This document shows, piece by piece, positions 1 to 64,000 of a stretch of 64,000 nt of DNA. Both the position numbers and the translations under genes were made by a program. The notes beneath the pieces were generated by a model. That model was not told the DNA's origin and did not search any database. It saw only the letters and a list, made by a program, of their open reading frames with translations. How positions within the stretch are numbered: position 1 is the stretch's first letter; the number at the start of each line of letters is the position of its first letter. Origin of the DNA: Polyangium fumosum (GTDB lineage: Bacteria > Myxococcota_A > Polyangia > Polyangiales > Polyangiaceae); assembly GCF_005144585.1 (NCBI RefSeq), contig NZ_SSMQ01000060.1, positions 1 to 64,000 of the forward strand, written 5' to 3'.

Positions 1-299
1 CGCTGCCCCGGACCCCGCGGGGGGCTGTCCGCCCCCTCGACCCCGGACCAGCCAGGGGCTGGACCCAGGGTTGAAAAACTTCGCTCCGCGCAGTTTTTCA
101 AACAGGCCGACGAAGAAGCCAGGTCGACAGCAGAACCCGCAGCGCGGCTGTCTCGGTTGGCAACGCCGCGGCTGGTCTTGACCGGGCCTGTTCGATGAAC
201 TGCGCATCGCGCAGTTCATCGAGCCTGGGTCCAGCGCCTCGCTGGTCCGGGTCCAGGGGTGGACAACCCCTGGTCGGGGTCCGGGGTGAAACCCCGGCG
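1..299. repeat. Element A, copy 1: inverted half-elements around a short core
   Basis: Two halves face each other. The left half (about 1-110) is a run of short GC palindromes ending in a hairpin with arms 71-80 and 92-101. The right half (about 180-299) starts with a hairpin with arms 192-205 and 209-222 (14-bp stem, ATC loop) and continues with the same GC palindromes in reverse complement. About 80 nt of core lie between them. The same halves recur at 42658-42850, 43215-43415 and 63630-63830, and a variant right half lies at 37571-37675. The element begins before the window edge and ends at the lnt stop codon. No credible gene lies here; the reading frame open across it is a by-product of GC content. 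Seen directly; its function is unknown. Confidence 0.75.
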
Positions 300-1997
300 C
301 TACGCTGCTTTCGGCGCGCGCTTCGGCCGGCTCCAGATGCCCATGGCCACGATCGCTGCCGTCGCGAGGTACCACGGTACGTCGCCGATCGCGCCGTAGA
401 GGGTCCACGCTCGCATGAAGCGGCCCTCGCCGATGATTGTCTCCTCGCGGAACGTGCCTCCGTGCGCGACCACGCGGCCTGTTGCGTCGACGATCGCGCT
501 CACGCCGCTGTTCGTCGCGCGCACGAGGAAGCGCCGGTGCTCCACGGCGCGCAGCTTCGCGAGCGCGAGGTGGATCCACGGCTCTGTCGAGTCGCCGAAC
601 CACGCGTCGTTCGTGAGGTTCACGAGCAGGTCCGGATCGCCGTGCTTCACGAGCTTTTGCACGAACGAGGGCAGGATGTCCTCGTAGCAGATGAGCGCGC
701 CGATCTTGTGCTCGCCCCAGGGCAGCGCGTCGAGCGACGTGCCCGGCGTGAACTGGCCCGAGTTCGGCGACCACTTGTAGAGGACCGGGAACATGTCGCC
801 GAAGGGCAGGTATTCGCCGAAGGCGAGCAGGTACTGCTTGTCGTAGCGGCCGAGGATCTTGCCCTCGTCGCCGGCCATGAGCGCCGTGTTGAAGTACGTC
901 ATGCGCCCGCCCGGCGTGCTCGGCGGCGTGCGCAGCACCGAGCCTACGATCGTCGGGACGCCGAGCTGCTTCGTGAGGCTCTTCTGGACCTCGTCCTTGT
1001 AGCTCGCCTCGGTGACGACGCGCGGGGCGGGGACGGCGCCCTCGCTCCACACCACGAGGTCGACCTCCTTCGACTTCGCGAGCTCCTTCGTGCGGTTCAC
1101 GTAGATCTGGTAGGCGTTCTTCCGATCGAAGAGGCCCATGTTCCCCTGCACGATGCCGATCCGCACCTTCTTCGCCTCGGCCATCGTCTGGCCGATCGTA
1201 CGGACCCGGAGGAATCCGTAGCCGGCTGCGAGCAGCGGCACGGCGATGCCGATCGCGACGATGCGGTTATCGGCCTTCTCCTTCTTGCGCCAGGCGAGGA
1301 GGATCTCGGCGAGGCCGAGGTTCGCGCAGACGAGCACGAGGCCGACGAGGATCGGGCCGCCGAGATCTGCGACTTGCATCAGCACGGGCGCGTTGTGCAC
1401 CGAGGCGCCGTAGTACCAGGGGAAGAGCAGCGGGAAGACGAGCTCGCTCGCGGCGAAGGCGAGCGCGAAGACGAGCGGCGCGGGCCATCCGCGGGTCTCG
1501 GCGCGTCCGTAGAGCCAGCCGGCGAGCGCGATGCGGCCGCCCTGGTAGGCGCAGAGGATCGCCATGAAGAGGATGCACAGCGGCACCGGGAAGCCGCTGA
1601 AGACCTTGAGCATCTCCAGGAGCCAGTAGAAGCCGGTCATCGTCATCGTGAAGCCGGCCGTCCATCCGAGGCCCGCGGCGCGGCGCACCGGCTGGCCGCG
1701 CATCGCCACGATGAGCGGCACGAGCGCGACGAGCGAGAGCGGCCAGATGTCGATGCCCGGGAAGCCGAGGAAGTAGAGCAAGCCGCTCAGCACCGCGAGC
1801 GCGTACGCCTGCCGCGCCGGCAGCGCGCCGGTGGGGTTCCACGCCTTGGCCGCGTCCTTCGACGCCGCCTTGGCCTTGCCCTTCGCCTTCTTGGCCGCGC
1901 CTTTGGCTTCGCCTTCCGGCGCCTTTGCCTCGTCGGCTTCGGCGCCCTTCGCGACGTCTTCGGCGCTCGGGTCCTGCGTCGCCTCCCCTTCAGACAT
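300..1997 (-). CDS. lnt: Apolipoprotein N-acyltransferase
   Basis: Transfers the third acyl chain from phospholipid to the N-terminal cysteine of apolipoproteins in the inner membrane, the last step of lipoprotein maturation. The 565-residue product has a charged Lys/Ala-rich N-tail (about 50 residues, not usual in Lnt), then several membrane segments, then a nitrilase domain. The catalytic triad can be read as E319 (in VVWSEGA), K387 (in YDKQYLLAFGEYLP) and C437 (in LICYED). Its spacing (68 and 50 residues) matches E. coli E267-K335-C387 closely. The NDAWFGD and VRATNSGVS motifs are also present. The ATG is 2 nt downstream of the stop of the upstream PPIase gene, so the start is well supported and the two genes are probably coupled. 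Confidence 0.95.
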   Translation of the reverse strand: MSEGEATQDPSAEDVAKGAEADEAKAPEGEAKGAAKKAKGKAKAASKDAAKAWNPTGALPARQAYALAVLSGLLYFLGFPGIDIWPLSLVALVPLIVAMRGQPVRRAAGLGWTAGFTMTMTGFYWLLEMLKVFSGFPVPLCILFMAILCAYQGGRIALAGWLYGRAETRGWPAPLVFALAFAASELVFPLLFPWYYGASVHNAPVLMQVADLGGPILVGLVLVCANLGLAEILLAWRKKEKADNRIVAIGIAVPLLAAGYGFLRVRTIGQTMAEAKKVRIGIVQGNMGLFDRKNAYQIYVNRTKELAKSKEVDLVVWSEGAVPAPRVVTEASYKDEVQKSLTKQLGVPTIVGSVLRTPPSTPGGRMTYFNTALMAGDEGKILGRYDKQYLLAFGEYLPFGDMFPVLYKWSPNSGQFTPGTSLDALPWGEHKIGALICYEDILPSFVQKLVKHGDPDLLVNLTNDAWFGDSTEPWIHLALAKLRAVEHRRFLVRATNSGVSAIVDATGRVVAHGGTFREETIIGEGRFMRAWTLYGAIGDVPWYLATAAIVAMGIWSRPKRAPKAA

Positions 1998-1999
1998 GG

Positions 2000-2518
2000 T
2001 CACCTGGTCCGCTTGATGATGTGGTAGCCCTGGGCCGTCTCGACGACGTCCGAGATCGTGCCGACCTCCATGGCGAAGGTCGCGTCCGCGAACGCCGGCG
2101 GCATCGCGTTGCGTTCGAAGTTGCCGATGGCGCCGTTCGCGGCCTTCGAGACCGTGTCGTCGGTGTACTTCGCGACGAGCTCCTCGAAGGTCTGCTTGCC
2201 GTCCTTCACCTGGGCGAGGACTTCTCCTGCGCGCTTTTTCGCCTCGTCCTTGGTGCGCGTCACCGTCTTCGGCGCGCGCTCGGCGCCCTTCCAGGCGATG
2301 AGGATGTGCGCGGCGCCGGCGATCTGTCGCGTTGCCGTGGGCGCGGGCGCGGGCGCCTCTGCGGCGGAGGCGAAGGGCGCGCTCGGCGCTGCGGCCGAGG
2401 GCAAGGGGGGCGCGGCGCTCTCGGAGGGCGCTGCGTTCGGGCTCGAATCGGTGCCCGCGTTGCAGCAAGCAGTGGCCACGAAGAGGAGCACGATGTTCGG
2501 GAGGAGACGCAGGCGCAT
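2000..2518 (-). CDS. Parvulin-type peptidyl-prolyl isomerase lipoprotein
   Basis: A 172-residue protein. It has an N-terminal hydrophobic stretch ending in a Cys-Cys pair (a weak lipobox, ATACC), a Pro/Ala-rich linker of about 50 residues, and a C-terminal rotamase domain of about 110 residues. Parvulin hallmarks are HILI near the domain start, the TFEELVAKYTDD segment, the IGNF loop and the final GYHIIKRTR strand. Such proteins assist folding of exported proteins in the periplasm. The lnt start follows its stop by 2 nt, giving a secretion/lipoprotein mini-operon. A start 3 codons upstream (2527) is possible; the chosen Met immediately precedes the basic n-region of the signal. Function is inferred from the domain; the exact substrate is unknown. 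Confidence 0.85.
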   Translation of the reverse strand: MRLRLLPNIVLLFVATACCNAGTDSSPNAAPSESAAPPLPSAAAPSAPFASAAEAPAPAPTATRQIAGAAHILIAWKGAERAPKTVTRTKDEAKKRAGEVLAQVKDGKQTFEELVAKYTDDTVSKAANGAIGNFERNAMPPAFADATFAMEVGTISDVVETAQGYHIIKRTR

Positions 2519-2596
2519 GGCCGGCACGTATTGCCGACGTCCGGCCGGCCGTCAACCTGCGCGTTTGCAGCAAAAGGTGGCCGAGGTCGGGGTACG

Positions 2597-3850
2597 ATGG
2601 CCCCAAGAATGCCCCGCATCCTTCACATCGAGGACGATCCCGCGAACCGCCTGCTCGTGCGCAAGCTTCTTCAGAAGGCAGGCCACGAGGTGATCGACGC
2701 TGCCGACGGGCTCGAGGGCGTCCGGCTGGCAGTGAGCGGCATGGCGCCCGACCTCATCCTGGTCGACCTCAACATTCCCGGGCTCGACGGGTTCGAGGTG
2801 ACGTTGCGCCTGCGCGGCGAGCAGCAACTCGCGGGCGTGCCCATCGTGGCCATCACGGCCGAGGGCGACCGCGAGACGAGCCTCGCCGTCGGCTGCGACG
2901 GCTTCCTGCAGAAGCCCATCGACGCCCGCTCGTTCGCGACCGTGATCGAGCGCTACATCCAGCAAGGCACGCGCGAGAACATGCCCGTCTCGGCCGGCGC
3001 GGTGCGCCTGCGCCAGCAGAGCCAGCGCATCGTGCAGCACCTCGAAGAGAAGGTCGCCGAGCTCAGCCGGGCGAACGCGCGGCTGCGTGAGGCGGACGCC
3101 GCGCGCACCGAGTTCTACCGGAACATCTCGCACGAGCTGGCGACGCCGATGACCCCGATCGTCGGCTACGTGAAGCTCTTGCTCGACGAGGAGCTCGGGC
3201 CGCTCACGCGGGCGCAGGGCAAGGCGCTGCGGGCGATGGATGACTGCGTCCGGCGGCTGCGATCGCTCATGGACAACCTGCTCGACGTGACGGGGCTCGA
3301 GACGGGGCGCATGCGCTTCATCCACGTCGACTACGACTTCCTCGACACGACACGCAGGGCCGTCGCGCAGGTCGCCGACAACCTCGCCGAGGCGCGGATC
3401 CACCTCGTCGAGAATCTTCCGCGTGGCCCGCTCCCCGGCTGGGGTGACGCGGGCCGGCTCCAGCGCGCGATGGTGCACTTGCTCGAGAACGCCGCGAAGT
3501 TCACGCCGTCCGGCGGCACCGTGGGCGTGCGTGTGGCGCGCCTCGCCTCGGGGCACTACGAGCTCTGCGTGGCCGACACCGGGCCGGGCATCCCGCCCGA
3601 TCAGCAGCAGCGCATCTTCGATCCGTTCTACCAGGTCGACGGATCGGTCACGCGCGAGCACGGGGGCGTGGGCGTGGGGCTCGCGATCGCGAGGCGCACG
3701 GCGCGCGGGCTCGGCGGTGAGCTCAAGCTTGCTTCGCCCTGCAACGAGATCATCGAGGGCGTGCGGCTCGGCGGCGCGGCGTTTTTCCTGACGGTCGCGC
3801 AACGCGCGCCGGGCGAGCTGCCGTCGCCGGACGCGGAGAAGGAGCGGTGA
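2597..3850 (+). CDS. Hybrid two-component protein: receiver followed by histidine kinase
   Basis: A 417-residue cytoplasmic protein with no sensor or membrane segment. Residues 1-125 form a receiver domain with the DD pair in HIEDDP and phospho-acceptor D57 (VDLN). A coiled stretch follows, then HisKA with H179 in HELATPMTP, an N-box (LLENAAKF), G1 (DTGPGIP), an F-box (FDPFY) and G2 (GVGVGLAI). The REC-HisKA-HATPase order suggests its kinase activity is controlled by phosphorylation of its own receiver, as in several myxobacterial developmental regulators. A GAGG lies 10 nt before the chosen ATG; a second in-frame ATG lies at 2609. Its TGA overlaps the GTG of the cysteine desulfurase gene (GTGA), so the two are co-transcribed, an unusual pairing with no obvious functional link. 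Confidence 0.9.
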   Translation: MAPRMPRILHIEDDPANRLLVRKLLQKAGHEVIDAADGLEGVRLAVSGMAPDLILVDLNIPGLDGFEVTLRLRGEQQLAGVPIVAITAEGDRETSLAVGCDGFLQKPIDARSFATVIERYIQQGTRENMPVSAGAVRLRQQSQRIVQHLEEKVAELSRANARLREADAARTEFYRNISHELATPMTPIVGYVKLLLDEELGPLTRAQGKALRAMDDCVRRLRSLMDNLLDVTGLETGRMRFIHVDYDFLDTTRRAVAQVADNLAEARIHLVENLPRGPLPGWGDAGRLQRAMVHLLENAAKFTPSGGTVGVRVARLASGHYELCVADTGPGIPPDQQQRIFDPFYQVDGSVTREHGGVGVGLAIARRTARGLGGELKLASPCNEIIEGVRLGGAAFFLTVAQRAPGELPSPDAEKER

Positions 3851-5016
3851 GGGTCGTCTACCTCGACTGGAACGCGACGACGCCGCCGCATCCGGACGTC
3901 GTCGCCGCGATGGTCGAGGCGGCGACCTCGTCGTGGGGCAACCCGGCGAGCGTGCACGGGCCGGGGCGGCGAGCGCGGTCGCGTGTCGAGGACGCGCGCG
4001 AGGCGGTCGCCGCGCTCGTGGGGTTCGATCCGCGGGACGTCGTGCTCACCTCGGGCGGGACCGAGGCGAACAACCTCGCGCTCCACCATGCGTTCGCCTC
4101 GGCGGGCGGCGCGCCTTCGCAGCCTGCGCTCGTCGTGGGCCGCATCGAGCACCCGAGCGTCGTTCGGTTCGCCGAACACCTTGCCGCGCGGGGGGTCCTC
4201 GTCGCATGGGTGGATCCCGAGCCTTCGGGGCGGATCTCGCCCGAGGCCGTCGCCGAGGCCATGGATCGCGCAGTTGCGTCGGGAGCCTCCGTGCGGCTCG
4301 TCGCGCTCCAGGCCGTGAACCACGAGACCGGCGTGATCCAGCCCGTCGCGGCCGTCGCGGCGCTCTGCCGGTCGCGGGGGGCGCTTCTCCACGTCGACGC
4401 GGTGCAGGCCGTGGGCAAGCTGCCGCGCGCGACCCTCGAAGGCGCGGACCTCGTCAGCGTGGCCGCGCACAAGATCCGGGGGCCCAAGGGCATCGGCGCG
4501 CTGCTCACGGCGCCGTCGGTGCGGCTGTCGCGTCTCCTGTACGGCGGCTCGCAGGAACGCGGGCTCCGGCCGGGGACGCAGGATCCGGTCGCGGCCGCGG
4601 GGTTCGCCGTGGCGGCCGAGCGGGCGCGACACACCCCAGCTCGATACGCCGAGCTCGCGCTGCTCCGGGATCGGCTCCAGGCCGAGCTCGTTCGGCTGGG
4701 CCACGAGGCTGGGGCCGAGCCGCTGCCCAACGGCGCGGCCGAGCGTGCGCCTCATGTGACGAACCTCTCCTTTCCGGGCTGGCGTGGGGAGGAGCTCTGC
4801 GCGGCGCTCGATCTCGAACGCGTGGCGGTCTCCAGCGGGTCGGCTTGCAGCGCGGGCACGGCTGAGCCCTCGCCGGTGCTCGCGGCGATGGTGGGCGAGG
4901 CGCGCGCGCTCGCGGCGGTGCGGCTCTCGCTCGGCGAAGAGACCACCACGGACGACGTCGACGAGGCCCTCGCGCGGTTCGCCCGCGTCCTCGGACGCAC
5001 CCGCCCCGCATCCTGA
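3847..5016 (+). CDS. Cysteine desulfurase (NifS/IscS class V aminotransferase)
   Basis: PLP enzyme that removes sulfur from cysteine as a persulfide for Fe-S clusters or thiolated cofactors. The 389-residue protein shows the N-terminal YLDWNATTPPHP motif, the HETG motif, the PLP lysine K209 in AAHKIRGPKG and the persulfide cysteine C334 in SSGSACSAGT. The short loop around C334 (SACSAG, followed directly by PSPVL) fits the NifS/IscS-like group I better than SufS. The start is a GTG overlapping the upstream kinase stop; no later start would keep the first conserved motif. No iscU, iscR or other Fe-S genes are adjacent. The choice between NifS and IscS is not decided here. Confidence 0.93.
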   Translation: MRVVYLDWNATTPPHPDVVAAMVEAATSSWGNPASVHGPGRRARSRVEDAREAVAALVGFDPRDVVLTSGGTEANNLALHHAFASAGGAPSQPALVVGRIEHPSVVRFAEHLAARGVLVAWVDPEPSGRISPEAVAEAMDRAVASGASVRLVALQAVNHETGVIQPVAAVAALCRSRGALLHVDAVQAVGKLPRATLEGADLVSVAAHKIRGPKGIGALLTAPSVRLSRLLYGGSQERGLRPGTQDPVAAAGFAVAAERARHTPARYAELALLRDRLQAELVRLGHEAGAEPLPNGAAERAPHVTNLSFPGWRGEELCAALDLERVAVSSGSACSAGTAEPSPVLAAMVGEARALAAVRLSLGEETTTDDVDEALARFARVLGRTRPAS

Positions 5017-5348
5017 ACGTTCGTCCTGCCGATCGGCTCACATGCACGCGCGACGTGAGGGTTCGTCCTCCCAAACCCGATGTGGGCGAACTCGCTTCGA
5101 GCCGGTTCCCGGGAGAACCGGATCGATATCGCGCGTTTGGCGACCGGCCGGCCTCCCTTCGCGTATCGCCTGAACTATCTCGGCGAAATGCGAGGAGTTT
5201 CTCCGGGCGTCATGTCCAAGTGCGCGAAATTGATCAACAATTCGGCGATCTTCCGGCGCGCGAGGGTCATTCGCTTGAAACGAACGAAGAAGCCCTTTCC
5301 CTGGCCGCTCGTTCAGGCAAATTCGGTGATGAAGTAGAGCCTTGAAGG
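5017..5348. other. Intergenic region with visibly lower GC than its flanks
   Basis: No supported gene. It lies between convergent genes. A perfect 7-bp stem hairpin (arms 5102-5108 and 5115-5121) and a short hairpin at 5338-5350, next to the stop of the minus-strand glycosyltransferase, may act in transcription termination. Two overlapping short frames are open (5055-5345 and 5080-5337), but neither has a recognisable motif, convincing ribosome site or codon bias like the neighbours. The stretch from about 5170 to 5400 is richer in A/T than nearly everything around it and may be a remnant of transferred DNA. Confidence 0.4.
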
Positions 5349-6533
5349 CTACTCGTTAAGTGTTCGAAAGTAGTCGTTTATTTCCGAGCACGTGAACTGA
5401 TACACACATCGCTCCGCGGCGGCGCCATAAGGGCCCACGCCCGGCGCGTCGACAGGCCCGTCCCCGCTCCGCCAGCCGTGGAGGCGGGCGGTGGGGTCGG
5501 CTCGGAGCGGCAGCGGCAAAAAGGGCCGGATCGTGTGCGCGGCCGCGATCGCCGTGGGCACGAGGACGGCGAGCAGCATGGCAAGTCGCGCGCGCGGGGC
5601 CAAATCCTTACCGGTCCGAGCACACGCGACCACGAGGATCAAAGCCGAAGGCGCATACCAGTTCGGCTCGGGGGGCACGGCCCGCGCGAGGGCCGAGGCG
5701 GCGACGAGGGCCGTGAGGAGCAGGACGACGGCCCGGTCGGCGGGCGGAGAGGTGCGGAGGGCGCGGGCGCCGTGGAAGAGGGTCCAAGGGCTCCAGAGCA
5801 GCGCCTGGGCGAGCGCGGCCGCGGCGAGGGCCCCGAGGGCGCCGAGGAGCGTGAACACGGGCGCCTGCTGGGCGTAGGCGTGCCGGAGCTGGAAGGAGAG
5901 GCTCGGGGCGAGCAGCGGGCCGGCGAGGGCGAGGGGAGCGAGAGCGAGGAGGCGCTCGCCGAGGCGGCGGCGCGTGGCCAGGACGACGATGAGCGGGAAG
6001 AGGGGAAGGACGACCACCTTGGCGAGGGCGCCCGCGGCCCCCACGAGCCCGAGGCCGAGCGCGACGGCGAGCCTTCGTGGGGGGGACGCGGCGGCGGCCT
6101 CGGGCGCGGGCTCGGCCCACAACAGGGCGAGCACGAGGGCGAGGAGGGCGGGGCCGTCCGGGGTGGCGACGAAGCCGCCCGCGACCGGGAGGAGCGCAAA
6201 GCTCGACAGGAAAGCCGCGAGGTTCTGCCCGGAGGTGTCCGCGCCGCGGCGACGCGCGAGGGCCACCGTGGCGATCGAGAGGCCGAGCGAACACACGAGC
6301 GGGACGAGCCGGACGCGGAGCTCGACGGGCAAGGCCGTGAGCCGATCGACGAGCCGGAGCAGGAGCGGGAGGAGCGGCGGGTGGTCGACGAGCGGAGGCA
6401 GGGCGCCCGGCGCGCGCGCGGCGGCGAGGTAGTACGCCTCGTCCGGGGAGAGCTCCGTCCCGAGGGCCAGCGCGAGCCGGAGCGGCAGGGCGGCGAGGAC
6501 GATCGCCGCCCAGGCCGCGCGCGGGGCTCTCAG
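5349..6533 (-). CDS. GT39/ArnT-like integral membrane glycosyltransferase
   Basis: A multi-pass membrane protein of about 394 residues. The first luminal loop carries the family signature PDEAYYLA (the Asp-Glu of the dolichyl/undecaprenyl-phosphate-sugar-dependent GT-C fold), followed by VDHPPLLPLLLR and ATPDGPALL, both typical of PMT_2 proteins. It probably transfers a sugar from a polyprenyl-phosphate donor at the periplasmic face; the acceptor is unknown. No ATG, GTG or TTG lies in frame between the previous stop codon area and the first membrane helix. The likely start is a CTG at 6533 that overlaps the rlmB stop as CTGA, mimicking the ATGA couplings nearby. The last 30 residues are encoded by lower-GC DNA. 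Start uncertain, family fairly sure. Confidence 0.75.
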   Translation of the reverse strand: MRAPRAAWAAIVLAALPLRLALALGTELSPDEAYYLAAARAPGALPPLVDHPPLLPLLLRLVDRLTALPVELRVRLVPLVCSLGLSIATVALARRRGADTSGQNLAAFLSSFALLPVAGGFVATPDGPALLALVLALLWAEPAPEAAAASPPRRLAVALGLGLVGAAGALAKVVVLPLFPLIVVLATRRRLGERLLALAPLALAGPLLAPSLSFQLRHAYAQQAPVFTLLGALGALAAAALAQALLWSPWTLFHGARALRTSPPADRAVVLLLTALVAASALARAVPPEPNWYAPSALILVVACARTGKDLAPRARLAMLLAVLVPTAIAAAHTIRPFLPLPLRADPTARLHGWRSGDGPVDAPGVGPYGAAAERCVYQFTCSEINDYFRTLNE

Positions 6534-7255
6534 GTGGGCACCTGCCGCTGGCGGAGCACCTCGTAGAGCGCGAGCGCGCCCGCGACCGAGGCGTTGAGCG
6601 ATCCGATCGGCCCCGCCATCGGCAGACGCGCGACGTGCTGGCAGGCGCGGAGCACGGCCTTGCGTGCGCCCTTGTCCTCGGCGCCGATCACGATCGCCAC
6701 CGGGCCGCGCAGATCGACCGCGCCGAGCGTCGTCGGCCCCTGCGCGTCGAGCGCGATCACGGTGACGCCACGATCCGCGAGGGATCGCAGCGCCTCCGGC
6801 AAGGACGAAACACGGCAGAGCGTGGCGTGCTCGATGGCGCCCGCGGACGCGCGGAACATGGCCGGCGAGAGCGGCGCGGAGCTGTGCTCGGGCCAGACGA
6901 TCCCCGTCGCCCCGAGCGCGACGGCGCTGCGCACGATCGCCCCGAAGTTCTGCGGATCCATGATCCCGTCGAGCGCGACGACGATGGACGTCGGCTCGAT
7001 CGCGAGCTGATCCACGCCGCGGATCCGGAGATCCGGCGCGACCGCGAGCACCCCCTGGTGCCTGCCGCCGCCGGTGCGACGGTCGAGCTCGACGCGGGGC
7101 GCGGTCTCGACACGGACGCCGCGGCCCTCGGCGAAGCGTCCAACCGCCTGGATCTTGGGGCTCCCGCCTTGCTCGACGACGACACGTTCGAGGGCGTCGC
7201 CGTGCACGCGCACGGCTTCGCGGACGGGCTGAAGGCCATAGACGAGTCGACTCAT
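6530..7255 (-). CDS. rlmB: 23S rRNA 2'-O-ribose methyltransferase, TrmH/SpoU family (RlmB-like)
   Basis: A 241-residue SPOUT methyltransferase. The N-terminal substrate-binding segment begins MSRLVYGLQPVREAV. The C-terminal knot has the three family motifs: MDPQNFGAIVRSA, VAIVIGAEDKGARK and PMAGPIGSLNASVAGALALYE. Members methylate a ribose in 23S rRNA (G2251 in E. coli) or tRNA using SAM; the full N-terminal domain favours RlmB over TrmH. Its start overlaps the pyrF stop (ATGA) and its stop overlaps the probable CTG start of the GT39 gene, placing all three in one operon. Confidence 0.9.
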   Translation of the reverse strand: MSRLVYGLQPVREAVRVHGDALERVVVEQGGSPKIQAVGRFAEGRGVRVETAPRVELDRRTGGGRHQGVLAVAPDLRIRGVDQLAIEPTSIVVALDGIMDPQNFGAIVRSAVALGATGIVWPEHSSAPLSPAMFRASAGAIEHATLCRVSSLPEALRSLADRGVTVIALDAQGPTTLGAVDLRGPVAIVIGAEDKGARKAVLRACQHVARLPMAGPIGSLNASVAGALALYEVLRQRQVPT

Positions 7256-7974
7256 GCTCTCCTCGCAGCGAGCGCGCCTTCGATCTCCGCCACGACGGCG
7301 CGCGCCGCGTCGAGCGGGCTCGCCGCATCGCGGATCGGCCGCCCGACGACGAGCAAATCCGCCCCGCTCGTGATCGCCTGCGCCGGCGTCGTGATCCGCT
7401 TCTGATCCCCGGCCGCGCTGCCCGCCGGCCGGATGCCCGGCGTGACGAGCAGCGCCTCCGGCCCGAGCGCGCGCCGGAGGTTCGTCGCCTCCGACGCAGA
7501 CGCGACGAACCCTCGCACCCCTGCATCCCACGCGAGCCGCGCGACCCGCTCCGCTTGTTCCGCCGGGGACGCGGACAAACCGAGCGCCGCGAGGTCCTCC
7601 GCGTCGAGCGAGGTCAACACCGTGACCGCGAGGATCGTGAGCGGCGCGCTCGCACGCGCGGCCTCCTCGGCTGCACGTTCGAGCATCGCGCGGCCGCCGT
7701 GCGCGTGGACCGTCAGGTACCGGACCCCGAGCGACGCCGCGCTTTGCACCGCGCGGCCCACGGTCTCCGGGATGTCGTGGAGCTTCAGGTCGAGAAAAAC
7801 GTCCCGGCCGAGATCGTGGCACGCCGCGATCGCCGCGGGTCCCTCCCGCACGAAGAGTTCGAGCCCCACCTTGAGCACGCCGACCGACGGAGCGACGACA
7901 CGCGCGCCGCCCCGGGCTTCATCGAGCGAGCCGTAATCCAGCGGGAAGACGAGCCGCCTCGTCGCGTCGTTCAT
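7252..7974 (-). CDS. pyrF: Orotidine 5'-phosphate decarboxylase
   Basis: Decarboxylates OMP to UMP, the last step of de novo pyrimidine synthesis. The 240-residue TIM barrel begins with RLVFPLDYGS (substrate-binding Asp) and carries the catalytic D-x-K-x-x-D motif in FLDLKLHDIPETV. It ends with TPGIRP and the phosphate-binding VVGRPI. The frame continues upstream for 79 codons, but only the chosen start gives the usual length. The stop overlaps the rlmB start as ATGA, so the genes are translationally coupled. Confidence 0.95.
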   Translation of the reverse strand: MNDATRRLVFPLDYGSLDEARGGARVVAPSVGVLKVGLELFVREGPAAIAACHDLGRDVFLDLKLHDIPETVGRAVQSAASLGVRYLTVHAHGGRAMLERAAEEAARASAPLTILAVTVLTSLDAEDLAALGLSASPAEQAERVARLAWDAGVRGFVASASEATNLRRALGPEALLVTPGIRPAGSAAGDQKRITTPAQAITSGADLLVVGRPIRDAASPLDAARAVVAEIEGALAARRA

Positions 7975-8128
7975 CGGAGATGCATCGGGGTCATGGGGGG
8001 AGGGAGCCTCGGCGCCGGACGAGGTGTCCAGGGCCTTCTCGGGAGCCGTGCGCATCATGCGTTTGCACCTTTGCGATGCAAACGGCGGCCCGCATCTGCG
8101 TTCGCGCGGGCCGCTCGCCTGGACGGGA

Positions 8129-8881
8129 TCAGAGGCAACTGCAGAGCGGATCGCCGGGCGCGCAGTTGCAGGGCTTGGCCGCGCCGCCGCCGCCCGCGGG
8201 CCGCGGACCACCGCCGCCGCCCTTCTTGGCCGCGTCCTGCTTCGCCTTCTCTTCGTCGAGCTGCTTCTGCAGGGCGAGGCGCGTCGCCTCGTCCTTCGCG
8301 CTCGTCAACTGGCTGAGAAGGCTGTCGACCTTCGCCTGCTGGTCTTTCGCCTGCTGCTCGGCCTTCTTGCGATCTTCCTCGGCCTGCCGCGCCTGATCGG
8401 CGAGAGCCTGGCGCTCTTGCTCGGCCTTCTGGCTCTGGTTGATGATGAGGCCGGTCGTGACGCCGCCGATGACGACGACCGCCGCGACCACGCCGTAGAG
8501 CGTCTTGCGCAGCTTCTTCTTCGACTCGTCGTGCTGCAGCTCGGCGAGCTTGCGCTCGTGCTGCTGCTGCGCGTTCATCGCCTCGAGCCGCGCCCTCTGC
8601 TCGGCTTCGACGCGGGCCTTCTCGACCTCGGCCTGACGGATCGCTTCGAGGCGCGCGGCCTCTTCGCGGGCCTTGCGCTCTTCCAAGGCCCTGCGCTCGT
8701 CCTCGGCCCGGATGCGCGCTTCTTCTTCCTCGCGCTTCCGGCGCTCGTCGTCGAGCCGGGCTCGTTCTGCGGCGGCCGCAGCGGCGGCCTTCGCATCCTC
8801 CTCCTGCTTGATACGGTCCTCCTCGAGGTTCATGAGCTCCTTGAGGGAGAACAGGACCGAGCTTTCCTTCTGTTCGGACAT
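8129..8881 (-). CDS. Coiled-coil, single-pass membrane protein of unknown function
   Basis: A 250-residue protein that I do not recognise. Residues 1-120 are almost wholly charged (runs of E, R, K and A) and predict a long cytoplasmic coiled coil. One hydrophobic helix follows near residues 127-147 (YGVVAAVVVIGGVTTGLII). A second, periplasmic coiled coil comes next, then a Gly/Pro-rich stretch and a Cys-rich tail (CNCAPGDPLCSCL). The symmetrical coil-membrane-coil plan suggests a structural or scaffold role, as seen in several myxobacterial cell-envelope proteins, but that is inference. It is transcribed away from the biotin carrier gene. The intergenic DNA between them holds a hairpin at 9056-9079. 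Confidence 0.7.
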   Translation of the reverse strand: MSEQKESSVLFSLKELMNLEEDRIKQEEDAKAAAAAAAERARLDDERRKREEEEARIRAEDERRALEERKAREEAARLEAIRQAEVEKARVEAEQRARLEAMNAQQQHERKLAELQHDESKKKLRKTLYGVVAAVVVIGGVTTGLIINQSQKAEQERQALADQARQAEEDRKKAEQQAKDQQAKVDSLLSQLTSAKDEATRLALQKQLDEEKAKQDAAKKGGGGGPRPAGGGGAAKPCNCAPGDPLCSCL

Positions 8882-9252
8882 GCGTCGTGGCTCCTTCGAA
8901 AGCAGCGCGCTCGCCGTTCGCCCCGGGGGAGGACCGCCGTGCTTCTGCAGCACGGCTGCGCCTTTCCGAGGACACCCGCCAAAGTGAGAGTACCGCGGCG
9001 CCTGTCGGTATCAACTCCCCAAGATGCCTGTCAATTGGGTGGAGTCGATTCTTTTCCCGAGGGCCCGCCCTGCCTCGGGATTTCGTCCCGGAAGACAGGT
9101 CAACTCCGTGCCAGAGCGCCCCAATCTGCGTTTTCCCGCTTGACGGCAGCGCCGTTTCCGGGATCAGCCGCGGCCCCGGGCCCAGGCGCACGCGAGCACC
9201 GGTTCGTCACTTGCTTCCCATCGCGACGGACCTCCGCTAGCGTCGCCGCCCC
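8882..9252. other. Divergent intergenic region with one hairpin
   Basis: About 370 nt separate the divergent coiled-coil and biotin-carrier genes, so promoters for both should lie here. I see a 7-bp stem hairpin (arms 9056-9062 and 9073-9079) and a repeated TCAACTCC word (near 9011 and 9099), but no convincing -35/-10 pair or sigma-54 site. No gene is supported. Confidence 0.35.
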
Positions 9253-9468
9253 ATGGCAAAGGTCATCAAGGCGCACATCACGGGCAACGTGTGGAAGATC
9301 GAGGTCAAGGTCGGCGACAAGATCGAGGAAGGGACCGTCGTCGCGATCCTCGAATCCATGAAGATGGAGATGCCCGTCGAGGCCGAGGACGAGGGCACGA
9401 TCACGACGGTCCTCGTGAGGGAGGAGCAAGCCGTGAAGGAAGGCGAGCCCCTCTTCGAGTTCGAGTGA
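9253..9468 (+). CDS. Biotinyl/lipoyl carrier protein (stand-alone biotin carboxyl carrier domain)
   Basis: A complete 71-residue biotinyl domain and nothing else. The biotin-acceptor lysine lies in ESMKMEMPVEA, with the usual conserved Gly residues before it (VGDKIEEGTVV) and VKEGEPLFEF at the end. Proteins of this size serve as carrier subunits of acyl-CoA or pyruvate/oxaloacetate-type carboxylases. No biotin carboxylase or carboxyltransferase gene is next to it, so the partner must be encoded elsewhere. A full-length AccB would be about twice as long with a Pro/Ala-rich N-terminus, which is absent here. Confidence 0.88.
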   Translation: MAKVIKAHITGNVWKIEVKVGDKIEEGTVVAILESMKMEMPVEAEDEGTITTVLVREEQAVKEGEPLFEFE

Positions 9469-9494
9469 TTCGCGTGCGCTGAGGGGACGCGGCG

Positions 9495-10520
9495 CTACTC
9501 GCGCCAGAAGAACTTCCAGGGGTTGTGCTTGAGGTCGCGCACGAGCTCCTGGAGATCGTCGTAGAGCTGCTCGTCCATCACGAGCGCGCCCACCGTGCCT
9601 TTGCCGCGCCGCACGCTCGAAGCGATCGCCTGCGCGTCCTGGGTGATGCCCTTCGTGTTCCGCGCGATCTCGGCGAGGTCGCCGATCGCCTGGCGGATCT
9701 TCGCCTGCTCGCCCTCGCCGCCGACGGTCTCGCTCACGCGCTTGACGTTCGCGAGCGTGGCCTTCGCGTCCGCGAGCAAGGGCGGCGCGTCCTTGGCGAG
9801 CGCGCCCGTCGTGCGATCGACGTTATCGAGGATGCGATCGATCTGCGGGTTCTCGACGTACTTCTGCTTGGCCTCGCGCACGGTGTCCTGCGTGTCCACC
9901 GTGATCTGCTCGACGTTCGCCGCGATGCGATCGAGCCGCTCGCCGTTCTTGTCGAAGAAGTCCCCGGTGCCCTTCAGCGTGCGCGAGAGGCCATTCAGCG
10001 CCGTGCCGATCTCGTCCTTGTTGCCCGAGAGCGCGTTCACCGTGGTGTCGAGCAGGTCGTAGGCCTTGGCGATCAGCATGTCGAGGCGCGGCGGATCGAG
10101 GCCCCGCACGATCGCGTTCTCCGCGAGCACGGGCCGATCCCCCGAACCCGGATCGAGCGCGAGGAACTGCTCACCGAGCACGCTCGACGAGGTCACGTAA
10201 AAGACCGCGTTGTCACGAACGCTCGGCTGATACCGCTTCTCGACCTCGACCTTCACCCGCACGAGCGGATCACGTTTGCCCGCGCCGCCCGGGATCTCTC
10301 CACCCCGGAACTGGACTTCGGTGATTTTTCCCACCTTGACTCCGGCGATCTTTACAGGGGCACCGGTTTGCAAGCCGCCGGGGTTGTCGAAGTCGACGAA
10401 GAGGGCATACGTGGGCTGGAAGTTGATGCCGCCCATGACGAGGATGAACCCCGCGAGGAGCGCGGTGGCCGTCAGGATCAGGATGCCGACCTTGACCTCG
10501 ATGGATCGCGGGCTCGCCAT
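9495..10520 (-). CDS. mlaD: MlaD-family lipid-binding MCE protein
   Basis: A periplasmic, membrane-anchored substrate-binding subunit of a Mla-type phospholipid ABC transporter. The 341-residue protein has an N-terminal helix (VGILILTATALLAGFILV) and one MCE domain (about residues 35-125, with FVDFDNPGGLQTGAPVKIAGVKVGKI and SSVLGEQFLALDPGS). A long, mostly helical C-terminal region (residues about 130-340) follows, rich in DTV..A and NV..I patterns that could form a tube or coiled coil. The start was chosen at MASPRSIEVK, five codons inside the longest frame. It is divergent from mlaF with 71 nt between, so one short intergenic region may drive both halves of the transporter. Confidence 0.88.
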   Translation of the reverse strand: MASPRSIEVKVGILILTATALLAGFILVMGGINFQPTYALFVDFDNPGGLQTGAPVKIAGVKVGKITEVQFRGGEIPGGAGKRDPLVRVKVEVEKRYQPSVRDNAVFYVTSSSVLGEQFLALDPGSGDRPVLAENAIVRGLDPPRLDMLIAKAYDLLDTTVNALSGNKDEIGTALNGLSRTLKGTGDFFDKNGERLDRIAANVEQITVDTQDTVREAKQKYVENPQIDRILDNVDRTTGALAKDAPPLLADAKATLANVKRVSETVGGEGEQAKIRQAIGDLAEIARNTKGITQDAQAIASSVRRGKGTVGALVMDEQLYDDLQELVRDLKHNPWKFFWRE

Positions 10521-10591
10521 GCGTCCACTATGCACGATGTTCGTCGGCGAAGGCAGACCCTCGTAACATCGAGCGCGCGGCCCACTGCGTC

Positions 10592-11332
10592 ATGATTTCC
10601 TTCCGCCACCTCGCCAAATCCTTCGGAACGAAGAAGGTCATCGAGGACGTCAGCTTCGACGTTCAAGACGGGGAGGTTTTTTTCATCATCGGTCAATCGG
10701 GCGTCGGCAAGAGCGTGCTCATCAAGCACATCGTCGGACTGCTCTATCCGGACGCGGGCGAGATCTGGCTCGAAGGCGAGGAGATCAGCCGCTTCGACGA
10801 GGAGCAGATGTACCCAGTGCGCATGAAGTGCGCGATGGTCTTCCAGCACTCGACGCTCTTCGACTCGATGACCTGCGCGGAGAACGTGGCGTTGCCGCTG
10901 CGCAAACACAAAGGCCTGAAGCCGAAGGAGGCGCTCGCCGAGGCGCGCAAGCGGCTCGATCAGGTGCACATGCGCGAGTTCGCCGACAGGTTTCCGCCCG
11001 AGCTCGGCGACGGCATGCGCAAGCGCGTGGCCATCGCGCGCGCGCTCACGCTCGACCCACGGTACGTGCTCTTCGACGAACCCACGACGAGCCTCGATCC
11101 GGTGAGCGCGCGGCGCGTGGACAAACTCATCCGCGAGCTGAGCGACACGCTCGGCGTGACGAGCATCGTCGTGAGCCACGACCTCGTGAGCATCTTCTCG
11201 ATCGCCGATCGGATCGTGATGCTCTACAAAGGGTTCGTCCGGCTGATCGGGACGCCCGACGACTTCAAGGCCTCGAACGACGCGATCATCCAGCAGTTCA
11301 TCCACGGCCGCGCCGAGGGCCCAATCGAATGA
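10592..11332 (+). CDS. mlaF: Mla-type ABC transporter ATP-binding protein
   Basis: The 246-residue ATPase that energises phospholipid transport through MlaE permeases. The Walker A is GQSGVGKS and the Q-loop lies in MVFQHSTLFDSM. The Walker B is YVLFDEPTTSLDP and the H-loop is VVSHD. The ABC signature reads ELGDGMRKR instead of the usual LSGGM found in this family: the Ser-Gly pair that contacts ATP is Gly-Asp here. The substitution is visible in the sequence (near 10998-11024) and is not a frameshift, since the reading frame stays intact. Both mlaE genes lie on the other strand downstream, beyond mutM. Confidence 0.92.
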   Translation: MISFRHLAKSFGTKKVIEDVSFDVQDGEVFFIIGQSGVGKSVLIKHIVGLLYPDAGEIWLEGEEISRFDEEQMYPVRMKCAMVFQHSTLFDSMTCAENVALPLRKHKGLKPKEALAEARKRLDQVHMREFADRFPPELGDGMRKRVAIARALTLDPRYVLFDEPTTSLDPVSARRVDKLIRELSDTLGVTSIVVSHDLVSIFSIADRIVMLYKGFVRLIGTPDDFKASNDAIIQQFIHGRAEGPIE

Positions 11333-11341
11333 TTTTGTGGC

Positions 11342-11369
11342 AGGGGGAGCCCTCGATGGGGCTCCCCCT
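11342..11369. terminator. Perfect hairpin between convergent mlaF and mutM
   Basis: An 11-bp perfect stem (11342-11352 with 11359-11369) and a 6-nt loop lie 10 nt after the mlaF stop and 8 nt after (on the other strand) the mutM stop. The position suggests a bidirectional terminator. No U-run follows, as is common in very GC-rich genomes. Confidence 0.6.
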
Positions 11370-11376
11370 ACGGCCC

Positions 11377-12240
11377 TCACTTCGCGTTGCTTCGTTCGGG
11401 CCTACCCGGCCTCGTGGCTGCTGGCTTCTTTTGACAGCGTGCGCAGTGAGGGCTCGTGCGGCCGGCGATCGTGAGGGTGCGAATGGGAGCGCCGCAGCGC
11501 GGGCATGGTTCGCCCACGCGGCCGTAGACGAGGAACGGATTCGGCGCGTCGGTTCGATCGGAAAGATAGATGATCTCGTCGTCGCGCTCGTGCACTGCAA
11601 GCGTGTGCATGATCGTCGCGAGGATCCCGTCCGCGAGCGCTTCGATCTCCGCAGGCGTGAGCGCGTCGGCCGCGCGTGAAGGATGTACACGTGCGCGAAA
11701 CAGAGCCTCCGTCACCTGGATGTTGCCGAGGCCCGCGAGGACGCTCTGATCGAGCAGGACGTTCTTGATGGGCCGTGAAGTGCCGGCGATCCGCGCGCCG
11801 AGGCGCTGCGCGTCGAGGCCGTCACGCAGCGGGTCGGGGCCGAGCGACGAGGCGAGCGTCGCGAACGTGTCACGCGGCACGATCTGAAGGCGGCCGAGCA
11901 TCCGCACGTCGACATAGTCGAGCACGCGGCCGTCCTGCAAAACGAGGCGCGCGCGGCCGTGCCGTGGAGGCGCGTCGCCGGCCGCGCGGGCCCGCCACCT
12001 GCCCGTCATGCCGAGGTGGCAGGCGAGGCCCGTGCCCGCGTCGAACGAGAGCAAGAGCAGCTTGCCCACGCGCTCGATCCCGCAGAACGAGCGCCCCGCG
12101 AGGCCCGCCGCGAACGTGGCCGGCGTGGTTTTTCCTTTCAGAACGGGCGTCGCGTCGGCCTCGGCGCGCTCGATGCGCGCCCCTTCGAGGAGCCGGCGGA
12201 GCGCGCGCGCCTGGTGCTCGACCTCGGGCAGCTCGGGCAT
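11377..12240 (-). CDS. mutM: Formamidopyrimidine-DNA glycosylase (8-oxoguanine repair)
   Basis: A bifunctional glycosylase/AP lyase that removes oxidised purines from DNA. The 287-residue protein begins MPELPEVE (catalytic Pro2, Glu3, Glu6) and has the beta-hairpin lysine in RVGKLLL. The helix-two-turn-helix is recognisable at LAGLGNIQVTEALFRARVHP. The zinc finger comprises CPRCG and CARCQ with GRTSPHC between. Some conserved positions differ from the E. coli type (Thr-Ser-Pro in place of Ser-Thr-His/Tyr in the finger), but all metal ligands are present. It is embedded within the Mla genes and 21 nt from mlaE, an arrangement with no known functional reason. Confidence 0.93.
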   Translation of the reverse strand: MPELPEVEHQARALRRLLEGARIERAEADATPVLKGKTTPATFAAGLAGRSFCGIERVGKLLLLSFDAGTGLACHLGMTGRWRARAAGDAPPRHGRARLVLQDGRVLDYVDVRMLGRLQIVPRDTFATLASSLGPDPLRDGLDAQRLGARIAGTSRPIKNVLLDQSVLAGLGNIQVTEALFRARVHPSRAADALTPAEIEALADGILATIMHTLAVHERDDEIIYLSDRTDAPNPFLVYGRVGEPCPRCGAPIRTLTIAGRTSPHCARCQKKPAATRPGRPERSNAK

Positions 12241-12261
12241 GGTGGTTCGTCCGAACGAAAC

Positions 12262-13113
12262 CTAAGGACCGAGGAGCATGTAGCCAAGCGCGGAGAGGAT
12301 GAGATCGAGCACGATCACCGCGAGCGAGGCGTTCACGACAGCGCGCGTGGTCGCCCAGCCGACGCCCTCGCTGCCCCCGTGTGTGGTAAGCCCCGAGTGG
12401 CCCGCGACGACCGGGATCGCGGCGCCGTAGGCCAGGCACTTCGCCAGCCCCACGACGAGGTCGCCCGTGTCGACGAGGTTCAGGTTGAAGAACGTCCGCG
12501 GGTTGACATCGAACATGATGTACGCGGTGAGCATGCCCGTCAGCATCGCGACACCCGCCGCCCAGATGACCAGGCAGATGGTCATGACGAGGCTCGCGAG
12601 GAAACGCGGCTTGATGAGGTAATCGATCGGGTCGGCCGCGCACATGCGCAGCGCGTCGACCTGCTCGGTGACGACCATCGAGCCGATCTCGGCCGCGATG
12701 CCCGCACCGACACGCGTGGCGAGCATGAGCGCGCTGATCGTGGCCGCGAGATCCCGGACGAGCAGCTCCAGGTACGAGGCGCCGACCATGCTGAACTCGG
12801 GCAGGATACGCTTCACCTGGAGCCCACCCTGGAGGACCAGGATCATGCCGATGAAGCCCATCACCACGGTCAAGAAGACGACCGAGCGGTTGCCGATCTC
12901 GAACATCTGCCGCACGACGGCGCCGAAGTCCGGCCGGCCTCGGACGCAGGAGTAGAGCGTCCGGACGAACACCGAGGCGATCCCGAGGCCCATGCCCACG
13001 AGCTCGATCGCCTGCGCGCCCACCACCGCGGCGAGCGACGCGTCCGGCGCCTCGGCCGCCTGGTCGATGCCGCTCTCGGGCGCGGGCTCGTCGTGGGTGT
13101 TCGCCGCGCTCAC
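12262..13113 (-). CDS. mlaE: MlaE-family permease, first paralogue
   Basis: An integral membrane permease of a phospholipid ABC transporter. The 283-residue protein has a soluble, acidic N-tail of about 30 residues followed by the MlaE domain. Family motifs present are TRVGAGIAAEIGSMVVTEQVDALRM and ADPIDYLIKPRFLA. Five to six membrane segments are visible. It is followed by mutM and preceded by a second permease gene (6 nt gap). Two different permeases beside one ATPase suggest a heterodimer, rather than the homodimer known from E. coli. Confidence 0.9.
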   Translation of the reverse strand: MSAANTHDEPAPESGIDQAAEAPDASLAAVVGAQAIELVGMGLGIASVFVRTLYSCVRGRPDFGAVVRQMFEIGNRSVVFLTVVMGFIGMILVLQGGLQVKRILPEFSMVGASYLELLVRDLAATISALMLATRVGAGIAAEIGSMVVTEQVDALRMCAADPIDYLIKPRFLASLVMTICLVIWAAGVAMLTGMLTAYIMFDVNPRTFFNLNLVDTGDLVVGLAKCLAYGAAIPVVAGHSGLTTHGGSEGVGWATTRAVVNASLAVIVLDLILSALGYMLLGP

Positions 13114-13119
13114 GTGTCC

Positions 13120-13938
13120 TCAGTCCAGCGTGAAGGAGACGAAGTAGTCGAGGATGAAGATGCCCGCGGCCGAGGCGACCACGGTCGCGTTCACGGCCCG
13201 CCCGACGCCCGGCGCGCCGCCCTTCACGCCGAGCCCGTACTGGCAACTCGACAGCGCCATCACGACGCCGAAGACGATGCTCTTCACGAGGCCACTCGTG
13301 ACGTCGCTCAGGCCGAGCAGGCCGCTCGTGAGGCCGTTGTAAAACGTCTTCGGCTCGACGCCGAGCAGGCCGAGGCCGCCGTACGCGGCGCCGAGCAGCG
13401 CGAGCGTGTCGGCGAAGATCGTGGACAGGAAGAGCGTCGTCACGATCGCGACGAAGCGCGGCGCGATCAGGAACGCGATGGGATCGATCGCGAGCACGCG
13501 CAGCGCGTCGATCTGCTCGGTGACGACCATCGTGCCGAGCTCGGCCGTGTTGTTCGCGCCGACGCGGCCGTTGATCATGAGCGCCGTCAAGAGCGGCGCG
13601 ATCTCGCGCAAGATGCCGAAGCCCGCGCCCCAGCCGAGCAAGCCCTGCGCGCCGAGGCGCACGACGAGCGGCGCGGCCTGGATGACCATGATCGCGCCCG
13701 TGAAGAGGGCCGTGACGATCACGATGGGGATCGATTTCACGCCCATCCGGTAGAGGTTCCGGAGGGTCTCGGCGCGATCGATGCGGAAGGTGACGAGCCT
13801 CCGGAGGATCTGGTAGCCGAGCAGGCCCATGCCGCCGACGGTGGCCGCCGCGCCGAGGAAGCCGCCGCCGATCTCCTCGAGCAGCCCCACGTCGGGAGGC
13901 GGAGGCGAGGCCGCAGACGATGGTTTCTTCGGGGGCAT
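13120..13938 (-). CDS. MlaE-family permease, second paralogue
   Basis: A 272-residue permease related to, but clearly diverged from, the product of the next gene. Shared motifs are NGRVGANNTAELGTMVVTEQIDALRV and DPIAFLIAPRFVA. The N-terminus is a short Pro-rich tail followed by a helix. The start was chosen at MPPKKPSS; the upstream part of the frame lies in element B and is not coding. Repeat B1 begins 20 nt upstream of the start codon, so any promoter must lie within or beyond the repeat. Confidence 0.9.
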   Translation of the reverse strand: MPPKKPSSAASPPPPDVGLLEEIGGGFLGAAATVGGMGLLGYQILRRLVTFRIDRAETLRNLYRMGVKSIPIVIVTALFTGAIMVIQAAPLVVRLGAQGLLGWGAGFGILREIAPLLTALMINGRVGANNTAELGTMVVTEQIDALRVLAIDPIAFLIAPRFVAIVTTLFLSTIFADTLALLGAAYGGLGLLGVEPKTFYNGLTSGLLGLSDVTSGLVKSIVFGVVMALSSCQYGLGVKGGAPGVGRAVNATVVASAAGIFILDYFVSFTLD

Positions 13939-13957
13939 TCGCGAGGGCGAGCTTATC

Positions 13958-14120
13958 CTAGAACATCGAGCGGTTTGACAACCGCTCGATGTTCTAGCTC
14001 TTTTGTCCCGAGGGGGACGCCTCGCGTCCCCCTCTCGCCCGGGCAAAGCCCGGTCGATTCACCCCCCGAGGCGAGCTCGCTTCGCGATCTCGCAGAGCGC
14101 CGAACAGGTCGGCGCCCTAG
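13958..14120. repeat. Element B, copy 1 (163 bp, CTAG at both ends)
   Basis: It begins and ends with CTAG. The first hairpin has an 18-bp stem (13958-13975 with 13980-13997). Four further palindromes follow: a GC-rich one around GACGCCTCGCGTC, one around CCCGGGCAAAGCCCGG, one around GCGAGCTCGCTTCGCGATCTC and one around GCGCCGAACAGGTCGGCGC. Copies of the same length lie at 48942-49104 and (inverted) 51720-51882, and a divergent, shorter inverted copy at 61523-61645. No coding capacity. The size and multi-hairpin layout recall BIME/REP-type elements; no homology to a named family can be claimed from reading alone. Confidence 0.9.
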
Positions 14121-14136
14121 GCCGCCCGCCCGCGGA

Positions 14137-16026
14137 TCACGAAGCACGGCGCCGGCCGCGTCGAACGAGCCACCCGGCGAGGGTCGCGGCGACGAGCACG
14201 AGCGTGGCGAAGGCCACGACGAGGGGAACTTTGCCGCGAACCATGGGCCCTCGTTGCGTTTGACGCGCTGCGCGACCCGCGTCGAGGACGGCCGCGGTTT
14301 GCCGAGGGTCGAGGCGCCCGCCCGCGGGGACGAGCGCGCGGAGCGCGTCGCGCGCGGCCGTGTACGCCGCGGCGTCCGTGGGGAACGGCGTGGCTTCGTC
14401 GAGGTCGACCTCGTCGAGCGCGCGAGGAAGGAGGCGCGTGGTGATCACGTCGGCCTCGGCGGCAAACGCGCTCCGCGCGAGCGCCAGGTACCCCGCGTCC
14501 TGGATCCCGCGGCGCAAGAGCTTCAGCCGGATCGACGGGAAGACGCCGTCGAAGCCGGCCGTGTGGTGCGCGAAGCGTCCGGTCTGTTTGCCCGGGTAGA
14601 CGAGGACGCCGTCGCCGAGCGCGCTGTCGCCGTCGTCGTTGTGGAAGGTCTCGGCGACGACGAAGGGATCGATCGGGCCGCGGCCGCCGCGGTTGCCGTC
14701 GTTCCAGAACGTCGTCTCCCACAGGAACCATCGTCCCGTGGGCCGCGTGGCCGCGATCCAGGCGTCCACGAGCAAGCTCGTGGCCGGCACGTCGAGCAGG
14801 AGCGGCCCCGAGTGCGGGAGCCTTCCGTTGTAGACCCACACGTCGCGGCCTCGCGCACGCGTGCCGAGCGCCGCGTCTTGCTGGAAGGTCTGCGAGGGCA
14901 AAAGGACGAGATCGACCTTCTGATGGCGTGGATCCTCGGCGCAGGCATGCGCCACGCGCACGCGCTTCTGCACGGGTGATCGCGCGAGGAGCGAGCGCCA
15001 CGTGGGTCCACGCGGGCTCTCGCATTGCTCGTCGATCGCGTAGAGAAAGACGTCCTCGACCGCCTCCGGGATCTTCGGGACGAGCGCCTCGATCACGCGG
15101 AGCTTGTCGGGGTGCGGATCGCCGAGCGTCCCGTAGGCGCCGAGCGTGACCGCAGTCAACGGGACTCCTTCGCCTGGGCCCTCGTAGCCTTGTTCCTTGG
15201 TGTACCAAGCGCCCGTGAGCGCGGGCCGGAGGCGATCGAGGTCGGCCTCGCTGCGAATCGAGCCGAGCGCGTCGATGTGGTGCCGGTGGAGGAGCTGGAA
15301 GAGCTGCTTCTCCGCGGGTTCGAGGGCGCCGATGCGCTCGACGAGGTTCTTCGGGTCGTAGTAGGCGAGGAAGCTCGTGGCGCGGTAAGGGAGCTCGGCG
15401 CTCGCGACGTCGACGACCACGGGCAAACGCGAGAGGACGCCGCCCGCGTGCTTCACGACGATCTCCGTCGCGACGCGGCCGGGGGGCGTGCGCGTGGGGA
15501 CTTCGAGATCGATCCAGATCGCGCCGCGGGATCGTGGTTGGATGCGCAGAGGGTAGGGGAGCCACGCGGGCGCGAGCTCCACGGGGACGAGCGCGTCAGG
15601 CACGGCGCCGAGCACGTCCTCGTCCGCAGGTCGTGACGAAGGGGTCCAGCCGAGCGACTCGCCCGCGTGCCTTTCGTTGCGGGATCGCGTGGTGATCTCG
15701 ACGTAGGACTCGACGAAACGATCGACGCGGATCGGCGGGCGCGGCGGCGCGACGTCCACGGTGACGGCGTCGAGCGGCGTGTCGCCGGCTTCGATGAACA
15801 CCTGGATCGCGATCACCTCGCCGCGGAGCGCCGCGAGCTCGATCGCGTGATCCCCTCCGCCGAGCGCATGTCCTCGTGAGACCGCTCGATCGAGATCGGG
15901 CCCCTCCTGCCGCACGCGCACGCCGTCGTCCACCACGACGACGCGTGGCCCACCGGCCGCCGCCGCCGTCGTGAGGAGCAGGAGCGCGAGGGCCGACGCG
16001 GCGCCCAGCGTGCTCCCGCGCTTCAT
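14137..16026 (-). CDS. Secreted GH123-like/DUF4091 protein with C-terminal membrane anchor
   Basis: A 629-residue protein with a signal peptide (LALLLLTTAAAAGG), an N-terminal beta-rich domain and a central barrel-like region containing FLAYYDPKNLVERI and FLYAIDEQCE. The C-terminal segment reads DGVLVYPGKQTG and then PSIRLKLLRRGIQDAGYL, characteristic of DUF4091/GH123-like glycosidases. The acidic pair in AIDEQ fits the position of the catalytic residues, but this is inference. A terminal helix (VVAFATLVLVAATLAGWLV) followed by Arg residues anchors it. It is therefore probably a surface or periplasmic glycan-acting enzyme. Its start overlaps the stop of the glycosyltransferase gene (ATGA), tying it to polysaccharide metabolism. 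Confidence 0.78.
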   Translation of the reverse strand: MKRGSTLGAASALALLLLTTAAAAGGPRVVVVDDGVRVRQEGPDLDRAVSRGHALGGGDHAIELAALRGEVIAIQVFIEAGDTPLDAVTVDVAPPRPPIRVDRFVESYVEITTRSRNERHAGESLGWTPSSRPADEDVLGAVPDALVPVELAPAWLPYPLRIQPRSRGAIWIDLEVPTRTPPGRVATEIVVKHAGGVLSRLPVVVDVASAELPYRATSFLAYYDPKNLVERIGALEPAEKQLFQLLHRHHIDALGSIRSEADLDRLRPALTGAWYTKEQGYEGPGEGVPLTAVTLGAYGTLGDPHPDKLRVIEALVPKIPEAVEDVFLYAIDEQCESPRGPTWRSLLARSPVQKRVRVAHACAEDPRHQKVDLVLLPSQTFQQDAALGTRARGRDVWVYNGRLPHSGPLLLDVPATSLLVDAWIAATRPTGRWFLWETTFWNDGNRGGRGPIDPFVVAETFHNDDGDSALGDGVLVYPGKQTGRFAHHTAGFDGVFPSIRLKLLRRGIQDAGYLALARSAFAAEADVITTRLLPRALDEVDLDEATPFPTDAAAYTAARDALRALVPAGGRLDPRQTAAVLDAGRAARQTQRGPMVRGKVPLVVAFATLVLVAATLAGWLVRRGRRRAS

Positions 16027-17285
16027 GCGTACACCGCCCTCGCGCGCACGAGCGCCGCGAGCAGCGCCTCCGCGCTTCGATCCCAGCCGGGCGGCGCGGC
16101 GCGCGTGAGCTCGTCCTCGTCCCACGCGTGGCTCGTCGCTCGTTCGATCGCGGCGGCGAGCGCGGGCGCGTCGCGCGGCGGCACGAGCAGGCCCGTGCGC
16201 TCGTGCGCGACGACGTCGGGGATGCCGCCCACGCGTGTCGCGACGACGGGTCGACCCGCGGCGAGCGCTTCGAGCACGACGTTGGGCGTGCCCTCATGAA
16301 AGCTCGGGAGCACGAGCGCGTCGGACGCGGCGAGGAAACGCGCGACCTCCTCGGCAGGGCGCCCGCCGGCGACGAGGAGCGGCAAGCCCGCGTCGCGCTT
16401 CTCTTCCAGCGTCTTGCGGAGCGAGCCGTCGCCGACGAGCGCGATCGTGAACCGGCCCGGCGCGCGTGCTTCGAGCGATACGAGCGCGTCGCAGAGCTCG
16501 TGCAGGCCCTTCGCCGCTTCGAGCCTCCCGACGTAAACGAGCATCTTCGAGCGTGGATCGAGCCCGAGGGCCTCACGCGCCTCGTCGCGGCTCCGCGGCT
16601 GGAAGAGCGCGCGATCGACCCCGTTCGGGACGAGCGTCACGCGATCCCGCGGCGCGCCGAGCTCTTCGAGGGCGCCCAGCATCGGACGGCTCACGCCGAT
16701 CACCACGCCCGCGCGGCGCAACGTCCCCTGCACGAGGGCGCGCACCGAAGGCCAGCGCGCGATCACGTTCACGTCGGTGCCGTGCGCCTTCACGGCGTAC
16801 GGCAGGCCGAGCGCGCGGGCGAGGTGCTGCGCGGCCCACGCGTCGGGGAAGAGGAACGCGCCGAGCACGACGTCGAAGCGGCGGCGCAACGCGGCGAGGT
16901 GCGGGACGAGGCCCGCGAGGTAGAGCGGGCCGTTCACGCCGGAGAGCCACGGACCTGCGAGCGGCAGGTACGGCGCGCGTGGATGCACCACGGGCAGGCC
17001 GTCGATCGTGTCCTCCGCGGGCACGCGACAAAGCTTTCCGACCCGGGCGCGCTCCCCGAGCAGCGACGCGCCCGGCACCCACGGCACGACGCCGAGCACC
17101 TCGACCTCGGCGAGGCGCGCGAGCGCGGCGAGCTGCCTGCGCTGGAACGGACAGGACAGCGGCTCCACCCGATTCGGGAAGATCCGCGTCACGGCGAGGA
17201 CACGCAGCCGCTCGCCTGCACCAGAGGGAAAATGGGTTGTCCCGAGCAACGCGGGAGAGCATTGCACGCGCATTCGCGTTCGCAA
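16023..17285 (-). CDS. GT4-family glycosyltransferase
   Basis: A 420-residue GT-B enzyme. The N-terminal Rossmann half contains RIFPNRVEPLSCPFQRRQ. The C-terminal nucleotide-sugar-binding half has LVYVGRLEAAKGLHEL, VGDGSLR and the E-x7-E motif in SFHEGTPNVVLEALAAGRPVVAT. It probably adds a hexose to a lipid-linked or surface glycan in the cytoplasm; donor and acceptor are not readable. It is translationally coupled to the DUF4091 gene downstream and divergent from a GT2 gene. The first Met is used here; a second Met four codons later is equally possible. Confidence 0.9.
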   Translation of the reverse strand: MRTRMRVQCSPALLGTTHFPSGAGERLRVLAVTRIFPNRVEPLSCPFQRRQLAALARLAEVEVLGVVPWVPGASLLGERARVGKLCRVPAEDTIDGLPVVHPRAPYLPLAGPWLSGVNGPLYLAGLVPHLAALRRRFDVVLGAFLFPDAWAAQHLARALGLPYAVKAHGTDVNVIARWPSVRALVQGTLRRAGVVIGVSRPMLGALEELGAPRDRVTLVPNGVDRALFQPRSRDEAREALGLDPRSKMLVYVGRLEAAKGLHELCDALVSLEARAPGRFTIALVGDGSLRKTLEEKRDAGLPLLVAGGRPAEEVARFLAASDALVLPSFHEGTPNVVLEALAAGRPVVATRVGGIPDVVAHERTGLLVPPRDAPALAAAIERATSHAWDEDELTRAAPPGWDRSAEALLAALVRARAVYA

Positions 17286-17463
17286 TGCGCATGTTCGTGA
17301 ACACGGATTCGCTGGATCCGCCCGCCCGGGGCACCCTGCAATCGGACTCGGATTTCGCCCGATTGAAAAAGAGCCACGACGTGGGATGCTGGCCGCGTCG
17401 TGGGGTGGGGGCCGGGCTCGGCTGGTGCGAGCTCTTTGCGCGGCGTTTCGGGGGGGGCTTGGG

Positions 17464-18540
17464 ATGGATGATTGGGGACCCGAGTCGGGGCGCGGCGGGG
17501 TGATTCTTCGGACGCTCGCCGAGCGTCCTTTCTGTTCGATCGTGATTCCTTGTTACAACGAAGAGGAGCACATCGAGCGGGTCGTGCGGGCGGCTTCGGG
17601 GCAACGATATCCGTCCGAGTGCCTGGAGATCTTCGTCGTCGACGGTCGCTCCCTCGACCGGACCCCGGACATCGTGCGCGCGCTCATCGCCGAGGATCCA
17701 CGCATCGTTTTGCTCGACAATCCCCAGCGCCTCCAGGCCGCGGCCCTGAACATCGGGATCAAGCGCTCCCGCGGGGACGTGATCATCCGCATGGACGCGC
17801 ACGCCGATTACGATCCCGGCTACGTGGCCGCGTCCGTCGCGGCCCTCCGGCGCACGGGCGCGCTCAACGTGGGCGGCGCCATGCGGCCCCTGGGAAAAAC
17901 CAGGTTTCAGAAAGCGCTCTGCGCGGCGCTCCAAAGCCCGCTCGGCGTGGGCGGATCGGCGTCCCGGGATCCCGAGCGCGAGGGATACGTGGAGAGCGTG
18001 TGGTGCGGCGCCTTCCGCCGCGAGGCCTTCGAACTCGCGGGCCTCTTCGACCCGGACGCGCGCACGAACGAGGACGCGGAGCTGAACCAGCGGATCCTTT
18101 CGCGCGGCGGCCGCATCTATCAGTCGCGCGACATCGTGGGGCATTATTATCCACGGTCGACGTTCGGCGGTTTGTTCCGGCAGTATTTCAATTATGGCGC
18201 GGGCCGCGCGCGGACGATCCTCCTGCGAGGGTTGCCGCCTTCGCCGAGGCCCCTGATCCCGTTCGCGACCTTTTCCACGTTCACCGTGCTCGTGGCGCTC
18301 GCGCTCCTTTATTCGCCGGCAGAGCCCGTTCTCCGCGCGGCCGTTGCCGTGTATACGCTGGCCATCGCCGTCGGGGCGGCGTGGGCCGCGTATCGCGTGG
18401 ACCGGCGCCTGGTGTTCCTCGTGGCGGCGATGTTTCCCGTGATGCACTTCGCGCACGGGCTCGGCTTCGCGGTCGGGCTCGTGCGGTACGCGCAGGCGCC
18501 GCTGCGCGACGCGGAGCCGGAGCGGCTGCCGGCCCGCTGA
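17464..18540 (+). CDS. GT2-family glycosyltransferase with C-terminal membrane segments (ExoA-like)
   Basis: A 358-residue protein. The GT-A domain starts CSIVIPCYNEEEHIERVV, binds the nucleotide-sugar metal with DAHADY (DxD-type) and has the acceptor-side EDAELNQRI (ED motif). A C-terminal pair or trio of helices follows (residues about 265-340). It resembles succinoglycan-type glucosyltransferases that extend a lipid-linked repeat unit. The open frame continues 152 codons upstream, but the homology begins just after the chosen ATG. It lies 28 nt from the next gene, so the two form an operon. Confidence 0.88.
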   Translation: MDDWGPESGRGGVILRTLAERPFCSIVIPCYNEEEHIERVVRAASGQRYPSECLEIFVVDGRSLDRTPDIVRALIAEDPRIVLLDNPQRLQAAALNIGIKRSRGDVIIRMDAHADYDPGYVAASVAALRRTGALNVGGAMRPLGKTRFQKALCAALQSPLGVGGSASRDPEREGYVESVWCGAFRREAFELAGLFDPDARTNEDAELNQRILSRGGRIYQSRDIVGHYYPRSTFGGLFRQYFNYGAGRARTILLRGLPPSPRPLIPFATFSTFTVLVALALLYSPAEPVLRAAVAVYTLAIAVGAAWAAYRVDRRLVFLVAAMFPVMHFAHGLGFAVGLVRYAQAPLRDAEPERLPAR

Positions 18541-18568
18541 AGCACCGGACGGCCCGAAAAGGAGGCGC

Positions 18569-19966
18569 ATGCTGGGCTTTTTCCCCGCGGGAGGGCTCGC
18601 CGTCACCGACGCGACGGCGGCGGTCACGGTCGAGCAAAGCGCGGTCACGGGCATCACGCCGGGCGGCGGGTACGGAATCGCGCTGACGAGCGTGGACGGT
18701 GCTGCGAGGATCGTCTCCCGCGCGTCACGCGCGGGCTTTTTGCTGGATATTTCAGGGCGGTACGGGCGGGCGCTCGCGTCGACGCAGGGGGCCACGTCCC
18801 CGCAGGACATCGCGGGCACGGCCGTGACGCGGCTCGATGTCGTGACCTCGCCGCGCACGGCGTTTTCGATCTCCGCGGACGCGCTGCTCGCGTCGCGGCT
18901 CGGGCTGCGCGCCACGAATGATTTGACCGCGCGGGATCCCTTCCTCCAGGGGAGGGTCATTTACACGCTGGGGAGCCGCCTCGGGTTTTCCGCGAGCACG
19001 TCGCCGCGGTCGTATCTGCGTTTCGAGGCCGGATACACGCAAGCGGGCGCCGTCGCCGCCGATCACCCCGAGGCGGTGGGGCTCGATAGCCACGCGGTCC
19101 TCGGGAGCGCGTCGTTTTCGTGGCTCGCCGCCCGTCGTTTCCGCCTCGGTCCGATCGTGCGGGCGGGCTTCACCCATTTCGAGCACGCGCTGCTCGACGT
19201 GGACCTCACGCGCGGGCCCGCGGACATCACCACGGTCTCGGCCCTCGGATCCGCGACGTTCGAGATCTCGCGGCGCATCCGCGGCGGCGCGGCGCTCGGG
19301 CTGACGGTGGCGAGCCCGCCGTCGTTCCTGCAGGACGAGGCCTCCCGCGTGATCACGCCCGACGCGCGGATCGACGCGCGGGTTGCCGGGCGTGGATACG
19401 GGGTTGTCGGGACGTACAGCTTTTCGTATTCGTCGCTCGGTCCGCGGATCGGGTTCGGGGCGCAACATGCGGCGGGGCTCGAAATGTGGAGCCGGCCGCG
19501 GGGGGGACGGGAGTTCCGGAGCGTGATCGCGCGCGGGATCCTGCGCTTCCGTCACGGCGAAGCGCCCCTCGCGACGCAGCCGCGGCTCGGGTTGCCGGAA
19601 GGGACGCCGCAGCCCGAGGGAAAGTTCGTGACGACGGCGGTGGCCGCGGGCGGTTCGCTCGGAATGCCGCTGACGCTGGGGATTCTGGTAACGGGCGGGG
19701 TCGATCTGGAGCTGATTTCGACGCGTTTCGACCCGGACCCGACGGGCGCGTCGGCGCCGACGTTCCGGACGATGGTGACGGTGGCGATTTCGGCGATCGC
19801 CTCGACGGATCCGATGCGGCGGGTGCCGAGGGATCCGGATCTGCAGGACCAGGACGCGCGGCCGGGGGTGCTCGACGAGGAGGCGGCGCGCAGGGCGGGG
19901 GGAGCGGCGGGGCGGAAGGAGACGACGGAGGGGGACGAGGACGAGGACGCGTTCTACGAGGAGTGA
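18569..19966 (+). CDS. Probable outer-membrane beta-barrel protein, unknown function
   Basis: A 465-residue protein that I do not recognise. It consists largely of alternating short strands (for example SRLGFSASTSPRSYLRFEAGYTQ, within residues about 125-160) with regular aromatic residues, the pattern of outer-membrane barrels. The last 45 residues are very acidic (ETTEGDEDEDAFYEE), which is unusual because barrels normally end in an aromatic residue. A GGAGG lies only 3 nt before the ATG, and a conventional signal peptide is not obvious, so the true N-terminus may differ. Position after the GT2 gene suggests a role in polysaccharide export or surface display. Confidence 0.6.
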   Translation: MLGFFPAGGLAVTDATAAVTVEQSAVTGITPGGGYGIALTSVDGAARIVSRASRAGFLLDISGRYGRALASTQGATSPQDIAGTAVTRLDVVTSPRTAFSISADALLASRLGLRATNDLTARDPFLQGRVIYTLGSRLGFSASTSPRSYLRFEAGYTQAGAVAADHPEAVGLDSHAVLGSASFSWLAARRFRLGPIVRAGFTHFEHALLDVDLTRGPADITTVSALGSATFEISRRIRGGAALGLTVASPPSFLQDEASRVITPDARIDARVAGRGYGVVGTYSFSYSSLGPRIGFGAQHAAGLEMWSRPRGGREFRSVIARGILRFRHGEAPLATQPRLGLPEGTPQPEGKFVTTAVAAGGSLGMPLTLGILVTGGVDLELISTRFDPDPTGASAPTFRTMVTVAISAIASTDPMRRVPRDPDLQDQDARPGVLDEEAARRAGGAAGRKETTEGDEDEDAFYEE

Positions 19967-19997
19967 TGGGATATGTGGGTTGGCTTGCGCAACTGGG

Positions 19998-20241
19998 GGG
20001 ATCGAGGCCTCGATCGAGCCGGTTGTGTGAGGCGCCGGGTGCGATCGAGGTGTCGAGGGGACCGAGCGCCTGAGGCGGAAGGGGCGATCGAGGTGTCGAG
20101 CGACCCGGTTGCGTGAGGCGTCGGGGGGGATTGAGGTCGGCATCGACCCGGTTGCGTGGGGCACGAGGGGCGATCGAGACGTCGGGGGACCCGGTTGCGC
20201 GAGGCGCAGGGGGCGATCCAGGCGGGGATCGCATCCGGTGC
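19998..20241. repeat. Degenerate tandem repeat, period 43 bp (about 5.6 units)
   Basis: Units begin at 19998, 20041, 20084, 20128, 20170 and 20213, so the spacing is 43, 43, 44, 42 and 43. The shared core is GCGATCGAGG, then about 12 variable bases, then ACCCGGTTGCGTGAGGCG. The copies have diverged, so the array is not recent. Minus-strand frames through it show the same periodic Pro/Arg pattern but have no start or homology, so I treat it as non-coding. It lies between the outer-membrane protein gene and the McrB-like operon. Confidence 0.8.
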
Positions 20242-20281
20242 GCGTGTTCCTACCTCAACCCCACGCGTTCCTTCGGTGAAC

Positions 20282-20344
20282 CGCAGGGGCTCCTGCGTCA
20301 ACACATAGACGCCTCGTGCGTTCGCACGCAGGGGACCCTCTGCG
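20282..20344. promoter_or_regulatory. Three consecutive hairpins upstream of the McrB-like operon
   Basis: Hairpin 1 has arms 20282-20287 and 20292-20297 (6 bp, 4-nt loop). Hairpin 2 has arms 20315-20320 and 20323-20328 (6 bp). Hairpin 3 has arms 20327-20334 and 20337-20344 (8 bp with one wobble) and shares two bases with hairpin 2. Hairpins 1 and 3 share the CGCAGGGG word. About 180 nt of relatively A/T-rich DNA separates them from the ATG at 20523. They could be operators, a leader RNA or the terminator of the upstream gene; I cannot choose among these. Confidence 0.45.
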
Positions 20345-20522
20345 ACATGTGGTACATTGTGTCCTAGCTTCAAGTACTTTCACGCTGTCCCAGGCTACTT
20401 GTACGGACGCCAGCAACGCTGGTAGGTTCGAGCCTCTCCATGCCTGTCTCTCTGGAACACGAGCGAGCAACGCTTCGTGACGTACATGCGGACAGGTGGA
20501 CGCGCCCAGGAGCCTGGCCTCG

Positions 20523-22763
20523 ATGAGCACCACGAACGGCACGACCGAGCCCGCAGCAACCAAAGACGCCCCTTCGAGCACGGACGCGGATGATCCGATC
20601 CCGGCCGCGGCCGAGAGGCTTGCCAAGCGGCTGCGCCCCGTGATCCACCCTGGCATCCAGGCCCTCGGAAAGAAAACCTTGGCGAGTTTTACCTGGGAGC
20701 GTCAGGGAAAGCGCCAATCTACCGCCGTTGTCCTCAAGGAGGTGAAGGACCAGCGTGCGGGGGCCTCGAACGTGATTTTCACCCTGGCTTGGCAGCCCAA
20801 GGGTGGCAAAGAAGTCGAGATTCAGGTCAACGCCACGATTACCATTCAGATTCAGCGGGGCAGGACGGCGTTGCTGCTCCAGATCCGGATCTATGACGGC
20901 ACTCGCACGGTCAATCTGGGTCGAGGCGAGAGTATCCAGAAGTGGGAAGCTGGAGAGAAGAACGTCGTCGTATTTCCTTATCCGAGTTCTGCGATCGGCG
21001 TCGAACGTGCTGGTCAAGTTTGGTTCCCGAAGGACCCGTCGAGTCCCGTCGTGACTCGTGAACTCGGCTTCGAAGGCAAGGCGACATATGGGGATCTGGC
21101 GCCCTACTGGCCTCAGTTCAGCGAAAAGGGGTGGCTCGTGGAGCTGCCTCCGTTGCCTGCTCCACTGGGAGAGGCAATGTCCAAGGAGGTTCCGGAGAGC
21201 TGGGGCAAGACGGTATTGGCATTCGCCATATGGGCCATGCTGGTGCAGCCCTTCCAGCAATCCGAGTCGGGGGACGCAGAGGCCACGGTCGATCCCACGG
21301 CGTACGGCCTGCCGCCGGTGGCGAGCTACTGGCCGCAGCGCGCGGTCAACCTCGATCCGAACCGCGTCTATGCCGAGCTCTCGAAGACGTTGCTCTTGCC
21401 CTGGCATCTCGTTGCGGCCGCCTGCGCGTCGCTCAATGCTGGCAAACACGTGATCTTCACCGGGCCGCCGGGGTGCGGCAAATCGAAGCTGGCGATCGCG
21501 CTCGCGCAGATGGTCCGCAACGCCGAGCCGGTCATCGCGACCGCGTCGCCTGCCTGGACGGCCGGCGATCTCGTGGGTCGTTACCTGCCGCGCCGTGATG
21601 GCAAGGGCCTTGAATTCAAGCCTGGTTTCTTCCTGCGCGCCGTCGAGTCGAACCGCTGCCTCGTGATCGACGAGTTCAACCGAGCGAACATCGATCAATG
21701 CTTCGGTGAATTGTTCGCCGTGTTCGCGGGTGATCCCGTGGAACTGCCGTTCGAGCAGGCCCTCGAGGATACCGCGGGCCAGGCTGCGGCGCTTCCCGTG
21801 ACGAAAGCCGTCGACGGATCGGTCGCGGCGGACGGCGCAGGCGCCACCGGCGATGCGGACGGGACCACCCTACCGGCACCCAAAGAGCCACGACACGCGA
21901 CGGTCCGCATTCTCCCCACCACGTATACGCGACGGCACAGCGCTCGGCCCGAGGAGGAAGGAGTTGCTTATCGCGATTACAAGGTGAGCCCCGAGTTCCG
22001 CCTGGTCGGCACGATGAACGACGCGGATCGCGCGCAGCTTCATCAGCTCTCGTTCGCGTTGCTCCGGCGATTCGATATCCTGCGGGTCGAGGCGCCGGCC
22101 CCGGAGAAGGTCAAGGAGTTCATCGGAGAGCGGATCGTGAAGATCTCCGACACGATGGACAAGGCCGCCTACCAGTTCGAGGGGCAGGGGACGAAGGAGC
22201 TCTTGCAGCGCCTGCGTGCCGAGTATCTCGAACCGCTCTTCAGCAACGTCGCGCCGAAGAACGGCGGCGCACAGCCCTTCGTCGACCTCGTGGCGGAGCG
22301 AGCCATCGGTCTCGCGACGGTGGAGGATATCCTGCGGTTTTTGGCCGAAGGGCTGCGAAGCCCGAACGAGGGCGAACGCGTGTCCTCGGGCGGGGTCAAG
22401 GAGCCGGGGCTCGCCGCGGGCGCGTCGTATCTGGCGATGGGGCTCGTGCTCAGCGTGTTCCCGCAGCTCGACGCGCTCGACACGGTCCGTCGCTGGGCTG
22501 CCATCGAGCACATCCTCGCCGTCTTCCACCGGGAAGGCAAAGGGGCGCCTTTCGTGCACATCGAGGGGAAACGGGACGACAAGACGGGGAAAGTGTCCTA
22601 TCAGCTCGTCAAACCGTCCGCACGCTCCTTCCGACCCAAAGACATCAACAAGGACAATGAGATCTCCATCCCCGAGTACCTCATCGGGGAGTTGTCGCTG
22701 CAATACCAAGACATCGGTGACGACCGATGGGAAAGCCTGGTCCGTCCCCCAGCGGGCGCATGA
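20523..22763 (+). CDS. McrB-like AAA+ NTPase with unrecognised N-terminal domain
   Basis: A 746-residue protein. Residues about 40-165 form a beta-rich domain I cannot assign (around KRLRPVIHPG, VIFTLAWQPKGG and VVVFPYPSS). The AAA+ motor follows: Walker A G314-S321 (GPPGCGKS), Walker B V381-E384 running into the McrB-type VIDEFNRANI and FGELF, a sensor-1/McrB signature at 497-503 (TMNDADR) and an arginine pair R515-R516 (ALLRRFD). A low-complexity insertion (about 425-456) separates Walker B from the signature. McrB proteins hydrolyse GTP and drive a McrC nuclease. MNTADR is the usual form, so the Thr-to-Asp change here may alter nucleotide choice. A GTG at 20496 is an alternative start. Codon use is less GC-rich than in the neighbours, and the nuclease gene follows 3 nt after the stop. 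Confidence 0.85.
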   Translation: MSTTNGTTEPAATKDAPSSTDADDPIPAAAERLAKRLRPVIHPGIQALGKKTLASFTWERQGKRQSTAVVLKEVKDQRAGASNVIFTLAWQPKGGKEVEIQVNATITIQIQRGRTALLLQIRIYDGTRTVNLGRGESIQKWEAGEKNVVVFPYPSSAIGVERAGQVWFPKDPSSPVVTRELGFEGKATYGDLAPYWPQFSEKGWLVELPPLPAPLGEAMSKEVPESWGKTVLAFAIWAMLVQPFQQSESGDAEATVDPTAYGLPPVASYWPQRAVNLDPNRVYAELSKTLLLPWHLVAAACASLNAGKHVIFTGPPGCGKSKLAIALAQMVRNAEPVIATASPAWTAGDLVGRYLPRRDGKGLEFKPGFFLRAVESNRCLVIDEFNRANIDQCFGELFAVFAGDPVELPFEQALEDTAGQAAALPVTKAVDGSVAADGAGATGDADGTTLPAPKEPRHATVRILPTTYTRRHSARPEEEGVAYRDYKVSPEFRLVGTMNDADRAQLHQLSFALLRRFDILRVEAPAPEKVKEFIGERIVKISDTMDKAAYQFEGQGTKELLQRLRAEYLEPLFSNVAPKNGGAQPFVDLVAERAIGLATVEDILRFLAEGLRSPNEGERVSSGGVKEPGLAAGASYLAMGLVLSVFPQLDALDTVRRWAAIEHILAVFHREGKGAPFVHIEGKRDDKTGKVSYQLVKPSARSFRPKDINKDNEISIPEYLIGELSLQYQDIGDDRWESLVRPPAGA

Positions 22764-22766
22764 CCC

Positions 22767-24329
22767 ATGAAGCGTACCGCTCTCGCCTCGATCGCTCCGC
22801 CGGTGGCCGCGGCTCCTCCCGGGAGTCGCGCTGCGTCGCGGCCTGACCTCGATCTCTTCGTCGATCAAGTGGGCTGGCTCGGCGCGCATCTCCGCGATCG
22901 GAGCCGGCTCAGCGTGATGAGCTGGATCGGGCGGGCCTTGCGCCCCGAGGTCTGCGACGAATTGCGCTCGTTTTTTCGGGTGGATCATCAGATCCACATC
23001 CAGGCAGAACGCGAGCTGCTCGCGCTCCTCCGCCGGCCCTGGCAAAAGCAGGCCCCTCGATATTCGAGGTTGGACATGCCGGAGCGCAATGTGGATTGGA
23101 CGCGTACGCACGTCGAGGAGCTCACGTCGCCTCCGTCCCGCTTCTGGGCGCGGGATGTCGTCCCCATGCTCGATGCTGGGCTCCTCGGCGGGTTGTGCTC
23201 GCTCGGGAGGACCATGCTCGACCTGGGCACGCTGGGGCCCCTCAGCGAGGAGCGGCGGGCCGTACGGGAGGCCTTGCGGGACGCGATGGCGCAAGTCGCC
23301 CGGACCATCGGGCGTCGCCATGGGGCCTATACGCATCTGCATGAACAACGACTCCTACGCATGGATAGGGAGACGCGTTCGAGCGCGCAGGCGCTCCGAG
23401 CCTATCTCGCGTTCTGGCAAGATCGGTTCGGCGCGGAAGGCGACACGGAGCGTTTGCGCGCGTTCGCGAAGGAGATCGAGGAGGCCGACCTGCGTTGCCA
23501 GAGGCGGACGCTGGATAGCCTCCTCGAATTGTCGGTCTCGATAGCCATTGCGCGCGCGGCCCAGGAGACGCAGGACACGGTCGACTTGCCCGAGGGGGTG
23601 CGGTGGGAGCTCGAGGATGTCGACGAGCGAGATGAGCGCAACGTCCCACGGATCCTGCTTCGTGCCGGCGCGCTGTCTTGCACGATCTCGAAGAATGCCC
23701 CGAAAGGGGATGCTCTCGTGCCCTTGCTCGCGGACATGGGCATCGAGGCGCGGGGGAATCAGCCTGATATCGTGCTGACGTTCGCGCAGAAACACGCGGA
23801 CGGGCACGAGGACCGGCTCGTCGTGCTCGCGGACGCCAAGCGCAATGCCGAGCACGACGGGAGGGGATATCTGGCGACGTCCGTCGAGACGGCAGCGGTG
23901 TACGCCGTCTCGTTTGGCCACCTCATGGGCGTGCGGTTTCATCCGGACGGGCACGGGCGAATCGATGGGGATGTCCTTCCGGCCGTGTCGCTGTTCTGTC
24001 GTCAGGGCGTGAAGAAGGTCGCCGGCGCTGGGCCTCGACAAGAAGACATCGTCGCGCGGCTCCGGGCGCCCCAACGGTTGCCCGCGGTCATGGCCCTCGA
24101 TTTCCAGCATTTCTTCGGGGGCGAAGGGGGAACGAGGTGGTCCCCCGCCATCGTCGGCGCTTGGTTCGGGCGGATTGCGCGCGAGGCGTCGGCGGCGTTC
24201 CGGCACAGGGCGGCAGAACATCGTTCGCAAAGCGGCGGAGGACAGGAGCGCGGGAGCCAAGCCGCCCGAACCGCGCCCGCCGGGCGCCGTGAGCGGGTAC
24301 GGCGGGATGACGGAGGGGATGCCGCATAG
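22767..24329 (+). CDS. McrC-like PD-(D/E)XK nuclease partner (DUF2357-type candidate)
   Basis: A 520-residue protein. The first 300 residues are mainly helical with no motif I recognise. The nuclease core is readable at residues 333-358: P333-D334 (NQPDIVLTF), 21 residues, then D356-A-K358 (VVLADAKRN), followed by a helix (ETAAVYAVSFGH) that fits the core alpha helix of the fold. McrC proteins and DUF2357/PDDEXK_7 proteins carry this motif in the same C-terminal setting and work with McrB-type ATPases to cleave DNA. The last 60 residues are Arg/Gly/Gln-rich and probably disordered. The gene begins 3 nt after the ATPase gene and is surely co-expressed with it. The family name is inference from motif and context. 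Confidence 0.72.
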   Translation: MKRTALASIAPPVAAAPPGSRAASRPDLDLFVDQVGWLGAHLRDRSRLSVMSWIGRALRPEVCDELRSFFRVDHQIHIQAERELLALLRRPWQKQAPRYSRLDMPERNVDWTRTHVEELTSPPSRFWARDVVPMLDAGLLGGLCSLGRTMLDLGTLGPLSEERRAVREALRDAMAQVARTIGRRHGAYTHLHEQRLLRMDRETRSSAQALRAYLAFWQDRFGAEGDTERLRAFAKEIEEADLRCQRRTLDSLLELSVSIAIARAAQETQDTVDLPEGVRWELEDVDERDERNVPRILLRAGALSCTISKNAPKGDALVPLLADMGIEARGNQPDIVLTFAQKHADGHEDRLVVLADAKRNAEHDGRGYLATSVETAAVYAVSFGHLMGVRFHPDGHGRIDGDVLPAVSLFCRQGVKKVAGAGPRQEDIVARLRAPQRLPAVMALDFQHFFGGEGGTRWSPAIVGAWFGRIAREASAAFRHRAAEHRSQSGGGQERGSQAARTAPAGRRERVRRDDGGDAA

Positions 24330-24357
24330 CTGCCCGAGCGCTCCCCGTGCCTTCCGA

Positions 24358-25728
24358 TCAGCGCGACCCAATCCGAAGAAGCACGACCTTCACCGTATCG
24401 AGCAGGATCGACAGATCGAACCAGACCGACAGCGTCTTGATGTAGAACAGGTCGTGCTGGAGCTTTTCGAGCTGGTCCTCGGTCGTCGCACCGTAATGGT
24501 AGCGGACCTGCGCGTAACCCGTCAGGCCCGGCTTGACGAAGAGGCGCTGCCGGAAGAACGGGATCGCCTTTTCGAGCTCCTCGGTGAAGCTCGGCCGCTC
24601 GGGCCGCGGGCCGACGAGGCTCATGTCGCCGGTGAGCACGTTCCAGAGCTGCGGCAGCTCGTCGAGACGGGTCTTGCGAATGACGCGGCCGACGCGCGTC
24701 ACGCGCGGATCGTCCTCCGACGCCCAGCGCGCCTTTCCATCGGCCTCCGCGTCCGTGCGCATCGACCGGAACTTGTAAATGGTGAAGGGCCGGCCGAACA
24801 CGCCGCTCCGTACCTGCGAATAAAGGACCGGGCCCGCCGAATCGAGCCGGATCGCGAGCGCCGTGAGGAGCATCAGCGGCGCCGCGAGCACGAGGCCCAC
24901 CGAGGCGCAGACGACGTCGAGCAGGCGTTTTCCGAGGAGCGTCCGCTTCGCGACGTGGAAGCCGTGCGCAAAGACGAGCTGGCTCGGGCGCAATTCACGG
25001 ACGAAGATTTTGCCCGTGATGCGCTCGTAAAACTCCACGCCTTCCTCGACCTCGACGCCCCGGAATTTGAGCTCCAGGAGGGCATCGATGGGCAATTTGC
25101 CCCGGCGATCCGCCGCGCAGACGATGATGTGCCGGATGCCGTGCCCCGTCGCGATGCGCGGCAATTCGTCGTAGGCGCCGAGCACGTCGGGGGCGGCGCG
25201 GCCCGGGTCGCCCTCCTGCACGAGGCGGCCGACGAAACGCATGCCGCCGGTGTCGTGGGTCCGCGCGCCGGTGATCACGGCGTCGGCGAGCGGCCCCGAG
25301 CCGAGGACCAGGGTCCGCTTGCAAAGGCGATCACTCGCCGCCGCCCGCGCGAGCCCCGTGCGAAAAAGGGGCAAGACGAGCGCGCCGGCCGTGAGCCCGA
25401 GCGCCACGGCGCCAAAGCGCTCGTCCGCGTCGACCGAAAAACCCTGGAAGAGGGCCCAGAGCAGGAGAGCCGAAATGGCGAGCGCGCGCGCGACTTTCCA
25501 GGCCAGGGTACGAAGGTCGCGAATGGGCGAAGGTCCGTAAAGGCCATGGTAATAGAGCGACGCCTGCGCCACGAGCGTGATCGCCGCAGCGTCGAGCACG
25601 CGGGCGAGCGTGACGACGCCGCGATGCCCCTCGATCGCCGCCGCACCCGCGCAGACGAGCGATACGAGCAGGCCAGCCTCGACGAACCATACAATGGCGC
25701 GGCGACGCGACCGAAATAGCTCGAGCAT
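24358..25728 (-). CDS. Undecaprenyl-phosphate sugar-1-phosphate transferase (polyisoprenyl-phosphate hexose transferase)
   Basis: Starts surface polysaccharide repeat-unit assembly by moving a sugar-1-phosphate from UDP-sugar to undecaprenyl phosphate. The 456-residue protein has four N-terminal helices, a Rossmann-like CoA-binding domain ([12 protein letters not shown]) and a further helix ([19 protein letters not shown]). The catalytic domain shows [38 protein letters not shown] and [15 protein letters not shown]. These are the WbaP/WcaJ hallmarks, including the Asp-Glu and Arg pairs. The start was set at the Met just before the first helix. It is convergent with the nuclease gene (28 nt apart). 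Tandem hairpins lie upstream of it. Confidence 0.93.
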
Positions 25729-25769
25729 GTTGCCCCCCAGCAATGGAGGGCCCACACGCACCCGATCCT

Positions 25770-26010
25770 GCGCGGCGCACCCCCCCAAGCCCCTCCGTTG
25801 ACGCTTGGGGGCGTCCCGCGGACACGCCGCGCGACCCCCCCAAACCTCTCGGTTGACGCTTGGGGGGGTCACGCGGACACGCCGCGCGACCCCCCCACCT
25901 CTCGGTTGACGCTTGGGGGGGTCACGCGGACACGCCGCGCGACCCCCCCAAACCCCCGTCGACGCTCGGGAACCACGTTCGGACACGCCGAACGACGCCC
26001 CCAAACCCCC
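25770..26010. repeat. Tandem hairpin repeat, period 53-55 bp (about 4.5 units)
   Basis: Units start at 25798, 25853, 25906 and 25959, and a half unit precedes the first. Each unit folds on itself: a G-run/C-run stem (TTGGGGGGGTC with GACCCCCCCAA) encloses a second stem (CGCGG with CCGCG). In the fourth unit the inner stem changes to CGTTCGG with CCGAACG, keeping the pairing. It lies between gyrA and the sugar transferase gene, upstream of the latter. The frames open through it are periodic and not believable as genes. Confidence 0.85.
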
Positions 26011-26106
26011 GGATCCCCCCCGGGGGACCGGGGGAGCCCCGGCGATGCTGTGTGACAGTGCTTACGTTAGCTCCCGGTCACGCGAGGTGCCAGGGGAGGG
26101 GGGATG

Positions 26107-28725
<2,619 letters not shown>

Positions 28726-28806
28726 ACCGCCGCTCGGGCCTGGGCCTGACGCGCGAGGAGGCTTGAAAAAAGCCTCGTCCACGCCGGCCGGAGGACGCTC
28801 TCAGGT

Positions 28807-28838
28807 AGTATACGACCCGTGAACCTGCAATCAGGTTC
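28807..28838 (-). promoter_or_regulatory. Candidate gyrA promoter -10 with adjacent dyad
   Basis: On the minus strand, a TATACT hexamer (28812-28807) lies 25 nt before the alternative GTG and about 80 nt before the preferred ATG of gyrA. Just upstream is a perfect 7-bp dyad with a 4-nt loop (28821-28827 with 28832-28838). No good -35 box at the usual distance is visible. The dyad could be an operator for supercoiling control, or the terminator of the upstream lipoprotein gene. Confidence 0.35.
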
Positions 28839-28913
28839 GAGGGTTTTGTACGCAGGTTCGGGTGCGTCGCGGCGCTGGGTCGGCCGCTCCGTCTGGGCCG
28901 TCCTCGGGGAGGC

Positions 28914-30080
28914 TCAAGGCACGAGCGTGCAAGTGGCCGTGCTGACCGCGCCGGGGGCGATTTCAGCGAGGCAGGAGGCGGTCACGACGGGCGCGCCCGC
29001 GGCGTCGCGGCCGACGAGCTTGATCTTCGGATACGCGGCGGGCTCGATCGGCGCGAAGCGGACAGGCTTGTCGCAAGCGACGCCGTCGGCTTCGAGGGGG
29101 CTCGGCGCGCCGAGCAGGGCGTCGTACGTCGCGACGTTCTCTTTCGCGCACGAGGTGCCCGCGGCCGCGAGGACGTCCGCGAGGGAGAGGTCGAGCGCGC
29201 CGTCCTTGCTCAGCGGATCGCAGAGCGCATGGACCACGAGGCCGTCCACGGCGATCGCCGTGCAGGAAGCGCCCCACGTGACGGGTCCGCCCGTCTCGGC
29301 GCGCGCCTCGATGCGGAACGTGTAGGTCGCGCCGGCCTTGATGTTCTGCGTGTACGGGGCGGGCGCGGGGTTATTGCAGGGGAGGTTCACGAGCGGGGGC
29401 AAGGCCGGATCGGTCGGGCGCACGTCGAAGCTCGCGACCTGCCCGGTGATCACGGGGTTGCCCTGCGGATCGACCGAGCTCTTTTTGCAGGCGAGCTCGA
29501 GGCCGGGGATGGTGCTCGTGCCAGCGAGCGTGGCGCGCGGGTTGATGAGCACGCCGGTCTTGGTCGAGAGCGGGGCGAGCTCTTCACACGTCTCCGGCGT
29601 GGAGCGGACGTTCTCTTGCGCGGTGATGTCCTTGCAGTAGGTCGACCAGAGCGGCGCGACGGTGCCCGCGGCAGGCGCGGCGCGGCGGACCATGCTGCGG
29701 CTGCCCGAGGAGGTGCCGCCGACGGGCGTGAGCTCGGCGGCGGGGACGTCGTAGCCGTCGATCTGGAGGCGGTAGACGTGGCCGACGAGGATCTGCCGGA
29801 AGATGACGCTCGCCGTGCAGGTGACGGGCGGCGACGAGGGGAGCGGGAAGGGCGCGGACGCGTCGGTGACGTCGAGGACGGTGGCCACGTAGCTCTGCAT
29901 GGCGCCGGTCGCGGCGGAGCAAGGCACGTCGCCGAGGAAGAGGCTCGGCTCGACGAGGAGGCTGGTCGGCACGGTCGTCGTGGTGTCGAGATCGAGATCG
30001 GTGTCGGACGTCTCGTCGCACGCCGTGCTCGCGAGGGCGAGGGCGACGAGCGGCACGAGCGCGAGGGTCCGGCGGCGCAT
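28914..30080 (-). CDS. Hypothetical lipoprotein
   Basis: A 388-residue protein with a clear lipoprotein signal (LVPLVALALASTAC, cysteine at about residue 21), followed by an Asp/Thr-rich spacer (DETSDTDLDLDTTTT). The remainder is beta-rich and holds around ten cysteines spaced like disulfide pairs, with repeated hydrophobic-G-x-T-Y-x-F/L strands (for example GHVYRLQIDGYD and GATYTFRIEARAE). No family recognised. The strand pattern suggests immunoglobulin-like or carbohydrate-binding modules in the cell envelope. It is transcribed toward gyrA and divergent from another lipoprotein gene. Confidence 0.75.
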   Translation of the reverse strand: MRRRTLALVPLVALALASTACDETSDTDLDLDTTTTVPTSLLVEPSLFLGDVPCSAATGAMQSYVATVLDVTDASAPFPLPSSPPVTCTASVIFRQILVGHVYRLQIDGYDVPAAELTPVGGTSSGSRSMVRRAAPAAGTVAPLWSTYCKDITAQENVRSTPETCEELAPLSTKTGVLINPRATLAGTSTIPGLELACKKSSVDPQGNPVITGQVASFDVRPTDPALPPLVNLPCNNPAPAPYTQNIKAGATYTFRIEARAETGGPVTWGASCTAIAVDGLVVHALCDPLSKDGALDLSLADVLAAAGTSCAKENVATYDALLGAPSPLEADGVACDKPVRFAPIEPAAYPKIKLVGRDAAGAPVVTASCLAEIAPGAVSTATCTLVP

Positions 30081-30261
30081 GGGGCCGGCGTAGCCGATGG
30101 CCCGGCTCGATGCCAGGCAAAACACACGCGCTCTCGCGCGCGCCCCGGGCGTGCGCGGCGGCGTTCGGGGTGCGGTGGACGGCCCGCCCCAATCGTGATC
30201 TTCTCGATCGCGGGCCTGCGTAGGGATTTTGGGCGCGGCGTCCTGTCCTTCAGGAGGAGTG

Positions 30262-31377
30262 ATGGCGGTTCGGAGGCGCGCGACGAGAGGGCTCTTCGTC
30301 GTACTTTCGTGGGCGGCCGGTTGCCAGCTCGTGTCCGGGATCCCGGACGAGCTCTCGCTCGGGGCAGGCAGCGGTGGCGCGGGCGGCGCGACGCCGATGA
30401 TGTGCGTGCGCGACGAGGTCCCCGAGCCGCCCGCCGTGGACGACGCGGGCGGCGCCGAGGGGTTCGTCGTGGCGCTACGCACGATCGACATGGAAAAAGG
30501 CCTGAACGACGCGCTGCCCGGGCTGAACCTCGACGGGCTCTGCTCGTGCACCGAGGACAAGCGCGGCTGCGCGTCGGTCGATCCGTCGGACGACAAAGGG
30601 TATTGCGACGACGACAGGGGGCACGACGCCGCGAGTTACGCGCTCTTCGGCGCCCTCGCGTACATCCTCACCGTCGATGACATGTCGAGCTTCCTGCGCG
30701 GCCTGACCGAGTCCGGCCAGTGGAGCGTGCTGCTCCGCGTCCAAGGGTACAACGGCGCGAGCGAGGACGATCAGGTGGAGGTCGGCTGGTACGGGAGCCT
30801 GGGGCTCGCGGCGTCGCCGGAGTGGCAAGGCGCGGATGCGTGGTCGATAAGGCAGGAGTTCGTCGCGCCGATGCTGGAGGACCCCTACGCGCCGAGGTTC
30901 ATCGACGGCACGGCGTACGTGACGGGCAACAAGCTCGTGGCACGGCTCCCCGAGGCGCCGCTGCCGATCGCGGACGGCACGTTCACATCCATGCACGCCG
31001 CGCTGTCGAACCTGGTGCTCATGGCGCGCATCGATCGGACCGCGAACGGTCTCTACCGGCTCCGCGAGGGCAAGATCGGCGCGAAGCTCCCCGTGTCGGA
31101 GCTCTTCCCCCTGCTCGCGAGCTTCCGCGACACGAAGGGAAATCCGCTCTGCAAGAACGCGCTGCTCTACCCGGCGACGCGGCAGATCACCTGCCGCGCG
31201 GCCGACGTGCTGCTGGCTGATACGACCGACAAGAACAAGCCCTGCGAGGCGCTCTCGTTCGCCATGGATTTCGAGGCGGATCCCGCCATGCTCGGGGCGG
31301 TGAAGCCCTCCCCGCTGCTGTCCGCCGGATGCCCGGCCGAGACCGATCCCGCGCTCGACGACTGCAGCGGCCTGTAA
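30262..31377 (+). CDS. Hypothetical lipoprotein
   Basis: A 371-residue protein with an excellent ribosome site (AGGAGGAG ending 3 nt before ATG). The lipoprotein signal reads LFVVLSWAAGC. A Gly/Ser-rich linker (GAGSGGAGGA) follows, and the mature domain contains at least ten cysteines, including DGLCSCTEDKRGC. The Ala-Gly-Cys lipobox, linker and cysteine pattern are frequent in myxobacterial surface lipoproteins. No enzymatic motif is visible. A start 11 codons upstream is open but lies before the ribosome site. Confidence 0.78.
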   Translation: MAVRRRATRGLFVVLSWAAGCQLVSGIPDELSLGAGSGGAGGATPMMCVRDEVPEPPAVDDAGGAEGFVVALRTIDMEKGLNDALPGLNLDGLCSCTEDKRGCASVDPSDDKGYCDDDRGHDAASYALFGALAYILTVDDMSSFLRGLTESGQWSVLLRVQGYNGASEDDQVEVGWYGSLGLAASPEWQGADAWSIRQEFVAPMLEDPYAPRFIDGTAYVTGNKLVARLPEAPLPIADGTFTSMHAALSNLVLMARIDRTANGLYRLREGKIGAKLPVSELFPLLASFRDTKGNPLCKNALLYPATRQITCRAADVLLADTTDKNKPCEALSFAMDFEADPAMLGAVKPSPLLSAGCPAETDPALDDCSGL

Positions 31378-31389
31378 ACGAGCGTGTGC

Positions 31390-32598
31390 TCAGCGCCCGG
31401 GCGTGGCGAGCGTCGCGGCGGCGATCGTCTTCCAGTCGATCCCCGCGGGCAAGCGGCCCTCGGCGCGCTCGGGCCTGCCGCCGCCGCGCCCGCCCGCCGC
31501 GGTCGCCGCGCGCTTCAAGAAGGCGCCGCAGTCGAAGTCGCTCGACGAGCCGCGGGCCGCGAGCACGATCGTGCCGCCCTCGGCCTCCCCGGCGAGCAGC
31601 GCGACGAGATCCCCCTCGGCCGTGATGCGCCCGGCGACCGCGCGCACGAGGTCGAGCGACGCATCGTCGAGGACGCCGATCACCACGCGTTCGCCCCGTT
31701 CCCGCGCGTCCTTCACGAGCGCGTCGGCGATCGCCGCGGCCACACGCCCCCGCACGCGCCCGAGCGCCTGACGCGCCTCGTCGAGCTCGCGGCGTAGTTT
31801 TTCGATGCCTGCAGGCACGTCCTCGGGGCCGCACGTGAGATCGCGGGCGAGCGCGCGCACGACGTCCGCTTCGCGCGAGAGCTTCGTCCGCGCCCGCACG
31901 CCCGCCGAGAACGTGACGCGCATCTTGCCCTTGTACCGTTCGAGCCCGTCGATGCGGACGAAGCCGACCTGCGCGGTGTTCGTGCAGTGCGTGCCCCCGC
32001 AAGGCGAGACGTCGAAGTCGCCGATCACGACGACGCGCACGTTGTCGTGCACCTTGGGTTGCCTGCGCAGCGGGAGCGCGCGGAGCTCGTCCTCCGAGGG
32101 GAAAAACGCGCGGATCGGCGCGTCGTCGTCGATGACGGCGTTGACGAGGGCCTCGGCCTCGGCCGCGGCGCGCTCGTCGAGGGCGGCGACGTCGAGGTCG
32201 ATCGTGCACGCGCTCTCGCCGAGGCGCGAGGAGACGGTCTCGGCGCGGGCGACATCGGCGAGCGCGCGCGAGAGCATGTGCTGGCCCGTGTGCTGGGCCA
32301 TGTGGACGAGGCGACGCGGCTTGTCGATCGTGCCTTGCACCTCGGCGCCGATCGCGGGCAGGGGCCCTTCGAGGACGTGGTGGATGCGGCCCTCGTCGTC
32401 GACCTGCACGTCGACGACGGCGGCCTCGTCGAGGCGGCCGCGATCGGCCATCTGCCCGCCGGACTCGGGGTAAAACGCGGTCCGATCGAGCCGCACGCTG
32501 GGGCGGCCGGCGTGGGTCTCGTGGGCGACGACGACGCCGCGGAACGAGAAGAGCTTCGGGTCGTCGTGGTAGAGCGGCGAAGAGCGAGGTGTGGCCAA
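31390..32598 (-). CDS. Alanyl-tRNA editing protein (AlaX, long type with DHHA1-like tail)
   Basis: Hydrolyses mischarged Ser-tRNA(Ala) or Gly-tRNA(Ala) in trans. The 402-residue protein has the editing domain with zinc-binding HTGQHML and CGGTH. An N-terminal beta-barrel precedes it (TAFYPESGGQMADRG), and a C-terminal region shows the DHHA1 pattern (GAFLKRAATAAGGRGGGRPERAEG). This full layout matches AlaX-L, not AlaRS, since the catalytic and anticodon domains are absent. No ATG is available; a TTG at 32598 is the most plausible start, 14 nt after the stop of the hydrolase gene. Confidence 0.9.
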   Translation of the reverse strand: MATPRSSPLYHDDPKLFSFRGVVVAHETHAGRPSVRLDRTAFYPESGGQMADRGRLDEAAVVDVQVDDEGRIHHVLEGPLPAIGAEVQGTIDKPRRLVHMAQHTGQHMLSRALADVARAETVSSRLGESACTIDLDVAALDERAAAEAEALVNAVIDDDAPIRAFFPSEDELRALPLRRQPKVHDNVRVVVIGDFDVSPCGGTHCTNTAQVGFVRIDGLERYKGKMRVTFSAGVRARTKLSREADVVRALARDLTCGPEDVPAGIEKLRRELDEARQALGRVRGRVAAAIADALVKDARERGERVVIGVLDDASLDLVRAVAGRITAEGDLVALLAGEAEGGTIVLAARGSSSDFDCGAFLKRAATAAGGRGGGRPERAEGRLPAGIDWKTIAAATLATPGR

Positions 32599-32611
32599 GG
32601 CCGATGGGCTC

Positions 32612-33646
32612 CTACGGGCGTGACGCGGGCAGGACGTGATCCCGCAGGATGTCGGGCAGGAGCCGGAGCTGGCCACAATGCGCGTCGCCGTCCGAGCCCG
32701 CGTACCCGCGGAGGAAGAAGTGGTTCTGATCGTGGGCGCGCGAGAGGCCGAACGGATCCTGCGCAGGCGGCGTGGCCGGGACGTCGGCGCCGATCTCGCG
32801 CAGGAGGAAGGTGCCGGTTTCCAGCGTGGAGGCGTAGTCCGGCGTGGGGACGGCCGTGTGCGTGACGAAGAGCAGAGGTCCGCCGTTCGCCGCGGCGCGC
32901 GCGAAGGACGAGAAGGGCAAGAGCTCCGTGGGATCGGGCATCTTCCCGCCGGACGCGTAACTCGCGTAGAGCGAGTCGAGCAGGAGGACGGCGTCGACGT
33001 CGTCGCGACCTCGCGCGAGGATCCGCGCGATCGCACCGTAGCCCGCGCTCCACGACGACAGGACGATGCTGCGCGGGCGGGCCGCGGGGTTTTTCGTGGC
33101 GAGCGCGACCTCGCGGCTGATCGCCGAGAGCATCGCGTCGAAGGTGCCTTCGGACTCGAACGTGCTCTTGTAGCCGCTCGACAGCGTGCCCGTGTCGAGG
33201 CCGGCGATCACGAGGCCGAGGCCGAGGGGCGCGAGCTGCTTGCGCACGGGCTCGGTGCCGTGGAAGTGGACGAGCAGATCAAAGCCGCCGTCGGGCGGGA
33301 CGGTGAGGCTCGAAGGGACGAGGATGCGGCCGAGCGGGAGCGGTCGCCAGCCGAGGTAGTCGCCGAAGCCGCTGTCCGGGAAGTCGCAGCCGCTGCGAGG
33401 CGCGGCCTCGGAGACCAGGGCCGCGGGCTTGCCGGGCGCGCCGTTCGGCAGCGGAGACATCGTGAGCGTGGGCGCGGAGGCCTCGGACGCATCCGTTGGG
33501 TTCGCGGCCGCGCCTTCGTCCTCGCTGCGCGCGGCGGAGCCGATCACCACGATGGCGGCGCAGAGGCCGACCACCGCGAGATCGCGGAGGGACGAGCGGG
33601 TCGTGCCCTTGCTCAGAAGCCGGGATCCGTGACTCTGGGTACCCAC
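32612..33646 (-). CDS. Alpha/beta-hydrolase-like exported protein
   Basis: A 344-residue protein with an N-terminal hydrophobic signal segment (LAVVGLCAAIVVIGSA) and a short low-complexity linker. The hydrolase-like domain carries the oxyanion-side strand FDLLVHFHGTEP, a nucleophile-elbow candidate SSWSAGYGAI (Ser in S-x-S-x-G) and an acidic strand end AVLLLDSLYASY. A late histidine is in DQNHFFLRG. These could form a Ser-Asp-His triad, but the family is not certain. The GTG start overlaps the end of the kinase gene by 34 nt, and the AlaX gene follows after 13 nt. Confidence 0.7.
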   Translation of the reverse strand: MGTQSHGSRLLSKGTTRSSLRDLAVVGLCAAIVVIGSAARSEDEGAAANPTDASEASAPTLTMSPLPNGAPGKPAALVSEAAPRSGCDFPDSGFGDYLGWRPLPLGRILVPSSLTVPPDGGFDLLVHFHGTEPVRKQLAPLGLGLVIAGLDTGTLSSGYKSTFESEGTFDAMLSAISREVALATKNPAARPRSIVLSSWSAGYGAIARILARGRDDVDAVLLLDSLYASYASGGKMPDPTELLPFSSFARAAANGGPLLFVTHTAVPTPDYASTLETGTFLLREIGADVPATPPAQDPFGLSRAHDQNHFFLRGYAGSDGDAHCGQLRLLPDILRDHVLPASRP

Positions 33647-35244
33647 GTCGTGCTCGTCGGCGCCCCGGTGGGCTTTGCGGTCGCGGTCGTCGTGGCCGCA
33701 GGCTTTGTCGCGCCCGCGCCTTTCGTCGTGCCCGCGGGTTTGTCGTCGCGCTTGGTCGTGGCTTCGGGTTTCGTGTCGGCGGACGGAAGATCGTTGATGT
33801 CGAGGACCGTGCCTCCGCCCGTGTCGATCGGCTGCGGTGCCGCGGCGGTCTGCACGGCCACGGGCGTCGTGGCCTGCGTGGGGGCGGGCGGGCTCGGCGG
33901 CGTGGGCGCCACGTTTCCCGCGGCGTTTCCGGCGGCCGCGCGTGGCTCCATCGTCGTGCGTAGGAACATGAACGTGCCGGCGAGCGAGAGCGCGGTCACC
34001 GCGCCCAAGGCGACGAAGAGGCCCGCGCGGTTTTGACGGGGCGGCATCGACGGCAAGAGCGAGCCGGACATCGCTCCGTCCGCGTACGATTCGTACGAAG
34101 GCGGGAGGATCGAGGTCGAGGAGCTCCGCGGCATGCTCGTCGGGAAGCTCGTGAGCGCCGAGTTCATCCGCGTGATCGCGATGTCCGAGACCGCCTCGTG
34201 CACGTGCGGCTGCGCGGTGCCCGGCGACATCGCGATGCCCGCGGCGCGCTCGTCGGCGGCGCGCACGGCGTCACGGAGCGCGGCGCGGCGCTTCTGGCCC
34301 CGATCGCCCATCACGGAGCGCGTGAACGCGCCGATGTCGTCGTCGACCACCGAGGCCCCGGACAAGGCGAGGACACGCTCCAGGGCCGCGTCGAGCTCCA
34401 GCATCGTCTGGTAGCGCTCGTTCGGATCCTTCTTCAGGCACGTGAGGAGCACGCGCTCGAGCTCGACGGGGAAGCTCGGGTTTTTCATGCGCGGCGGCAG
34501 GAGCGGCCGCGAGATGATGTTCTTCATCGTGGCCATGTCGTTGTCGCCGAGGAACGGGTGCAGGCCCGTCGTGAGCCGGTAGAGCACGATGCCCATCGCG
34601 AAGACGTCGGTGCGCCGATCGACCTTCTGCCCGAGGGCCTGCTCGGGCGACATGTACGGGACTTTGCCCTTGAGCTGCCCCGCCGTGGTCTCGCCCCCCG
34701 CGCGGCCGAGCGCCTTCGCCACGCCGAAATCGACGAGCTTCACGATGCCGTCGTACGAGACGAGGATGTTCTGCGGCGAGACGTCGCGGTGCACCAGGTC
34801 GAGGCGCTGGTCCTGATCGTCGCGCAGCTCGTGCGCCGCGTGCAGGCCCGCGCAGGCCTGGCGGACGATGCGGAGCGCGATGCGCTGCGGCACGGGGACG
34901 TTGCTGCGCTTGGCGGTCTTCGTGAGGACGCTGAGCGCCTCGCCGTCGACCCACTCCATGACGATGTAGATCGTCTCGTCCTGCTCGCCGACGTCGAGGA
35001 TCTCCGCGACGTTCGGGTGATGGATGCGCGCGGCGAGCGAGGCCTCGTCGAGGAACATCTGCTCGAACTGCGGGTCGTCCGAGATCGACGGCAGCATCGT
35101 CTTGATGGCGACCGTCTTCTGAAACCCGCGGGAGCCCTTCTGCCGCGCCGCCCAGACCGTGGCCATGCCTCCCTGTGCGATCGGCAGGAGCAGCTCGTAG
35201 CGCCCGAGCACCATCCCTGGGGAGAGCGTTTCATGTTGGGTCAT
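33613..35244 (-). CDS. Ser/Thr protein kinase (Hanks/PknB type), membrane anchored
   Basis: A 543-residue protein. Residues about 15-280 form a complete kinase domain: the Gly loop IAQGGMATVW, VAIK lysine, HRDVSPQN with catalytic D154, DFG with D172, and APE-like VPYMSPEQAL. A juxtamembrane region of about 110 residues leads to one helix (GLFVALGAVTALSLAGTFMFL). Outside the membrane comes a Pro/Thr/Ala/Lys-rich tail with no sensor domain visible. The HRDVSPQN variant is typical of the large myxobacterial kinase family. It is probably an active kinase; substrates are unknown. Its 3' end overlaps the hydrolase gene. Confidence 0.93.
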   Translation of the reverse strand: MTQHETLSPGMVLGRYELLLPIAQGGMATVWAARQKGSRGFQKTVAIKTMLPSISDDPQFEQMFLDEASLAARIHHPNVAEILDVGEQDETIYIVMEWVDGEALSVLTKTAKRSNVPVPQRIALRIVRQACAGLHAAHELRDDQDQRLDLVHRDVSPQNILVSYDGIVKLVDFGVAKALGRAGGETTAGQLKGKVPYMSPEQALGQKVDRRTDVFAMGIVLYRLTTGLHPFLGDNDMATMKNIISRPLLPPRMKNPSFPVELERVLLTCLKKDPNERYQTMLELDAALERVLALSGASVVDDDIGAFTRSVMGDRGQKRRAALRDAVRAADERAAGIAMSPGTAQPHVHEAVSDIAITRMNSALTSFPTSMPRSSSTSILPPSYESYADGAMSGSLLPSMPPRQNRAGLFVALGAVTALSLAGTFMFLRTTMEPRAAAGNAAGNVAPTPPSPPAPTQATTPVAVQTAAAPQPIDTGGGTVLDINDLPSADTKPEATTKRDDKPAGTTKGAGATKPAATTTATAKPTGAPTSTTWVPRVTDPGF

Positions 35245-35289
35245 CGGAAGGCCCGGCGAGCGCCGCGGAGACGGCGTCGATGCGCCATC

Positions 35290-35419
35290 CTAGCAGCCTG
35301 TGGACTTATCTGCTGCGCGCCCCGAATCGTCGGTCGACATCGCTCGAAATCCTTCAGGATTCCTCGCTCCGTCGCCCTAGCTTCGGGGCGCTCGCGACGA
35401 TAAGTCCACAGGCTGCTAG
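35290..35419. mobile_element. MITE-like element, 130 bp, perfect 21-bp terminal inverted repeats
   Basis: The left end 35290-35310 (CTAGCAGCCTGTGGACTTATC) is the exact reverse complement of 35399-35419. A 4-bp direct repeat CATC flanks both sides (35286-35289 and 35420-35423), as expected for a target-site duplication. A second inverted pair (GCGCCCCGAA and TTCGGGGCGC) lies inside. No transposase fits in 130 bp, so it would need a relative elsewhere in the genome. It sits in the upstream region of the Ser/Thr kinase gene. The parental insertion-sequence family is not determined. Confidence 0.8.
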
Positions 35420-35553
35420 CATCCAGGCCGCTTTCGTCGCCACGAACGCGTGAAATGGCCGTTCGAGGCGGTCCCGAAGATCCGGGCTTGCCGAGGGGAG
35501 TGTGCACCGGGCCTCGCAGGAGCGAGGCCCTCGGAGGTGCGAGGCGCGAGAGA

Positions 35554-36210
35554 TCAGGAGCCGGGCGGAACGGCCATGCCGAAGAGAGCCTGGTAGATCT
35601 GGCTCAGCTTCTGGTGCGACTCCCCCGTGAGCATGTCCTTGCCGTAGGGGAGCGTGAAGGGCGTGACGCCGGCGGCCTTGGAGCAAGTGAACCACACCAC
35701 GAGGTCGGTGTTCGGCTGGCCCGGACGAACGAACGAGACGCCCATGCCGGGCGCCGTCGTGCAATTGTTCGCGCCGGCCTGGAAGCTGTCCTCGTCGCCG
35801 AAGAGATCGAGGAGGTCGTTCTTCATGTCCTCGTTCGTGACGGGCGTCTGGGCCACGATCGCGAGGCCGTTCCACAGCGGCACCTGCGTCTGGACGGGCG
35901 CCGGCTGCGTCGTCTGGCCGCCCGGGAGGAGGCCCGGCGGGATGAGCCCCGGCGCGGCTTGGTTCAGGCCCTGGAGGAGCTGCTGCCCCGCAGCCTGCAT
36001 CTCGGGCGGGATGGGCAGGCCCGGGATGCCCGGGAGCGCGCCGGGCGTCGCGACCGGCGCGGCGGCGGGCGGCGGCGGCGCGCTCAGGCGCAGCACGGTG
36101 ATTTGCGCCTGGTCCATCTGATCGAAGGGCGCCGTGCGAGAGGCACAGCCCGCCGAGAGGGGGGCGACGAGGAGGGCAAGACCGAGAAAGGTGCGGAGAC
36201 TCGAGTTCAT
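35554..36210 (-). CDS. Hypothetical lipoprotein with Pro/Gly/Gln-rich segment
   Basis: A 218-residue protein. The lipobox is strong (APLSAGC). A Pro/Ala/Gly-rich middle (residues about 45-115) contains repeated PG-x-PG and LLQGLNQAAPGL motifs, followed by a compact C-terminal domain of about 100 residues with two cysteines (NNCTTAPGMG and WFTCSKAAG). No family recognised. It is divergent from the proline-rich protein gene, sharing a 145-nt intergenic region. Membrane placement (inner or outer) cannot be decided; residues after Cys are Ala-Ser, which favours the outer membrane under the E. coli rule. Confidence 0.78.
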   Translation of the reverse strand: MNSSLRTFLGLALLVAPLSAGCASRTAPFDQMDQAQITVLRLSAPPPPAAAPVATPGALPGIPGLPIPPEMQAAGQQLLQGLNQAAPGLIPPGLLPGGQTTQPAPVQTQVPLWNGLAIVAQTPVTNEDMKNDLLDLFGDEDSFQAGANNCTTAPGMGVSFVRPGQPNTDLVVWFTCSKAAGVTPFTLPYGKDMLTGESHQKLSQIYQALFGMAVPPGS

Positions 36211-36355
36211 CGTTTCTACCTCGCTTAGTACCACGGTTTGACGGACGGGGGGCAAGCCCAGTCGTCGGCAACGTGCTGAAACGTCGCGCGGCGCTCTCGA
36301 CCTCGGACCGCGGCCGGCGTATGGTCTGCCGAGCGCTCACGGGCGCCCCGACGTG

Positions 36356-37483
36356 ATGGAACCGGAAATCGAGCTGGAACGATTCGCCGCGCTTTGCGCG
36401 GAGGTCGAGGCAGGGACGCCCCTCGAGGAGGTTTTGCGCGTCGAGGCGCTCTCGGCCGAGGCCTGGGGCGTGAGCCGCAACGCCTGGATGGAGCGTATGT
36501 CGCGTGAGCCGGAGGCGACGCGGAACGCGCTGGAGGCACGGTACAAAGCAGCCTTCGATGCGCGCTCGCGGGCCATCGAGACGCGCAAGGCGCGTGCCGG
36601 AGGCAGCGAAGACGAGCCGACGCCGCCGCGCGCGCAATCGGTGCCGCTCGGGCTCATGGACACCGTGCCGATGTTGCCCACGGCCGATCCGGAGCAGCTC
36701 CTCGCGAGGCTCCGCGCGCGCAGAGCCGCCGCAGCGGCCGCAGCGGCCGAGGGCGTGACGCCGCCGCCGGTGACGGCGAGCGGCGCGCCTGCCGTGAAGG
36801 GTCCGCCGCCGCCGCCACGCGAGAGCGCGCCGGGCGCGATGTTGCCTCCGGAGGAGCACGCAGCGCCGATGCGGCCGCGCGTCGCGACGATCCCGGATCC
36901 GCTGCCCGCGCGGCAGACGTTGCCCGCGCAACCTGCGCCCTCGAGGCCCACGCTCCCGTTCCAGAGCGCGCCGCTCCCACCGCCGCCTCCGTCGCCCTCG
37001 TCGCCGGGCATGAAGGCCGTGGTGCTCCCGCCGCCCGTGCCGCCGCCGAAGCCGCTCGCCGCTGCGCCGCCGCCGCAACCATCACAGCCCGGGGGATACG
37101 GATACCCGCCGGCGCCAGGCACGCCGGCCGCGGCCGCGAGCACAGGGGCGCCGGTGTCGAGCACGTCCTACGCGTCGCAGCGCCCGACGCCCGTCCCGAT
37201 GCCGCCGACGGTGCCGCAGCCGATGACGCTCGCGGGCTTCCCGGCGGTCGCCTCGGGCCCGCAGCTCAGCCTCGAGCGGTACGCGGCGTTCGCCGCGGAG
37301 ATCGCGGTGAACCCCGTCGCGCTCGCCGAGATCCGCACGAAGTACGGGCTCACGGACACGGCACACACGACCGAGACCGAGGCCTGGCAGCGGCGCTTCG
37401 CGGCGGATCGCGAGACGTACGTGCGATACGCGACGCTGTACCAGCACTACCGCGACTGGTTCGCGGCGCGCGGCCCCCGCTGA
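36356..37483 (+). CDS. Proline-rich protein with the same small helical domain at both ends
   Basis: A 375-residue protein with no signal or membrane segment. The N-terminal 70 residues (LERFAALCAEVEAGTP... to RYKAAFDAR) and the last 70 (LERYAAFAAEIAVNPV... to HYRDWFAAR) are clearly homologous helical domains of about 65 residues. Between them lies a linker of more than 200 residues of Pro, Ala and short PPPPP runs. The layout suggests a flexible tether with two identical docking heads, perhaps a scaffold; this is inference. No known family. ATG at 36356 was taken; the preceding GTG would add one residue. The downstream region contains an element A half. Confidence 0.72.
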   Translation: MEPEIELERFAALCAEVEAGTPLEEVLRVEALSAEAWGVSRNAWMERMSREPEATRNALEARYKAAFDARSRAIETRKARAGGSEDEPTPPRAQSVPLGLMDTVPMLPTADPEQLLARLRARRAAAAAAAAEGVTPPPVTASGAPAVKGPPPPPRESAPGAMLPPEEHAAPMRPRVATIPDPLPARQTLPAQPAPSRPTLPFQSAPLPPPPPSPSSPGMKAVVLPPPVPPPKPLAAAPPPQPSQPGGYGYPPAPGTPAAAASTGAPVSSTSYASQRPTPVPMPPTVPQPMTLAGFPAVASGPQLSLERYAAFAAEIAVNPVALAEIRTKYGLTDTAHTTETEAWQRRFAADRETYVRYATLYQHYRDWFAARGPR

Positions 37484-37570
37484 TCGCTCGGCCTTCCTGG
37501 CCTCGAGCCGCTCGCGACGCCTGTAGAACACCCTCCGAGAGGACGTTCCACAGGCTCTCCGAGCTTTCTT

Positions 37571-37675
37571 GGGATCGACCGCATCGCGGTCGATCCACGA
37601 GAGGTCCAGGGCTGTGCCCTGGTTCGGGTCCAGGGGCGAAGAGCCCCTGGTCGGGGCCGGGGTGAAACCCCGGCG
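37571..37675. repeat. Element A, variant right half
   Basis: A hairpin with 11-bp arms (37572-37582 and 37586-37596) around the ATC loop is followed by the GC palindromes seen at 240-299 (the CAGGGGnnnnnnCCCCTGGTCGGGG pattern and GGGGTGAAACCCC). The stem sequence differs from other copies, but the ATC loop and pairing are the same. It lies between convergent genes, where it could serve as a terminator. Confidence 0.75.
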
Positions 37676-37715
37676 AGGCGCTGTGAACCCCCCTCGGAGA
37701 CGCGCAGCGAGCTTC

Positions 37716-39740
37716 TCAGCGCCCTGCGACCAATTGGCGGAGCAGCGCGCGGAGCTTCGGGAGGTCGAAGGGTTTTTCGAGCTGGGGGTTTCGGACCTCT
37801 TCGAGGAAGGCCCGCATGCGCGGCGTGAACGCGCCGCCCGTCACGAAGACGAGGCGCGCGGCGACGTCGGGCGCGCGCTCGCGCAGCGCCTCGTGGACGT
37901 CCACGCCCGTCACGTCGGGCATCATCAGATCGCAGAGGATCGCGTCGAACGTCGGATCCTTTTCGAGCAGCGCGAGCGCGTCGCGGCCGCTCGTCGAGAC
38001 CACGACGTCGTGCTCGTCGGCGAGGAACATCTTGAGGGCATTCGCGAGCGGCGCCTCGTCGTCGATCACGAGCACGCGGCCGCGGCGTGGCTTCACGTCG
38101 GGGGGCTTCGGCTTCATGGCTGGCTTCTGCGCGTGGTTCGGCTCGTCGACGCGGAGCGCCCGCGCGCCGTCGAGAGGTTTGCCGGCGGAGGCGCCGGGGG
38201 GGAGCACGACACGAAAGATCGTCTCGCCGGGCCTCGAGGCGAGATCGATCGTGCCGCCGAGGCGCGTGACGATCCCCTGGCAGATCCAGAGCCCGAGGCC
38301 CGTGCCCACGCCCGCGGGCTTCGTCGTGAAGAAGGGGTCGAAGATCTGCGCCTTGACGTCGTCGGGGATGCCAGGGCCCGAGTCCATCACCTCCACGACC
38401 ACGCGCCCCGCGTCGCCGACGTAGGTGCGCAGCCGGATCAGGTTCGCGGCCGCGTTCCCTTCGGGCAACGCCTGCGCCGCGTTGACGAGCAGGTTCACGA
38501 AGACCTGGCCGAGCCGCGCTTCGTTGGCGTCGACGAGTGGCACGTCGTCGTACTGCTTCACGAGCCGCGCGCGATGGCGGATCTCGCCGAAGACCATGTT
38601 GAGCGAGGCGTCGAGCACGCGGCGCACGTCGGTCGGCGCGATCTCGCCGTCGTCCGCGCGCGAGAACGTCCGCAGATCCCGCACGATGCTGCGCATGCGC
38701 TCGGCCGCCTCGCGCGCGCCGTCGATCGCCGCTTCGAGCTCCAGCACGCGCTGCGTGAGCTCGCCCGGCGTGAGATCCGCGGCGTGCTCGAGGACCTCGA
38801 CGCGTTGCTTCAACGCGGGCAGCGCCTCGCCGGTCGCCACCGTGAGCTGCGTGAGCACGTAGGCGAGGGGGCTGTTGATCTCGTGCGCCACCCCGGCCGC
38901 GAGCGTGCCGACCGCGGCCATGCGCTCGGCTTGCACGAGGCGCGCTTGCATCTGCTTGCGCTCGGTCAGATCACGCGCGACGCCGAGGGTCGCCGGTGCG
39001 CCGTCGTAGTCGACGAGCAGGCTCACGACCTCGGCGTGGACGATGGATCCGTCGCGACGGAGCAGCCGGTATTCGTGCGGGGAGACCGACGTGCCGCGCT
39101 CGAGATCGGCGTGGTTTTGCTCGTGCGTGATGCGCTCGTCGGGATGAACGGAGTCCCGCGCGAGGCGCCCGATGAGCTCGCCGGCGCGCTCGTAGCCGAG
39201 GTACGTGATGAGCGCGGGGTTCGCATAGATCCACCGGCCTTGACGCACCACGCCGATGGCGTCGGGCGCGTGCTCGATGAGCGCACGGAACCGCGCCTCC
39301 GAGCGTTTCAGCGCCTCCTCGGCGGCCTGCCGCTCGGTCACGTTCTCGCGGAGCGCGGCGAGCGCGCGGTTTCGCTCCGTGAGATCCTCGACCACGCCCA
39401 TGCCGCCGATGACCTCGCCGCTGGCGCTCCGGAGCGGGCAAAGGCGCATCGAGACCCACACGATGGCGTCGCTCGTGGTCGCCTGATAACGGCCCTCGTA
39501 CGTGCTCGACGCGCCGGCGAGGGCACCCTCGATCGAGGGCAACACGGCGCGGTCGCGCAGCCCGTGCATGTCGAGGGACGCGAGCCGCTCGTTCGTCGTC
39601 TGGAGGAGCTGCGTGAAGCGCGCGTTCCACGTGGTGAGCCGGAGGTTCCGGTCGTACAGGAACACGCCGACGGGCGCCTGTTCGAAGAGCGTGCGGTAAC
39701 GCTCCTCGGATTGTCGCAGGGCCTCGCTGGTATCGCTCAT
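37716..39740 (-). CDS. Hybrid histidine kinase: PAS-PAS-HisKA-HATPase-REC
   Basis: A 674-residue cytoplasmic sensor. Two PAS domains (about 10-130 and 140-265, the second with YANPALITYLGYE and HPDER) precede HisKA with H286 in AHEINSPLAYV. The HATPase domain (NLLVNAAQAL, DSGPGIP, GTGLGLWI) and a C-terminal receiver with phospho-acceptor D604 (ILCDLMMPD) follow. No membrane segments exist, so it senses a cytoplasmic signal. The presence of the final receiver means phosphate may be passed on to a separate phosphotransfer protein or used for self-control. No partner regulator is adjacent. Confidence 0.95.
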   Translation of the reverse strand: MSDTSEALRQSEERYRTLFEQAPVGVFLYDRNLRLTTWNARFTQLLQTTNERLASLDMHGLRDRAVLPSIEGALAGASSTYEGRYQATTSDAIVWVSMRLCPLRSASGEVIGGMGVVEDLTERNRALAALRENVTERQAAEEALKRSEARFRALIEHAPDAIGVVRQGRWIYANPALITYLGYERAGELIGRLARDSVHPDERITHEQNHADLERGTSVSPHEYRLLRRDGSIVHAEVVSLLVDYDGAPATLGVARDLTERKQMQARLVQAERMAAVGTLAAGVAHEINSPLAYVLTQLTVATGEALPALKQRVEVLEHAADLTPGELTQRVLELEAAIDGAREAAERMRSIVRDLRTFSRADDGEIAPTDVRRVLDASLNMVFGEIRHRARLVKQYDDVPLVDANEARLGQVFVNLLVNAAQALPEGNAAANLIRLRTYVGDAGRVVVEVMDSGPGIPDDVKAQIFDPFFTTKPAGVGTGLGLWICQGIVTRLGGTIDLASRPGETIFRVVLPPGASAGKPLDGARALRVDEPNHAQKPAMKPKPPDVKPRRGRVLVIDDEAPLANALKMFLADEHDVVVSTSGRDALALLEKDPTFDAILCDLMMPDVTGVDVHEALRERAPDVAARLVFVTGGAFTPRMRAFLEEVRNPQLEKPFDLPKLRALLRQLVAGR

Positions 39741-39969
39741 CCGTAGAACCCCGACGCGCGCGCCGTTCTCCCGCCTCCGAGCCTTCGTCCACGTGCCGTG
39801 GTCGTGAACGAGCCGACGGCGGCCTGCGCCAGCATGCCAAAATGCGAGGCCCTACGAACGGAAAAAGGCGTCCACCCCTGCGTTGTGGGCGAGGGGCGAC
39901 GCCTCTTCGTCTCGGGTCAGCGTGCGCGCGGGTGTTCCGCGCGTACCGCCGAGAGGTCCGAACGTCCGG

Positions 39970-40140
39970 TCAGGACGCTTGTTCGGTCTTCGGGGCCTTG
40001 TCGGCCTTGGTCTTCTTCCGCGCCTCGGCGTCCAGCAGGCCAATACGCGCCTTCTGGCCACGCTTGATCCGCTTCTTCTTCAGCGGCGTGGAGAGCCACT
40101 CGTGCCGCAACCGGATGTTCCACTTCGGGGTATTCGCCAT
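39970..40140 (-). CDS. Small basic protein (56 residues), unknown
   Basis: A short frame read directly from the sequence. It begins MANTPKWNIRLRHEWL, is extremely rich in Lys and Arg (TPLKKKRIKRGQKARIG, then EARKKTKADKAPK) and ends TEQAS. Third-position G/C is high, as in true genes here, and stop codons surround it. The basic, helical character resembles small ribosome-associated or nucleic-acid-binding proteins, but I see no match to a named family. It stands alone on the minus strand, 75 nt downstream of the PEGA-like lipoprotein gene, in otherwise empty DNA (39741-39969 holds nothing recognisable). Confidence 0.6.
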   Translation of the reverse strand: MANTPKWNIRLRHEWLSTPLKKKRIKRGQKARIGLLDAEARKKTKADKAPKTEQAS

Positions 40141-40215
40141 GTCTATCCTCGGAGAGCGCGGGACCGTAGCGAAACAGCCCGCAGAGTCAAGTCCTTCTTG
40201 CCCGAACGGGCGTGA

Positions 40216-40530
40216 TCAGTCCGGGATTTTCACGAGGCCCACGTCGAGGTGGATCGGCGGATCCCCCTCGCGGGCCTCGACGAGCTTGTCCCAGGGAAAA
40301 AAGCCAGGTTTTTCCACGGTGATCCGGTGCTTGCCCGGCGGCAGGGCGACGCCGCGCTTCGCCACGAACGCGAGCGCCCCGATGTACATGTCGTCGATCG
40401 TCACCGACGCGTCCGGGGCGTTGCCCTTCACGCGCAGCGAGACCGTGGCCGGCGCGCTCGGCGCACATGCCCCGATGAGAAGGCTGCACAAGAGGGCCGC
40501 CAAGCTCCCGCGTTTCGTGCTCGTTTCCAT
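40216..40530 (-). CDS. Small lipoprotein with a PEGA-like domain
   Basis: A 104-residue protein. The signal ends in SLLIGAC, a very good lipobox. The mature part, about 80 residues, resembles a single PEGA domain: VSLRVKGNAPDASVTIDDMYIG, then ALPPGKHRITVEKPGFFPW. PEGA domains are small surface or periplasmic modules, often next to kinases or carbohydrate-binding proteins. Its ATG overlaps the guaA TGA by one base (TGATG), so it is translated from the guaA mRNA, though no functional link is known. Confidence 0.82.
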   Translation of the reverse strand: METSTKRGSLAALLCSLLIGACAPSAPATVSLRVKGNAPDASVTIDDMYIGALAFVAKRGVALPPGKHRITVEKPGFFPWDKLVEAREGDPPIHLDVGLVKIPD

Positions 40531-42086
40531 CACTCCCACTCGATCGTAGCCGGAGGCTTCGACGAGACATCGTACACGACGCGGTTCACGCCGCGGACCT
40601 CGTTGATGATCCGCGCGCTCGTTCGTCCGAGCACCTCGTGCGGGATCCGCGCCCAGTCGGCCGTCATGCCGTCCTTCGACTCCACGGCCCGGAGCGCGAT
40701 CACCTCGTCGTACGTGCGCTCGTCGCCCATCACGCCGACGGTACGGACGGGCAAGATCACGCAGAAGCTCTGCCAGATCTTGTCGTAGAGCCCCGCCTCG
40801 CGGATCTCCTCCTCGAAGATCGCGTCGGCCTCGCGCAGGACCTGGAGCCGCTCCTCGGTGAGCGGGCCGAGGCAACGCACGGCAAGGCCGGGGCCGGGGA
40901 AGGGGTGGCGCCAGAGCAGGTGGTGCGGGATGCCCATCGTCGCGCCGACCGCGCGCACCTCGTCCTTGAAGAGCTCACGCAGCGGCTCGACGAGGCCAAG
41001 CTTCATGCGCTCCGGCAAGCCGCCGACGTTGTGGTGGCTCTTGATCACCGCGCTCGGGCCCTTCGCCGAGACGCTCTCGATCACGTCCGGGTAGAGCGTG
41101 CCCTGCACGAGGAAGCGGCAATCCTCGATCTTCTTCGCCTCCTCCTCGAAGACCTCGATGAAGACGCGGCCGATCGTCTTGCGCTTCTGCTCGGGATCCG
41201 TGACGCCGGCGAGCGCGTCGAGGAAACGCTCGCGGGCGTCCACGTGCACGAGCCGGAGGTGGTAGTGGTCGCCGAACATCTTCACGACCTGCTCGGCCTC
41301 GCCTTTTCGCAAGAGGCCGTTGTCGACGAAGATGCAGACGAGCCGGTCGCCGAGCGCGCGGTGGCAGAGGATCGCGGCGACCGAGGAGTCGACGCCGCCC
41401 GAGAGGCCACACACGGCGCTCGCGTCGGGGCCGACCTTCTGGCGGATCGCCTCGACCGATTCCTCGACGAACGAGGCCGGGGTCCACGTGGGCTCGAGGC
41501 CGCAGACGTCGAAGAGGAACGCTTCGAGCAGGTCTTTGCCGCGGTGCGTGTGCGCGACCTCGGGGTGGAACTGCAGGCCGTAGATGCGGCGCTCGTCGTC
41601 GGCGATCGCGGCGAACGGGGTGGTGTCGGTGGTGCCGAGCGTGGAGAAGCCAGGCGGGAGCTCGACGACCTTGTCGCCATGGCTCATCCAGACGTCGAGG
41701 ACGTCGCCGTCGTTGAAGCGGCTGAAGACGCCGGCGGCGCGGGTCGTACGGACCAGCGCGGGCCCATATTCGCCCTCGGCGCCGCGCTCGACCTTGCCGC
41801 CGAGCAGGTGCGAGAGGAGCTGCATGCCGTAGCAGATGCCGAGGATCGGGATGCCAACGGAGAAGAGCTCAGCCGAGAGGTGCGGGGCGCCCTCGCCGTA
41901 CACGCTCGACGGTCCGCCCGAGAGGATGATGCCGCGGGGCGCAAGCTCGCGGATGCGCTCGATCGGCAGGTCATAGCGGTAGACCTCGCAGTACACGGAG
42001 GCCTCGCGGATCCGGCGGGCAATGAGCTGGGTGTACTGCGAACCGAAATCCAGGATCAGGACGAGGTCCCGTCGGCCAGTGAGCAT
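40530..42086 (-). CDS. guaA: GMP synthase (glutamine-hydrolysing)
   Basis: Converts XMP to GMP with ATP and glutamine. The 518-residue protein has a class I glutaminase domain (catalytic C85 in GICYGMQLL, His-Glu in LQFHPEVAH), an ATP-pyrophosphatase domain (P-loop [12 protein letters not shown]) and the C-terminal dimerisation domain ending PPATIEWE. The length is normal. The frame is open for 97 codons upstream, but the start at [20 protein letters not shown] matches the family exactly. The gene for the small PEGA-like lipoprotein overlaps its end. Confidence 0.97.
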
Positions 42087-42145
42087 GGTCGCCGCGCTAG
42101 CACTTTTCGCGGGAGGGGGCGAGCACCGGAGCGGGCGCGAAGAAG

Positions 42146-42637
42146 CTAGATGGGAATGGGCGTCGGGACGAACGAGGTCATCCCCGGCGGAACGGGGACA
42201 TCGGGGTGTTTCTCCAGGATGGCGGCGAGGGCCTTGGCAAGGCGCTCGCCGTCGGCCGGATCGCTGCCACGCGCCGAGTAAAAGACCGCATATCTGCCGG
42301 CGAAAGCAGGCGGAGTGGGCCCATCGTCCACGGCGAGCGCGACGGAGAGGCGCACGACGGCCCGATCCTTCTCGCACACGAGCATGAGGACGCCGTCCTG
42401 GACCGCGCGAATTTCGCGCACGGCAAACCCGTCGAGCGTGCTGCCAGGCGCGAGGGGCGCGACGAGGGCAAGCTCGGCAGGGCCAGCCGGGCGGGGCGCA
42501 GGCGCAGGGCGGGAGGACACGACGGGGAGCGGCGAGGCGTCGGTCGAGGCATCACCGCGCGAGCACGCAGGGAGGGCGAGGAGCAAAGCAGGGAGGACGA
42601 GCGAGCCAAGCCGAATCACGGGAGGCGAGGGTATCAT
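42146..42637 (-). CDS. Hypothetical lipoprotein
   Basis: A 163-residue protein with a lipoprotein signal ([13 protein letters not shown]) and a Pro/Ala-rich linker ([17 protein letters not shown]). A domain of about 100 residues follows ([22 protein letters not shown], then [27 protein letters not shown]). The pattern of two beta strands and a late helix is compact, but I do not recognise it. The gene lies 59 nt upstream of guaA, in the same direction, and may share its promoter. Upstream lies a large repeat region without genes. Confidence 0.75.
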
Positions 42638-42654
42638 CCCAGTTCACGCAGCGC

Positions 42655-42850
42655 CGCCGCCGGGGCGCTGCCCCCCGGGGCGCTGCCCCGGTCCCCGCGG
42701 GGGGCTGTCCGCCCCCTCGACCCCGGACCAGCCAGGGGCTGGACCCAGGTTTGAAAAACTGCGCGGTGCGCAGTTTTTCAAACAGGCCGGCGAAGGAGCC
42801 AGGTTGCCAGCAGAAGCAGTCGCGCGGCTGTCTTGGTGGCCTTCAGCGAT
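42655..42850. repeat. Element A, copy 2 left half and core
   Basis: The same GC palindromes as at 1-60 lead to the best hairpin of the family: 16-bp stem (42749-42764 with 42768-42783) and 3-nt loop. The core with AGCCAGGTTGCCAGCAG follows. The matching right half is displaced to 43260-43415 by a tandem array, so this copy is an element A that has been expanded in its core. Confidence 0.8.
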
Positions 42851-42904
42851 GAGCCCATGGGCTCCCGCAGCGAGCCCGCCACGCCTTCCATCGTTCCCGC
42901 GCCT

Positions 42905-43215
42905 CCGAGGCACGTCCTCGTCGCTTCGAGGCACGGCCTCGCACCTCCAGAGGCCCGAGCGCACTCCTCGGAGACACGTCCTCGTTCCTTCGAGGCACGG
43001 CCTCGTGCCTCTGGAGGCTCGAGTGCACGCCCCAGAGACACGTCCTCGTTCCTTCGAGGCACGGCCTCGTGCCTCTGGAGACTCGAGCGCACGCCCCGGA
43101 GACGCGTCCTCGTCGCTTCGAGGCACGGCCTCGTGCCTCCGGAGACTCGAGCGCACGCCCCGGAGACACGTCCTCGTTCCTTCGAGGCACGGCCTCGTGC
43201 CTCTGGAGGCTCATC
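42905..43215. repeat. Tandem repeat, period exactly 64 bp (five units)
   Basis: The marker CACGTCCTCG (one variant CGCGTCCTCG) occurs at 42911, 42975, 43039, 43103 and 43167, each 64 bp apart. Units are highly similar, so the array is recent. Most units contain a perfect hairpin (GAGGCACG, loop GCCT, CGTGCCTC). Since 64 is not a multiple of three, one unit is read in all three frames in turn; long frames on both strands here are artefacts of the repeat. The array lies between the two halves of an element A. Confidence 0.9.
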
Positions 43216-43415
43216 CATGTAAGGAGCCAGGTTGCCATCCGAACCCGCAGCGGGGCTGCCTTGGTCGGCAACGTCGGTGCTGGTCTTGACCGGGCCTGTT
43301 CGATGAACTGCGCATCGCGCAGTTCATCGAGCTTGGGTCCAGCGCCTCGCTGGTCCGGGGTGGAGGGGGCGGATAGCCCCCTCCTGGGGCCTGGGGCAAC
43401 GCCCCAGCTCCGGGC
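43215..43415. repeat. Element A, copy 2 core end and right half
   Basis: The core words AGGAGCCAGGTTGCCA and CTGGTCTTGACCGGGCC repeat those of copy 1. The hairpin 43300-43313 with 43317-43330 is identical to that at 192-222, followed by the inverted GC palindromes. Downstream lies the SDR gene, whose ATG is about 60 nt away; the repeat therefore occupies most of the space where its promoter should be. Confidence 0.8.
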
Positions 43416-43472
43416 CTCCGAGCGCTCGCTGCGCTGGCAAAAGGCGGGGAGAATCGGTAGCGTGCCGTGCTC

Positions 43473-44240
43473 ATGGGGAAGCTGACGGACAAGGTCGTCA
43501 TTATTACGGGGGCTTCGGGGGGCATTGGGACGGCGACGGCTGCGCTCTTTTCGCGCGAGGGGGCCAAGCTTGTGCTGGTCGGCCGTGATGAAGAGCGGCT
43601 GCGGCAGGCCGCGGAGGGGTGTGATTCTGCGCGGACACGCACCGTGGTCGCGGACGTTCGAACGGCCGAAGACACCAAGCGGTATGTCGACGCGGCGGTT
43701 CAGGCCTTCGGCGGGGTCGACGTGCTTTTTGCGAATGCGGGGTCCGAGGGGATGGTCACGCCCATCGCTGACCTCGACGTGGCGGTGCTCGACGACCTTC
43801 ACGCGATTCATGTCCGCGGGGCGTTCCTGGGCATCCAGAAGGTCATTCCGCACATGCGGGAGCGGGGTGGGGGGAGCATTGTGGTCACGTCGTCGACGGC
43901 GGCCATCAACTCGTTCCCGGGGTGCGCTGCGTATGCGACGAGCAAGGCGGCGGTGCTTGCGCTCGTGCGCACGGCGGCGGCTGAGCTCGCGCCCGTGAAC
44001 ATTCGGGTCAATGCGATGGTCCCGGGCGGCGTCGACAACCGCATGATGTACGCGTTCACCGAACAAATGGCCCCGGGGCACGCCGAGGCGTTGCGGGCTG
44101 GCTACCAGCAAATGATTCCCGCCCGTCGCGTGGCCACCAACGAGGAAATGGCGAAGCTCGCGCTTTTCCTCGCGTCGGATGATTCGAGTTATTGCCACGG
44201 GGCGAGCTTCGTGGCGGACGGCGGGTTGACGATCGTCTGA
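43473..44240 (+). CDS. Short-chain dehydrogenase/reductase
   Basis: A 255-residue classical SDR. The NAD(P)-binding motif is TGASGGIGTATA, NAG is present, catalytic Ser in VVTSSTAAI and Y-x3-K in YATSKAAV. The terminal CHGASFVADGGLTIV is the usual SDR ending. The acidic residue after the second strand is replaced by VGRDEERL (Arg-Asp), so cofactor choice is unclear. The substrate cannot be told from sequence; members act on fatty acids, steroids, sugars or polyketides. The start is the ATG; a GTG 6 nt earlier is also possible. Confidence 0.92.
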   Translation: MGKLTDKVVIITGASGGIGTATAALFSREGAKLVLVGRDEERLRQAAEGCDSARTRTVVADVRTAEDTKRYVDAAVQAFGGVDVLFANAGSEGMVTPIADLDVAVLDDLHAIHVRGAFLGIQKVIPHMRERGGGSIVVTSSTAAINSFPGCAAYATSKAAVLALVRTAAAELAPVNIRVNAMVPGGVDNRMMYAFTEQMAPGHAEALRAGYQQMIPARRVATNEEMAKLALFLASDDSSYCHGASFVADGGLTIV

Positions 44241-44272
44241 GGGGAGAGGGGAAGAAGGGGAGGAGCACCATC

Positions 44273-44746
44273 GTGAGCAAGGGGCCGCCGTCCGACAATG
44301 TCGTGCGTTTTCCGCCGTTGCCTCGTCTGCCGCCTCCGCCGCGCTTCCCGCAGGATCCTCGCCAGCGGCAAACCAGCAGGATCCTCGGCGGCATCGCCCG
44401 CGCCGTGTCAAACGAGATGGTGGTTTCCGGGCCCAATCTCGTGAAAGGGTTTCCGGCCTCGGCGGTGGATCTCGGCCGTCTGAAGACCGCGCTCGAACGC
44501 GGCGTGCACCGCCTCGACGCCGAGCAGGTCGCCGAGCGGTGGGACGAAGTCTTCGCGTGGATGTGCCGCGTCGTCGGCGCCTGGGTGCAGCGCAGCAAGA
44601 TGCTGAGGATCGTGCAGTGTGAAGGCGGGATCCGCGTCGAGATCCAGACGCAGGATGATCATGGGTACTACGACTACGCATTCGACGTGTTCCCAGGGCG
44701 TACCACCGGGGCTGCGGCCAGGAAGCGCAAAGGGACGAACGGATGA
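44273..44746 (+). CDS. Hypothetical protein
   Basis: A 157-residue protein without recognisable family. The N-terminal 40 residues are Pro/Arg-rich (PPLPRLPPPPRFP). The rest is a compact domain of helices (AVDLGRLKTALERGVHRLD, ERWDEVFAWMCRVVGAW) and a C-terminal beta hairpin (IVQCEGGIRVEIQTQDDHGYYDYAFDVFPG, read in segments). GTG was chosen because a GGAGG precedes it by 7 nt; the frame continues upstream into the SDR gene. It lies 32 nt after the SDR stop, so both genes are probably one transcript. Confidence 0.65.
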   Translation: MSKGPPSDNVVRFPPLPRLPPPPRFPQDPRQRQTSRILGGIARAVSNEMVVSGPNLVKGFPASAVDLGRLKTALERGVHRLDAEQVAERWDEVFAWMCRVVGAWVQRSKMLRIVQCEGGIRVEIQTQDDHGYYDYAFDVFPGRTTGAAARKRKGTNG

Positions 44747-44906
44747 CGCTCCGTGCCGGACCGGGCCGCTCGTGAGGGCGGCCCGCATCGTCCATGGTGC
44801 CCTCGCCGATCCTGGCGGATCCCGCCCCCGTCGCGCGCGCCCGTCCGTACCCGTTTCTCCCGTACAATCTGGCCCGTCCTCGCACCCTCGGCTATAACCT
44901 GCTCCG

Positions 44907-45704
44907 ATGTGTCGCCTCTTCGGTGTTGTTTCGAGGCACGTCGAACCTCACCCCGAGCCGCTCGCCACGGCTCCCAAGAGCCTCGCGGCCCTGTCGCCCG
45001 AGCACCCGCATGGCTGGGGGATCGCTGCCCATGACGGGAAAACCTGGGCGATCCACAAGAGCCCGACGTGCGCGCACGCGGACCCGACGTTCCACACGAT
45101 CGCCTCGAACGCCCGCGGGCGTATCGTCCTCGCCCACGTCCGCAAAGCCACGGTCGGAAAGACCGGCCTCACCAATACCCACCCGTTCCGCCGGGATGCG
45201 TGGGTGTTCGCGCACAATGGCACCATCTCGGACGTCGCGTGGCTCGAACGGCGCACCTCGCAATCGCGCAGGCGGGAGATCACGGGGGATACGGACAGCG
45301 AGCGGTTGTTCGCGTTCCTGATGACCGCGCTCGACGAGGTCGGCGCCACGTACGGGAGCCGGCGCGCGCCGGGCGGCGCGGTCCACCGCGCGATCGCCCG
45401 GGTCATCGAGGCCGCGACGGACAGGCCTCGCTTTGGCGCGATCAATTTTCTATTGAGTGATGGGGACGTGCTTTATGCCCATCGCTTTGGCCGGAGCTTG
45501 TACGTCTCGTCCGAGGCGGGCGTCGTCCGCATTGCGTCGGAGGCGCCGCACGAGGGCGCATGGCAGGAGGTCCCCGAGCGATCGCTCCTCTGCATCGAGG
45601 GCGGCGTCGCGCCGAGGGTCTCGCCCGTCGAAGCCAAACAAAGGGCTTTCGTGGGACGTCGTCGTCTTGGAGGACGTGGGTTCGAGATTCGGCGCGCCTT
45701 CTAA
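44907..45704 (+). CDS. Class II glutamine amidotransferase (YafJ-like)
   Basis: A 265-residue Ntn-type amidotransferase alone, with no synthetase domain. Cys2 (after Met removal it is the nucleophile) opens MCRLFGVVS; HPHGWGIA, AHVRKAT, THPF and AHNGTI are the other active-site signatures. Such free-standing proteins include YafJ and EgtC, a gamma-glutamyl hydrolase in ergothioneine synthesis. No egtB or egtD gene is adjacent, so the specific role is open. It ends 2 nt before the stop of a convergent lipoprotein gene. Confidence 0.9.
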   Translation: MCRLFGVVSRHVEPHPEPLATAPKSLAALSPEHPHGWGIAAHDGKTWAIHKSPTCAHADPTFHTIASNARGRIVLAHVRKATVGKTGLTNTHPFRRDAWVFAHNGTISDVAWLERRTSQSRRREITGDTDSERLFAFLMTALDEVGATYGSRRAPGGAVHRAIARVIEAATDRPRFGAINFLLSDGDVLYAHRFGRSLYVSSEAGVVRIASEAPHEGAWQEVPERSLLCIEGGVAPRVSPVEAKQRAFVGRRRLGGRGFEIRRAF

Positions 45705-45706
45705 GG

Positions 45707-45904
45707 CTAAGGCGGCGGAGGCGGATCGGTCGGGGCGGGCGCTTCGGCCGGGGGCGCTTGGTGTCCGGGCAACTCGAAGCTCCGCGGCGCCTCGTACTCG
45801 GGCGGCGGGCCTCCCGGCAGCGGCTTTGGTTTCGGCGGGCTGCTGCAGGCGCCCGCGGCGAGCACGAGGAGCGACGCGAGCGCGGGGACGAACCGGTTGC
45901 TCAT
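45707..45904 (-). CDS. Small Pro-rich lipoprotein
   Basis: A 65-residue protein with a clear signal and lipobox (ASLLVLAAGAC), followed by a Pro-rich tail (SSPPKPKPLPGGPPPEYEAP to DPPPPP). There is no folded domain. Its start overlaps the stop of the upstream lipoprotein gene by ATGA, so both are one operon. Small Pro-rich lipoproteins may serve as wall-spanning spacers, but nothing here proves it. Confidence 0.68.
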   Translation of the reverse strand: MSNRFVPALASLLVLAAGACSSPPKPKPLPGGPPPEYEAPRSFELPGHQAPPAEAPAPTDPPPPP

Positions 45905-46248
45905 AGATGGGTCCCCTTCTTCTTGATGTTCTGCGGCGGAGGCGTCGGCGTCGCCGGTCCCTCGTGCTGGTTCACGGGCGGCAGGCCGAACGGGCTCGGG
46001 GGCGCGAGCGGGTCGTCGGGGGTACCGTCGATCTTCTGGCGCATTTCGGAGGGTTTGGGGGGAGGCGTCTCCGGGGCCGGGTCGAATTTCGCGCCCTCGG
46101 CGCCGGGCGCGCCCATCGGGATCATCGTCGCTGCGGGCGCGGCGCTCGCCGGCCCCTCGTCGTCGTGGGAGCCACAACCGAGCCACGTAGGCAGCCCGAG
46201 GGGCAGGAGAAGGAACCAGGCGGGGAGACCGCGCGGGCGAGCCGACAC
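45901..46248 (-). CDS. Small Pro-rich lipoprotein
   Basis: A 115-residue protein. The lipobox is weak but acceptable (LGLPTWLGC). The mature part is disordered: Ser/Ala, Asp/Glu and Pro, with repeats of the kind DDPLAPPSPFGLPP. It ends in basic KKKGTHL. It forms a two-gene unit with the next lipoprotein (ATGA overlap). It is divergent from proA. Confidence 0.68.
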   Translation of the reverse strand: MSARPRGLPAWFLLLPLGLPTWLGCGSHDDEGPASAAPAATMIPMGAPGAEGAKFDPAPETPPPKPSEMRQKIDGTPDDPLAPPSPFGLPPVNQHEGPATPTPPPQNIKKKGTHL

Positions 46249-46306
46249 GCGGCCACGCTAGCACGCCCTTGGCCTTGTGCGGGCAGCCGCGTTAGGTTTC
46301 GACGCC

Positions 46307-47578
46307 GTGGAGAGCACCGCAATCCTGACCGAGGAACTCGTCGAGCTTGCAAAGCGCGCCCGAAAGGCCGCGCGTACGTTGTCGATCGCGTCGCGTGAAG
46401 CCAAGGATCGCGCGCTCGTCGCCATCGCGGAGGCGCTGCGCGCGCAAGCCGCCGAGGGCTCGCCGCTCCGCGCCGCGAACGCCGAGGACGTCGAGGCCGC
46501 GCGCGCGGCGGGGCTTGCACCCGCGCTCGTCGATCGGCTGATCCTCGACGAACCGCGCATCCTCGGCATCGCGGCGGCCGTCACGCAGATCGCGTCGTTC
46601 GAAGATCCGGTGGGCGAAGTGCTCGGCATGAAGCAGCGCCCGAACGGCCTGAGCGTGGGTCAGGTGCGCATCCCGCTCGGCGTGATCGCGATGATCTACG
46701 AAGCGCGCCCGAACGTGACCGTGGACTCGGCCGCGCTCTGCTTGAAGAGCGGCAACGCCGTGCTCCTGCGCGGCGGCAAGGAGGCAGCGCGATCGAACGC
46801 CGCGCTCGGGGAGCTCGTGCGCGCCGCGGTCGCGTCCGCCGGGCTGCCTGCGGACGCCGTGCAGATCGTTCCGCCCAGCGATCGCGAGGGGATCCGGCTG
46901 CTCGTCGGGCTCGCGGGGAAGATCGATCTCGTCATCCCGCGCGGCGGCGAGGGGCTCATCCGCTTCGTGACCGAGCACGCGCGGGTGCCGGTGATCCAGC
47001 ACTACAAGGGGGTTTGTCATCTCTACGTCGACGAGGGCGCCGATCTCAACATGGCGCTCCGGCTCGTGGAGAACGGCAAGCTCAGCCGGCCGGGCGTCTG
47101 CAACGCGCTCGAGTGCTTGCTCGTGCACGAGAGCGTGGCGCTCGCGTTCTTGCCGCGGGTCGGGAAGCTCGCGGCGCAGGGGCTCGAGATCCGCGGCGAT
47201 CAGGCGACACGCGCGGTGATCCCCTCGGCCAAACCCGCGTCGACCGAGGATTACGGGCAGGAGTTCCTCGCCCCGATCCTCGCCATCCGGATCGTCGGCT
47301 CGCTCGACGAGGCGCTCGATCACATCGCGCAGTACGGCTCGAACCACACCGAGGCGATCTGCACGCGCAGCTACGAGCGGGCGCAGCGCTTCTCGCGGGC
47401 CGTCGACGCGAGCTGCGTGCTCGTCAACGCGTCCACGCGCTTCAACGACGGCGGCGAGCTCGGGCTCGGCGCGGAGATCGGCATCTCGACGACGAAGCTC
47501 CATGCGTACGGACCGATGGGGCTCGAGAGCCTCACCGCGAAGAAGTGGATCGTCTTCGGTGAGGGGCAAGTTCGGTAA
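46307..47578 (+). CDS. proA: Gamma-glutamyl phosphate reductase
   Basis: The second enzyme of proline synthesis; reduces gamma-glutamyl phosphate to the semialdehyde using NADPH. The 423-residue aldehyde-dehydrogenase-like enzyme shows EARPNVTVDSAALCLKSGNA, the LVIPRGGEGLIRF segment, the catalytic cysteine (residue 265, in RPGVCNALECLL) and the terminal GPMGLESLTAKKWI. Two GTG codons are possible starts (46277, 46307). The second was selected because the protein then begins near the conserved ELVELAKRARKAART. proB is not adjacent; rsfS follows in the same direction. Confidence 0.95.
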   Translation: MESTAILTEELVELAKRARKAARTLSIASREAKDRALVAIAEALRAQAAEGSPLRAANAEDVEAARAAGLAPALVDRLILDEPRILGIAAAVTQIASFEDPVGEVLGMKQRPNGLSVGQVRIPLGVIAMIYEARPNVTVDSAALCLKSGNAVLLRGGKEAARSNAALGELVRAAVASAGLPADAVQIVPPSDREGIRLLVGLAGKIDLVIPRGGEGLIRFVTEHARVPVIQHYKGVCHLYVDEGADLNMALRLVENGKLSRPGVCNALECLLVHESVALAFLPRVGKLAAQGLEIRGDQATRAVIPSAKPASTEDYGQEFLAPILAIRIVGSLDEALDHIAQYGSNHTEAICTRSYERAQRFSRAVDASCVLVNASTRFNDGGELGLGAEIGISTTKLHAYGPMGLESLTAKKWIVFGEGQVR

Positions 47579-47612
47579 TCGGCCCGGGTCAGAGGCCGGA
47601 GTGAGGTAGACG

Positions 47613-48479
47613 TTGGTAACGAAGAAGCGATCGGACGGCGGGGGCGAGTCGCCCAAGCCGGCTCGCAGCAAGACGGCTGCGACGAAGACGACGACGACGA
47701 AGACGAGCAAGACGAGCAAGACGGGCGCGGCGCGCTCGCCTCGCGACGTGGACCCGGGCGAAGCGTCGGGCGAGCGAGACACGCACGTGGCGCCGGCCGT
47801 GGTGAAGGCGGCCGTGAAGGCGGGGAAGAAGTCGGCCCGGCCGAAGCTCCGCGCCTCGCACGCGAGCGGGCAGGCGGTGCGCACATCCGCGGCCGCGAAG
47901 ACGACGAAACGCCCGGGATTGCCGCGTCGCAAAACCGAGGGCGAGCTCCGCGGCAAGGCCGCGCCCGGCGTGAAGAAGGCGCCGCTCGCGGCCCCGAAGC
48001 GAGCGGCCGGACGCAAGGCGCCCGTGCCCGAGACGGCCTCGCCGGCGCGGGAGCTCGCGGTCGCGATGGCGGTCGCCGGCCTCGACAAGAAGGCGCTCGG
48101 CGTGGAGATCCTCGACGTGCGCGGGCGCGTCGACTACGCGGATTTCCTGGTGCTCATGACGGGCCGGAGTGATCGGCACGTCGGCTCGATCGCGCAGGGG
48201 ATCGAGGAGGAGCTCGGCAAGAAGAAGATCGCGCCGATCTCGGTCGAGGGCATGTCCGCGGCCACGTGGGTGCTGCTCGACTACGGCGACGTGGTCGTGC
48301 ACGTCTTCCAGGAGGACGCGCGGCAGCTCTACGACATCGAGGGCCTCTGGATGGACGCGAGCCGCGTCGCCGTGCCCGAAGGCGAGCCGGGCGCGCGTCC
48401 CGCCTCGCAGGGCAACCGCGCGCAGGCAGACGCGGGCGAGGGCTTCGGGGACGACGAGGATCGGACCGAGGAAGAGTAG
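47613..48479 (+). CDS. rsfS: Ribosomal silencing factor RsfS with long basic N-terminal extension
   Basis: The C-terminal 110 residues (from about residue 148) are a standard RsfS domain: KKALGVEILDVRGRVDYADF, MTGRSDRHVGSIAQGIEEEL, then WVLLDYGDVVVHVFQEDARQLYDIEGLW. RsfS binds uL14 and blocks joining of the ribosomal subunits under starvation. The first 145 residues, rich in Lys, Ala, Thr and Arg, resemble a histone-H1 tail and do not belong to the family. A TTG start with GAGGT upstream gives the full 288 residues. No ATG or GTG start near the conserved domain is better. The rlmH gene follows after 11 nt, the usual partner. Confidence 0.88.
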   Translation: MVTKKRSDGGGESPKPARSKTAATKTTTTKTSKTSKTGAARSPRDVDPGEASGERDTHVAPAVVKAAVKAGKKSARPKLRASHASGQAVRTSAAAKTTKRPGLPRRKTEGELRGKAAPGVKKAPLAAPKRAAGRKAPVPETASPARELAVAMAVAGLDKKALGVEILDVRGRVDYADFLVLMTGRSDRHVGSIAQGIEEELGKKKIAPISVEGMSAATWVLLDYGDVVVHVFQEDARQLYDIEGLWMDASRVAVPEGEPGARPASQGNRAQADAGEGFGDDEDRTEEE

Positions 48480-48490
48480 AGCCGGATCGT

Positions 48491-48928
48491 ATGCGTATCG
48501 TCGTCGTCGCCGTGGGCCGCGTGAAGGACAAACCGCTCCGCGCGGCCCTCGACGACTACTTCGGGCGCGTGCGCCGGTACATGCCTTGTGACGAGATCGA
48601 GCTCGAGGACGCGCCGCCCGCGCGGCTCATCGAGCTCTTCGCGAAGAAGACGGACGGCTCGACGACGATCGCGCTCGAGGTCCTGGGGCGCGCGCTCGAC
48701 AGCCCCTCGTTCGCCCGGACGATCGAGCGCGCCGGATCCCGCGGCAAGGGCGTGGTCTCGTTCCTGATCGGCGGCGCCGACGGCATCCCCCCGGAGACGT
48801 CGCGCGCCGCGCACGACAGGATCAGCCTGTCGACGCTCACGTTCCCGCACAGGCTCGCGCGGCTCGTGCTCGTGGAGCAGATCTACCGCGCGATGACGAT
48901 CCTGCGCGGCGAGCCGTACGCCCACTGA
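48491..48928 (+). CDS. rlmH: 23S rRNA (pseudouridine1915-N3)-methyltransferase
   Basis: A 145-residue SPOUT enzyme that methylates pseudouridine 1915 in helix 69 of 23S rRNA. Motifs: MRIVVVAVGRVKDKPL at the start, LEDAPPAR, FLIGGADG (SAM-binding knot), LSLSTLTFPHRLARLVLVEQIYRA and the terminal GEPYAH. Its position next to rsfS is conserved in most bacteria. An ATG at 48491 gives the typical length; the much longer frame upstream overlaps rsfS and is not used. Confidence 0.95.
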   Translation: MRIVVVAVGRVKDKPLRAALDDYFGRVRRYMPCDEIELEDAPPARLIELFAKKTDGSTTIALEVLGRALDSPSFARTIERAGSRGKGVVSFLIGGADGIPPETSRAAHDRISLSTLTFPHRLARLVLVEQIYRAMTILRGEPYAH

Positions 48929-48941
48929 ACGAGGCGTTTTC

Positions 48942-49104
48942 CTAGAACATCGATCGGTTTGACAACCGCTCGATGTTCTAGCTCTTTTGTCCCGAGGGGG
49001 ACGCCTCGCGTCCCCCTCTCGCCCGGGCAAAGCCCGGTCGATTCACCCCCCGAGGCGAGCTCGCTTCGCGATCTCGCAGAGCGCCGAACGGGTCGGCGCT
49101 CTAG
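48942..49104. repeat. Element B, copy 2 (163 bp)
   Basis: The same length, orientation and CTAG ends as copy 1. The first stem carries one unpaired change (GATCGG against CCGCTCG), otherwise nearly identical. Its final CTAG overlaps the tatC stop codon (49101-49103), so the repeat supplies the stop. It separates the convergent rlmH and tatC genes and may terminate both. Confidence 0.9.
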
Positions 49105-49967
49105 GCCGTCTTCGTCTTCTCTTTGCTCTTCCGGTACGCCTCGCGCTGGGCCTCCGTCGGCTTCTTGCCGAAGATGAACGCGAGTCCGATCGAGAGCACG
49201 TAGAGGACGAGCATCGGCACGGCCATCACGATCTGGCTCGTGATGTCGGGCGGCGTGACGACGGCGGCGATGATGAACGCGATCAGGACGAACCAGCGTC
49301 CGAATCGGATGAGCTGCAAGTAATTGACGATGCCCGCGAGCGAGAGGAACAGGATGAGCAGCGGGATCTCGAAGACGATGCCGAACGCGAGCAGCATCCG
49401 GGTCACGAAGTCGATGTACTCGCCCATCATGATGGTGGGCGTGATCGTCACGCCCTGGCCGCCGCCGACGGTGCCGGCGAGGCCGAGGAAGTAGTTGAAC
49501 GTGATGGGGAAGGCGACACGCCAGCCGAAGTAACAGCCGCCCACGAAGAGCCCCGACGCCGAGAGCACGAAGGGGATCACGAAGCGTTTTTCGCGCGCGT
49601 AGAGCCCGGGCGCGATGAAGGACCAGAGCTGGTAGAAGAGGATCGGCGCGCTGAGCACGATCGAGCCGAGCAGCGAGAGCTGGAAGTACCCGATGAACGC
49701 GGCCTGAGGCGACTCGAAGTGCAAGGTCGCCTGGTTCGGCAAGCCCTGCGCCGTCCACGCGCCCTTGAACGGCCGCGAGATGATGTCGAGCAGGGGATCG
49801 CGATACTCCCAGGTGAGCACGCAGCAGATGAGGAAGGCGACGAAGCAGTAGACGAGGCGCTTGCGCAGCTCGTCGAGGTGCTCCCAGAACGTCATGGGAG
49901 CGCCTTCTTCCTCCTCGATCGGAGCGGACGCCGCGTCCTTGACCGCCTTCGCCTTGGAATCACTCAT
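49101..49967 (-). CDS. tatC: Sec-independent protein translocase TatC
   Basis: The membrane receptor for twin-arginine signal peptides. The 288-residue protein has six transmembrane helices. Motifs are MTFWEHLDELRKRL (the Tat signal contact region), FSPQAAFI-type ESPQAAFIGYF, YARE in GLYAREKRFVIPF and the later VVTPPDITSQ. The N-tail has a 23-residue acidic extension. ATGA overlap with the tatB gene shows coupling. The stop codon lies within repeat B2. Confidence 0.95.
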   Translation of the reverse strand: MSDSKAKAVKDAASAPIEEEEGAPMTFWEHLDELRKRLVYCFVAFLICCVLTWEYRDPLLDIISRPFKGAWTAQGLPNQATLHFESPQAAFIGYFQLSLLGSIVLSAPILFYQLWSFIAPGLYAREKRFVIPFVLSASGLFVGGCYFGWRVAFPITFNYFLGLAGTVGGGQGVTITPTIMMGEYIDFVTRMLLAFGIVFEIPLLILFLSLAGIVNYLQLIRFGRWFVLIAFIIAAVVTPPDITSQIVMAVPMLVLYVLSIGLAFIFGKKPTEAQREAYRKSKEKTKTA

Positions 49968-50512
49968 GACGCCGCGCTCGGCTCCTTCGTGACGACCCGG
50001 CTCGTCGGATCGTCGGTCGCCACGGCACCCAGCGGGTGGTGGGCGAGGGGCTCGGGCCCGCCGAAGTCTCCCTCTCCGTACGGGGCCGCGTCGTCGGGCA
50101 ACGCGTCGTAGGCGTCGCAGCCGACCTGCGGATACTCACGCTCGCGCAAGATGACGACCGGCTCTTCGTCGGGCGCCGGCGCGCTCGCCGCGGCGGCCGC
50201 CACGGTCGCGGCCGCGGCCACGGTGGAGGTCGTGGCGGCCTTGGCGGCAGGGGTCGGAACGGCGAGCTTCTCCAGGCCGTCGAGCACGTTCACGTTCGAG
50301 AGCGCGCGGATCTCCTGGATGCTCCGGTCGATGCCCTCTTCGCGGAGGAGCGTGTCGATGCCGCTCTGCGCCCGGAGGTCGGTGCTCATGCGGCGGATGC
50401 GCGTCACCCACTGCCCGGCCGTCCGCATCATGCTCGGCAGGTGCCGCGGGCCCACCACCACGATGGCCACGAGCACGACCACGACCATCTCGCCGAAGCT
50501 CAATCCGAACAC
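49964..50512 (-). CDS. tatB: TatA/TatB-type translocase subunit
   Basis: A 182-residue protein with one N-terminal helix (GEMVVVVLVAIVVVGPRHLP), the glutamate in the helix (FGEM) that marks TatB, and an amphipathic helix with MMRTAGQWVTRIRRM. The C-terminal half is Ala-rich and acidic with VVILREREYPQVG. The Glu at position 8, the length and the next tatC favour TatB rather than TatA. tatA must be encoded elsewhere. Confidence 0.85.
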   Translation of the reverse strand: MFGLSFGEMVVVVLVAIVVVGPRHLPSMMRTAGQWVTRIRRMSTDLRAQSGIDTLLREEGIDRSIQEIRALSNVNVLDGLEKLAVPTPAAKAATTSTVAAAATVAAAAASAPAPDEEPVVILREREYPQVGCDAYDALPDDAAPYGEGDFGGPEPLAHHPLGAVATDDPTSRVVTKEPSAAS

Positions 50513-50570
50513 GCGAGCAAGCTAGCGCGCCGTGGGTTCGGAATCCACCGGGAGACGCCGTCCCTCTGGG

Positions 50571-51707
50571 TCAACGCTCGGGGGCTTCGCTCGGTCGAGC
50601 CGAGCTACGCCCTCGAACCCCCCGCTCCAGCGGCCGCGCGAGCTGACCACACGCCGCCCCCACGTCGCCGCCGCCCGAATACCGCACGATCGTGCCCACC
50701 CCGCGCCCGAGCAGCACCGCGCGGAAGGCTTCGAGCCGCGTCGAAGGCTGAAACGGATCGGGCGTGGTGCCGTCGGCGATCGCGTTGTAAGGGATCAAGC
50801 TGAGCCGGGGCCTCTGCCCGTGCGCCGTGGCGAAGGCGAGGCAGAGATCCGCGAGCGCCGCGGCATCCTCGTCCGCGTCGTTTTGCCCGGCGAGCAGCGT
50901 GTACGCGAACATCGGCGATCGCCCTGTCGCCCGCGCGTGCTCGCCCGCGGCCGCGAGCACCTCTTCGAGCGGGTGCGCGCCTTCGATGGGCATGAGCGCG
51001 CGCCGCCGCCCCGGCCGCGCCGAGCCGAGCGAGACCCCGAGCCGGACCGCAGGGACCTCCCGGAGGAGCGTGCGGATCCCGGTGGGCAAGCCCGACGTGC
51101 ACACCGTGATGTTGCGCATGTCGATGGCGAGCGCGCTCGGCTCGCTCATGACGCGGATCGCGTGAATCACGCGCTCGATGTTCGCCATCGGCTCGCCCAT
51201 GCCCTGGAAGAGCACGCCGTGCACGCGAGGGCGGATCCCGGCGGCGGCGAGGTTTGTCGGGGGGTCGTGCGCGAGCTCCTCGCGCACGCGCCGCACCTGC
51301 TCGACGATCTCCCACGCCTCGAGGTTGCGCCCGAGGCCCATGCGACCCGTCGCGCAGAACGCGCAGGCGAGCGCGCAGCCGACCTGCGAGGACACGCAGA
51401 CCGAGAAGCGACCCGGGTGCTCGAGGGGGATGCGCACGGTCTCGATGACGGCCCCGTCGGGCAGGCGGAAGGCGTACTTGACGAAGGGATCGATCGCGCT
51501 CGCGGCGCGGGTCTCGATCTGGATCGTGGGGACGTGCCCGGCGGCACGGGCGGCGTCGAGCGCGGCGCGCCGGATCGTCGCGGGCGAGCGCGCGGGCAAA
51601 CCCCCCGTCCGGTGCACGGTCGAGACGATCCGCCGCGCGTCCGTCACGTCGATGTTGCAAACGCGGGCGAGCTCGTCGGGGAGAAGGGCCTGGAGGGCGA
51701 GGGGCAC
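50571..51707 (-). CDS. rlmN: Radical-SAM rRNA/tRNA adenine-C2 methyltransferase (RlmN-like)
   Basis: Methylates C2 of adenine in 23S rRNA (A2503) and some tRNAs. The 378-residue protein has the N-terminal accessory domain, the radical-SAM motif C-x3-C-x2-C in CALACAFCATG, GMGEPMAN and the catalytic cysteine late in GGDVGAACGQLA. Cfr is excluded by length and by the overall match to RlmN, but the split is close. The tail beyond the catalytic Cys (RPLERGVRGRSSARPSEAPER) is basic. Element B3 begins 13 nt upstream of the ATG, so the ribosome-binding area touches the repeat. Confidence 0.9.
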   Translation of the reverse strand: MPLALQALLPDELARVCNIDVTDARRIVSTVHRTGGLPARSPATIRRAALDAARAAGHVPTIQIETRAASAIDPFVKYAFRLPDGAVIETVRIPLEHPGRFSVCVSSQVGCALACAFCATGRMGLGRNLEAWEIVEQVRRVREELAHDPPTNLAAAGIRPRVHGVLFQGMGEPMANIERVIHAIRVMSEPSALAIDMRNITVCTSGLPTGIRTLLREVPAVRLGVSLGSARPGRRRALMPIEGAHPLEEVLAAAGEHARATGRSPMFAYTLLAGQNDADEDAAALADLCLAFATAHGQRPRLSLIPYNAIADGTTPDPFQPSTRLEAFRAVLLGRGVGTIVRYSGGGDVGAACGQLARPLERGVRGRSSARPSEAPER

Positions 51708-51719
51708 GGCGGCATCGTT

Positions 51720-51882
51720 CTAGAGCGCCGACCCGTTCGGCGCTCTGCGAGATCGCGAAGCGAGCTCGCCTCGGGGGGTGAATCGCCCGGGCTTTGCCCG
51801 GGCGAGAGGGGGACGCGAGGCGTCCCCCTCGGGACAGAAGAGCTAGAACATCGAGCGGTTGTCAAACCGATCGATGTTCTAG
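51720..51882. repeat. Element B, copy 3 (163 bp, inverted)
   Basis: The same element in the opposite orientation, from CTAG to CTAG. The left end starts a GAGCGCCGA/TCGGCGCTC hairpin and the right end is the long stem with GAACATCGAGCGG. It fills the space between the divergent rlmN and the Uma2-like gene, so it may carry the promoters or regulators of both. Confidence 0.9.
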
Positions 51883-51953
51883 TCGAGCGGGACCCCGGAC
51901 GCACTCGTCTCGTTCCTCCCCATCTTCCGCGGATCCTGCTACCCTGCCTCTCG

Positions 51954-52847
51954 ATGATGGATCCAAAGCGCGATGGTCCCTCGATGATGCTCGCGCCGTC
52001 CGCCCGGGGAGGAGCCGCGCTCTCGTTCCCGCCGGCCGATCCACCCCGCAAGCTCCCCCCGGTCGATCAGCACGTCGTCGCCCCCGAGACGACGCGCGAC
52101 GAGATGATACGCGGCCGGAAGATCATCGCCCAGCCTGCGCTCGAGCCCCACGGCGACGCGCACGCGAACCTCGGCGCCGTGATCCGCTTGCACGTCCGCG
52201 AAGGCTATCGCGCCTCGATCGACCTGCTCACGCGTGTCTCGGAGCGCTCGAATTTCGCCACGGATTTGTCGATCCGGCGGGACGGCACGGATCCCGCGAC
52301 GGGGAGGCGGCACCTCGAAGAGGTCTCGTTCGAGATCGTGAACGAGCAGGCGCCGGGCGTGGTGCGCGAGAAGGCCGAGGACCTCATCGAGCGCGGCGTC
52401 CGCCGCGTGTTCGCGATCCAGGTGAAGCGCGGCGAGATCTGCGAGTGGTCGCGCGAGAAGGTTGCGTTCGTGCCGCTCGACCTCGATGGGAGGATCGAAG
52501 ACCCCTGCTTCATACGGCCGATCCGGGTGCGCGCGTTGCTCGATGGTGCGGTCGCGGAGCGCGAGGCCGCGCGGGCCCTCGAGCGCAAGGGCAACCCCGA
52601 GATCCTGGCGATCAAGCAAGACGCGGAAGAGAAAGGCCGCGAAGAGGGTCGCGAAGAAGGCCGCCGCGAGATGCTCCTCGAAGTCCTGCGCGAGCGCTTC
52701 GGCGAGATCCCGGAGGCCATGCTGGCGCGTGTCGCGACCGCGAGCGGCGCGACCTTGTCCCGATGGGCGAAGCGCTCCTACGCCGCGAGCTCGCTCGACG
52801 ACGTGTTCGTCGAGGTCCAGGAAGACAGCGGCCCCGTTCGTCGCTGA
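51954..52847 (+). CDS. Uma2-like PD-(D/E)XK-fold protein with Rpn-type C-terminus
   Basis: A 297-residue protein. Residues about 45-170 resemble Uma2/DUF820 nuclease-fold proteins: FATDLSIRRDG (the acidic position), then LEEVSFEIVNEQAPGVVREKAEDLIERGVRRVFAI. The lysine of the classical motif is replaced by Ile/Val around FEIVNE, so activity is doubtful. The C-terminal 80 residues (QDAEEKGREEGREEGRREML, LLEVLRERFG) form the coiled coil found after Rpn/DUF4351 proteins. Such proteins are multicopy in myxobacteria and cyanobacteria. The start was chosen at MMDPK; the frame upstream covers rlmN on the other strand and repeat B3. Confidence 0.7.
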   Translation: MMDPKRDGPSMMLAPSARGGAALSFPPADPPRKLPPVDQHVVAPETTRDEMIRGRKIIAQPALEPHGDAHANLGAVIRLHVREGYRASIDLLTRVSERSNFATDLSIRRDGTDPATGRRHLEEVSFEIVNEQAPGVVREKAEDLIERGVRRVFAIQVKRGEICEWSREKVAFVPLDLDGRIEDPCFIRPIRVRALLDGAVAEREAARALERKGNPEILAIKQDAEEKGREEGREEGRREMLLEVLRERFGEIPEAMLARVATASGATLSRWAKRSYAASSLDDVFVEVQEDSGPVRR

Positions 52848-52934
52848 GCCTCGATCCGTCCCGCGCGTTGCTGCGCGTCTCGGGCTCCGCTCCCCCTTCC
52901 TTCCGGCCCTGCATGCGTCTACCGTCGCGCTCGC

Positions 52935-54236
52935 ATGGCCCGCCGCCGCGCCCTCTTGCTCGCTGTCGCCTCGGCCGCCCTCGCGGCGCTGCCGGCCGGC
53001 GACGCGTGGAGCTCCCCCGAGGACGTGTACGGCTTCGGCCCGCGCTCCATGGCGATGGGCGGCACCGGCGCCGCGCTCGGCCGCGGCTTCGAGGCCGTCT
53101 GGAGCAACCCCGCGCTCCTCAGCCTCGAACATCGACGCGAGCTCACGATCGGCCTGCTCGGCTCGGTCTTCGACCTCCGCGCGCCCGAGCGCCTGAACTA
53201 CGACAACCTCGCGGGTGGCTTCATCGGCGCCGTCTTGCCCGTGCCGTTCGCCGGCGTCCTGAAGGACCGCATCACCATCGGCCTCGGCTTCTTCACGCCC
53301 TTTGATCTCATCGTCCGCGGCCGCATCCTCTACCCCGAGACCAAGCAGTTCCCCCTCGCGGATCGCACGGCCTCCGTCGCGGTCCAGGTCGGCCTCGGCG
53401 TCGACATCGGGTACGGCGTGCGGATCGGCGGCGGCTTCGCGGCGCTCGCGGCGCTCACCGGCTCCGTCCTCGTCGCCACCGACGCCTCCGGCCGCATCGG
53501 CACCGTCGTCGAAGACACGCTCGTCGCGAGCTACGGCCCCATCCTCGGCGCGAGCTACGAGCGCGGCGCCTACCGCGTCGGCCTCACCTACCGCGGCGAG
53601 CTCGTCGGGCGCTTCAACGTCGTCATCGAGGTGAAGGATCTCGGCCAGATCGTCGTGCCTCCGCTCAACATCTCCGGCCTCGCGCAGTACGATCCCGCGC
53701 AGATCGCGCTCGAAGTCGCGCGCGTCCGTGGCCCTTGGCGTGTCACCGCGGGCGCGACGTACAAGCGCTGGTCGGCCTACCCCGGCCCCGCTGAGGCCAC
53801 CGTCCGTTGCCCGGAGATCGACCCGTCCACGGGCGCACCGCCCGCGGAGCCTTGTGGCGCCCTCACGCCCACGCCGCTCGGGTACACGGACACGATCGTC
53901 CCGCGCCTCGGCGTCGAGCGGGTCCTCTCGCCGAAGACGTCCGTCTCGATGATGCTCCGCGCCGGCTACTTCCTCGAAATCTCGCCCTCGCCGCCGCAGA
54001 CGGCCGCCGCGAACATCTACGACAACACGCGCAGCGTCTTTGGCCTCGGCTACGGGCTCGAGCTCGCCGCGCCCTTCCCGAACCTGCGCTTCGATCTCGC
54101 CGGGCAGGTGCAGGTCCTCCATCCTCGCGCGAACGACAAGGCCGCGGACGTGCCCGCGCAGAACCCCGGCGCGCCTTCCGTGCGCACGAGCGGCGTCGTC
54201 GTCGCCGGCGCCGCCACCGTGGGGGTCGGGTTCTGA
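52935..54236 (+). CDS. OmpP1/FadL-like outer-membrane barrel protein
   Basis: A 433-residue protein with a cleavable signal (LLLAVASAALAALPAGDAWS). Start-of-barrel features are GFGPRSMAMGGTGAALGRGFEAVWSNPALL, characteristic of the FadL/TodX family hatch. It ends in AATVGVGF with terminal Phe, as barrel-insertion signals do. FadL-type channels bring hydrophobic compounds through the outer membrane. The second barrel gene overlaps it by TGATG, so they are made together. Confidence 0.88.
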   Translation: MARRRALLLAVASAALAALPAGDAWSSPEDVYGFGPRSMAMGGTGAALGRGFEAVWSNPALLSLEHRRELTIGLLGSVFDLRAPERLNYDNLAGGFIGAVLPVPFAGVLKDRITIGLGFFTPFDLIVRGRILYPETKQFPLADRTASVAVQVGLGVDIGYGVRIGGGFAALAALTGSVLVATDASGRIGTVVEDTLVASYGPILGASYERGAYRVGLTYRGELVGRFNVVIEVKDLGQIVVPPLNISGLAQYDPAQIALEVARVRGPWRVTAGATYKRWSAYPGPAEATVRCPEIDPSTGAPPAEPCGALTPTPLGYTDTIVPRLGVERVLSPKTSVSMMLRAGYFLEISPSPPQTAAANIYDNTRSVFGLGYGLELAAPFPNLRFDLAGQVQVLHPRANDKAADVPAQNPGAPSVRTSGVVVAGAATVGVGF

Positions 54237-55615
54237 TGTCGAACCAAGCGCGCTCGCTCCTGCCCGCGCTCGCCGTAGCGTGGCTCCTCGCCGCGCCGGA
54301 AGCTCGGGCCAGCGCTCCCGGGACGTACGGCATGGGCTCTCGCACCGGCGCGCTCGCCGGGGCCGTCACCGCCGACGCCGCGGACTTCTCGGGCTGCTTC
54401 TACAACCCCGCCGGCCTCGTCTCCGCGCCTGGCCTCGAGCTCTCGCTCGGCTACCTCTACGCGGACAACCGCCTCCGCATCAACGGCAAGGACAACGACG
54501 TCGCCGACGTCCACGGCCTCATGGCGGGCATCGTCGCCCCGGGCAAGATCCTCTCGCTCCCGTTCGCGTTCGGCATCGCCACGTACATCCCCGACAACGG
54601 CCTCTCCCGCATCCGCGCCCTCCGCCAGGAGACGCCGCGCTGGGAGCTCTACAACGACCGGCCCACCATCCTCTTCCTCTCGGTCCACCTCGCCGTCCGG
54701 CCGCTCCCGTGGCTCGAAATCGGCGGCGGCCTCGCCTTCCTCGCCGCCACGCGCGGCCGCTTCGGCATCCGCGGCGAGGCCGACGTCCTCAAGCCTTACG
54801 ACTCGCAGCTCTCCCACGAGGTCGACGCCGATCTCACCTCGATCCGGTACCCCATCGCCGGCGCCCGCGTCAAACTCGGCAGCCTCGGCTATCTCGGCGT
54901 CGCCTACCGCGGACAAACCAAGCTCGACCTCGCGCTCCAGGCGAACCTCGAGGGCATCGTCGACTTCGCCGGCGTCGACGTCCCGCTCCGCTACGCCCTC
55001 GAAACGCGCACGCTCGACGCCTTCCAGCCGCAGCAGGTCGTCCTCGGTTTGTCCTTCCAGGCCGTGCCCCGCCTCCGCGCGAACTTCGATCTCGGCTGGG
55101 TGAACTGGTCGGCCTACGAGAGCCCGATCCCCCAGACCTCCGCTCACCTCGAAGCCGAGCCTCCGCCCGGCGTCGGCGTCGAGTTGCCCGAGGATCCCAG
55201 GCCTGTCGTGATCGTCCCGCCCGCGTTCCAGGACCGCTTCGTCCCGCGCCTCGGCGTCGAGTACGTCCTCGCGTTCGGCGCCGAGCGGCGCGTCTCGGGG
55301 CGCCCTGGGCCGGCCAAGGCCGTCGAGATCCCCTTGCGCGCCGGGTACGCCTACGAGCGCTCGCCCGTGCCGCCGCAGGAGGGCCCGACGAACTTCGTCG
55401 ACGCCGATCGGCACACGATCTCCCTCGGCGCGGGCGTCGTCCTCAACGCGCCGTTCTCCGTCCTCCGCGGCGCGCTCCGCCTCGACACGCACGTGGCCTT
55501 CTCCGTGCTGCCCGAGCGCGTCACGCAGAAGGCGAACCCGGCCGACTTCGTGGGAGATTACCGGGCCGACGGCACCATGATCGCGGGCGGCGCCACGCTC
55601 ACCGCCTCGTTCTGA
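54236..55615 (+). CDS. Second OmpP1/FadL-like outer-membrane barrel protein
   Basis: A 459-residue protein, distant paralogue of the previous one. It has a signal (SLLPALAVAWLLAAPEARAS), the hatch-like GMGSRTGALAGAVTADAADFSGCFYNPAGL, and ends ATLTASF with terminal Phe. The two proteins share the order of segments ( ...RFVPRLGVEYVL and TIVPRLGVERVL; YERSPVPPQ and LEISPSPPQ), evidence for tandem duplication. The start codon overlaps the previous stop, and a lipoprotein gene follows after 10 nt, indicating a three-gene operon. Confidence 0.88.
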   Translation: MSNQARSLLPALAVAWLLAAPEARASAPGTYGMGSRTGALAGAVTADAADFSGCFYNPAGLVSAPGLELSLGYLYADNRLRINGKDNDVADVHGLMAGIVAPGKILSLPFAFGIATYIPDNGLSRIRALRQETPRWELYNDRPTILFLSVHLAVRPLPWLEIGGGLAFLAATRGRFGIRGEADVLKPYDSQLSHEVDADLTSIRYPIAGARVKLGSLGYLGVAYRGQTKLDLALQANLEGIVDFAGVDVPLRYALETRTLDAFQPQQVVLGLSFQAVPRLRANFDLGWVNWSAYESPIPQTSAHLEAEPPPGVGVELPEDPRPVVIVPPAFQDRFVPRLGVEYVLAFGAERRVSGRPGPAKAVEIPLRAGYAYERSPVPPQEGPTNFVDADRHTISLGAGVVLNAPFSVLRGALRLDTHVAFSVLPERVTQKANPADFVGDYRADGTMIAGGATLTASF

Positions 55616-55625
55616 GGGCAAGACG

Positions 55626-56717
55626 ATGCGCACGCGACACGCTGGTTCGTTCCTCCTCGCCCTCGCGCTCCTGTCCGGCTGCGCCACGCTCGCCGACACC
55701 GAGACCGGCGGGGAGAACCTGCCGAACGCCGCCGCGGGCCCGTTCCGCGCCCTGCGCGTGGGCGAGCTCGGCAACCTCCGCTCCGCCCCGAATGCCCTCG
55801 AAGACGACGAGACGTTCCCGCGGGATCCCGCGGTCCTCGACGTCGACGGCGATCCCGTGACGCCCGCCGTCTTCGGCTACTTCTCCATGACCCCCGAGGT
55901 GCCGGGGCAGGACCCCGATCCCGCGGCTCCGCCCGGCGCCATCGTGCGTCACGGCGCCGAGGATGGCCGCTCCTTCGACCGCATGCCCCTCGTCGTGCTC
56001 ACGCCCGAGGAGCCCTGGGAAGGCGGCACCGTCGGCGCGCCGTCGGTCGTCCGTGTGGGCGGCGAAATCTTCCTGTATTACGCCGCGGCTGGCGGCATCG
56101 GGCTCGCGCGGAGCCCGGACGGCGCGATCTTCACGCGCGTCGAAGGGCCTGTCTTCGGCCCCGACGCGGCTGGCTGGGAGGCCGGCGCCGTGCCGCGGAG
56201 CCCGGGCGTCGTCGTGCTCGACGACGGCTCACTCCGGCTTTTTTACGAGGTCCCTGGGCCCGGCGACGCCGCGCGTATCGGCGAGGCGCGCTCCAAGGAC
56301 GGCATCACCTGGACCCGCGTCGGCGACGGCCCCGCGCTTGCGCCCGCGCCGGCCGGGGAGGAGGCCGAGCCTCCCTACGACGGCGCCTGGGTCGGCGCGC
56401 CCGCGCCCGTGCTCGTCCGGTCGACTGAGGGCCGCTCCATTCTGCGTGTCTACCATGCCGCCCGGGACACCCACGGAAAGGCCGTCGTGGGCCTCGCCGC
56501 GCGCTTCGATCCGGCCAGCGCCGCGCCCCTCCAGCGCGCCGTGAGCCCTGTGTTCGGCAGCGGCAGCTCGCTCGGCCCGCACGAGCCCTGCGCCCTCGTG
56601 CGGTCTGGCTACACATTGCTGTTCACAACGCAGCGCGCGGGCCGCACGAAGAGCGCCAATTATCCGGCGGTGGCTGCGGGCGTGGCGCCCGCCGATGTGA
56701 TCTTGCCAGCGCCTTGA
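55626..56717 (+). CDS. Lipoprotein with a glycosyl-hydrolase-like beta-propeller
   Basis: A 363-residue lipoprotein (signal LLALALLSGC). The mature protein repeats a strand-rich pattern of about 60 residues: GAPSVVRVGGEIFLYYAAAGGIGLARSPDG, then VVVLDDGSLRLFYEVPG and GAPAPVLVRSTEGRSILRVYHA. These repeats resemble the blades of five-bladed propellers of GH43/GH32/GH130-type enzymes. Catalytic residues cannot be assigned with certainty. As third gene of the barrel operon it may be the cell-surface partner of the two channels; that is inference. Confidence 0.75.
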   Translation: MRTRHAGSFLLALALLSGCATLADTETGGENLPNAAAGPFRALRVGELGNLRSAPNALEDDETFPRDPAVLDVDGDPVTPAVFGYFSMTPEVPGQDPDPAAPPGAIVRHGAEDGRSFDRMPLVVLTPEEPWEGGTVGAPSVVRVGGEIFLYYAAAGGIGLARSPDGAIFTRVEGPVFGPDAAGWEAGAVPRSPGVVVLDDGSLRLFYEVPGPGDAARIGEARSKDGITWTRVGDGPALAPAPAGEEAEPPYDGAWVGAPAPVLVRSTEGRSILRVYHAARDTHGKAVVGLAARFDPASAAPLQRAVSPVFGSGSSLGPHEPCALVRSGYTLLFTTQRAGRTKSANYPAVAAGVAPADVILPAP

Positions 56718-56845
56718 AACCGACCCTTCCCGGGCGCGCTTCTTTACTTTGGTCCCGCTGCGTGATGTAACGTCGAGTCGAGTGAGAGAGCCCTCTCCGC
56801 GCGCCGGCACGCCCGGCGTCTCGGGGACCGCGCCACGGAAGCGAG

Positions 56846-58048
56846 ATGTTGGAAGGAGACCAGATCACTCCCAAGATGCGGCTCGCGAGGCACCTCGGGC
56901 AGGAGGGCAAATCCCAGGTGTGGGTCGCCGAGCACGTGGGCCTCGGCAAGGACGTCGCCGTCAAGCTCATGGGTCGCGCCTTGTCGCGCAACTCCTCGCC
57001 TCTCCACCGCTTTCAGCGCGAGGCGGACGTCGCCGCGCGGCAGATCAAGAGCCCGCACGTCGCGCAGATCCTCGAGCACGGCCTGACGCGCACCGGCATG
57101 CCCTACCTCGTGATGGAGCTGCTCGAAGGGGAAGACCTCGGCAGCCGCATCACGAGGACCGGCCCGATGGCGCCGAAGGACGCCGCGCGCCTCATCTCGC
57201 AGCTCGCCAAGGGCCTCGGCAAGGCGCATCTCCTCGGCCTCGTCCACCGGAACCTGAAGCCCGGCAACATCTTCCTCACCGAACCCGAGGGCGGTGACTT
57301 CGAGGCCAAGGTCCTGGATCTCGGCCTCTCGGTCCGCGCGGGCATCTCCTCGATGGGGCGGACCACGAGCGACGCGACGCACATGATCTCGCCCGAGTTC
57401 ATGAGCCCGGAGCAGATTTTCGGCCAGAAGGACGTTGATTTCCGCGCCGACCTCTGGACCCTCGCGGTCCTCGCGTATTACGCGCTCAGCGGACGCGCTC
57501 CCTTCAGCGGGCAGAACCTCGAGAGCTTCGGCAACGCCATCGAAGAAGGCCGATTCGAGCCGATCACCACGCTCGTGCCCGGCCTCCCCCCTTCGATCGA
57601 CTCCTTCTTCGCCAAGGCCCTCCAGCGGGACCCCACGGCGCGTTACTCGGCGGCCAAGGATGTCGCCGACGAGTTCGAGCGCGCCCTCGGCATCGAGTTC
57701 GAAGAGCGCACGAGCCGAACCTCGTTCCCGCTCGTCACGCAGCGCAGCTCGTCGCCGGGATCACGGCCGTTCGGCCCGGCCACCACCACGGGCTCGATGC
57801 GCCGGCCGAAGCTCTCCTCGCTCAAGGAGATCTCCGATCGCATCCCAGCGGAGGTCCGCGACGCGGCCCTCCGCCCGCCGGAGGCCTTGCCTGTCACGGT
57901 CACGCCGGAAGAACCACGCAAGAGCTCGGCGCTCGTGATCGTCGTGCTTGCCCTCCTCGGCATCGGGACGATCGTGGCCGGGTTGTCGCTCCTCTCGGGC
58001 GACAGCACGCCGCCCCCGAAGACGGCGCCGACGGCGCCCCGCCGCTGA
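56846..58048 (+). CDS. Ser/Thr kinase-like protein, probable pseudokinase
   Basis: A 400-residue protein with a kinase domain (residues about 8-275) and one C-terminal helix (VIVVLALLGIGTIVAGLSLL) before a short Pro/Thr tail. VAVK lysine K40 is present and D158 occupies the DFG position (as DLG), but the catalytic Asp of HRD is replaced by Asn: VHRNLKPGN with N136. The Gly-rich loop is also degenerate (LGQEGKSQV). It may bind ATP without phosphorylating. The last exposed tail lies outside the membrane; the kinase domain is cytoplasmic. No neighbour is an evident partner. Confidence 0.85.
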   Translation: MLEGDQITPKMRLARHLGQEGKSQVWVAEHVGLGKDVAVKLMGRALSRNSSPLHRFQREADVAARQIKSPHVAQILEHGLTRTGMPYLVMELLEGEDLGSRITRTGPMAPKDAARLISQLAKGLGKAHLLGLVHRNLKPGNIFLTEPEGGDFEAKVLDLGLSVRAGISSMGRTTSDATHMISPEFMSPEQIFGQKDVDFRADLWTLAVLAYYALSGRAPFSGQNLESFGNAIEEGRFEPITTLVPGLPPSIDSFFAKALQRDPTARYSAAKDVADEFERALGIEFEERTSRTSFPLVTQRSSSPGSRPFGPATTTGSMRRPKLSSLKEISDRIPAEVRDAALRPPEALPVTVTPEEPRKSSALVIVVLALLGIGTIVAGLSLLSGDSTPPPKTAPTAPRR

Positions 58049-58066
58049 CCGGCGGAGCCGCCCGCA

Positions 58067-59566
58067 CTACCGGAGCTCGTACCGCGACGAACCGCGCTGC
58101 CCCACGGGCAGCGCGTTCACGAGCCGGATCATCGTCCAGACCGTGCCGGCGATCTTCCGCAGCTTCGATTGCCCCACGCGCTCCTGGTAATCGATGGGCA
58201 TCTCCACCACGCGGTAGCCGCATTTCGCCGGGAAGAGCAGCGTGTCGATGGGGAGGGCGTCGCCCTCGCCGTCGAAATCGAACGCGCGCATCATGCTCGA
58301 CCGGTACGCCCGCATGCCGCTGTGCACGTCGCACGTCGGGATGCCGTGCATCACGTGCGCGAGGGCCGCGAACGACCGGTTCGCCAGGTAGTTCGGCAGC
58401 GGCATCGCCGCCGGCCGCGTGCGCGTGCGGGCGCAGTTCACCACGTCCACGCCTTCTTCCTCGACGATCCGCCGCAGCACCGGGATGTAATCGGCCGGGT
58501 AGGTGAAGTCGCAGTCGAGGTAGATCAAGAGATCACTCTCGGCCGCGGCGCTGTACATGAGCAGCTCCATCGCCGGCCCGTGCCCGCGCGGCGGGAGCTG
58601 CCGCAGCACGCGCGCCCCAAGCCGCGCCGCGATCTCGGGCGTTCGGTCCGTCGAACTGTCGACGCAGAGAATCTTGGCGTCGGGCGCGACCCTCCGGATC
58701 TCGCCCATCATCGCCTCGATGCTGTCCTCCTCGTTCATCGTCAACATGCCGACGGTCAGGCTGAGCTTGCGTGCCTTCGGCGGCTTGCGGGCGACGTACA
58801 CGTTCTGGAAGGACAAAAGCTCCGGCGCGCGCGCCGCGACCACGTCCTCCACCGGGCGCACGAGCCCTTGGTAGAGCTTGTACGGCAGCGACTTGCGCAG
58901 GCTCTCCGGATCGGGCGTCCCGCCCGGCGCCACCGCCCGTTGCGCCGACAGCACCACGTCCTTCGCGGCGCGCACGAGCATCGGGTTCTGCCCGAGCCGC
59001 AGCACCTCCAGCCCCGCGCGCTCCAGCATCTGCCGGCCCGTCTCGCGCGTGAAGAAACGCAGGTGCGAGTCGTCGAGGATGCCGCTCTGCGTGTACTCGA
59101 ACTTCCCCGCGAGCAGCCCCAGGCGCACCGTCCACGCCGCCACGTTCGGCAGCGACACGATCACGTGCCCCCCGTCCTCCAGGTACGGGAGCAGCCGCCG
59201 GATCACCGCGATCGGATCGGCCACGTGCTCCAGCATGTCGGCGAAGAGCAGGAGATCGAAGCTCCGGCCGGCGAGCCCCTTCGTCACGGCCTCGTCGCTC
59301 GTCACGTCGATCGCGAGCACCTCGTCGAGCCGCTCCTTGGCCCGCTCGATCGAGGCCGGGACGATCTCGATCCCGGTCACGTGCGCGCCGCGCCTCTTCG
59401 CGGCCTCGCCGTTCAGGCCCACCCCGCAGCCCACGTCGAGCACCCGGCGCGGCCGCCCGATGGCGCCCACGAGCGCCGTGTTCTGCTCCTCGACGACGTA
59501 CTTGGTGTTCGTCGCGCCTTCGGCCGTGGAAGTGCCGTTTGCCGTCACGGCGGGGCTACTTAGCAC
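58067..59566 (-). CDS. Fused SAM methyltransferase and GT2 glycosyltransferase
   Basis: A 499-residue protein in two parts. Residues about 20-250 form a class I methyltransferase (VLDVGCGVG, FDLLLFADMLEHV, HLRFFTRET). Residues about 268-499 form a GT2/dolichol-phosphate-mannose-synthase-like transferase (LTVGMLTMNEEDSI, LCVDSSTDRT, LIYLDCDFTYP with the DxD, DVHSGMRAYRS, IDYQERVGQSKLRK). The order is methyltransferase first. No membrane helices exist. The GTG start overlaps the transaldolase stop by 11 nt; a second GTG at 59548 would remove the overlap. It is likely a surface glycan or glycolipid enzyme that adds and methylates a sugar. Confidence 0.88.
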   Translation of the reverse strand: MLSSPAVTANGTSTAEGATNTKYVVEEQNTALVGAIGRPRRVLDVGCGVGLNGEAAKRRGAHVTGIEIVPASIERAKERLDEVLAIDVTSDEAVTKGLAGRSFDLLLFADMLEHVADPIAVIRRLLPYLEDGGHVIVSLPNVAAWTVRLGLLAGKFEYTQSGILDDSHLRFFTRETGRQMLERAGLEVLRLGQNPMLVRAAKDVVLSAQRAVAPGGTPDPESLRKSLPYKLYQGLVRPVEDVVAARAPELLSFQNVYVARKPPKARKLSLTVGMLTMNEEDSIEAMMGEIRRVAPDAKILCVDSSTDRTPEIAARLGARVLRQLPPRGHGPAMELLMYSAAAESDLLIYLDCDFTYPADYIPVLRRIVEEEGVDVVNCARTRTRPAAMPLPNYLANRSFAALAHVMHGIPTCDVHSGMRAYRSSMMRAFDFDGEGDALPIDTLLFPAKCGYRVVEMPIDYQERVGQSKLRKIAGTVWTMIRLVNALPVGQRGSSRYELR

Positions 59567-60212
59567 GGCTCGCCCAGGCTGCGTTGAACTCGCGGATCGT
59601 CTCGTCGGTCTTCGGGTTGTGCAGCATCTTCCGCAGGATGGCCGGCGGCACCGTCACCACGTGCGCCCCGTGCGCGAGCGCCTCGTTCACGTCGAGGATG
59701 TGCCGGATCGACCCCACGATGATCTTCGCCCCGAGCTTCTCCCGATCGAGCTGCGCCCGCGTCTCGGCGATGACGGGCCGCACGTCGTAGCCCATGTCCC
59801 GCACCCGCCCGCTGAAGATGGACACGTACGTCCCGCCCGCGAGCGCCGCCAGGTAGGCCTGGTTGAAGCTCATGGTGCACGTCACGTTCGTCTCGATCCC
59901 CTGCGTCGTGAGCGCGTGCGTCACGCGCAGGCCCGCCTCGCCGAACGGCACCTTGATCACGATCCGGGACGGCGCCCACGCGTGGTAGCGGTGCGCTTCC
60001 TCCAGCATCGCGCCTTCGGTCTCGCTCACGAGCTCCACGGAGACCGGGCCCTTCGAGGCGGCGACGACCGCACGGATGCGCTCTTCGAGATCCGCCGCGC
60101 CGGCTTCCCGCGCGAGGATGAGCGGGTTCGTCGTGACCCCGGCGATCACCCCCCAGGCGAAAATGTCCTTGATCTCCTTGGGATCCGAGCTGTCGAGAAA
60201 GAGCATGTCCAC
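59556..60212 (-). CDS. Transaldolase / fructose-6-phosphate aldolase family protein
   Basis: A 218-residue TIM-barrel aldolase of the short (TalC/MipB) type. MLFLDSSDPKEI opens the protein; GVTTNPLIL, the Schiff-base lysine in IVIKVPF, NVTCTMSFNQAYLAA and SIFSGRVRDMG are present. Members either move dihydroxyacetone units between sugar phosphates (with sedoheptulose 7-phosphate) or cleave fructose 6-phosphate; sequence alone does not say which. Its place between gmhB and a glycosyltransferase fits supply of sedoheptulose 7-phosphate for heptose synthesis. A Met two codons later is another start. Confidence 0.92.
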   Translation of the reverse strand: MDMLFLDSSDPKEIKDIFAWGVIAGVTTNPLILAREAGAADLEERIRAVVAASKGPVSVELVSETEGAMLEEAHRYHAWAPSRIVIKVPFGEAGLRVTHALTTQGIETNVTCTMSFNQAYLAALAGGTYVSIFSGRVRDMGYDVRPVIAETRAQLDREKLGAKIIVGSIRHILDVNEALAHGAHVVTVPPAILRKMLHNPKTDETIREFNAAWASRAK

Positions 60213-60257
60213 TCCGCGCTACGCGTCCGGCAGGGGCCGGGCGCGGCGGAGCATAGA

Positions 60258-60896
60258 TCAGCCCGGCGCCATGGCGAGCGAATCTCGGAGGCGCCGGGCG
60301 AGCTCGTCGAACCGGCTCGCCGACGCGTCGGGCCGGATCATCGGGATCTCGTCGAAGCCCCCGCGCACCGGGCACATCTCGCAGCGCCCCCACTCGAACA
60401 AGAGCCCCGCGCGAAGCCCCGCCCCGCGCGCCGCCAGCACGTCCACCGCCGCGTCACCGACCATCCATGAGCGCGCCGGATCAAGCCCGAGCTCGTCCAC
60501 GAGCGACAGGAGCATCCCCGGCTTCGGCTTGCGGCACCCGCAGTCCGTGGCGAGCGCGGGATCGCCGCCCGGCCCGCCTTCCGGGTGATGCAAGCACGTG
60601 CGCACCGCCTCGATGCGGATCCCTTCCCGGGCGAGCGCGTCGACGAGCGCCTGGTTCGTCCGGGTGATCGCGCTCTCGGGGATCTGGCCTTTCGCCGCGC
60701 CCGGCTGGTTCGTGGCGATCGCCAGGACGAACCCCGCGTCCTGCAGGAGCGCGAGCCCTTGCGCGACGCCGGGCAAGAGGCGGATGTGGTCGGGGTGGAA
60801 GGCGCTCACCACGGCGCCGAGCTCGGCGTCGCGGACGAAGTCGATGAGCGTCCCGTCGCGGTCGAGGATCACGCCGGGGCGCGCGGGCGCGTTCAT
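60258..60896 (-). CDS. gmhB: D-glycero-D-manno-heptose 1,7-bisphosphate 7-phosphatase
   Basis: A HAD-superfamily phosphatase of 212 residues in the ADP-heptose pathway. Motif I reads LDRDGTLID (nucleophile Asp and acid/base Asp), motif II IATNQPG, motif III CRKPKPGML and motif IV VGDAAVDVLAA. The zinc-site loop is CLHHPEGG followed by CGCRK, a GmhB hallmark that separates it from histidinol phosphatases (HisB-N) only partly. The start overlaps the gmhA stop (ATGA), giving strong context support. Confidence 0.92.
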   Translation of the reverse strand: MNAPARPGVILDRDGTLIDFVRDAELGAVVSAFHPDHIRLLPGVAQGLALLQDAGFVLAIATNQPGAAKGQIPESAITRTNQALVDALAREGIRIEAVRTCLHHPEGGPGGDPALATDCGCRKPKPGMLLSLVDELGLDPARSWMVGDAAVDVLAARGAGLRAGLLFEWGRCEMCPVRGGFDEIPMIRPDASASRFDELARRLRDSLAMAPG

Positions 60897-61510
60897 GCCT
60901 CGGCCACCATCTGCCGCAGCCGCTCGCAGATCAGGTGATGGTAGACCTCGTGGAACCCCTCCACGTGGGGCGTCGACGTGTGCCCGCCCGAGGTCCTCGG
61001 GACGAGGATGGAGGCGTCCGCCATCTGCCGCAGCGCGCCGCCGTCGTAGCCCACGAGCGCGACCACCTTGCCGCCGTGTTTCTTCACGAAATCGGCTGCG
61101 GAGACCAGGTTTTGCGACCAGGGCCCGGCCTTGTCCGCGCCCGACCCGCCGTGCACGCTCAGGCACACGAGCACGTCGCCCGGGCCCATCGAGCCGTCGA
61201 GCTGCTCCAGGAAAATGCGGTTGAAGCCCACGTCGTTCGTGAGCGCGCTCAGGAGCGCCGCGTTGTCGCAGAGCGAGCGGCACTTGAAGCGCTTTTTGCC
61301 TTCCACCCAGGTGAACTTCGCGATGTCGCAGGCGAGGTGGCTCGCGTTCGCCGCGCTGCCGCCGTTGCCGCAGGTGTAGATGGTCCGGTCGTTTTTCCAG
61401 GCGTCGAAGAGGACGTCGATGACGGCCGTCAGGTCTTGCCGGCTCGTGCCGAGGGCGATCTCGGCCGTCTCGCGCAGGTAGGTGTCGACGAAATCGTGGG
61501 TGGACGACAT
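60893..61510 (-). CDS. gmhA: Phosphoheptose isomerase (SIS domain)
   Basis: Converts sedoheptulose 7-phosphate to D-glycero-D-manno-heptose 7-phosphate, the first step of LPS core heptose and S-layer heptose synthesis. The 205-residue protein has TCGNGGSAANASHLACD (SIS phosphate loop), SVHGGSG and the C-terminal HTSTPHVEGFHEVYHHLI with the active-site histidine and glutamate. It overlaps gmhB by 4 nt. Element B4 begins 13 nt upstream of the ATG, an identical geometry to B3 and rlmN. Confidence 0.92.
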   Translation of the reverse strand: MSSTHDFVDTYLRETAEIALGTSRQDLTAVIDVLFDAWKNDRTIYTCGNGGSAANASHLACDIAKFTWVEGKKRFKCRSLCDNAALLSALTNDVGFNRIFLEQLDGSMGPGDVLVCLSVHGGSGADKAGPWSQNLVSAADFVKKHGGKVVALVGYDGGALRQMADASILVPRTSGGHTSTPHVEGFHEVYHHLICERLRQMVAEA

Positions 61511-61522
61511 GGGGCCGTCGTT

Positions 61523-61645
61523 CTAGAGCATCGCCCGGTTCGATGCTCGGAAGATCGCGAAGCGATCTTCCCTCGGGGGGTGAATCGTCCGGGCTTTGCC
61601 CGGGCGAGAGGGGGACGCGAGGCGTCCCCCTCGGGACAAAGAGCT
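61523..61645. repeat. Element B, divergent short copy 4 (inverted)
   Basis: It shares the central block (GGGGGGTGAATCG, CGGGCTTTGCCCGGGCGAG and the GACGCGAGGCGTCCCC palindrome) with the other copies. The outer stems differ but are still paired: GAGCATCG with CGATGCTC, and GGAAGATCGC with GCGATCTTCC. The long terminal stem seen in copies 1-3 is missing. It sits just upstream of gmhA. Confidence 0.85.
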
Positions 61646-61670
61646 CGGACCCTGGGGAGGGGGCGGGCCG

Positions 61671-63575
61671 TCACAGGTTGATCTGCATCCCGAACTCGAC
61701 CACGCGGCCCGGCGGCAGCCCGAAGTACGCCGTCGCGGGCCGCGCGTTCCGGGAAATGAAGGCGAACAGGCCTTTTCGCCATCGCATCATCTTCGACCGC
61801 CCCGTGGGCAAGAGCGTCTCGCGGCCGAGGTAATAACTCGTGCGCTTCAGCTCGATGCCGAGCCCGTGCGCCTTGCAGGCGAGCAGCACGCTCGGCACGT
61901 GCGGCGTCTGCATGAAGCCGTACCGCGCCCGCACCCGATAAAAACCGTTCCCCTTGTCGATGACGCTGACGCGCTCCTCGGGCGGGATCTCGGGGACCCG
62001 CTCGTTCGTCACCGAGAGCAAGACGACCTGCTCGTGGAGCACCTGGTTGTGCTTGAAATGGTGCAAAAGGACGGGCGGCGTCCCGTGCGGGTTCGAGGCC
62101 ATGAAGACGGCGGTCCCGTGCACGCGGAAGGGCTTGATGCGGGCCACGTCGTCCAGGAATTGCTCGAGCGGCAAAAGATCGGCCTTGAACGCCTCGCCGA
62201 GGATACGCCGCCCCGTCTTCCAGGTCGTCATCACCGTGAAGATCCCAGCCGCCATGACGACCGGGAACCAGCCGCCGTGGAGAAACTTCGCCGCGTTTGC
62301 CGCGAAAAATGAGATGTCGATGGCCAGGAAGACCAGGACGGGCGGCACGGCCTTCCAGAGCGGCCAGCCCCAGCGCTGCCGCACCACGACGAAATACACG
62401 ATCGTCGTGATGGCCATCGTCCCCGTCACCGCGATTCCGTAGGCCGCCGCGAGCGCGCTCGACGTGCGGAACGTCAGCACCAGGGCCACGCAGAGGACGA
62501 GCAGCGCGCGGTTGATCTCCGGGATGTAGATCTGCCCCTCGGTGTGCTTCGAAGTGTGGACGATGCTGACGCGCGGAAAATACCCGAGCTGCACGGCCTG
62601 CTGCGTGAGCGAATACGCCCCGGAGATGAGCGCCTGCGACGCGACGATCGTGGCCGCCGTGGCGATGGCCACGGTCGGGTAGAGGGCCCAGGAGGGGACG
62701 AGGGCATAAAAAGGGTTCGTCGCAGCGCCCGGGTTTCCGAGGAGCAGCGCGCCCTGGCCGAAATAATTGAGGAGCAGCGCAGGCCAGACCACCGTGTACC
62801 AGGCAGCGCGGATCGGACCGCGGCCGAAATGCCCCATGTCCGCGTAAAGCGCCTCCGCGCCCGTGATGCACAGGACCACGGCGCCGAGCACCATGAACCC
62901 GTGCGTGCCGTGTTCCAGGAAAAACCGTACCGCGTGGCGGGGATCCACGGCCGCGAGCACGGCCGGGTTCGCCGCGACGAGCCGACCTCCGAGCACGGCG
63001 ATGGTCACGAACCAGACGAGCGTGACGGGCCCGAAGACCTTGCCGATCCCCCCGGTCCCGCGCTTTTGCGCCAGAAACAAGGCGACCAGAATCGCGACCG
63101 TGAGCGGCACGACGGCTGGGCGCAGCTTGTGGGTCGCGACCTCGAGGCCCTCCATCGCCGAGAGGACCGAGATCGCGGGCGTGATGACGCCGTCCCCGTA
63201 CAAAAGGGACGCGCCGAAGAGCACGAGCAGGACGAGCGGGCCCGTCGGATTGCCTTTTCGCGGCGGGACCAGGGCGAGCAGCGCCATGATGCCGCCGGAT
63301 CCCCGGTTATCGGCCTTCATGATGAACGTGAGATACTTGATCGTCACGACCATCAAAAGCGTCCAGAACACCAGCGACAGGATCCCAAGAATGTTCGCCG
63401 GCGTCGGATCGACCCGGTGCGAGGCCGTCGGGCTGAAGCATTCCTTGACCGCATAAAGCGGGCTCGTGCCGATGTCCCCGAAGACGACACCAAGCGCGCC
63501 GAGGAGCAGAGCCGCGCGGGGGCCATGGGCCACGGGCGCGCCGGGCTGAGCCGCCCGCGAGGGTACGTCTGTCAT
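61671..63575 (-). CDS. kup: Low-affinity potassium transporter Kup
   Basis: A 634-residue K+/H+ symporter of the KUP/HAK family. The first 450 residues hold about twelve membrane helices; signature segments are VFGDIGTSPLYAVKECF (helix 1), DNRGSGGIMALLAL, YGDGVITPAISVLSAMEGLE and DMGHFGRGPIRAAW. The C-terminal 180-residue cytoplasmic domain includes GTAVFMASNPHGTPPVLLHHFKHN. The length is normal. The gene is alone; element A5 lies upstream. Confidence 0.95.
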   Translation of the reverse strand: MTDVPSRAAQPGAPVAHGPRAALLLGALGVVFGDIGTSPLYAVKECFSPTASHRVDPTPANILGILSLVFWTLLMVVTIKYLTFIMKADNRGSGGIMALLALVPPRKGNPTGPLVLLVLFGASLLYGDGVITPAISVLSAMEGLEVATHKLRPAVVPLTVAILVALFLAQKRGTGGIGKVFGPVTLVWFVTIAVLGGRLVAANPAVLAAVDPRHAVRFFLEHGTHGFMVLGAVVLCITGAEALYADMGHFGRGPIRAAWYTVVWPALLLNYFGQGALLLGNPGAATNPFYALVPSWALYPTVAIATAATIVASQALISGAYSLTQQAVQLGYFPRVSIVHTSKHTEGQIYIPEINRALLVLCVALVLTFRTSSALAAAYGIAVTGTMAITTIVYFVVVRQRWGWPLWKAVPPVLVFLAIDISFFAANAAKFLHGGWFPVVMAAGIFTVMTTWKTGRRILGEAFKADLLPLEQFLDDVARIKPFRVHGTAVFMASNPHGTPPVLLHHFKHNQVLHEQVVLLSVTNERVPEIPPEERVSVIDKGNGFYRVRARYGFMQTPHVPSVLLACKAHGLGIELKRTSYYLGRETLLPTGRSKMMRWRKGLFAFISRNARPATAYFGLPPGRVVEFGMQINL

Positions 63576-63629
63576 CGTATGTAGAGCCCTAAGGCCATGG
63601 GAGCGGAGAAGCGAGCGAGCGGTGGCCCG

Positions 63630-64000
63630 ACGCGTCGTGCCCGGGGCGCTGCCCCAGTCCCCGCGGGGGGCTGTCCGCCCCCTCGACCCCGGACCAGCGA
63701 GGCGCTGGACCCAGGGTTGAAAACCTGCGCGATGCGCAGGTTTTCAAGCAGGCCGACGAAGAGGCGGGGTTGCCAGCAGGACCCGGAGCGCGGCTGTTTC
63801 GAGCGGCAACGGTGCTGACCCGTTTGCGGGGCCCGCCACGAGCGGCTGCCCGGTGGGTCGCGTCGTCAGGACGTGCCCGACGAAGTGTACCCGAGCAGGC
63901 GCCCGGTCCGTGCAACGGGGGCGCGGGACGTGGGGACGCGCTTTGCGGGAGGGACAATACACGCGACAACGGCGAAACGCTCGTTCCGCTTCGTCGGAAC
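63630..64000. repeat. Element A, left half and core copy 4, then featureless DNA
   Basis: GC palindromes like those at 1-60 lead to a hairpin with 14-bp arms (63717-63730 and 63734-63747) and GAT loop. The stem differs from copy 2 in a compensated pair of positions (GAAAACCTGCGC against GAAAAACTGCGC). The core words follow (GGTTGCCAGCAGGACCCGG). From 63830 to the window edge I see no gene, hairpin or promoter. Confidence 0.75.

Follow-up and report, generated by a model that had tools for sequence, protein, structure and literature searches.

A probable McrBC-type defence pair of divergent sequence in Polyangium fumosum

Among the systems closest to the locus described here are McrBC of E. 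coli K-12 (EcoKMcrBC) and the CoCoNuTs. According to PMC11090510, E. coli McrB carries a DUF3578 domain, and CoCoNuTs pair a McrB-like GTPase with a McrC homologue, the GTPases of this group having an NxD motif. Here we describe two genes, A and B, found in a 64,000-nucleotide stretch of Polyangium fumosum DNA (contig NZ_SSMQ01000060.1, positions 1 to 64,000), which we call the window. In our view A and B probably form a divergent McrBC-type defence pair. Judged by sequence, what appears to be new is the N-terminal domain of A, as well as an EF-hand-like loop that is seen in 8 of 10 A proteins.

The gene pair, its distribution and its surroundings

Both genes lie on the forward strand. Gene A (20523..22763) encodes a McrB-like AAA+ NTPase of 746 amino acids and gene B (22767..24329) a putative divergent McrC-like nuclease subunit of 520 amino acids, so that the positions and the 3 nt spacing reported by the first-pass annotation are correct. 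The reading frame of A opens at a GTG (20496), and it is the ATG at 20523 that gives 746 amino acids; an AGGAG ends 10 nt ahead of this ATG, which also lines up with the beginning of the G005 homologue. Between the flanking genes, gene calling gave no genes other than A and B, no promoter-like site was seen, and terminator-like sites were at chance level (3 seen, 2.4 expected). When the window is compared with Polyangium sp. 15x6, the rate of amino-acid-changing substitutions relative to that of silent ones is 0.07 for A and 0.18 for B, i.e. the two behave as real genes, and purifying selection acts on both. It had been proposed that their codon use is less GC-rich, and indeed, of the 51 window genes of at least 300 bases predicted with a simple custom gene caller (median GC3 0.908), none of the others has a GC3 as low as A and B (0.787 and 0.789).

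The pair sits in a cassette of about 4.1 kb (20248..24357, forward strand) that consists of an upstream leader, A, B and a short tail. The cassette is located between two convergent genes in 2 of the 6 genomes of the genus and is absent from the other four congeners, in which the flanks abut. At the empty sites, alignment with the window extends to 20247 in L086 and L089, to 20218 in L087 and to 19966 in L088; beyond the gap it picks up again at 24357 or 24358 in each of the four. No target-site duplication was seen by eye at the cassette edges. Altogether, B occurs in 5 of 59 genomes, one of them being that of the window. The A/B pair was found at ten loci, in all of which the genes are adjacent and on one strand, with a spacing that ranges from an 8 nt overlap to a 35 nt gap. 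One of the ten is on a Salinibacter plasmid, the sole plasmid record matching B. Phage records contained no match to B and none was confirmed in viral contigs, while the search of viral contigs with A returned two distant AAA+ matches. A match of B in G200 (E 6.3e-4, 73 positions) was dropped as a chance one, and proteins matching the AAA+ core only were dropped from the family as siblings.

The surroundings were first described as glycosyltransferase genes on either side. Judged from the sequence, this holds in part: on the right flank is a gene resembling those of sugar transferases, and 17464-18540 resembles a glycosyltransferase gene, but the direct left neighbour is another gene (18569-19966, 465 amino acids). 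Strong matches to defence genes are present near 4 of the 9 scanned pairs, the window's pair not being among these; this is a raw count, and the neighbours scanned in L043, L051/L054, L052 and L055 had been picked for their defence-like look. In L043 a BrxHI gene is 6.6 kb from the pair and is followed by BrxD, in L052 a PDC-M03A (HipA-like) reading frame begins 1 nt after B, and on the Salinibacter plasmid B is followed by a dGTPase and a DrmMI-like methyltransferase. PADLOC had no match among the tested neighbours in L044 (3) and L028 (2).

A pair of this kind could also serve DNA repair or another housekeeping function, with the ring remodelling protein or DNA and B trimming it. The 8 window neighbours tested with PADLOC, none of which has a match, are in accordance with such a role, and purifying selection would suit any useful function. 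We nevertheless consider it unlikely, given the patchy presence of the pair within and beyond the genus, the empty sites, the plasmid-borne copy and the defence genes close to some pairs. Occurring in 5 of 59 genomes and in 2 of 6 of the genus, the pair is not a fixed housekeeping locus.

The McrB-like protein A

McrB was the first match of A, both by sequence and by profile. The best matches of the family profile among solved structures were McrB of E. coli (6hz4, E 1.6e-19) and McrB of T. gammatolerans (6ut3, E 1.2e-14), and Pfam AAA_5 matches A with an E value of 1.8e-19. Three of the McrB hallmarks proposed for A were located on the forward strand, namely Walker A (GPPGCGKS, residues 314-321, 21462..21485), Walker B (LVIDEFNR, residues 380-387, 21660..21683) and the NxxD signature (MNDADR, residues 498-503, 22014..22031). 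They are present in all ten family members, the last one in the form MND[AV]DR. On these sequence grounds the core of A is McrB-like, and the protein, previously termed an ATPase, is probably a GTPase because of its NxxD motif. The AAA+ cores of the family make up one group, separate from 10 classical McrBs. The structure model of A has a mean pLDDT of 44.7; when it was re-aligned to structures, general AAA+ proteins were retrieved with dynein first, and there was no McrB among the 50 matches listed.

The N-terminal domain of A (20523..21380, forward strand, approximately residues 1-286) is a putative target-sensing module. A helix followed by strands is predicted here by the same low-confidence model, which is too poor for the fold to be identified. 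Pfam searches with this region in 5 family members gave no match save one at E 0.31, and the N-terminal profile had no match among solved structures (best E 0.68), so the earlier statement that the region cannot be assigned to a known modified-base reader holds for both searches. With the fold left open by the model, the domain may yet be a diverged member of a known reader family such as DUF3578 or EVE. Among the 59 relatives, the profile was confined to the five that carry B. The domain is a candidate for a new kind of sensor that detects foreign or modified DNA.

A sensing domain with no known match would also be compatible with an abortive-infection device, in which A senses infection and B then cuts host and phage DNA alike; the HipA-like kinase frame directly after B in L052 could couple such a pair to growth arrest. 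This gene arrangement was found in one examined locus only, and we regard the device as quite unlikely.

The second peculiarity of A is an EF-hand-like loop, DINKDNEISIPE (22641..22676, forward strand, residues 707-718), ahead of the C-terminal helix. The loop pattern is found at the same alignment place in 8 of 10 A proteins. When 5 C-terminal segments were compared with the Pfam EF-hand models, 3 matched, all under the curated cut-off (the best was L041, E 0.0029, 18.3 bits against a cut-off of 30), and the segment of the window's own A had no match. An unrelated gene of L037 has an EF-hand-like loop as well. Judged by titles and the beginnings of abstracts, none of the papers retrieved in literature searches deals with a calcium-type loop in a McrB-like motor; if conserved, such a loop would offer a simple handle on regulation. 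One might imagine a calcium-responsive restriction motor, in which Ca2+ bound by the loop controls how the ring assembles or how it is coupled to the nuclease. The influx of ions when a phage enters would then license an attack on DNA selected by a new-family reader domain, but we think this very doubtful.

The putative nuclease subunit B

Conventional searches with B were negative. Pfam gave nothing below E 0.01 for any of the ten B family members, and the window's B had no match in Pfam, PADLOC or NCBIfam. Since PADLOC, moreover, finds only weak general matches for the window's A, McrBC-like defence seems to extend past what current family models recognise. Against the PDB the best sequence match of B was an unrelated enzyme (E 0.038), the best profile match had an E value of 0.37, and Foldseek with the B model gave no match at E 0.001 or better. 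Direct hhalign comparison of B with McrC was not significant (E 0.12, prob 0.5; some of the McrC reading frames used start ahead of the true start), and neither was a link obtained by pooling B with its siblings (E 0.079 or 0.042). Comparison of B with single partner proteins failed to identify it.

A connection is seen through intermediate families. B matches the partner proteins of four sibling McrB-like genes (L033, L035, L036 and L037) with prob 93.5, E 2.4e-7 and a score of 62.1, the maximum of 50 column-shuffled controls being 20.8; with six partners the values are prob 95.9 and E 6.2e-9. The six partners in turn match 12 McrC proteins over 65 columns (prob 83.6, E 8.2e-6, score 51.1; maximum of 40 shuffled controls 15.6), and the four siblings alone match them with prob 24 and E 8.2e-4. 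The partner from L061 was excluded from the six, because it is McrC-like by itself (PF10117, E 6.9e-4, below the cut-off) and could have carried the link of E 2.6e-8 obtained with it; the link from the partners to McrC persists without it. When the B model was re-aligned with VIA-align, the four best rows were McrC chains with Z values of 5.8-6.3, which are weak by themselves as a Z below 8 can reflect a common arrangement. A remote relationship between B and McrC, through intermediate families, is thus supported at the sequence level.

The model and these four alignment rows point to a McrC finger-like region in B (22962..23423, forward strand, approximately residues 66-219) with helices, a strand at 99-102, a helix at 111-117 and a strand at 126-129. 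Further along is the PD-(D/E)XK-type motif D334 ... D356-A-K358 (23766..23840, forward strand), the three residues of which are conserved without exception in the ten homologues. Around it the model places strands at 335-342 and 348-355 and then a helix at 365-386, and strand, strand, helix is the order of PD-(D/E)XK folds. Of the nuclease core initially proposed, the motif stands, and the fold is putative, given the low confidence of the model here (block means 34-64).

Proposed function and comparison with known systems

Taken together, the McrB-like core of A and the link of B to McrC via intermediates support the original suggestion of a McrBC variant. If A and B are such a defence pair, A would form an AAA+ ring that hydrolyses GTP, as its family and NxxD motif suggest, and its own N-terminal domain would recognise a feature of foreign, probably modified, DNA. 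By analogy with McrBC, the helical finger of B may enter the ring and stimulate hydrolysis, and the PD-(D/E)XK-type domain may cut DNA as the motor runs or stalls.

An RNA-targeting system of the CoCoNuT type, which likewise joins a McrB-like GTPase to a McrC homologue, is extremely improbable, as PMC11090510 ascribes NxD to the CoCoNuT GTPases and all 10 A proteins have NxxD, and Pfam finds no RNA-binding domain in the 10 B proteins.

The likeness to EcoKMcrBC is broader. In both systems two genes lie side by side, that of the AAA+ subunit in front, and this subunit has the Walker motifs and NxxD. The partner, a nuclease subunit that in the case of B is putative, has the D...DxK motif and a helical region resembling a finger. 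Unlike its E. coli counterpart, A is without a Pfam reader domain and has the C-terminal EF-hand-like loop, and B is missed by Pfam's McrBC model and is larger than E. coli McrC, as was noted at the outset (520 versus 348 amino acids). The sibling McrB-like proteins differ in their N-terminal parts, and the AAA+ genes of L033, L035, L036 and L037 are without the loop, whereas the partner proteins at these four loci appear to be remote relatives of B. As regards the AAA+ cores, the family described here shares one side of a 100/100 branch with further McrB-like proteins of its broad branch, for instance the EVE-AAA_5 protein of L034.

The A/B family and its McrB-like core

Gene A (20523-22763, + strand, 746 aa) ends 3 nt before gene B (22767-24329, + strand, 520 aa). 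The pair was found at ten loci, i.e. the window, L040 of Polyangium sp. 15x6 (G005), L003/L028 (G036), L044 (G043), L041 (G022), L042, L043, L051 (G085), L052 (G081) and L055, Salinibacter ruber plasmid pSR116. A survey of homologues for co-occurrence, as proposed in the first-pass annotation, shows a fixed gene order: A is immediately upstream of B, on the same strand, in 10/10 loci. B is present in 5/59 genomes, the same ones that are matched by a profile of the N-terminal domain of A. In the phylum sample B matched 6/377 genomes, one of which was discarded as chance, and the five genomes left with B are also those with full-length A (E 1e-40 or better).

The AAA+ core of A carries the motifs GPPGCGKS, LVIDEFNR and MNDADR. 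Among solved structures, the family profile of A matched E. coli McrB best (E 1.6e-19), followed by Thermococcus gammatolerans McrB (E 1.2e-14), with further AAA+ structures at E 5.7e-6 or worse; the motifs and this ranking bear out the earlier description of an ATPase with McrB hallmarks. A passage of PMC7680126 gives the McrB consensus as MNxxDRS, and part of PMC11090510 states that GTP hydrolysis requires NxxD. The window's A reads MNDADRA, and the final S of the consensus is seen in 5/10 family members.

The tree built from 34 AAA+ cores has several long branches and a root placed for drawing only; all ten family members fall into a single group (support 100/99). A 100/100 branch separates the family, its sibling McrB-like genes and six other rows from 10 McrBs (E. 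coli McrB and nine adjoining a PF10117 match) and three other rows. In four sibling pairs (L033, L035, L036, L037) the McrB-like protein is accompanied by a partner of 406-417 aa that is a remote relative of B; at least three of these partners were run against Pfam, and none matched at the thresholds used.

Two further McrB-like loci were seen. In the window's own genome, a PF10117 McrC match (L070, G000:C171:32651-33412) is adjoined by a McrB-like AAA+ gene. In L038 (G023:C2), two genes of 141 aa whose printed starts are identical (5738-6163 and 17363-17788, about 11.6 kb apart) flank a 2330-aa protein with a McrB-like AAA+ core, a layout that looks as if a target had been duplicated by insertion.

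Near the C-terminus, 8/10 A proteins (all except those of L051 and L055) carry D-x-[DN]-x-[DN]-x-x-[IV]-S-x-x-E in the same alignment columns. Conserved are the positions that would bind metal in an EF-hand layout; the others vary. Among 5000 protein shuffles a similar pattern arose anywhere in 216 and within the last 60 residues in 18. Pfam EF-hand matches to the C-terminal segments were below cut-off only, and the low-confidence model of A has a helix after the loop and none before. As a hypothesis drawn from the motif, the loop may bind calcium.

The cassette and its empty sites

In four other Polyangium genomes (G001-G004) the flanking genes are convergent and their matched ends are 75-453 bp apart, whereas in the window and G005 the same genes are 4.4-4.5 kb apart with the pair in between. 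Alignment to the window extends as far as 20247 for two of the empty sites and resumes at 24357/24358 for 4/4; G001 has about 14 bp in place of about 4.1 kb.

Between the window and G005, protein identity is 93% for A and B and 86-96% for three flanking genes, and silent divergence is 0.45 for A, 0.19 for B and 0.12-0.35 for the flanking genes. For both flanking genes G004 is closer to the window (96%, 95%) than is G005 (93%, 89%), yet G004 lacks the pair. It would therefore be likelier that the insertion is older and G004 later lost the pair than that there were two recent gains.

Immediately left of the cassette (20248..24357) is a 43-bp tandem repeat (19995-20224, 5.4 copies). Since three genomes with an empty site (G001, G003 and G004) align across it too, it probably predates the insertion. 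A second tandem array (25771-26009, unit about 53-55 bp) lies right of the sugar-transferase-like gene. The empty site of G004 (L086, about 1740-1900, reverse complement) has a short stretch bounded by mutually inverted ends, which looks like a small non-coding mobile element.

Defence genes near the pair

PADLOC was run on neighbours of nine pairs; L040 was left out because its flanks are the same as the window's. In L043, BrxHI (E 3.6e-272) is 6.6 kb from the pair and is followed by BrxD (1.1e-166). In L052 a HipA-like ORF that starts 1 nt past B matches PDC-M03A (1.5e-41) and is followed by a HIRAN protein. L055 has a dGTPase (1.2e-137), a DrmMI-like methyltransferase (3.7e-96) and a helicase carrying short DrmD matches, and in G085 (L051), at a distance of about 20 kb, there is a methyltransferase of type IIG/DrmMI-like kind. 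Weaker matches among nearest neighbours were an HNH protein (9.9e-12) in L041 and one match of 38 residues (1.3e-7) in L042; the nearest neighbours in L044 (3 genes) and L028 (2 genes) gave none. Strong defence matches thus occur near 4/9 scanned pairs, a count without a background rate in which the neighbours of L043, L052, L055 and G085 were chosen by eye. Nearby defence genes, a check proposed in the first-pass annotation, are seen at these loci and not among the 8 window neighbours, which had no PADLOC match. A McrBC census refers to a branch linked with DISARM-like genes and defers it to a later publication (PMC11090510), so the A/B family may be inside that dataset, unnamed.

Gene B and McrC

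None of the ten B proteins (0/10) had a Pfam match below E 0.01. The predicted model of B (mean pLDDT 61.3; block means 56-92 for residues 31-310) gave no Foldseek match at E 0.001. The top four VIA-align 2 rows were all McrC chains, namely 6ut5_G (Z 6.3, rmsd 7.4, 140 aligned), 6ut7_G (Z 6.2, rmsd 7.4, 141 aligned), 6ut6_G (Z 5.9, rmsd 7.7, 134 aligned) and 6hz4_M (Z 5.8, rmsd 7.7, 134 aligned), the fifth being an unrelated protein at Z 5.0; by themselves, Z values of 5.8-6.3 could reflect a common arrangement.

Profile comparison offers a route independent of structure re-alignment. The B profile matched the partners of the four siblings (prob 93.5, E 2.4e-7, score 62.1; highest score in 50 column shuffles 20.8) and a set of six partners (prob 95.9, E 6.2e-9). 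The six partners in turn matched a set of 12 McrCs (prob 83.6, E 8.2e-6, score 51.1; highest in 40 shuffles 15.6) over 65 columns around McrC's RGR(V/I)D stretch, where B has R107-x-x-D110-W111, invariant in 10/10 B proteins. Compared directly with McrC, the B profile was not significant (E 0.12, score 21.3, slightly above the 17.4 reached by 40 shuffles).

We consider it fairly probable that the pair is McrBC-type in ancestry and probably also in mode of action, a confidence lowered slightly since some of the neighbours behind the defence context were selected by eye. B is so diverged that family models miss the putative nuclease, and A carries a putative sensor domain outside known family assignments. 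As described in a passage of PMC7680126, the finger of McrC is a helical bundle plus a beta stalk tipped by a loop-helix-loop. The model of B places a strand (99-102), a helix (111-117) and a strand (126-129) within a helical bundle, followed by a mixed strand/helix part, and so appears to have the same order of elements as the McrC finger.
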